Origin: a virus | Length of the DNA stretch: 21,560 nucleotides | Strand: one strand, 5' to 3' | Virus record (IMG/VR): IMGVR_UViG_3300029911_000156 | Coordinates: 1-21,560 of that record | Part shown: piece by piece, positions 1 to 21,560 of the stretch | Layout of the letters: each line of letters opens with the position of its first letter | Numbering within the stretch: position 1 is the stretch's first letter | The notes under the pieces: model-generated | Seen by the model: the letters and a program-made list of their open reading frames with translations, nothing else | What the model was told of the DNA's origin: nothing | Database searches by the model: none | Translations under genes and position numbers: made by a program

Positions 1-583
1 TGGCATTGGGGTAGCCTTTGTTTCGGCCGTCGTCGCCGGTGGAATAGCGGACGTGGGCGGAGACGATGACGTTGGTCTTGAACGATCCGCTGGTGAGCAG
101 GGCTAGCGCTGACTCCACAGCTTGCTGGGCTGAGTAGAACCATTGCCTCGGGTCCTTGCTGGTTGGGTTCATCCCCTTGGCCCATTCAAACGCAGCGTCG
201 GAGAAGAAGCTGAGGGAGTCGAGAACACAGATGCACTCAGGGCCCCAGTCGGCGGGCTTGCCAAGGTCGGTGTCGTCGTATTTCCAGTTGTCAAACATTT
301 TCATCGCGTCGACGAATGCATGGGGCTTTTTGACGGTCGGACCATTGGCACCAGTGGTGACATCATCGCGCAGGGTTCGGAATTCGACGTTCTCGATCTT
401 GTCGGGGCACTCGCGGAGGATGTAGGTCTTGAGCGGGTCGAGGCCGTTGTCCATATCGAGGACCCGGAGCTTGTAGCCAGCTTTCACGAGTGAGGCTAGG
501 GCGCCGGACTTGCCGGAGCCGGAGTCACCGGTGAGAAGGAGTTTGGTGAATTCGTTAGATTGGTGGTTGGCTAGGCTTGGCAA
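1..583 (-). CDS. Sak4/RecA-like P-loop ATPase, 3' end cut by window
   Basis: The 194 visible residues form a RecA-fold NTPase as found in phage Sak4-type single-strand annealing/recombination proteins. A Walker A motif GDSGSGKS lies at about residues 19-26, a DMDNG motif follows near residue 50, a Walker B strand CICVLDSLS lies near residue 125, and a SAH sensor-like motif is near the visible end. The frame is open to the window edge, so the C-terminus is missing. No ATG fits: the start is TTG with AGAGG six bases upstream, inside the end of the preceding gene (29-nt overlap). Likely role is ATP-dependent handling of single-stranded DNA in phage recombination or replication. The ATPase call is firm; the Sak4 assignment rests on motif pattern and on the neighbouring nuclease and helicase. 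Confidence 0.85.
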   Translation of the reverse strand, partial: MPSLANHQSNEFTKLLLTGDSGSGKSGALASLVKAGYKLRVLDMDNGLDPLKTYILRECPDKIENVEFRTLRDDVTTGANGPTVKKPHAFVDAMKMFDNWKYDDTDLGKPADWGPECICVLDSLSFFSDAAFEWAKGMNPTSKDPRQWFYSAQQAVESALALLTSGSFKTNVIVSAHVRYSTGDDGRNKGYPNA

Positions 584-764
584 GTAGCACCTCTGTGTAA
601 AGGGTTAAAAGGTCACCATCGCGCAAGTCGTAGTTGTTCATATTGCACGCGATGGTGATGCGGGTCGGGGAACCGTATTCGGAGCCGAAGGCTAGAACGA
701 AGCCGGATGGGTTGCGTTCGATCACTCGGGCTTTGAGCAAGGGAAGGATCGCGCGGAGGGTCAT
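555..764 (-). CDS. Small hypothetical phage protein (69 aa)
   Basis: I do not recognise this family. The start ATG shares four bases (ATGA) with the stop of the upstream nuclease, which fixes the start although the frame stays open further upstream. The product is a compact mixed protein with a basic N-terminal segment (LPLLKARVIER) and beta-like stretches (GFVLAFG, TRITIAC). Its last 29 nt also encode the start and ribosome-binding site of the Sak4-like ATPase, so the two are translationally coupled. Position between a nuclease and a recombination ATPase suggests an accessory role in DNA metabolism, but nothing in the sequence shows this. Confidence 0.7.
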   Translation of the reverse strand: MTLRAILPLLKARVIERNPSGFVLAFGSEYGSPTRITIACNMNNYDLRDGDLLTLYTEVLLAKPSQPPI

Positions 765-1743
765 GCGCCACCACTGCGATCGTAGAAGGGGTTCCATGCC
801 TGATTCAAATCAGTCTTGTAGAACTGCGCCGCGAGATAACTATCCCGCACCTGCGGAGCCGCCGAGCAGACCTCCTTAAACACACACCCGCCGTACTTGG
901 TACAGGCGGTGTCATTCTGGGGCCAGTAGTTGTTGGTGGCGTAGGTCTCGGCCTGAGCGAGCCAGTAGCGGAGGTCGTCGAGCCATTCGGTCAGTTGGGT
1001 TTCGCTGCGATAGGCAAAGCCGCGAGCGAAGGCGTTGGGTTTGTCCAAGAGGACTTGGGCCGCGTCGATGATCACGCCTTTGATTGGGGAGTTCAGCATG
1101 ATCTTTCCGGCGAGGGAGTAGAGCGACATCTGGTTCGATGGGGTCCATTGGTCCATGTAGTAGGAGCCGATGGTGGAGATGGAGGTCTTTCGGTCCATGA
1201 CGTAGAGATCGTCGAGGTAGTTGACGACGCGGTCGAGGTGACCGCAGAGGAGGGCTGCTGCGCAGTACCGGGAACAAACTGATCTACATACTGCGGCCCC
1301 CAATCAAGCTCGAACCGGAAGCTCAACTCGACCGCTGGTTCGCCGGTGTCGAGGATGAAGGTGGAAGCGGGATCGTCGGCAAAGTGATCGAGGTAGTCGA
1401 TAACAAGTCCCACAATGGATTCGCGGTTCTTGTATTTGCCTGCACGAGACGTACGATCCACTTCCCATGCATATACACGGCTGTGCAAAGCCCGAATTGT
1501 GTCATGGATTGCATCTTCATGCGGAATGTCCTTTGCGCGGGAGATGGCATAGTCTTGCAGGGCTTGGTGGTATTCGAGGCCGAAGCGAAGGTGAATGGAA
1601 TCATTCCGCGTTGCCCAGCCGTCGATGATGGTGTACTGATACTTACGCGCGCAAGTCTTGATCAACTCAAGGCCAATACTACTCCACGCATATTGGATTT
1701 TGGTGCCGGGGAGGAATGGGGATTGGGTTTCGGTCATATTCAT
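761..1743 (-). CDS. Cas4/RecB-like PD-(D/E)XK nuclease, split by a one-base frameshift
   Basis: Two overlapping frames together encode about 327 residues of a RecB/AddB/Cas4-type exonuclease. The first (from the ATG at 1743) carries the N-terminal cysteine TCARKYQY, the histidine motif region YHQALQDY and the strand AVELSFRFEL. The second (ending at 761) carries GHLDRV, YVMDRKT (the D...DxK core), the QMSLY (QxxxY) motif and CTKYGGCVFKEVC, which with the first Cys could bind a 4Fe-4S cluster. The switch is at the CCC run at 1252-1254: one extra C would restore a continuous frame reading QQPLLCGHLD. This is either a sequencing/assembly indel, a real null mutation, or, less likely, -1 frameshifting; no classic slippery heptamer is present. 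Both ends overlap neighbours by ATGA. Likely role is end resection with the Sak4-like ATPase. Confidence 0.82.
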
Positions 1744-1931
1744 AGATTCATCTCCCTGTCGATAAATTGATGTATCTTAAACAGAGGGCGAACTATTGTC
1801 CATGCGATGACAAACGGTAGAATGTCTGGAACCCAGCGGTAGAGTAGCCAGAAGATTAGGCCTAAAAGAAAGGCCACGGTGATAGAAACTATATGTCCAT
1901 GGAAATTGGTTAGTTTATCCAGACGTTGCAT
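1740..1931 (-). CDS. Small membrane protein, probably two transmembrane helices (63 aa)
   Basis: The protein has two hydrophobic stretches, residues about 15-33 (VSITVAFLLGLIFWLLYRW) and about 36-51 (ILPFVIAWTIVRPLF), flanked by charged ends, so it should sit in the inner membrane as a hairpin. Function is unknown. A holin would have this size and topology, but it lies among DNA-metabolism genes with no endolysin nearby, which argues against that. The start shares one base with the upstream stop (TAATG), and its own stop shares four bases with the nuclease start (ATGA). The gene is more AT-rich than its flanks. Confidence 0.72.
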   Translation of the reverse strand: MQRLDKLTNFHGHIVSITVAFLLGLIFWLLYRWVPDILPFVIAWTIVRPLFKIHQFIDREMNL

Positions 1932-2215
1932 TATAACCGCCTCCGGAAGCTACCATCGCTGGGTGGGGTAATGGTTTTGGTGTCGGCTTTCACCAGCCCG
2001 AGTTTGGCGAGGTCGAGGGATTGGCCGGGCTGCGAGGCATACTCCTTCTTGGTCTTGCCGCCGGCTTCACGGCGAGCGCGGGCGGCCCGTTGGAAGGCGA
2101 TGATTTTGTCGATGTCCTGAGCGGACAACTCCAACGGATCACGCGAGATCAACTCATCTAGTTCGGACGGTGGCGGTGGTGGCTTGGCGAGGGCGTCGAG
2201 GAGGGAATCGGTCAT
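1931..2215 (-). CDS. Conserved phage hypothetical with DIDxIIAFQR motif (94 aa)
   Basis: The protein has a proline run near residue 12-16, an acidic stretch ELDELISRDPLELS, then a helix IDKIIAFQRAARARREAG and a lysine-rich tail. I recall the pattern DPLELxxxDIDxIIAYQRKAR from many phage proteins of unknown function; no activity is known to me. The ATG is chosen over an in-frame TTG one codon upstream because it forms a TGATG overlap with the preceding gene. The proline-rich and basic parts suggest a flexible adaptor-like protein, but that is only an impression. Confidence 0.72.
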   Translation of the reverse strand: MTDSLLDALAKPPPPPSELDELISRDPLELSAQDIDKIIAFQRAARARREAGGKTKKEYASQPGQSLDLAKLGLVKADTKTITPPSDGSFRRRL

Positions 2216-2439
2216 CAAATTACTCCATAATCAGCCATAAGCCGGGCAACGAATTCATCCTCAGCTTTGCGAGCTGCATCATCGAGTATACGCAAACGTC
2301 GATCGGAAACATTCTCATTGCCATCCTGTTGCCAATATGCAATCAATGCATGATGATAGGTTGAGAACAATTTGCCGACTTCGGTCTCACGAAACTTGCG
2401 GCGATTGGCTTGATAAGCCATGATCTCTTCATCGGTCAT
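2215..2439 (-). CDS. Small helical hypothetical protein (74 aa)
   Basis: Family not recognised. The product (MTDEEIMAYQ...) is charged and predicted largely helical, with a middle segment FSTYHHALIAYWQQDG and a C-terminal helix rich in Asp, Glu and Arg. The start is set by an ATGA overlap with the preceding gene; the frame extends further upstream but that part is proline/arginine-rich shadow of the neighbour. The stop overlaps the next start (TGATG). AT-ending codons are frequent, unlike the GC-rich gene just upstream, which hints at separate ancestry. Confidence 0.68.
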   Translation of the reverse strand: MTDEEIMAYQANRRKFRETEVGKLFSTYHHALIAYWQQDGNENVSDRRLRILDDAARKAEDEFVARLMADYGVI

Positions 2440-2636
2440 TCCATATCTCCAAGGGTTCGTCGGACTTTGTGGAAGCTGGTTTCGGGCGGGGTCGATCGCT
2501 CGTGGACTAGCGCGTGGATGTGTTGGCGGATGCGTTCGGTCCAACCGCGGCCGTAGTGGGTTTCGAGCCAGATGCAGTCGGCGGCGTATAAATTCAATGT
2601 CACTTTGCGCAGCGGATCATCGGGAGGGGTTGGCAT
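2436..2636 (-). CDS. Small phage protein, possible ribbon-helix-helix DNA-binding type (66 aa)
   Basis: The chosen start ATG gives MPTPPDDPLRKVTLNLYAAD and lies inside the end of the upstream zinc protein (20-nt overlap). A beta strand KVTLNLYAAD is followed by two helices, WLETHYGRGWTERIRQHIHALV, a layout resembling ribbon-helix-helix proteins such as BrnA antitoxins (strand, helix, G-W-x-x-R-I helix). I infer possible DNA binding and autoregulation, but no toxin partner is adjacent. The gene ends with an ATGA overlap into the next one. Confidence 0.62.
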   Translation of the reverse strand: MPTPPDDPLRKVTLNLYAADCIWLETHYGRGWTERIRQHIHALVHERSTPPETSFHKVRRTLGDME

Positions 2637-2820
2637 AGTTACTTTCAGGATCATTGCATTTGGGACAGTAATGCTTTCGGCAGTAGGCGCTTGGATGATC
2701 ATCAGTGGTCCAGCCATTTGCTATAGCATCATCTTGCAATTTGTAGATATTTCGATAATCCGAAACGTTCTCCGGGAAGTCTTTATTACAACCATCACAA
2801 CGGATGTAGGGAGCGGTCAT
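2617..2820 (-). CDS. Small zinc-ribbon-like protein (67 aa)
   Basis: The product has cysteine pairs CDGC (residues 8-11) and CPKC (52-55) plus an extra Cys at 47 and nearby His, a pattern that binds structural zinc. Between them lies a helix-prone segment. Zinc ribbons of this size in phages may bind nucleic acid or host transcription proteins; the target here is unknown. The start is set by an ATGA overlap with the upstream stop. It is AT-rich and one of four small metal-binding proteins in this operon. Confidence 0.7.
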   Translation of the reverse strand: MTAPYIRCDGCNKDFPENVSDYRNIYKLQDDAIANGWTTDDHPSAYCRKHYCPKCNDPESNYANPSR

Positions 2821-2999
2821 CGATATAACCCCACTCGCAATTTTAGCAATTGGACTACGGGTGACCACTCTGATTCGTTGCCCATAAGTTCTTCCATAAG
2901 TGGATGATATCCGTCCATCCAGATGCGCCAAATAGTATTATCATCACAAATACCAAAGATATTGTATTTGTACACCTCTGCATATAGGAAGGCTCTCAT
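2817..2999 (-). CDS. Small hypothetical protein (60 aa)
   Basis: Not recognised. The sequence starts MRAFLYAEVYKYNIFGICDD and has beta-like alternating hydrophobics followed by an acidic helix MEELMGNESEW. No signal peptide or membrane segment is evident. Both ends use ATGA overlaps with neighbours, which supports the start choice and translation as part of the operon. Codon use is strongly AT-rich compared with the genes beyond 3000, so this block (about 2640-3000) may have come from a different source. Confidence 0.65.
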   Translation of the reverse strand: MRAFLYAEVYKYNIFGICDDNTIWRIWMDGYHPLMEELMGNESEWSPVVQLLKLRVGLYR

Positions 3000-3229
3000 T
3001 CCGTCATCTCCACTGATTTCTTACAAATCCAAATCTCGCCGTTGTTCGGCAGGAACATAATCAACTCCTGCAACCGCGGATCGTTGGCCTGCTTCCGGGC
3101 TTCGTAGAGTTCGTTGCGGAAGTATTCCCGCGTGCATCCGGAGACGGTGAAGGCAATGCCGATTTCGACCGAGGGATCGAGGGCGCGGAGCCAGAGCGGG
3201 AGCCAGGTGGAGGGGTGAGCGCGGGGCAA
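2996..3229 (-). CDS. Conserved phage hypothetical protein, TTG start (77 aa)
   Basis: The protein reads HPSTWLPLWLRALDPSVEIG near its start, then a segment VSGCTREYFRNELYEARKQA and ends in IWICKKSVEMTE. It looks like a conserved phage family of unknown function. An in-frame TAG sits two codons upstream of the TTG, and no ATG or GTG occurs before the patterned region, so TTG is the only reasonable start; no clear Shine-Dalgarno sequence is seen, and translation may depend on termination of the upstream gene four bases away. Its stop overlaps the next start by ATGA. Confidence 0.65.
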   Translation of the reverse strand: MPRAHPSTWLPLWLRALDPSVEIGIAFTVSGCTREYFRNELYEARKQANDPRLQELIMFLPNNGEIWICKKSVEMTE

Positions 3230-3232
3230 GGG

Positions 3233-3607
3233 CTAGGTCCGATCTTCGATCAAGCGGACTTCATCGCCATCGACATCCAATACGTCTTCCACCTCCGATA
3301 ACCCCTGCACTTCCAGCACCTTCGCACTCCGCGGCCGGATATACATCCACCATTCTCCTGCGGTGTCTTCGGTGAGTTGGATGACGTAATCGTCGTAGAC
3401 GGAGGTACCGTGGAGTGGGGAGTCCTTGGGATACACCGTTTCGTTGGCCCGGCGATCCAACACGCGGAAGTAATGCATCCGGGTCCGCATGTTCACGCAG
3501 GCTTCGTAGGTGCCGAGGCAGGCCCGGGCGCCCTTGGGGTCGGCGGTTGCGGCGTCGTATAGGGCTCGGCAGTCGAGATAAGAACCTAAGGATGTTGGAA
3601 GGCTCAT
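3233..3607 (-). CDS. Hypothetical acidic protein (124 aa)
   Basis: Not recognised. The N-terminal half is helical (YLDCRALYDAATADPKG, then GTYEACVNMRTRMHYFRVLD), the middle is beta-rich (YDDYVIQL, EWWMYIRP), and the C-terminus is strongly acidic (EVEDVLDVDGDEVRLIED). An acidic tail of this kind is common in small phage proteins that bind host proteins or mimic DNA, but there is no direct evidence here. The start is fixed by an ATGA overlap with the AP2-like gene upstream; the long in-frame extension further upstream is its shadow. Confidence 0.68.
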   Translation of the reverse strand: MSLPTSLGSYLDCRALYDAATADPKGARACLGTYEACVNMRTRMHYFRVLDRRANETVYPKDSPLHGTSVYDDYVIQLTEDTAGEWWMYIRPRSAKVLEVQGLSEVEDVLDVDGDEVRLIEDRT

Positions 3608-3801
3608 TTGCGTTCGTTCCTTAAAAACTCTTCGGCGTGCAAGGTTGCCTGCGCGAGGGTAATGTAGCTGCCGATGTATACGTCGCGCTTGTTGCGTTTG
3701 AACTTCACCAGCCAAGGTCGGGCTCGGCGGGGGATGTAGGAGACTCCGTAAGGGTAGCGTCGTGGTCGGGCTTGGGGTTGGCCGTCGGATCGGGCGTTCA
3801 T
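3604..3801 (-). CDS. AP2-like DNA-binding domain protein (65 aa)
   Basis: Residues about 19-60 resemble an AP2/integrase-arm three-stranded sheet plus helix: GVSYIPRRARPWLVKFK, then RDVYIGSYITLAQATLHAEEF. The pattern (aromatic-W-basic strand, LG/IG-S/T-F/Y turn, T-x-x-x-A helix) is typical of small AP2-type domains found in phage homing nucleases and regulators. The N-terminus is basic and proline-rich. It stands alone, with no HNH or integrase catalytic part, so a DNA-binding or regulatory role is inferred. It lies 15 bases after the helicase stop and overlaps the next gene by ATGA. Confidence 0.68.
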   Translation of the reverse strand: MNARSDGQPQARPRRYPYGVSYIPRRARPWLVKFKRNKRDVYIGSYITLAQATLHAEEFLRNERK

Positions 3802-3816
3802 GATACAGGTACCAGT

Positions 3817-5247
3817 TTACCACACGATTGACTTGGAGTCAAGCATCACAAGGGAATTCTGGCTTCGCGTGATGATGACGTAGCGGAGGTTTTTGTCTTG
3901 TTCGGAATCGGAGAGCAGCCATGGGTCGAGGAAGAAGACGTTGGAGAACTCAAGGCCTTTGGACTTGTGCCCGGTGAGCAGGCGGATGGTGCCGGTCTGC
4001 TTAAACAGATGCTCGGCGTAGCTGATCGCGGTGCCAAGGGTGTCGCCGTGATCGGCAAAGACCCGCATGCAATCGGCGAGGTCCGATGCTGACTTGGAGC
4101 CGGCCAAGACCTTCTCTTCGCGGTAGGTTTCGATTGCTGCAAACACAGCTTCGCGACGCATCGACTCGTTGCCGAATTTCTTCATGATTCCCACAAGCCT
4201 CGGACCAATGTCGCTACCCATAACATTAACAGACTTACCCAGACTGAGCAGCCGAAAGGCGAGTCGAAGTAGTGGGGCATTATTACGGCAGATGATAGTG
4301 CTATCGTCAGCAAAATCAGTACCGCGGAACATATTTGCAGTGTTGACATGGCCACCTGCTTTCATCCATTTGAAGTGCGGCACTCTCCATCTTGCTGCTT
4401 CCACAATCGCCTGCGAGCAGCGGAAGCTGACGCTTAGGTCCAGCGAGGCCATTTGGTATCGTTCAACCGCTTGCTCCATCCCTCCGGCCTTGGCCCCGCG
4501 GAATCCGTAGATATTCTGCCAAGGGTCACCCACACCAATGAGCCGCGATTTGCCGGCGAGGCGCTCGAGCATTTGATGATTAACCGGCGACTGGTCTTGG
4601 TATTCGTCCACAAGGACGAGCGGAAATCGCGGAAATGTTCCTCCGAACAGCGCGGGCATATAAATCTGATCGTTATAGTCGATGAGGCCTTTGTAGGCGC
4701 GTTTGATGCTTTCGGTGAGGATGCTGTCGATGATTTCCTGGGCGTGTTCATCTGGGGGCTCGTCCATGGCGGCGGTGAGTTGGTCGGCTGTAGCGAGTCT
4801 TTTCGCAGCCGGGTAAATTCCTTCTGGAACGTATCCAATAGCCTTCGCTTTAGATACGCCGTCGGATACAATTTGATAGTAAGACCAAACAATCTTTGCC
4901 TCAGTCTTTGTAAGGCCATCTACCATTTCCTTAAACAGGGTGTTGGTCTTGCGGGCGTCCAGCACTACTTTCCCGGCGCAGTATGCGGCCCAGATGCGGT
5001 GGCCGAGGGAGTTGAAGGTGCGGATTGTGGTGGTGTCGGCGAACTCGCCGGAGGAGGTGGCCTCGTCGGCGTTGCGGCGGTTGAAGACCAAGTACAAAGC
5101 GGGCTTGGTTTTGATCGCACGGTCGATCATCTTCAACGTGCTGCTTTTGCCAGTGCCGGCCAATGCATTCAGCATGAGGTTGTCGGAGGTGCTGGTCGCG
5201 GCGTGGATGATTGCGGCTTGCTCTTCTGTCGGGTTGAGCGATGTCAT
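3817..5247 (-). CDS. SF1 UvrD/Rep-like DNA helicase (476 aa)
   Basis: All superfamily 1 helicase motifs are visible: Walker A ALAGTGKS (residues 28-35), motif Ia TFNSLG (77-82), Walker B VDEYQD (213-218, with Tyr where most have Ala), motif III GDPWQNIYGFRGA (240-252), motif IV SFRCS (274-278), motif V GHKSKGLEF (426-434) and motif VI YVIITRS (456-462). It therefore should unwind DNA using ATP, 3' to 5' by family. At 476 residues it is shorter than UvrD (about 720) and lacks large 1B/2B insertions, as in compact phage helicases. The start shares ATGA with the upstream stop. Context with a Cas4-like nuclease and Sak4-like ATPase suggests a replication/recombination role. Confidence 0.93.
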   Translation of the reverse strand: MTSLNPTEEQAAIIHAATSTSDNLMLNALAGTGKSSTLKMIDRAIKTKPALYLVFNRRNADEATSSGEFADTTTIRTFNSLGHRIWAAYCAGKVVLDARKTNTLFKEMVDGLTKTEAKIVWSYYQIVSDGVSKAKAIGYVPEGIYPAAKRLATADQLTAAMDEPPDEHAQEIIDSILTESIKRAYKGLIDYNDQIYMPALFGGTFPRFPLVLVDEYQDQSPVNHQMLERLAGKSRLIGVGDPWQNIYGFRGAKAGGMEQAVERYQMASLDLSVSFRCSQAIVEAARWRVPHFKWMKAGGHVNTANMFRGTDFADDSTIICRNNAPLLRLAFRLLSLGKSVNVMGSDIGPRLVGIMKKFGNESMRREAVFAAIETYREEKVLAGSKSASDLADCMRVFADHGDTLGTAISYAEHLFKQTGTIRLLTGHKSKGLEFSNVFFLDPWLLSDSEQDKNLRYVIITRSQNSLVMLDSKSIVW

Positions 5248-5495
5248 GCAGCACCTAACTTCTTCGTTAGCTTATCCATCGAGGCTACAAATTCCTTTGT
5301 GCTACGGTATTGGAACATTTTCTTTTCCACTTGGATTACGACCTCAGCCTTGCCTCGATCAATTTCCCAAGCAATGAATTTTACACTGTAGCCAACTCCA
5401 TCAATAAATATATTATCACCCTTGCGCGGTACTGCATCTGTAGATGTTTTAGCTACAGTTCCGTCTATAGGATTCCAGAATATTAGACTGGTCAT
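5244..5495 (-). CDS. Hypothetical protein (83 aa)
   Basis: Not recognised. The product MTSLIFWNPIDGTVAKTSTD... is beta-rich at first (DNIFIDGVGYSVKFIAWEID) with a lysine-rich C-terminal helix. The ATGA overlap with the upstream stop defines the start, and a second ATGA joins it to the helicase start, so it should be co-translated with the helicase. AT-ending codons predominate, unlike the genes upstream of it. Confidence 0.66.
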   Translation of the reverse strand: MTSLIFWNPIDGTVAKTSTDAVPRKGDNIFIDGVGYSVKFIAWEIDRGKAEVVIQVEKKMFQYRSTKEFVASMDKLTKKLGAA

Positions 5496-5725
5496 TGCCG
5501 AATCCCTTTCGTCGCCAGCTGGGTCACTTGGGTGCAGGTTTTCTCCAGCAGTTGGCCTATCCCGAGGAAGCCGTGGGAGATTAGGTCGTCGCCGTTTGCT
5601 TTCCTTAGGTGTCCCAGCACGTAGGCGCATTCGGCTGCTAAGGTCAGATGCTCCACCATTCGTGAATAGGTAATGGCCTCGTCAGCTTGGCCACCTACAG
5701 TCTCATATCGTGGATATTCGCTCAT
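5492..5725 (-). CDS. Small helical hypothetical protein (77 aa)
   Basis: Not recognised. It is almost wholly helical with two amphipathic stretches, YSRMVEHLTLAAECAYVLGH and FLGIGQLLEKTCTQVTQLAT, separated by a short polar turn, suggesting a helical-hairpin dimer. No catalytic motif is present. ATGA overlaps at both ends tie it to its neighbours and fix the start. Confidence 0.66.
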   Translation of the reverse strand: MSEYPRYETVGGQADEAITYSRMVEHLTLAAECAYVLGHLRKANGDDLISHGFLGIGQLLEKTCTQVTQLATKGIRQ

Positions 5726-5910
5726 TTGGTTTTCCTCATGTGATAGGTCGGGTCGTCTTTATAGTGTGGCTCAGCGGATAGCTCCAACGCGAGGTTCGCC
5801 TTCACCACCATCTTCTCATGCGGGATCGGTCGGCCGGATTTGCCGAGGACTGGCATCTGCGGATCACGCCAATCCAAGCGTGTGTCTGGCTTCGGAGGTT
5901 GGCGTTTCAT
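5722..5910 (-). CDS. Conserved small phage protein (62 aa)
   Basis: The sequence contains PDTRLDWRDPQMPVL, RPIPHEKMVVKANLALE and HYKDDPTYHMRK. I recall this DxRLDWRDPxMPVL plus HYKDDPTY layout from small proteins of phages of proteobacteria, with no assigned function. The start is set by an ATGA overlap with the gene upstream, and the stop overlaps the following start in the same way. The basic ends and lack of hydrophobic core suggest a short binding protein. Confidence 0.7.
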   Translation of the reverse strand: MKRQPPKPDTRLDWRDPQMPVLGKSGRPIPHEKMVVKANLALELSAEPHYKDDPTYHMRKTK

Positions 5911-6218
5911 ATGCGTCTCACAATCGGCGGTAGGTTGGGCTTGAGGTTCAATCGATCGAGCAGCGAGGGCGCGCCACGGATCGGGCGATCGTTGCAGGCG
6001 TAGTGATCGGGCAGATTAGCCACATCGGATTGATCCCACTGCCGGTATGACGGGAAGTAGTCATACAACGGCCAAATTTCTGCGGGATAGGCCCGATGCC
6101 CGGAGGTGGGGATGATCCAGATCGGATCGCCGTCTTCGTCGAGGATGTCGAGGATGATGGCGATGTCGAAGGCAGGTTCGCCACGGACTTTATGGGCAAT
6201 GAGGTAGAGGTCAGTCAA
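5907..6218 (-). CDS. Conserved phage hypothetical protein, TTG start (103 aa)
   Basis: The N-terminal half (DLYLIAHKVRGEPAFDIA, then DEDGDPIWIIPTSGHRAYP) looks like a conserved phage family of unknown function; the C-terminal half is rich in Asp, Pro and Leu. No ATG is present upstream of the patterned region; the TTG has GGAG seven bases upstream, within the end of the small zinc gene, which it overlaps by 8 nt. It ends in an ATGA overlap. Confidence 0.68.
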   Translation of the reverse strand: MTDLYLIAHKVRGEPAFDIAIILDILDEDGDPIWIIPTSGHRAYPAEIWPLYDYFPSYRQWDQSDVANLPDHYACNDRPIRGAPSLLDRLNLKPNLPPIVRRI

Positions 6219-6369
6219 TTGGATGCTCCAATACTTGCTTATCCCAACAAGATGAATGATAAACCCAATCAGCTATCAAAACATAAGCCGAATCAGATAT
6301 CACACCATTGTTCCATCTAACCAACACAACTTTGCGGCAATATGGGCATTTACAGGTTATGACCTCCAT
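6211..6369 (-). CDS. Small zinc-finger-like protein (52 aa)
   Basis: This short gene starts with MEVITCKCPYCRKVVLVRWN and continues to HSSCWDKQVLEHPID. Cysteines at residues 6, 8, 11 and 41, with His 38, could hold one zinc ion. The ATG overlaps the upstream stop as TGATG, and the stop overlaps the following TTG start, so it fills exactly what would otherwise be a 150-nt gap in a run of touching genes; that fit plus the cysteine pattern is the evidence that it is real. It is AT-rich. Function unknown; a nucleic-acid or protein-binding adaptor is a guess. Confidence 0.68.
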   Translation of the reverse strand: MEVITCKCPYCRKVVLVRWNNGVISDSAYVLIADWVYHSSCWDKQVLEHPID

Positions 6370-6716
6370 CACTTAATCCCCATCTTCGCGATCAACCGCC
6401 TTGCACTCTCTCGCTGGGCCTCGGTAGTCTCAGCCCGCAGCCGCTCCTGCGCCTTGCTTAGCTTCACCTGCGGCTGGTTGATGGTTGGGTCGGCGCGGAC
6501 GTTGAACAAGGCCTTGGCTTCCAGCGCATCCAACACCTCGGCCTTGCGCTTGTGAAGGAGGCAGAGGGCTGCCATGAGGCCGCCTTCGTTGAGTGGGAGC
6601 TTCATGAGGTACGGGTTGCCGCCGGCGGACATCGGCAACGCGGCGATGATATCGTTGTCGCTCAGCCACATGGTTATGGCGTGGGGCGGGATCGGGGTAT
6701 CGTCGCGTTGGCCCAT
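6369..6716 (-). CDS. Hypothetical protein (115 aa)
   Basis: Not recognised at the level of function. The start is the ATG with GAGGAG six bases upstream, the strongest ribosome-binding site in this operon; two in-frame ATGs further upstream lack one. The N-terminal part reads HAITMWLSDNDIIAALPMSA and the C-terminal part is a long charged helix ending in RESARRLIAKMGIK. The stop overlaps the following start as TGATG. The strong site suggests higher expression than the neighbours. Confidence 0.72.
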   Translation of the reverse strand: MGQRDDTPIPPHAITMWLSDNDIIAALPMSAGGNPYLMKLPLNEGGLMAALCLLHKRKAEVLDALEAKALFNVRADPTINQPQVKLSKAQERLRAETTEAQRESARRLIAKMGIK

Positions 6717-6726
6717 GGGATGCTCC

Positions 6727-6978
6727 TCAGTCATAGTCATACCAGTCGTACGGAGGTTCTTGGCCGCAGGTGTCGCAGTATGCGCCATCGCGATGGCGGT
6801 TGTAGTCATGCTCGGGGCAATGTGCAGGGCAATAGGTTTTACGGATTGGATAGGCCCAAGTCCATCGCGGGTCGTAGCTGATTACATCTTCGCTTGAGCC
6901 GCATCTGCGGCTCTGAGACATGAGCTTGTTTCTTACGCGCTCCAACAGGTTCATTGCGACAAGGCGCATGTCTGTCAC
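6727..6978 (-). CDS. Small zinc-finger-like protein, GTG start (83 aa)
   Basis: A helical, basic N-terminus is followed by cysteines and histidines in the order Cys50, Cys54, His57, His62, Cys68, Cys71 (YCPAHCPEH ... AYCDTCG), a likely zinc site, and an acidic aromatic tail (YDWYDYD). The GTG start is preferred: TGGAGG lies five bases upstream and the GTG overlaps the upstream stop as GTGA, matching the pattern of the operon. An in-frame ATG four codons upstream has a poor site. Partner and role are unknown. Confidence 0.68.
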   Translation of the reverse strand: MTDMRLVAMNLLERVRNKLMSQSRRCGSSEDVISYDPRWTWAYPIRKTYCPAHCPEHDYNRHRDGAYCDTCGQEPPYDWYDYD

Positions 6979-7487
6979 AGCCGCCTCCATTTGGCCGGAG
7001 GTAAGGGAGTGTGGACGATTTGCTCAGTGATTTCAACCGTTGCTACTCTCGCAGCATGACGCCAATCATCAATGCTAAGACTTGCGGAAGGTAAACCCTC
7101 GGCCGTATCATGCAGCGCTTCGGGCGCAGGCAATTCATCCACCTCAATAATTGGCGTGCCGTTGTGCACTGCAACTACATTCCGACCAAGCACAGTGCCC
7201 CATGCCTTGGCCTCGGTGTCCTCTTCGGCTGGCACAGTCTCGCGGGCAGGGTTGCCCGCGAAGTCGCAGGACTGGCGGTTGTCGAAGTCCCAGAATAGAT
7301 GGGAGTTGACCAGATGCCGGGAGGTGAACTCGAGGAGCATCTGGCGATGGCGGCAGGTAGGGCGATGGCCAGCTGGACATTCACAGGCCTCGACGGAACA
7401 GAGATAACTACCCTCAGGGCTCCCATCAACGAATTTGGTGATGCGGTAATCGTGACCATCGTGGTGGCAGTTGTAAAGCACAGTCAT
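6975..7487 (-). CDS. SWIM-like zinc-binding protein (170 aa)
   Basis: Residues 35-47 read CECPAGHRPTCRH, the CxC...CxH signature of the SWIM zinc domain, preceded by a beta hairpin (DYRITKF, GSYLCSVEA) as is usual for that fold. SWIM domains bind DNA or protein, and occur in helicases, MuDR transposases and recombination factors. The rest (residues 60-170) is not recognised and has an acidic middle. ATGA and GTGA overlaps define both ends. The domain call comes from the motif; what it does for the phage is unknown. Confidence 0.72.
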   Translation of the reverse strand: MTVLYNCHHDGHDYRITKFVDGSPEGSYLCSVEACECPAGHRPTCRHRQMLLEFTSRHLVNSHLFWDFDNRQSCDFAGNPARETVPAEEDTEAKAWGTVLGRNVVAVHNGTPIIEVDELPAPEALHDTAEGLPSASLSIDDWRHAARVATVEITEQIVHTPLPPAKWRRL

Positions 7488-7669
7488 CGATAGGTTCCTT
7501 CCAGTTCTTCCTCGCCATCCCGATACGCCGCGGGATGGTGGGGCCAGGATTGATGGGGGAGGCGCTGGGCGCAGGCCCGGTCCCACCATTCGCGGGATGG
7601 GCAGGGCTGTCCGCGTGCGCGTTGGTGGGCGCAGTAGACGGCATAGGCGTCGAAGGGAGGTTGGGTCAT
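7484..7669 (-). CDS. Small hypothetical protein (61 aa)
   Basis: Not recognised. The chosen ATG (MTQPPFDAYAVYCAHQRARG) overlaps the upstream stop as ATGA; another ATG five codons earlier lies inside the upstream gene and is less likely. The sequence is rich in Trp, His, Pro and Arg (SREWWDRACAQRL) and has an acidic C-terminus. Two Cys and several His are present but not in a clear zinc pattern. Confidence 0.62.
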   Translation of the reverse strand: MTQPPFDAYAVYCAHQRARGQPCPSREWWDRACAQRLPHQSWPHHPAAYRDGEEELEGTYR

Positions 7670-7911
7670 AACGGGATATCCCATGGTGTAGTTGTGAAAC
7701 GATAGGGATCAAGGCCAATACGCTTTACAGCCTTTAACATTGGTTCCGCCCCACCGGGAATTATTGCAAGGTCTTTGGGTTCAATGCCGTATACGTCAAC
7801 GACAAACGCCACAGCACCACCGCGCTGCATGTCACGAATAGGCATTGACACCTTGCGACGATAATCAATTTGCTTTGCTCGTATGGCTGCGCTATGTTCC
7901 CAAGGCTTCAT
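7666..7911 (-). CDS. First gene of the long leftward operon, hypothetical (81 aa)
   Basis: Not recognised. The protein MKPWEHSAAIRAKQIDYRRK... begins with a basic helix, followed by GGAVAFVVDVYGIEPKDLAI and a C-terminal segment KRIGLDPYRFTTTPWD. Its ATG has AGGAG eight bases upstream and a good sigma70-type promoter with an embedded palindrome just beyond, so it is the first gene of the operon that continues to the left window edge. Being first behind a regulated promoter makes it a candidate early protein. Its stop overlaps the next start (ATGA). Confidence 0.75.
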   Translation of the reverse strand: MKPWEHSAAIRAKQIDYRRKVSMPIRDMQRGGAVAFVVDVYGIEPKDLAIIPGGAEPMLKAVKRIGLDPYRFTTTPWDIPL

Positions 7912-7936
7912 GGTTCCCTCTCCTGATTGTACCTAC

Positions 7937-7967
7937 AGTATACCACACCTGTTGCAATAAAGCAACA
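7937..7967 (-). promoter_or_regulatory. Leftward promoter with embedded operator (copy 1)
   Basis: Reading the minus strand, -35 TTGCTT and -10 TATACT are separated by exactly 17 bases, 26 bases ahead of the first gene of the operon. The palindrome TGTTGC-N6-GCAACA (7950-7967) covers the -35 box and much of the spacer, a position where a bound protein would block RNA polymerase. The same arrangement recurs at 11479-11509, with the flanking CCACA also conserved. The sequence pattern is seen; repression is inferred. Confidence 0.8.
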
Positions 7968-7991
7968 CCCTTGATGATCTTTGCAGGCATG

Positions 7992-8023
7992 AAAAAGCCC
8001 TTGAGCGGGTGAGGCTCAAGGGC
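7992..8023 (-). terminator. Intrinsic terminator, leftward
   Basis: On the minus strand a perfect 10-bp stem (GCCCTTGAGC / GCTCAAGGGC) with a 7-base loop is followed at once by TTTTT. It lies 28 bases after the stop of the MKVVYN-family gene and just ahead of the next promoter, so it separates two transcription units. Confidence 0.88.
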
Positions 8024-8051
8024 GATGGGGTGGGGGTGGGGGTGGGGATGA

Positions 8052-8348
8052 CTAGGTGGCAATTGACCACCCATAGTCATCAACAGTCATGACAGTTTCA
8101 TAACCATCGTATTCGTTGATGTGCCAGCGTTGTCCCTTGGGAATATCCTCTATGACTAATCGGGCGAACGAGCCCCAAGAGGCTTGCCCTAGTTCTTCGA
8201 CTATTTGCACAAGTGCAGGATCGTCGCGGCGGATATCTCGATAATACCAATCCTTTGGCGGCTCTATGTTTTTAATCTCCCAGTATCGGGCTATGGCAGC
8301 ATTGCTTATGCTAAAGCCACCATAGCAAGCGTTGTATACGACTTTCAT
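8052..8348 (-). CDS. Conserved MKVVYNACYGGF family protein (98 aa)
   Basis: The N-terminus MKVVYNACYGGFSISNAAIA, the segment YRDIRRDDPALVQIVEELG and the ending of the type IPKGQRWHINEYDGYETV identify a family I recall from many phages and some bacteria, always of unknown function. The ATG has AGGAGG eight bases upstream. It is followed by a strong terminator and preceded by another, with only about 23 bases between the upstream terminator and its start, so it is probably expressed by read-through from the coiled-coil gene. The long in-frame extension upstream crosses that terminator and is rejected. Confidence 0.82.
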   Translation of the reverse strand: MKVVYNACYGGFSISNAAIARYWEIKNIEPPKDWYYRDIRRDDPALVQIVEELGQASWGSFARLVIEDIPKGQRWHINEYDGYETVMTVDDYGWSIAT

Positions 8349-8371
8349 GTGGATATCCTCCTGCGTTGCAC

Positions 8372-8402
8372 AAAAAGAAAGGGCAGAGCCGAAGCCCTGC
8401 CC
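8372..8402 (-). terminator. Intrinsic terminator with UUCG loop, leftward
   Basis: On the minus strand GGGCAGGGC-TTCG-GCTCTGCCC forms a 9-bp stem with one mismatch and the very stable TTCG tetraloop, followed by TTTCTTTTT. It lies ten bases after the stop of the coiled-coil gene. No promoter fits between it and the next start, so it may act as a partial terminator. Confidence 0.85.
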
Positions 8403-8412
8403 TGAGTGATGT

Positions 8413-9171
8413 TTAGCCTTCGCCGTAAGAGCTATCACGGCGCGGCCAGTAGTCGTCATGGGTGCCGCCGCCGGCGAGCCAGTCGCCGTATTCGACGTAG
8501 CCGGGCCATTCAAAGTAGTTCTTACCGGCGTAGGGCTGCGGCTTGGTATCGGGCGGGGTTGGTGAGGCCCAGCTATCGGCGTTGTCGTTTACATCCGTGG
8601 ATATGGCATTGCCAGACGAATATACACCATCCATCAGAGTAGCATTCGGAGTAGGGTCCGCTGCACTCTGACCCTGCGGCGAAGGCTCGCCGTAAGGATA
8701 TCCAGAGATAACATTCGCCAGCTTGTCATCAATCACCTTCACCTCGCCAACCTGCGGGATGGATTCCGAATGCGTAGCAATCTCATTGCCCTCTGAGTGC
8801 GGGGGTTCCGAGTGCAGCCCTTCGGGTACAGGCTGGGGAGTCGGAGGCATCAGCCGCGAACGAATACCCTCTGCAGCAAACTCGATATCAGCCAGCCAAT
8901 CGAGGGCTTTACCAGCGCGCTCGTCAAGTTCAAGAAACCTCAACTCCGCGTCGTCACGGCTTGCCTCCGTCTCACGGACCTTCTGTTCAAGACTGGCGGC
9001 GTAGGAGCGGGACTGTTCGAGGTCCGCATTCATATTGGCGATACGCTCCAACAATATCTGTTCCTGATCTTTGGCATTAGCCAGATCAGCTTCGATCTGC
9101 GGCAATCGTTCCATGGCTTGCGCCATAAGCACAAGATCGCTCACGAAGTTATTCACTGCATGGGGTGACAT
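8413..9171 (-). CDS. Coiled-coil protein with conserved C-terminal aromatic tail (252 aa)
   Basis: Residues about 9-107 form a long charged helix with heptad-like spacing (MERLPQIEADLANAKDQEQI and onwards), a probable coiled coil. The middle (about 110-210) is Pro, Ser, Glu-rich and looks disordered. The last 40 residues are Trp/Tyr/Gly-rich (NYFEWPGYVEYGDWLAGGG), suggesting a small binding module. The start ATG has AAGGA seven bases upstream. Function is unknown; an internal virion or assembly protein, or a scaffold for the DNA-metabolism proteins, are both possible. A UUCG-loop terminator follows. Confidence 0.75.
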   Translation of the reverse strand: MSPHAVNNFVSDLVLMAQAMERLPQIEADLANAKDQEQILLERIANMNADLEQSRSYAASLEQKVRETEASRDDAELRFLELDERAGKALDWLADIEFAAEGIRSRLMPPTPQPVPEGLHSEPPHSEGNEIATHSESIPQVGEVKVIDDKLANVISGYPYGEPSPQGQSAADPTPNATLMDGVYSSGNAISTDVNDNADSWASPTPPDTKPQPYAGKNYFEWPGYVEYGDWLAGGGTHDDYWPRRDSSYGEG

Positions 9172-9235
9172 TGATCGTTCCTTAGGTTCATGCTGACCTA
9201 TGGCCCTGTCGGGGGCACTCGCCAGCATCTTGGGT

Positions 9236-9258
9236 TAAAGGAAAGGCTGGGGAGCCTT
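9236..9258 (-). terminator. Possible weak intrinsic terminator or attenuator, leftward
   Basis: On the minus strand AAGGCT-CCCC-AGCCTT is a perfect 6-bp stem followed by TTCCTTTAA. It lies in the leader of the coiled-coil gene, 72 bases ahead of its ATG. The stem is short and the T tract interrupted, so it may only attenuate. Confidence 0.4.
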
Positions 9259-9503
9259 GGCCATCTATCTTCGACCATGTACCGGATGGTCTAGACTAGG
9301 TGTCCCCAGTTTGCAGCGCGACGGGCTGCGAAAGGTAATCATGGCTTGCGCCAATCAACCGAATGATCCTTGGCTTTGCATCCCTAGATCAAGAGGTAGC
9401 CTCATAGCCGTCCCAGCATACACTGGCAACACTAATGTTGGCGTTTCTAACCTCTGTCTTGCGTAGGGTTCCAATTACTCACTTCGGGTAACGATTGTCA
9501 GGC

Positions 9504-9529
9504 AGAGGACACAGCCTTAGGTGTCCTCT
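9504..9529 (-). terminator. Hairpin after the Lys/Ala-rich gene, without T tract
   Basis: A perfect 9-bp inverted repeat (AGAGGACAC / GTGTCCTCT) with an 8-base loop starts 10 bases after a leftward stop codon. No T run follows on either strand, so it may stabilise the 3' end of the message or need a factor to terminate. Confidence 0.45.
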
Positions 9530-9539
9530 TCGGCTAGCA

Positions 9540-10202
9540 CTAATGCTGCGCGTGCAGTTCCGGCTTCTTGGCCTTCACTCTCGGCGCAACCTTGCCGGCC
9601 TGCTTAGCACTCAACGGCTTATCGGCTTTCGCCTTGGCCGCCTTCTCCTCAGCCTTCGCCACGAGGCCCGGATCGACATGGATCAACTTGGTGATGTCAA
9701 TCTTGGCCGGGCTGGCCTCGCGAGCAGCCAAGTTAGCCTCCGCAGTGACGAGGATGGAGCTATCCTGCTCCAGCAACGCCTTCGCTGCGGAAGTGATCTC
9801 CGAGGCTTTCACATGGCTGATCTTGATGGAGTTCGCTTTCATCGCGTCCTTCACCAAGTTGCGCGCCAAGCGCATAGCTTCGGTCATCACCGCCCCGCTG
9901 ACTTTCTTTGCTCGGACCGCGCCAGTCACCTTCACCTTGCCGTCGTACATATCCTGCACATTGGCTTCGGCTTTGGTCTTGATCGCGGCCTTGCGCTCGG
10001 CCTCGTCGGGGTAGGCTTCTTTGGTTAGCTTCGACATGCCACGTTCAGCGATGGTCTTGAGACCCTGCATGAGGGCTTCGCGATACACCGCGTCAGGGAG
10101 TTTGCTGGTATCAACGGAGACTTCGCCAGCACCGTTCTTGAGTGCGAAGCTAATCAACGATGACGGCGCAACATCCGTCGTGTCTTGGTCTAGGTCAGAC
10201 AT
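9540..10202 (-). CDS. Helical Lys/Ala-rich hypothetical protein (220 aa)
   Basis: Not recognised. The N-terminal 60 residues include a segment SLISFALKNGAGEVSVDTSK; the middle is a series of helices (GAVMTEAMRLARNLVKDAMK); the C-terminal 40 residues are highly basic and alanine-rich (KAEEKAAKAKADKPLSAKQA), like a histone H1-type nucleic-acid-binding tail. I infer DNA or RNA binding. The ATG is preceded by AGAGG nine bases upstream. The frame stays open and protein-like for about 28 codons upstream (REIKGISIPYDERIQTLKLL), overlapping the end of the previous gene, so the true protein may be longer and joined to it by a frameshift. Confidence 0.72.
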   Translation of the reverse strand: MSDLDQDTTDVAPSSLISFALKNGAGEVSVDTSKLPDAVYREALMQGLKTIAERGMSKLTKEAYPDEAERKAAIKTKAEANVQDMYDGKVKVTGAVRAKKVSGAVMTEAMRLARNLVKDAMKANSIKISHVKASEITSAAKALLEQDSSILVTAEANLAAREASPAKIDITKLIHVDPGLVAKAEEKAAKAKADKPLSAKQAGKVAPRVKAKKPELHAQH

Positions 10203-10231
10203 AATCTTCTGCCTCTTGTTTGGAAGCAGCT

Positions 10232-10438
10232 TCAACGTCTGTATGCGTTCATCGTAAGGGATGGAGATGCCTTTGATCTCGCGCCGAGGCCAGCGAACTG
10301 GCCTGTTTGCTCAATGCTCGCATCAACAGCGCCCCTAGAACACAGGCGTTCTGTCAGTTGCTTAATCGTGCGGGATTGCACGGGGGAGGGTGCTTGGGTG
10401 TAGGCGTTACTACTGGACGCCTCGTTATAGTACATCAT
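10232..10438 (-). CDS. Small hypothetical protein, possibly the N-terminal part of the next gene (68 aa)
   Basis: The ATG (a double ATG) has GAGG five bases upstream. Residues 22-50 (SRTIKQLTERLCSRGAVDAS and following) look like real protein with a possible helix-turn-helix-like stretch; the last 17 residues (from GARSK) do not. Near 10285-10290 a one-base insertion would carry the reading into the frame of the downstream gene, giving GLRREIKGISIPYDERIQ. Either this is a separate small protein, or a single gene of about 298 residues carries an indel here. Three inverted repeats lie in its leader. Confidence 0.52.
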   Translation of the reverse strand: MMYYNEASSSNAYTQAPSPVQSRTIKQLTERLCSRGAVDASIEQTGQFAGLGARSKASPSLTMNAYRR

Positions 10439-10473
10439 CCGTGCCTCGAACTACAATCCGCACGCTTGACGAC

Positions 10474-10555
10474 ACATCTGACCCTTTGTAGCAGATGTAC
10501 TCACCCAAGTCCTGCATGTCACCATGCAGACAATGTATCTGTTGTAGCAGATACA
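10474..10555 (-). promoter_or_regulatory. Three consecutive inverted repeats with two extended -10-like boxes
   Basis: Three dyads lie in a row: ACATCTG...CAGATGT (10474-10498), CTGCATG-TCAC-CATGCAG (10512-10529) and TGTATCTG-N6-CAGATACA (10534-10555). The outer two share TTGTAGCAGAT, which on the minus strand reads TGCTACAA, an extended -10-like box (TGnTAnAAT type). They sit 36-117 bases ahead of the small gene starting at 10438. I infer a leftward promoter region with two related operators; no good -35 box is seen. Confidence 0.55.
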
Positions 10556-10640
10556 GAGAGCTTGCGCCCTCCCCGATACAATCCCTGAGCCTGCGCTAGT
10601 CTGCGCCCTTGCTCATAGTGCTAATGGAGCGGGCCTAGGC

Positions 10641-10883
10641 TCAATCATCCCAATGCACAGTCTTTTCCATCAATTCGTTGAGCATAGCTTGGAATGCTGG
10701 CGCGAATTTATCGGTTGAATGTGCAGCAATTTCCAGCGCTTCATAGATAAGCTGGAAATGGTCCGCAGCGTGTGTGCCATGTATCTGATAGTTGCCTGTC
10801 AGATTGAAGCGTCCATTAGCTTCTCGCTCAATTGTGAGCGAACCCGGCACATACACCATTGGGTGAGATAGAACTTCGGTCAT
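10641..10883 (-). CDS. Hypothetical protein (80 aa)
   Basis: Not recognised. The protein begins MTEVLSHPMVYVPGSLTIER, has a beta hairpin (RFNLTGNYQIHG) and a helical half (FQLIYEALEIAAHSTDKFAP ... LNELMEKTVHWDD). A perfect AGGAGG stands eight bases ahead of the ATG, so it is probably well translated. It has its own leader of about 110 bases from an extended -10 promoter. No cysteine or catalytic pattern is present. It stands alone, unlike the packed genes further left, and may be an early leftward gene. Confidence 0.72.
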   Translation of the reverse strand: MTEVLSHPMVYVPGSLTIEREANGRFNLTGNYQIHGTHAADHFQLIYEALEIAAHSTDKFAPAFQAMLNELMEKTVHWDD

Positions 10884-10984
10884 TGGTTGGACCTCCTATC
10901 GCATGATTGCGATTAGGCCCGCTCCGATTTCAAACAGCCCGGCGAGAGTGCGCCGACACAGCCCTGATATGCTTGGGCCTAGCG

Positions 10985-11015
10985 TTGTTCGATCGCACCA
11001 TTGTAGCACGAACAA
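10985..11015 (-). promoter_or_regulatory. Extended -10 leftward promoter inside an inverted repeat
   Basis: The minus strand reads TGCTACAAT (-10 box TACAAT at 11000-11005 with the TG extension). It is flanked by a perfect 7-bp inverted repeat TTGTTCG (10985-10991) / CGAACAA (11009-11015), which suits a repressor site. The octamer TTGTAGCA on the plus strand is identical to that in the two dyads at 10486 and 10542. Confidence 0.6.
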
Positions 11016-11028
11016 ATCAAGAACGCGA

Positions 11029-11058
11029 TCACGAAATGATCACGGAATTTCACGAAAT
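11029..11058. repeat. Three phased TCACGRAAT repeats
   Basis: TCACGAAAT, TCACGGAAT and TCACGAAAT begin at 11029, 11040 and 11050, one helical turn apart. Dyads overlap them: AATTTC-AC-GAAATT (11046-11059) and GATCAC...GTGATC (11038-11065). They end 24 bases upstream of the -10 box for the gene starting at 10883. They could be activator or repressor sites, or iterons of a replication origin. Confidence 0.7.
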
Positions 11059-11104
11059 TGTGATCGATGTTGCAGCGCACTGCGGCGATTTGTCGCATAG
11101 GCTA

Positions 11105-11449
11105 TCATATCCTGCGCCAAGGTGCCTTGGGTACATAGATAGCATGGCCTGCTAACTCGCCAACTGGCCGCATACCGGGGATAGCCTTGGCCACTAGCTT
11201 GGGCTCAACTGGCTTGGTTGGAAACAGCAACTCCGCCAGCTTGCGCTTATCCGCCCGCTTGGCTCGATTGGCCGCATCCTGCAACTCCTGCGCATCAGGT
11301 AATTCCCTCGCTGGCGAGTTATCCTGAATCCGCTCAATCTGCTCCTCGCCGAAGTCATCAACCCCAGCATCCCCAGGCCGATACTCTCGCCCGGTACTCA
11401 ACAGCTCAACCTTGAATATCACCGGCGGCGGACCAACCTTGCGTGGCAT
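11105..11449 (-). CDS. Hypothetical charged protein, first leftward gene at the divergence (114 aa)
   Basis: Not recognised. The N-terminus is a short beta-like segment (PPPVIFKVELLSTGREYRPG), the centre a charged helix (ELQDAANRAKRADKRKLAEL), and the C-terminus ends in GHAIYVPKAPWRRI. It lies directly behind the second copy of the palindromic promoter/operator, with a leader of about 20 bases, so it should be expressed together with the long operon starting at 7911. The ribosome-binding site is weak (GAGAG eight bases upstream, or AGG closer). An early regulatory role is possible but only inferred from position. Confidence 0.7.
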   Translation of the reverse strand: MPRKVGPPPVIFKVELLSTGREYRPGDAGVDDFGEEQIERIQDNSPARELPDAQELQDAANRAKRADKRKLAELLFPTKPVEPKLVAKAIPGMRPVGELAGHAIYVPKAPWRRI

Positions 11450-11478
11450 TGCCTAGCTCTCAATCATCCATTGTCCCC

Positions 11479-11509
11479 ATTATGCCACAGATGTTGCGCA
11501 AATGCAACA
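11479..11509 (-). promoter_or_regulatory. Leftward promoter with embedded operator (copy 2)
   Basis: On the minus strand -35 TTGCAT and -10 CATAAT are 17 bases apart, 29 bases ahead of the first leftward gene. The palindrome TGTTGC-N6-GCAACA (11492-11509) sits at exactly the same offset from the -10 box (13 bases) as in the copy at 7937-7967, and CCACA flanks both. This marks a shared regulator. Confidence 0.8.
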
Positions 11510-11544
11510 ACAATCTTCAGCTATTTCTTTCCCCACACTCGCCA

Positions 11545-11799
11545 ATTCCACTAATGGCCTCTAAGGCCCCTATCATGTCACCCTCATTGCCTCATCGGAC
11601 TAACCACACCCTCCCTCCCGGTCTAGGTGCCCCTCCCTCTGTCTGAGGGTAGGTCCTCGGTCGTATATATATGGGGGTTGTAGACAGAGAGACACGCAGA
11701 CACAGGTAGACCTATGGCCGGGGACGGTCGAGGGGTGTGGGAAGCCGAACCAGACAATGAGAGGGACATGAGAGGGGTCTGAGGGAGGCTGAGTGGAAT
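11545..11799. repeat. Long diverged inverted repeat centred on TATATATAT
   Basis: Left and right arms of about 100 bases pair in register (coordinate sum 23344): ATTCCACT 11545-11552 with AGTGGAAT 11792-11799; 11567-11589 with 11755-11777 (20 of 23 matches); CCACACC 11604-11610 with GGTGTGG 11734-11740. Nearer the centre, with small indels, GGTCTA 11620-11625 pairs with TAGACC 11707-11712 and CTCTGTCT 11637-11644 with AGACAGAG 11682-11689. The core TATATATAT lies at 11664-11672. The plus strand is pyrimidine-rich left of it and purine-rich right of it. It lies between the divergent gene sets and could be a bidirectional promoter or a replication origin. No coding sequence is supported here. 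Confidence 0.75.
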
Positions 11800-11942
11800 A
11801 GCTGGGCGCGAATGCAAGCCGCGTGCCAGCCGCGCCAGCCCGGCGATCACAACATCGTGATTTGCCGCGCCAGCCGAACCGTGCGATAACCCGATTGCTC
11901 GCAGCCAATCACGGCAAATGCGACCAACACGGAGACTGCACC
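11800..11942 (+). other. GC-rich leader of the rightward genes with short repeats
   Basis: No gene is supported in these 143 bases. A 12-bp direct repeat GCCGCGCCAGCC occurs at 11829-11840 and 11864-11875. ATCAC-N6-GTGAT (11846-11861 region) forms a small hairpin, and ATTTGCCG (11860-11867) pairs with CGGCAAAT (11912-11919). The ribosome-binding site of the next gene (GGAG) follows. The folded leader may control translation. Confidence 0.45.
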
Positions 11943-12185
11943 ATGACCGACCTCAACACCATGACTAAGGAACAGCTTATCGCAATGGTTGCCCAGATGC
12001 AGGCCAACCCGCGCAAGATGACTGTCAAGGTCTCCGAGAAAGGCGCGATCTCTGTCTATGGCTTCGGCCGCTTCCCCTTCACGTTCTACGCTTCGCAGTT
12101 CGACGCGCTGTTCACCGATGCCAACATTGCCACCCTTCGCGCATTCCGCAAGGCCAATGACAGCGCCTTGGCCATCAAGGCATGA
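11943..12185 (+). CDS. Conserved phage protein with KVSEKGAxSVYGxGRFP motif (80 aa)
   Basis: After an N-terminal helix (TMTKEQLIAMVAQMQANPRK) comes MTVKVSEKGAISVYGFGRFP and FTFYASQFDALF, a pattern I recall from many small phage proteins of unknown function, where the SEKGAxSVYGLGRFPVTLY core is highly conserved. The start ATG has GGAG eight bases upstream; a longer in-frame extension runs into the structured leader and is rejected. It is the first rightward gene. Its stop overlaps a tiny downstream frame as ATGA. The small beta fold suggests a nucleic-acid or protein-binding role; nothing more can be said. Confidence 0.8.
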   Translation: MTDLNTMTKEQLIAMVAQMQANPRKMTVKVSEKGAISVYGFGRFPFTFYASQFDALFTDANIATLRAFRKANDSALAIKA

Positions 12186-12247
12186 TTACCCTCGGCCTAC
12201 TCGGCGCGGCCATCGCCATCGCCATGCTCTACGCATCCTGCACCTGA
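12182..12247 (+). CDS. Possible 21-residue membrane peptide
   Basis: The frame MITLGLLGAAIAIAMLYASC, ending one residue later, overlaps the preceding stop as ATGA, the junction type used throughout this genome. It is almost entirely hydrophobic and would span the membrane once. It ends 14 bases before a terminator hairpin, so it closes the transcription unit. Short length means it could be chance; the junction and composition are the only support. Confidence 0.4.
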   Translation: MITLGLLGAAIAIAMLYASCT

Positions 12248-12260
12248 CCGATCCCTCCGC

Positions 12261-12297
12261 GGCCTCACCCTCTCGACGGGGGTGGGGCCAAAATTTT
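12261..12297 (+). terminator. Intrinsic terminator, rightward
   Basis: GGCCTCACCC pairs with GGGTGGGGCC (one wobble) around a 9-base loop, followed by AAAATTTT. A second perfect 8-bp hairpin, GTCTGCGC-GTGGG-GCGCAGAC, follows directly at 12298-12318. Together they separate the first two small rightward genes from the late module. Confidence 0.65.
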
Positions 12298-12377
12298 GTC
12301 TGCGCGTGGGGCGCAGACCTGCTGGATAAACTGTGAGCGGTTTTTGAGATGTACGTATCTTCCTCTCTTCTTCGGAC

Positions 12378-12405
12378 TTGACTTCCGCGGGGGATATGTC
12401 ATAGT
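12378..12405 (+). promoter_or_regulatory. Candidate sigma70-type promoter for the late module
   Basis: TTGACT (5 of 6 to consensus) and CATAGT (4 of 6) are 16 bases apart. They lie after the double hairpin and 25 bases ahead of the GIY-YIG gene, the right place to drive packaging and head genes. Confidence 0.5.
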
Positions 12406-12429
12406 GGATAGTGAAGATTGGAGAGGGCC

Positions 12430-12813
12430 ATGCTGGCGCTGGATGGGTTTGTGGAAGTCTCGCCGATGTTGCAATGCGCGGTGTATGCGCTGGCGAAGGA
12501 TGGGGTGGTGATCTACGTCGGGCAGTCGAAGAAGCCGCTGGCGCGGATCGCGGCGCACCGGGCGCAACTTGGCCGCAAGTCCACCCCCGACTGGATGCCG
12601 ATTCGAGGGATCGCGTTCGATCAAATCTTCCTCCGCCCCTGCCGCCCCGAAGACCTCAACGCCCTCGAGGCTGAGATGATCAACCTGTACAAGCCCAGGC
12701 TGAATGTCCGCGTGAAGAACCGACTCCCCATCGCCTCGGCCTTCAACCTTCGCATGGGCGACTTCACCCTCCAGATCAACCGACCCACCTCGCCATTCGA
12801 GCGACGAATCTGA
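12430..12813 (+). CDS. GIY-YIG nuclease-domain protein (127 aa)
   Basis: The two strands of the GIY-YIG motif appear as CAVYALAKDG (residues 16-25, with AVY in place of GIY) and VIYVGQS (27-33), followed by the conserved helix with Arg39 (LARIAAH) and a Glu-containing segment LNALEAEMINLYKPRLN (77-92), which provides the metal-binding Glu. It should therefore cut DNA. The start ATG has GGAG six bases upstream; a TTG four codons earlier is not needed. It directly precedes and overlaps (TGATG) the small terminase, the place where many phages keep an HNH nuclease needed for packaging; a free-standing homing nuclease is the alternative. Confidence 0.85.
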   Translation: MLALDGFVEVSPMLQCAVYALAKDGVVIYVGQSKKPLARIAAHRAQLGRKSTPDWMPIRGIAFDQIFLRPCRPEDLNALEAEMINLYKPRLNVRVKNRLPIASAFNLRMGDFTLQINRPTSPFERRI

Positions 12814-13472
12814 TGCCTTTACAGCGCGGCCGAGCAAAAACTATCGACATGGAACTCGGCGAAGTCCGAGAGCTTCGTCGTGAGGACTTGGCACTGCTGA
12901 ACGAAACCCGCCCGGTGAAGACGCTGGACTCCCTCCGCGACAACCACCACCGCATCGCCCGCGCAGTTGCTTCCGGCGTTGACAACGGCACTGTAGCTGC
13001 CCTCTGTGGCATCAGCTACAACCGTGTATCCATGCTCAAGCAAGATCCAGCTTTCGCCGACCTCGTCGCCCACTACCGCGCAATGATCACTGCTGACTGG
13101 ACCGAGACCGCCGACACCGTCACCGAATTCCTCGGCTCGGTCCGGACCAAGTCCCTCGCGATGCTTGAGGACAAGCTCTGCGCAGCCGCCGACAACGGCG
13201 AGTTCCTCCCCACTCGCGAACTCGTCGCCATGGCCGAACTCGGCCTCGATCGCACCGGCTACGGCAAGGTGAACAAAAACATCAACGTCAACGTCGACTT
13301 CGCGGCCCAACTCGAAGCGGCGCGCAACCGATCCTCGCGCGCTCGCGACGTCTCGCCCTCGCCTCCACTTTCCCCCATTGCGGATGATCCACGTCGTTCG
13401 CAATCGGCGCCAACGCCTGAGCATCCTCCCTCTCTGACGCTGGCGCCGTCCCAATTCCGCAGGCGAGTCTAG
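12813..13472 (+). CDS. terS: Terminase small subunit (219 aa)
   Basis: The N-terminal half carries a helix-turn-helix (about residues 57-78, GTVAALCGISYNRVSMLKQD) followed by AFADLVAHYR, and a central helical oligomerisation region; the C-terminus is basic, Ser/Pro-rich and likely disordered. This is the usual layout of small terminases that recognise the packaging site and recruit the large subunit. The ATG overlaps the nuclease stop as TGATG. Two small genes separate it from the large terminase. The call depends mainly on the HTH and the position; sequence similarity to named families was not tested. Confidence 0.78.
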   Translation: MPLQRGRAKTIDMELGEVRELRREDLALLNETRPVKTLDSLRDNHHRIARAVASGVDNGTVAALCGISYNRVSMLKQDPAFADLVAHYRAMITADWTETADTVTEFLGSVRTKSLAMLEDKLCAAADNGEFLPTRELVAMAELGLDRTGYGKVNKNINVNVDFAAQLEAARNRSSRARDVSPSPPLSPIADDPRRSQSAPTPEHPPSLTLAPSQFRRRV

Positions 13473-13475
13473 CCC

Positions 13476-13610
13476 ATGCCAGCGCCCCAGCTTCCCCCGC
13501 CCAGCGCTCCTGATCCGTCATCTGTCGGGCTGGTAGATCAGTCAGCTAGCGCGGGCGGGGGAGGACCATCCTGTGGCCCAAAGGGCCTGCGCTCCGAAGA
13601 GGACGCCTGA
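13476..13610 (+). CDS. Small Pro/Gly-rich protein (44 aa)
   Basis: This short frame starts three bases after the small terminase stop and ends exactly on the next start (TGATG). It is proline-rich first (PAPQLPPPSAPDPSS) and glycine-rich later, so likely disordered. It fills the gap between two genes in a module where genes abut, which is the main reason to accept it; its ribosome-binding site is weak. Confidence 0.45.
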   Translation: MPAPQLPPPSAPDPSSVGLVDQSASAGGGGPSCGPKGLRSEEDA

Positions 13611-13855
13611 TGACCGCAGAAGTTGTGCAGCTTCCTGTCGCGAACCTAGCAGACATTCCATCGATGCTGCGAAATCTTGCAGATCAAATTGATGCAGGTG
13701 AATGGGGCAAGGTTGGAACTGTCTTCATGGTTATGCCACAGCACAATGATTTCCCTCGATTGTTTGGCTGGGGCGACATCACTGGCTTAAATGAACCAAT
13801 TGTACAGATTGAACTTCTAAAGCATTGGCTTATTACCAACCTAGTGAGTCGTTGA
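13610..13855 (+). CDS. Conserved phage hypothetical protein (81 aa)
   Basis: The protein has an N-terminal helix (IPSMLRNLADQIDAGEWGK), a strand VGTVFMVMP, the motif FPRLFGWGD and a C-terminal helix (IVQIELLKHWLITN). I recall this layout (LADxIDxGEWG ... FGWG) from small proteins near phage terminases and elsewhere in phage genomes, with no known function. Both ends are TGATG overlaps, so it is translated with the large terminase that follows. It is clearly more AT-rich than its neighbours. Confidence 0.75.
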   Translation: MTAEVVQLPVANLADIPSMLRNLADQIDAGEWGKVGTVFMVMPQHNDFPRLFGWGDITGLNEPIVQIELLKHWLITNLVSR

Positions 13856-15453
13856 TGGGAGCTCAACCCACCGCCCCAATGGACCCCGGTCTGCTCGAAT
13901 GGCTGGCCTCCGTTGCCGACGATCCACTCGCCTTCTGCCTCGGCGCGTTCCCTTGGGGCGAGAAGGATTCCGTCCTCGAAGACTACGATGGCCCACAGGC
14001 TTGGCAACGAGATATAATGGAGCTAATCCGTGATGGCCTCCTCGACATCGAAGAAGCCATTCAGCTTGCCACCGCTTCTGGTCACGGAGTTGGCAAATCT
14101 GCACTCGTGTCGATGCTTATACTGTGGGCATTCACTACCTACCCTGACTGTCGTGGAGTGGTTACTGCTAACACTGAGACTCAGTTAAAGACCAAAACCT
14201 GGGCCGAACTCGGCCGCTGGTTCAACCTGTGCTTCTTCGCCCGAGACCACTTCGTCCTCAACGCCACCAGCCTAACATCTAGAGACCCCTCCCGCGAGCG
14301 CACGTGGCGGGTCGACATGATCCCTTGGTCTGAGAAGAACACCGAGGCCTTCGCCGGGCTGCATAACAAAGGCAAACGTCTCCTCCTCATTATGGACGAG
14401 GCTTCCGCCATCCCTGACATCATCTGGGAAACAGCCGAAGGCGCGCTCACCGACGCCAAGACCCAAATCCTATGGCTCGTCTTCGGCAACCCAACCCGCA
14501 ACTCGGGTCGATTCAAGGAGTGCTTCCTCGATGGCAAACACGCGGCATTCTGGAATTCCCGACAGATCGATTCCCGCTCCGTCCCCATCACCAACAAATC
14601 CCGATTCGAGAAATGGATCAAAGCCTATGGCGCGGACTCGGATTTCGTTAGGGTTCGTGTGCTTGGCCAGTTCCCCAGAATCGGCGAGATGGAGTTCTTC
14701 TCGGCGGCTGATATTGACGCTGCTATGTCGCCTGACAGAGAAGTGTTTGTTGATGCTCACACGCCACTCGCCATTGGCGTTGACGTTGCGCGATTCGGTA
14801 GCAATAATTCCGTTATCTTCCCACGCAAGGGGCGCGATGCACGAAGTATTCCTAGAGAAGTCTTCAACGGACTAAGCACCACCGAGTTGGCGAATAGGGT
14901 CCACTCCACCTACACCACCCTGCGCCCCGACGGCATCTTCATCGACGGCGGCGGTGTTGGCGGCGGCGTTGTCGATCAAGTCCGCAACCAACGCCTATAC
15001 TGCGTCGAAGTCCAATTCGGTGGCAAAGACATCATCACTGGCATCTCCTCCGACACCTCCGGCGAACGCTACGCCAACATGCGCGCTGCCATGTATGGGG
15101 CCGCACGAGCATGGCTGAAATCCGGCATGCTCCCTAACGATCCCGACCTACGCACCGCAATGCTTGCGATCCGCTACACCTTCAACAAGCAGGATGAAAT
15201 CCAACTGGTGTCGAAGGAAGACATCATGGAGGACAACCCCGGCATCATCATGGACGACCTCGACGCGTTCGTCCTCACCTTCGCCGGACCGCTCGCCCGC
15301 AACGCCTTCGCCGGAGGCGACCACCCCCATGCCCCGTTAGTCGCCACCGAGTACGATCCCTACAACGAATCCGCCATGCTCGGCATCGAGGCCCGCTCCG
15401 GCCCAAAGTCCTACGTCTACAACCCGCACACTGGCGAGGGAGAATATCGATGA
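13855..15453 (+). CDS. terL: Terminase large subunit (532 aa)
   Basis: The packaging motor ATPase and nuclease. Walker A GHGVGKS is at residues 76-82, Walker B LLLIMDEAS with its Glu at about 176-184, the coupling motif FGNPTRNSG at about 210-218. The RNase H-like nuclease shows VDVARFG (309-315, Asp310) and IDGGGVGGGVVD (363-374, Asp364), with a further acidic segment MDDLDAFVLTFAG near residue 480. It translocates DNA into the procapsid and cuts it. The start overlaps the preceding stop as TGATG, and its stop overlaps the next start (ATGA). Codon use changes abruptly to T-ending codons around 14085-14190 and 14640-14880. Confidence 0.95.
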   Translation: MGAQPTAPMDPGLLEWLASVADDPLAFCLGAFPWGEKDSVLEDYDGPQAWQRDIMELIRDGLLDIEEAIQLATASGHGVGKSALVSMLILWAFTTYPDCRGVVTANTETQLKTKTWAELGRWFNLCFFARDHFVLNATSLTSRDPSRERTWRVDMIPWSEKNTEAFAGLHNKGKRLLLIMDEASAIPDIIWETAEGALTDAKTQILWLVFGNPTRNSGRFKECFLDGKHAAFWNSRQIDSRSVPITNKSRFEKWIKAYGADSDFVRVRVLGQFPRIGEMEFFSAADIDAAMSPDREVFVDAHTPLAIGVDVARFGSNNSVIFPRKGRDARSIPREVFNGLSTTELANRVHSTYTTLRPDGIFIDGGGVGGGVVDQVRNQRLYCVEVQFGGKDIITGISSDTSGERYANMRAAMYGAARAWLKSGMLPNDPDLRTAMLAIRYTFNKQDEIQLVSKEDIMEDNPGIIMDDLDAFVLTFAGPLARNAFAGGDHPHAPLVATEYDPYNESAMLGIEARSGPKSYVYNPHTGEGEYR

Positions 15454-15731
15454 AGGATTTTCTTGAACAAGCAGTCCAGTGCCGATCTGGCCGCTGTGCA
15501 GTTTCACCAATAAGTGATGTTTTTCACTCAATAGGCGAGTTGTTCAGCCTGCATAGTGCTCCAGCAGCTGCCACCCCCGCCGCACCACCCACTCCAGGCG
15601 AAGCAGCCCCTCCCGTCCAACAGCCCATCGGCTCGCAGAAGTCCGGATCACAAGGCTCGACTCCGTCGTTCGTCGGCTCCGCTGCGGTGCCTGCCACCGG
15701 CTACGGCCAGAAATCGTTGCTAGGACAATAA
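15450..15731 (+). CDS. Ala/Pro-rich protein with C-terminal GQKSLLGQ (93 aa)
   Basis: An N-terminal segment with two Cys and a short helix (VFHSIGELFSLHS) is followed by an Ala/Pro-rich disordered linker and the tail GYGQKSLLGQ. Small proteins ending in a G-x-x-(S/T)-L-L-G motif next to the portal gene are common in podoviruses; I think of them as virion-associated but their role is unknown. The ATG overlaps the terminase stop (ATGA), and the next gene begins directly after its stop. Confidence 0.72.
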   Translation: MKDFLEQAVQCRSGRCAVSPISDVFHSIGELFSLHSAPAAATPAAPPTPGEAAPPVQQPIGSQKSGSQGSTPSFVGSAAVPATGYGQKSLLGQ

Positions 15732-15893
15732 ATGCCTGTCGTCCCTTTCACTTCTCAGCCCAAGGGCCCCAATGGCCGACCCTTGCCCACGCCCCCAGCC
15801 GAACCCTTCGCGCTGATGGCAGCCGCGCAGATGCACGCCGAGGGCCGATTGGTCAAGGGCGAGCCCACTGGAAAGTCCCCGCTCAATGAGTGA
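15732..15893 (+). CDS. Small hypothetical protein (53 aa)
   Basis: The product starts MPVVPFTSQPKGPNGRPLPT and ends with a helix FALMAAAQMHAEGRL and GEPTGKSPLNE. It starts immediately after the preceding stop and overlaps the portal start by 8 nt, filling the space between them. It is proline-rich at the N-terminus; no known family is recognised. Such short genes between terminase and portal are frequent in this phage type. Confidence 0.68.
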   Translation: MPVVPFTSQPKGPNGRPLPTPPAEPFALMAAAQMHAEGRLVKGEPTGKSPLNE

Positions 15894-17598
15894 ACGCGCC
15901 CCCACCACCCAGGACCTTGCTGCGCTCAAATACTCCGAGGGCCGCTTGCTGGGCCTGCGTGTGAACCGCTACTCTTGGTGGACACACTGGCGTGAGTTGG
16001 CCGATTACTTCCTCCCGCGGCGCTATAAGTGGATCATTACGCCTAATCAAATGGCAAGAGGCTCGCCGATCAACCAACACATTCTTGATTCAACAGGAGT
16101 CATCTGTGCGCGAAACCTTGCAAGTGGTTTGGTCAGTGGTAAGAGTTCTCCCACTCGTCCGTGGTTTAAGCTGCGTGTGGGTACTATTGATAGCACTCAA
16201 ACTAGTCCTACTTCACTTTGGCTAGCGGAATGCGAACGCATCCTCTACCTCATCTTTTCCGAATCCAACTTCTACAATGCCATTGCCGTCTTCTACTTCG
16301 ACCTAGTCATCTTCGGCACCGCTGCAATGCTAATCTACGAAGACTTCGAAAACGTCATCAACTGCATCAACCCCTGCCTTGGCGAATACTACGTCGACAT
16401 CGACGGCAAGTACCGACCCACCATCTTCTACCGTGAGTTCACGCTGACTATATCAGCAATCGTCTCGGAGTTCGGCTATGACAATTGTTCCGAATCCGTC
16501 CAAAAAGCCTACGATGACAAAGGCGGCGCCAACCTCACCCGCGAAGTCATCGTGGCTCACTCTGTGGAACCAAATGACGATGGACGCGCTAGCGAGTTCG
16601 GCTTCGCAGAGCGGTTTAAGTTTCGGGAGCTATTCTGGGAATGGGGCGGGTCCGCTGCGCCCCAAGGATCCAACGTCCAGTCCCGCGGCTTCCTTCGCAA
16701 GAAGGGCTACCTAGAACAGTTCGCCATCGTCGATCGCTGGGACACCGTGTCCAATGACGCCTACGGCCGATCCCCCGCCATGGACGCCTTGCCCGATCAG
16801 AAGCAAATCCAACTCGAGACTCGGCGCAAGGCCCAGGCCATCGACAAGATGGTGAACCCACCCCTCGTTGCCGATGTCCAACTCAAGAACCAACCCGCCT
16901 CACTTCTCCCCGGCGGCATGACCTATGTCCAAGGTTTCACCTCCTCGGGCAAACCCGGCATCGCCTCGGTCTACGACACCCACCAGTTCCCGGTGAATGA
17001 AATCACCGAGGACCTGAATGAGGTGAAGGCTCGCCTTGGCAAGACCTTCTTCAATGATGTCCTCATGACCGCTTCGCAGTACGAAACCCGCAGCAATGTC
17101 ACCGCGGTCGAATGGAACATGCGCAAGAGTGAGTCCTTGGTCGCCCTCGGCCCAGCAATCGATCGCGTCGACAACGAAGCCCTCGGCCCAACCATCGACC
17201 GGGTCTTCGCCATGGCCGCGCGCGCCGGCATCCTTCCGCCCCCACCGCCCGAAATCCAGGGCCAGATGATCAACATCAACTACGTGTCCATGCTCAAACA
17301 GGCCCAGGATGCCGCTGCCGCCGGTGGTATCGAGGCCCTGCTCAAGGTCGCAGGCGAACTCGTCGCGGTCGTTCCATCGGCCATGGACAACATCGATGTC
17401 GACTACGCGCTTGACAAATACTCCGCGCTTAACAATAATGATCCCAAGTTAATCCGGAGTCCTGAGGCCTTGGCCCAGATTCGTGCCGACGCAAAGCAAC
17501 AAGCCCAGGCAGCGCAGCAGGCGCAGATCGCTGAGCAGCTTTCCAAGGGCGCAGCCAACCTTTCCAACGCCGGACTCCCCATGGGGCCACAGCAATGA
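15886..17598 (+). CDS. Portal / head-to-tail connector protein, podovirus type (570 aa)
   Basis: It matches the podovirus head-to-tail connecting family in length and pattern: an N-terminal region with YSWWTHWRELADYFLPRRYK (residues 29-48), DSTGVICARNLASGL (68-82), a hydrophobic stretch around 134-151, the block RWDTVSNDAYGRSPAMDALP (284-303) and KAQAIDKMVNPPL (315-327), and an Ala/Gln-rich C-terminus (513-570). As a dodecamer it would form the DNA channel at the capsid vertex and dock the terminase and tail. The ATG overlaps the preceding gene by 8 nt. Codons for residues about 46-118 are T/A-ending, in sharp contrast to C-ending codons on both sides. Confidence 0.93.
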   Translation: MSERAPTTQDLAALKYSEGRLLGLRVNRYSWWTHWRELADYFLPRRYKWIITPNQMARGSPINQHILDSTGVICARNLASGLVSGKSSPTRPWFKLRVGTIDSTQTSPTSLWLAECERILYLIFSESNFYNAIAVFYFDLVIFGTAAMLIYEDFENVINCINPCLGEYYVDIDGKYRPTIFYREFTLTISAIVSEFGYDNCSESVQKAYDDKGGANLTREVIVAHSVEPNDDGRASEFGFAERFKFRELFWEWGGSAAPQGSNVQSRGFLRKKGYLEQFAIVDRWDTVSNDAYGRSPAMDALPDQKQIQLETRRKAQAIDKMVNPPLVADVQLKNQPASLLPGGMTYVQGFTSSGKPGIASVYDTHQFPVNEITEDLNEVKARLGKTFFNDVLMTASQYETRSNVTAVEWNMRKSESLVALGPAIDRVDNEALGPTIDRVFAMAARAGILPPPPPEIQGQMININYVSMLKQAQDAAAAGGIEALLKVAGELVAVVPSAMDNIDVDYALDKYSALNNNDPKLIRSPEALAQIRADAKQQAQAAQQAQIAEQLSKGAANLSNAGLPMGPQQ

Positions 17599-17774
17599 TC
17601 CGTCGCCTCACCATCGACTGGGCCGCCAACATCTACGAGGTCACCAACCTTGTCGACCAGTTCGGCCACGACACCGAAGACCCGCTACTGGCCTCGACCT
17701 GTGTGATCAAACTCGGCGACAACGAATGGCTCCCACGCGATGCCACTGACATTCCAATCTATACGGTTCATTGA
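17595..17774 (+). CDS. Small hypothetical protein (59 aa)
   Basis: The protein MIRRLTIDWAANIYEVTNLV and onwards is a small alpha/beta protein with VIKLGDNEWLPRDATDIPIY at its end. It joins the portal gene by an ATGA overlap and the next gene by TGATG, so it is clearly part of the same message, although it is only 59 codons long. I recall short proteins of this sort (VTxLVDxxGxDTxDPxxAxxCVV) after podovirus portals; function unknown. Confidence 0.75.
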   Translation: MIRRLTIDWAANIYEVTNLVDQFGHDTEDPLLASTCVIKLGDNEWLPRDATDIPIYTVH

Positions 17775-18253
17775 TGGGAGCCCTCAACGCCAGCGATCGC
17801 AAATCCATCCGCAGCGCAGAGAAGGCCGCAGCGCTCCGCACCATCCAAGACCGCGAGGCCGTCGCTTCAATCATGTCCACCATCCCCGGCCGTGCGTGGA
17901 TGTGGCGCCAACTCTCCGCAGCCCATATCTTTGCCACCGACTTTACCGCCGATGCACTCCGCGATGCCTTCTTCGCAGGCGAACGCAACTTCGGCCTTCG
18001 TCTGCTCGCCGACATCATGCTCCACTGCCCCGACGCCTACCTCCAGATGACAAAGGAAGCTAACAATGACCGATACGACGGTAACGACCGAAGCCCCGAT
18101 AGTGGTGCCACCGACGACCCCCTTGCCCAACGACGCAGCGGCCCGCTCGCCGACGGGGGAGATTCTGGACAGGACAGCGGATCAGCCGAGGGATCAATCG
18201 CTGATCCCCCCGAAGCCGGCGGATGGAACCTCCTCAACGGACAAGTCAGCTGA
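17774..18253 (+). CDS. Bbp19-like phage protein with dual-coded C-terminus (159 aa)
   Basis: Residues 1-97 fit the Bbp19-type family: an N-terminal Lys/Arg/Ala helix, STIPGRAWMWRQLSAAHIFA, FFAGERNFGLRLLADIM and HCPDAYLQMTKEAN. The family usually ends about there, but this frame continues for a further 63 codons, Asp/Gly/Ser-rich, lying out of frame over the start of the scaffold gene for 188 nt. The extension looks disordered. Its start overlaps the previous stop (TGATG). It belongs to the head module next to scaffold and coat protein; its exact role is not known. Confidence 0.8.
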   Translation: MGALNASDRKSIRSAEKAAALRTIQDREAVASIMSTIPGRAWMWRQLSAAHIFATDFTADALRDAFFAGERNFGLRLLADIMLHCPDAYLQMTKEANNDRYDGNDRSPDSGATDDPLAQRRSGPLADGGDSGQDSGSAEGSIADPPEAGGWNLLNGQVS

Positions 18254-18830
18254 GCCTGCGCTCGACAAGGACGGCAAGCCTGTAGTTGCAAAGCCCGCCG
18301 CTGACCCTAAGGCCATCCCCGACAAGTATGAATTCAAAGCCCCCGAAGGCATCGCGATTGACCAGAAGCTTGTTGACGAAATCTCACCCATCTTTAAGGA
18401 AGCCGGCATCAACGCCGAGACCGCACAGAAGCTGTTCGACTTCCACACCAAGGCCCTGACCGATGCGGCCAAAGCTCCGACCAATGCAGTGGAAACTATG
18501 CGTGCCGATTGGCGTGCCAAAGTCACGGCAGACCCCGAAATGGCCAAAGCGGTCAATGGCGATAAGACCGGGCTCGATGCAGTAAAGCTCGACATCGGTC
18601 GTGCGCTGACCCACCTCGATCCGACCCTATCGTCGGAGTTCAAAGCCGCCATGGACCTGACCGGCGCTGGCGACCACCCCGCATTCGTCAAAGCCTTTTG
18701 GAAACTATCCCAACTCGTCACCGAAGGCAAACACGTCAACGGCTCTGGCCCTTCGCCCCTTGGCCAAGTCGCCCCCGGCGCTGCCTCCCGGCCCACGGCC
18801 GGCAAAGCCCTTTTCCCCAATCTTCCGTAG
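18066..18830 (+). CDS. Capsid scaffolding / assembly protein (254 aa)
   Basis: The N-terminal 80 residues are Thr/Pro/Ala-rich and disordered; then comes DKYEFKAPEGIAIDQKLVDE and IFKEAGINAETAQKLFDFHT, the typical pattern of phage capsid assembly proteins, followed by helices and DWRAKVTADPEMAKAV. The C-terminus is Gly/Pro-rich. It should direct coat protein into procapsids and leave before or during packaging. Its ATG has AGGA eight bases upstream, inside the Bbp19-like gene. The position just before the coat gene supports the call. A long-armed inverted repeat follows. Confidence 0.82.
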   Translation: MTDTTVTTEAPIVVPPTTPLPNDAAARSPTGEILDRTADQPRDQSLIPPKPADGTSSTDKSAEPALDKDGKPVVAKPAADPKAIPDKYEFKAPEGIAIDQKLVDEISPIFKEAGINAETAQKLFDFHTKALTDAAKAPTNAVETMRADWRAKVTADPEMAKAVNGDKTGLDAVKLDIGRALTHLDPTLSSEFKAAMDLTGAGDHPAFVKAFWKLSQLVTEGKHVNGSGPSPLGQVAPGAASRPTAGKALFPNLP

Positions 18831-18839
18831 TCGACCCTC

Positions 18840-18910
18840 AGAGAGGTTGAACAGCAAAGCTCAGATCGGACTCGGATGATGCACTATCAAGCTGAACCCT
18901 CAACCTCTCT
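18840..18910 (+). promoter_or_regulatory. Long stem-loop between scaffold and coat genes
   Basis: An 11-bp perfect inverted repeat, AGAGAGGTTGA (18840-18850) and TCAACCTCTCT (18900-18910), encloses 49 bases, with a nested CAGC/GCTG pair. The right arm ends two bases before the GGAG site of the coat gene. It could stop part of the transcripts (only TTT follows), protect the coat message from decay, or be a processing site that raises coat over scaffold expression. Confidence 0.65.
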
Positions 18911-18925
18911 TTGGAGACTGAAATC

Positions 18926-19969
18926 ATGGCCACTGTTGGCTCTCTAGCCCTGACCTATGCGGACTGGGCAAAACGTATGGATGACGGCTACCGCGTCGCC
19001 ACCATCATCGAGTTGTTGTCCCAGACCAACGAAATCCTCGACGACATGATCGTCATGGAAGGCAATCTCCCCACCGGGCACAAAACCACTGTCCGGACCG
19101 GGCTGCCCCAAGCAACCTGGCGCCTGCTGAACGCCGGCGTCCCTAACGCCAAGTCCACCACCGCGCAGATCACGGACACCTGCGGCAATCTCGAGACCTA
19201 CTCGGTCATCGACAAGGACATCGCGGACCTCAACGGCAACACTGCTGAGTTCCGATTGAGTGAGGTGAGGGCCTTCCTTGAAGGCATGTCACAGCAGGTT
19301 GCCTCGACCATCATCTACGGCAACCAGCACATCAACCCCGAGCGCTTCACCGGCCTCGCCCCGCGCTACTCGACCGTCCAGACCGCCAATTCCCAGACCG
19401 CCAACAACGTTCTCGATGCCGGCGGCACCTCCAACACCAACACCTCGCTGTGGATCACTACTTGGGGCTCCGATACCATGCACGGTATCTTTCCCAAGGG
19501 CAAGATCACCGGGCTCCAGCATCGCGACATGGGCGAGTGGCCGGTCCAGGACGCTGCGGGCAACACCTACCAAGCCTACCGCGATCACTTCAAATGGGAA
19601 ATCGGCATCACCCTCCGCGACTGGCGCTATCAAGCCCGGATCGCCAACATCGATGTCACCCAGCTGACGGGCGTCTCGGCCGCCAACCTGATCAACCTGA
19701 TCGTTCGTGGACTCTACCGTCTCCCCACCGCCCCTGCCCAGGCCACCGCCATCCAGACCTCTGACACCCCCGAAGTTCGGGCCAATCAGGGCCGAGTGGT
19801 GATCTACAGCAACCGCGTGATCCGGACGTATTTGGACCTCCAGGCAATGAACAAGACGAATGTGTTGCTACGGCTTGAGGAATTTAACGGCAAGGTCGTT
19901 ACCACCTTCCGTGGCATCCCCATCCGCACTTGCGACGCGATTCTCAACAACGAAGCCCAGATCACCTAA
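18926..19969 (+). CDS. Major capsid (coat) protein (347 aa)
   Basis: The N-terminus MATVGSLALTYADWAKRMDD, then ATIIELLSQTNEILDDM (25-41) and GNLPTGHKTTVRTGLP (46-61), is the highly conserved start of a coat protein family of podoviruses such as the Bordetella BPP-1 type (Bbp17). The HK97-fold core follows, with HFKWEIGITLRDWRYQARIA near residue 230. It forms the icosahedral shell. The ATG has GGAG nine bases upstream; a TTG five codons earlier is rejected. It is flanked by scaffold and Bbp16-like genes in the expected order. Confidence 0.93.
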   Translation: MATVGSLALTYADWAKRMDDGYRVATIIELLSQTNEILDDMIVMEGNLPTGHKTTVRTGLPQATWRLLNAGVPNAKSTTAQITDTCGNLETYSVIDKDIADLNGNTAEFRLSEVRAFLEGMSQQVASTIIYGNQHINPERFTGLAPRYSTVQTANSQTANNVLDAGGTSNTNTSLWITTWGSDTMHGIFPKGKITGLQHRDMGEWPVQDAAGNTYQAYRDHFKWEIGITLRDWRYQARIANIDVTQLTGVSAANLINLIVRGLYRLPTAPAQATAIQTSDTPEVRANQGRVVIYSNRVIRTYLDLQAMNKTNVLLRLEEFNGKVVTTFRGIPIRTCDAILNNEAQIT

Positions 19970-19982
19970 CGGAGCAACCCCA

Positions 19983-20519
19983 ATGATCCTCGACAACTTC
20001 CTAGCGTTCGATACGAACGTATCTCTTGCAATCGCAGTGGGCACCCAGGTCTCGACCAACGTCATCGACCTCGGTATCACCTCTGGCATCCCCACCTCAG
20101 CCAACGGCGGCGGTGCACGCGACATCGGCATCGGCGACGATCCTGCGATGAAGCTGCTGGTGCAGGTGATCACCACCTTCACCTCGGGCGGCGGCGGCAC
20201 CCTCGCAGTCACCTTGCAGGGCGCAGTCGACAACGGCTCAGGCGCCCCCGCTGCGTTCTCCTCATGGTACACCTCGCCAGTGTTCGCCCTCGCCACTCTC
20301 GTCGCGGGCTCCCGCCTAATGGACATGGACATGCCGCGTCCGCCGGATGGCATCGCTGTCCCGCGCTTCCTGCGCCTTAGCTACGCCGTCGCCACCGCCA
20401 CGATGACCGCGGGCAACGTCTCCTCGTTCATCGTCCTCGACCGCGACGACCAGATGTACAACAGCACGAACAACGCCATCATGGGTGGATACCCCGCCGG
20501 CATCACTGTAGCGAACTGA
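19983..20519 (+). CDS. Bbp16-like capsid cement protein (178 aa)
   Basis: The start MILDNFLAFDTNVSLAIAVG, then STNVIDLGITSG, RDIGIGDDPAMKLLVQVITT and the LRLSYAVATATMTAGNVSSF segment fit the Bbp16 family, a beta-rich protein encoded just after the coat gene in BPP-1-type phages and thought to strengthen the capsid surface. The ATG has GGAG eight bases upstream, 13 bases after the coat stop. The protein is rich in Gly, Thr and Ala and has no signal peptide, unlike the next three genes. Confidence 0.85.
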   Translation: MILDNFLAFDTNVSLAIAVGTQVSTNVIDLGITSGIPTSANGGGARDIGIGDDPAMKLLVQVITTFTSGGGGTLAVTLQGAVDNGSGAPAAFSSWYTSPVFALATLVAGSRLMDMDMPRPPDGIAVPRFLRLSYAVATATMTAGNVSSFIVLDRDDQMYNSTNNAIMGGYPAGITVAN

Positions 20520-20526
20520 GGGCACC

Positions 20527-21027
20527 ATGAACCTTAAACGCAAATTGGCTTTAGGAGGGGCAGCCCTCCTAATTCCAGGGGCAGCCCTCGCACAGGCCCA
20601 GCTGGGTTACAAAACCTTCCTCGGCACTGAAACTATCGAAATGACTACCGGCGGTCCCGGTGGCCAATCCTTCTACGCTACTGTAACCCAGCTACGCAAT
20701 ACCACTGGCTACCAACTGCTCGCAGCGGCTACCGGAACCATTGCGCCGTCCGCTGCGGTAGATAACCTACTCATCAACACGCAGCCAACCGGTACTACCA
20801 CGATCAACACGCCGCTGAACTCGTCTACCCTGCCACTATCAGACGCGCAGTTGTTTGCGGTTTGCAACGTCACTGGTTCGGCTTGGTCTACCAATACCGT
20901 GACTCTTGCAGCGGCTGCTGGGCAAACCATTAGCGGCGGTTCTGTCACCATCACTACCCTTGCCGCCCACACCTGCGTTGAATTCCAATACGTCCTTTCA
21001 ACCACTACTTGGTACCAGATAAGGTAA
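20527..21027 (+). CDS. Secreted beta-rich protein with Sec signal peptide (166 aa)
   Basis: The N-terminus has a classic Sec signal peptide: basic MNLKRK, hydrophobic core to residue 20, and a likely signal peptidase I cut at ALA|QAQ (22/23). The mature part is Thr/Ser/Ala-rich and beta-like, with two Cys (FAVCNV, HTCVEF), and ends in TTTWYQIR, resembling small fibre or decoration domains of phages. The ATG has GAGG five bases upstream. Codons 10-21 contain a 21-nt in-frame near-duplication (GAALLIP/GAALA) and a perfect AGGAGGG/CCCTCCT hairpin. Export of a product from the virion module is unusual; a periplasmic or surface role in the host is possible. Confidence 0.8.
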   Translation: MNLKRKLALGGAALLIPGAALAQAQLGYKTFLGTETIEMTTGGPGGQSFYATVTQLRNTTGYQLLAAATGTIAPSAAVDNLLINTQPTGTTTINTPLNSSTLPLSDAQLFAVCNVTGSAWSTNTVTLAAAAGQTISGGSVTITTLAAHTCVEFQYVLSTTTWYQIR

Positions 21028-21035
21028 TTCATCCC

Positions 21036-21488
21036 ATGCGCAAATACCTCGCACCTATCGGCTTGGTCCTCGCACTCAGCGCTGGCCTTGCCCTTGCCCA
21101 GTCCGCCAACCGATCTATCCAAGGGTCCCAGGACCCCACTGGCCAGATCGGCTTTGACAACATCCAGGGTGGCATCTACCTCCCCGGCCACCTTCTCTCC
21201 ACCACGCGCTTGGTGCCGCCGCCTGCGCTCTCAGCCTGCGCCACTGGCGGGACCCCAGGCATCGTCGGCACTGACTTCCAAGGCACCATCACCGGCGGCA
21301 CCACTGCCTCCACTTCTTGCGTAGTCACCTTCGGCACCGCGTTCCAAACGGCACCGAACTGCAACGTATCTTGGAAGTCCGGCCCGCTCGCCGCGATGTC
21401 ATGGGCAGTCTCCACCACCGCCCTTACCATCACCCAAACCTCCAACGCTAGCTCGCAGATTGTCTACACCTGCGTTAGCTCGGGCTAG
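21036..21488 (+). CDS. Secreted protein with Sec signal peptide and fibre-like C-terminal domain (150 aa)
   Basis: MRKYLAPIGLVLALSAGLAL is followed by A and a likely cut at ALA|QS (21/22). The mature part begins SIQGSQDPTGQIGFDNIQGG, then a beta domain with four Cys (SACATG, TSCVVTF, PNCNVSW, YTCVSSG) and the pattern DFQGTITGGTTA...CVVTF. I recall this cysteine-rich beta domain at the C-terminus of fibre-like proteins of phages and prophages. Four Cys suit disulphide formation outside the cytoplasm. A longer in-frame start at 21009 would bury the signal and is rejected. Confidence 0.8.
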   Translation: MRKYLAPIGLVLALSAGLALAQSANRSIQGSQDPTGQIGFDNIQGGIYLPGHLLSTTRLVPPPALSACATGGTPGIVGTDFQGTITGGTTASTSCVVTFGTAFQTAPNCNVSWKSGPLAAMSWAVSTTALTITQTSNASSQIVYTCVSSG

Positions 21489-21499
21489 GACCACACCCC

Positions 21500-21560
21500 A
21501 TGCGCAAAATCCTCGCCGGACTGATCCTGCTTCTTGCCAGCCTTGGTCCGACGCTGGCGC
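21500..21560 (+). CDS. Third signal-peptide protein, 3' part beyond the window
   Basis: Only 20 codons are visible: MRKILAGLILLLASLGPTLA, a complete signal peptide with a likely cut after TLA. AGGA lies nine bases upstream. The first bases of the gene (CCCATGCGCAAA) match those of the previous gene, so the two signal regions may be duplicates. The mature protein cannot be judged. Confidence 0.72.
   Translation, partial: MRKILAGLILLLASLGPTLA

Follow-up and report, generated by a model that had tools for sequence, protein, structure and literature searches.

Predicted Sec-exported, cysteine-paired, adhesin-like proteins form an island in the virion module of an epsilon15/BPP-1-type podophage

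Directly behind the Bbp16-like cement gene, the late module of an epsilon15/BPP-1-type podophage and of its soil relatives contains an island of genes whose products begin with Sec signal peptides, hold paired cysteines and have adhesin-like predicted domains. The island is real and conserved, and probably of biological meaning. Tailed-phage virion proteins assemble in the cytoplasm, and the arrangement suggests that some tailed phages may make adhesins outside it. We put at about even the chance that the row products are Sec-exported, disulfide-bonded adhesins that join the particles at or after lysis.

Signal peptides behind the coat and cement genes

The window, i.e. the whole stretch of DNA that was analysed, is the entire viral record IMGVR_UViG_3300029911_000156 (21,560 bases), and its right end is a late module in which terminase, portal, coat and Bbp16-like cement genes are followed by P0001, P0002 and a third gene cut by the record end (Table 1). 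With a GP7-type coat (PF20911), Bbp16 (PF21190) and a Head-tail_con portal (PF12236) all present and all above the Pfam cut-off, the phage is of the epsilon15/BPP-1 type. P0001 (20527-21027, 166 aa) begins MNLKRKLALGGAALLIPGAALA↓QAQ and P0002 (21036-21488, 150 aa) begins MRKYLAPIGLVLALSAGLALA↓QSA, the arrow marking the predicted cut, while P0003 reads MRKILAGLILLLASLGPTLA before the record ends after 20 codons, so that only its signal peptide is visible. The window genes show a positively charged n-region, a hydrophobic h-region and an AxA cleavage site, ending AALA↓Q, LALA↓Q and TLA, respectively. Shine-Dalgarno-like bases precede all three starts (weakly for P0002), and the row most likely lies within the late operon, as the gap between the Bbp16 stop codon and the start of P0001 is just seven bases. 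The earlier note's claim of Sec signal peptides on the genes after the coat and Bbp16-like genes thus holds for two complete genes and the cut third, and the row starts where that note placed it. The number three is a local one, as relatives vary from 0 to 8 and the third gene is known from its signal peptide alone; 46 bp of it are 87% identical to the start of a 275-aa signal-peptide gene that follows a P0001-type gene in one relative (L008).

Table 1. Features of the right end of the window
Feature	Position	Strand	Basis
Major capsid protein, epsilon15 gp7/Bbp17 type (context)	18926..19969	+	Pfam GP7 PF20911 E 6e-134; PHROG major head protein
Bbp16-like cementing protein, no signal peptide (context)	19983..20519	+	Pfam Bbp16 PF21190 E 2.5e-15
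P0001 signal peptide, 22 codons, ...PGAALA↓QAQ	20527..20592	+	sequence; signal peptide in 32/34 of family
Mature P0001, predicted beta-sandwich of T4 gp9/gp10, CBA120 TSP4, StcE type, two cysteines	20593..21027	+	AF2 model, VIA, weak Pfam match
P0002 signal peptide, 21 codons, ...GLALA↓QSA	21036..21098	+	sequence; signal peptide in 27/28 of family
P0002 mature N-terminal stretch, conserved SQDxTG...YxPxH motif, low model confidence; proposed docking segment	21099..21206	+	alignment A2, AF2, tie to phage type
P0002 C-terminal H-type-lectin/fibre-knob-like domain (weak match), four cysteines	21207..21488	+	VIA, BFVD, shared with 1003-aa fibre
Third signal peptide, gene cut by record end	21500..21560	+	sequence

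Signal peptides were scored by a simple purpose-written n/h/c-region rule on genes from a purpose-written codon-based caller, and the position counts, from which genes below 60 aa and those whose start coincides with the first bases of the locus were excluded, depend on both. Among the best 80 of 558 viral contigs with a related coat gene, several of them near copies, a signal peptide is carried by 0/74 of the Bbp16 genes next to the coat (+1), 61/68 genes at +2, 44/60 at +3 and 20-33% at +4 to +11, and by 9 of the 454 genes that comprise the coat and everything upstream. Removal of near copies (coats at least 95% alike) leaves 36/43 at +2 and 25/37 at +3, with 0/48 at +1 and 0/169 at -3 to 0. 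On shuffled N-termini the rule is positive for 9% of the +2/+3 genes and 0.8% of the coat and preceding genes; the row after Bbp16 is not due to chance.

Possession of a signal peptide is nearly all-or-none by family: 38/40 in family 2, 32/34 in family 3 (P0001), 29/30 in family 5, 27/28 in family 6 (P0002) and 23/27 in family 7 (about 474 aa, fibre-like), 0/75 in Bbp16 and 0/51 in a MARWKL family located after the row. An [AVSTG]xA↓Q site at residues 13-36 is found in 29/40, 28/34, 18/30, 26/28 and 24/27 members of families 2, 3, 5, 6 and 7 (11-20% in shuffles; 13% for the P0001 family and 20% for the P0002 family). A scan with P0002-family patterns gave 64 loci, 39 of which were analysed gene by gene, some from contigs already counted; a gene was called at the match in 35 of the 39 (none in L145, L147, L148 and L177) and 34 of these 35 carry a signal peptide, the lone exception (L193) being a 1003-aa fibre with a signal-peptide-like start that is visible by eye and missed by the rule. 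The caller sometimes starts too late, placing the start behind the signal peptide in L196 and L205. Only 4 of 179 signal-peptide genes offer an alternative start, well matched by a Shine-Dalgarno sequence, close to the cleavage site or beyond it, so a downstream start excluding the signal, which the earlier note had considered, is not general.

The record ends at 21560, and the feature reaches further in the relatives. Among 24 soil relatives showing both Bbp16 and a Bbp14-like adaptor, 2.7-9.0 kb apart, 23 have 1-8 signal-peptide genes between them and one (L015) has none; the rows vary in length and include other families. Downstream genes of at least 200 aa outside the common virion families number 94, and 75 of them have a signal peptide at the called start. 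The other 19 comprise 11 with one at an earlier in-frame start (several lacking a Shine-Dalgarno match), the large genes of L022, L023, L056 and L062, which are signal-peptide-led by eye and unscored by the rule, and four without, namely two L015 genes past the adaptor, a 261-aa L065 gene and a fibre-like 567-aa L016 gene. L015, for its empty interval, and L016, for its fibre-like gene, are exceptions to the rule. For the large spike-like signal-peptide proteins of L011 and L008, searches of Pfam, PHROGs and PDB sequences were uninformative, and a family 2 protein and one island fibre, searched in phage records, returned two Synechococcus phages and one weak match. Synechococcus phage Yong-M4-211, which grows on PCC 7002 and belongs to a different phage type, has a 138-aa family 2 relative with a signal peptide and is the nearest phage with a laboratory host that we found to carry such a gene. 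A Wzy_C-like polytopic membrane protein lies inside the row in 9 of the best 80 of 558 loci and in one bacterial-bin contig (L082); of 10 members, 6 match Pfam Wzy_C at E 0.01 or better (lowest E 8.5e-9), and the first member falls below the cut-off. This putative phage enzyme might even modify exported adhesins in some rows.

The row looks like the gain of one clade. It is missing from the ten isolates read whose coats are related (35-48% identical), namely BPP-1, epsilon15, Caulobacter BL94, Limnohabitans DC33, Microcystis Mel-JY33, ctQRb9, Pseudomonas Tr60_Ab31, BcepC6B, Xanthomonas CP2 and Vibrio 1.021.A, so that this virion type does not require the arrangement. Only 3 of their 163 annotated genes scored positive, none convincing in the row's place; one of these, at 17995 in L115, lies after the coat and is unconvincing by eye. 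In bacterial genomes we found 25 loci, 22 with coats 42-58% identical, in Acetobacteraceae, Agrobacterium, Gastranaerophilales, cyanobacteria-labelled and other bins. All seven that were read of these 22 lack a row after Bbp16, the prophages of Bombella, Saccharibacter, Acetobacter and Agrobacterium and one Gastranaerophilales contig being without it; in Bombella apis (L085) and Saccharibacter floricola (L088), individual large genes have signal-peptide-like N-terminal ends. The three nearer contigs may be misbinned phage: L082, binned as Terriglobia, has signal-peptide genes, L083, binned as Telmatospirillum, ends inside the coat gene, and L090, binned as a proteobacterium, has no row. Among the loci read, the row is found where coat identity is about 81% or higher, in L082 and the viral contigs, and is absent at 69% (L090) or below.

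Predicted folds and a domain shared between phages

Structure prediction of the mature parts, which the earlier note had proposed, gives for P0001 a model (AF2, pLDDT 83) of the T4 gp10/CBA120 TSP4 type. The best VIA match is the CBA120 TSP4 adaptor region (7rej_B, Z 11.0, rmsd 2.5, 98 aligned), with T4 gp10 (5iv5_AC) at Z 9.0 and gp9 (1qex_A) at Z 7.8, 91-98 of 144 residues being aligned. VIA ranks 1-7 and 9-10 are held by CBA120 TSP4, a KP1 baseplate protein, the Solidus tailspike (a tailspike depolymerase), T4 gp10/gp9 and the Pa223 capsid spike, and the predicted fold is accordingly that of T4 gp9/10, matched over most of the domain, an adaptor-like sandwich as modelled. Sequence searches agree weakly: Pfam T4_gp9_10_N (PF07880) matches P0001 at E 0.0023 and 18.4 bits, short of the gathering cut-off of 25 bits, and reaches E 0.05 or better in 1 of 25 P0001-family members, and a profile of the P0001 alignment (A1) found T4 gp10 among PDB sequences at E 0.08, ranked after an unrelated enzyme at E 0.067. 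The mature parts of the family are 20-49% identical to the window's where aligned. Chains of secreted proteases (4dny, 6o38) also match P0001 in Foldseek and VIA, and Pfam StcE_b-sandwich matches 4 of the 25 members weakly; that secreted proteases share the gp10-like sandwich counts against an adhesin reading of P0001. No homologue of P0001 or P0002 was found among 50,697 phage records (tblastn, E 0.01).

P0002 appears to consist of two parts. Its mature N-terminus is highly conserved (SQDxTG..VD....YxPxH) and is left unstructured by the AF2 model, with pLDDT below 50 for residues 1-36; 6 of the 12 invariant columns of the P0002 alignment (A2) fall in this stretch. The C-terminal sandwich has weak fold matches to H-type lectins, R-pyocin fibre knobs, AP22 gp53 and the LKA1, Pam1 and Sf6 tailspikes, the best VIA score (Z 6.5, 70 aligned, rmsd 2.2) lying under the tool's caution level of 8. 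Foldseek found no PDB match for P0002 at E 0.001, and searches of PDB sequences with alignments A2 and A4 found no useful one. Among predicted viral proteins (BFVD) the named matches are largely fibre C-termini and H-type lectin domains, and the modelled domain is weakly H-type-lectin- or fibre-knob-like.

The two parts have different distributions. The P0002-family scan patterns lie in the N-terminal motif, and a core gene typical of the window's kind of phage is present in 64 of 64 loci that they match; three loci of that type (L200, L167, L206) have the core genes with the motif pattern unmatched. The tie of the motif to the phage type is strong but not perfect. The P0002 profile had no match in the six genomes that contain related prophages, nor in 385 genomes from a single class, both searched without a positive control. 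A second match of the profile in the L062 record falls at the end of the 1003-aa protein (E 6e-25), whose N-terminus MSKLRRMCDFFITALVAGSLYSGCLTPADAQN is signal-peptide-like by eye and unscored by the rule, and whose repeats of the TNKTFDTAGTGN kind are of fibre type (PHROG 'tail fiber protein', E 7e-16). A scan with its C-terminus gave 13 loci, all with a signal-peptide-bearing start, 12 by the rule and L062 by eye; the start lies ahead of the caller's choice in L196 and L205 and lacks a Shine-Dalgarno match in L200, and L201 and L202 show one and the same gene for the shared domain. Nine of these loci (L196-L199 and L201-L205) lack both the N-terminal motif and all six core genes that were tested as marks of the window's phage type. 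In L201 a PF13252 coat is followed two genes behind by the signal-peptide lectin and then by a second signal-peptide gene; L198, L199 and L202 resemble it in the stretches covered, and L204 has Baseplate_J and is therefore myovirus-like. As the knob domain stands behind a signal peptide in loci without the window-type core genes, it travels together with its signal peptide between unrelated phages.

Export, docking and competing explanations

Even cysteine counts are typical of disulfide-bonded proteins. With mature parts taken from the cleavage site given by our signal-peptide rule, and 60 aa as the only length filter, 156 of 165 mature signal-peptide proteins having any cysteine have an even number, compared with 86/203 downstream genes lacking a signal peptide and 141/307 coat and upstream genes (42-46%). 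The difference persists when each 60% identity group is reduced to a single representative (82 even, 6 odd, versus 76 and 110 for other genes, Fisher 3e-18) and likewise for 40% groups (45 and 5 versus 42 and 42, Fisher 1.7e-6). In the alignments, which hold distinct members selected for a signal peptide and for length (A1, 24 from family 3 and the window, one further near copy omitted; A2, 21 from family 6 and the window; A3, 19 from family 2), all 66 rows so selected hold 0, 2 or 4 cysteines. Cysteine columns are gained or lost two at a time and show more than one pairing topology: columns 109/142 of A1 occur six times together and 19/36 three times, never alone, and in all ten sequences with a cysteine at column 108 a second one is present at 152 (six) or at 76 (four), while columns 61/88 of A2 are found together 11 times and alone twice, and columns 29/57 of A3 together five times and alone once. 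As computational evidence, family-conserved signal peptides, AxA↓Q sites and paired cysteines together make Sec export and periplasmic folding of the row products very likely, in keeping with the export that was at the core of the earlier reading.

These features bear most directly on the suggestion that the hydrophobic ends stay uncleaved on cytoplasm-assembled virion proteins, for membrane penetration or oligomerisation. The position in the virion module and the fibre-like folds would suit such ordinary virion proteins, and disulfides could in principle form in cytoplasm-built fibres after release. We nevertheless consider it highly improbable, since [AVSTG]xA↓Q is kept in 28/34 P0001-family members with mature parts only 20-49% identical to the window's, the cysteine pairing is not seen in neighbouring genes, and the shared domain sits behind a signal peptide in unrelated phages too. 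Conserved cleavage sites and paired cysteines likewise disfavour the membrane-penetration segments that the earlier list of roles had included; the best fit on that list is addition to particles after lysis, given the likeness of the mature parts to adaptor and knob domains of virions and the lack of any further recognised fibre gene in the one long relative that was scanned with profiles.

That relative (G391) is one of six of 49-50 kb that were read in pieces. Profiles were run on its eight remaining genes of at least 250 aa without a signal peptide, the coat, portal, terminase and Wzy_C-like genes having been set aside, and identified a DNA polymerase, a primase, a helicase, an exonuclease and two 'tail protein' families, which by place are hub and adaptor, together with a 1933-aa protein of phrog_9880 (a family of unknown function) and a 581-aa protein without a match; none of the eight belongs to a fibre family. 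In the other five, read by eye, no fibre-like gene outside the island stood out, and the large island genes have signal peptides by rule or by eye. Should fibres or spikes mediate adsorption in these phages, the candidates are the exported proteins, no other fibre gene having been recognised in G391; an unrecognised receptor-binding part could lie in either of its tail proteins, in the phrog_9880 protein or in the 581-aa one. A reading of the row as DGR-diversified tropism proteins, such as Mtd of BPP-1, was rejected: reverse transcriptase RVT_1 was found in 0 of 12 records of relatives, which are possibly incomplete, and in 3 of 14 control genomes.

In the mechanism we propose, the window's row would be the start of an 'exported adhesin' island in the late operon. 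Its products would be made late, pass through Sec, be cut by signal peptidase and fold with disulfide bonds in the periplasm as receptor-binding parts, P0001 as an adaptor-like sandwich and P0002 as a putatively glycan-binding knob on a docking tail, to which the relatives' islands would add larger spikes and fibres. At lysis the periplasmic adhesins would meet the cytoplasm-built particles and dock, completing the adsorption apparatus of the virion. Fibres are built of a virion-specific foot and a shared, exchangeable head, and the main argument for docking is that P0002 has a foot tied to the phage type and a head shared with unrelated phages. The fuller proposal, a two-compartment assembly in which cytoplasmic capsids and tails are joined at lysis to periplasmic adhesins oxidised through host Sec and Dsb, with heads swapped between unrelated phages as exported units, we hold somewhat less firmly, at a little under even.

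The main rival to docking at lysis is display on the host surface, in which the exported lectin-like proteins would act on the producing cell, masking its surface glycans late in infection and needing no entry into the virion; other phages would be stopped from adsorbing and progeny from being trapped on the dying cell and its debris. It shares all the evidence for export, i.e. the signal-peptide row and the cysteine pairing, and draws on the Wzy_C-like protein in the row in 9/80 loci and L082, which points to a change of surface glycans, and on the precedent of the superinfection protein Cor of phi80 and N15, which inactivates the receptor FhuA according to PMC11436027. We think it unlikely, though a serious contender: it leaves the long genomes that were read without any recognised fibre gene, large size and a spike- or fibre-like character are common among the products, and a cell-surface lectin does not need an N-terminal motif that tracks the phage type. 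Less probable still, and in our view distinctly doubtful, is that the products are exported as neither virion parts nor masks, being instead soluble or matrix-bound helpers in soil that would bind glycans of host or biofilm near the released phage, or substrates of the Wzy_C-like enzyme. Beta proteins rich in Ser/Thr (by eye), secreted-protein relatives with the StcE domain and the Wzy_C-like neighbour in some rows would suit such a role, which leaves unexplained both the position amid virion genes and the N-terminus tied to the phage type.

Were adhesins exported, folded by the disulfide enzymes of the host and attached only at lysis, host range would hinge on secretion and oxidative folding by the host. 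One would then expect particles lacking fibres before lysis, and phages infecting one cell could share adhesins. Two-compartment assembly, if true, would give progeny oxidised, rigid adhesins without their binding envelope precursors inside the cell. If the products stay on the host, there is a large unrecognised set of surface lectins among phage virion genes. On either reading, many 'hypothetical' genes of soil phages gain a testable role.

Relation to known systems

We found neither an account of tailed phages with rows of exported fibres or lectins nor anything on virion proteomes of phages of the present kind in the portions of open-access full texts covered, subscription papers lying outside their scope; the novelty of such rows is accordingly provisional. 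The parts consulted of PMC3556154 and PMC13001222 hold nothing on exported phage adhesins, and PMC10249906, on DsbA and phage, concerns in its accessible part capsule control and not phage proteins.

Several known systems share single features with the row. Cor of phi80 and N15 is reportedly exported, and Llp and Lom are further envelope-acting superinfection proteins of tailed phages. All three are phage-coded and envelope-facing, as the window's row products would be, but they are single proteins, whereas the window's virion module has several adhesin-like products encoded in a row. Filamentous phage pIII likewise carries a signal peptide when made and serves in adsorption; the assembly of filamentous phages takes place at the membrane, whereas the window's kind are tailed phages that package in the cytoplasm. 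Lys44 of fOg44, according to PMC6116005, is an endolysin with a cleaved Sec signal peptide that accumulates outside the membrane before lysis; it is a lysis enzyme, whereas the window's products are adhesin-like.

The closest virion architecture is that of the epsilon15/BPP-1-type podophages, which have portal, coat and cement genes in identical order, with the Bbp14-like adaptor lying further on in the relatives. By their gene tables, Bbp16 and the tail adaptor are about 0.2-0.8 kb apart in the ten isolates, in contrast to the longer interval and its 0-8 signal-peptide genes in the 24 soil relatives. The adaptor domains of CBA120 TSP4 and T4 gp10/gp9 are like the predicted fold of mature P0001, with a weak sequence match; unlike them, P0001 is a separate small protein with a signal peptide and two cysteines. 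Similarly, the R-pyocin fibre, AP22 gp53 and Helix pomatia agglutinin are the best, yet weak, fold matches of the C-terminal half of P0002, a domain that, unlike fibre knobs and H-type lectins, is signal-peptide-led, cysteine-paired and often stands alone rather than at the tip of a long chain.

Cysteine content of the giant late proteins

The late proteins of 580-720 and 1580-1970 aa encoded by the six long relatives contrast with the exported proteins and their paired cysteines, being devoid of cysteine in five of the six records (G391, G394, G397, G398 and G400) and holding a single cysteine in total in the remaining one (G399). Behind the giant late genes of two of these records (G400:5977-6378 and G394:45166-45567) lies a similar 133-aa lipoprotein-like gene (LGGCAQL), which is possibly part of lysis.

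Other signals and a membrane protein

A lipoprotein-like signal (FSAC) is also seen in Virus Rctr41k (L137:8963-10942), at the start of a 659-aa protein encoded behind the tail genes. Two island proteins open with twin-arginine-like rather than plain Sec signals (MNRRELLLGASS..., ...TRRKFLTGAAATLF...), and in several phages a polytopic Wzy_C-like membrane protein of the O-antigen ligase/polymerase superfamily is encoded amid the exported row, at the three loci tabulated and at others.

Locations of further features
Feature	Location	Remark
Wzy_C-like membrane protein gene	L082:12252-13130	
Wzy_C-like membrane protein gene	L011:12563-13654	
Wzy_C-like membrane protein gene	L062:9998-11098	
Island protein, twin-arginine-like start	L008:4170-7166	
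Island protein, twin-arginine-like start	L026, upstream of 10050	
ORF, GIY-YIG-like start VYALAKDGVVIYVGQSK	window 12430-12813	ahead of terminase genes

Other phage types and gene positions

Synechococcus phage Ssp-JY42, a cultured cyanophage of another type, carries in its fibre region (L135:7848-10635) a signal peptide-bearing relative of island family 2, followed by a 786-aa protein whose start appears signal peptide-like by eye; the same arrangement recurs in a further locus (L136). In one relative, a gene for a signal peptide-led lectin-like protein is placed between terminase and portal (L167:3662-4117), not behind Bbp16. Limnohabitans phage DC33 (PQ492659.1, L110) is assigned to the Inoviridae in its record, yet it has 39 kb, a GP7-type coat and a podophage-like gene order, and the label looks wrong.

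Comparison with BPP-1

The start of the window ORF listed last in the table bears a GIY-YIG-like motif, and near the matching position BPP-1 encodes the bbp27 endonuclease.
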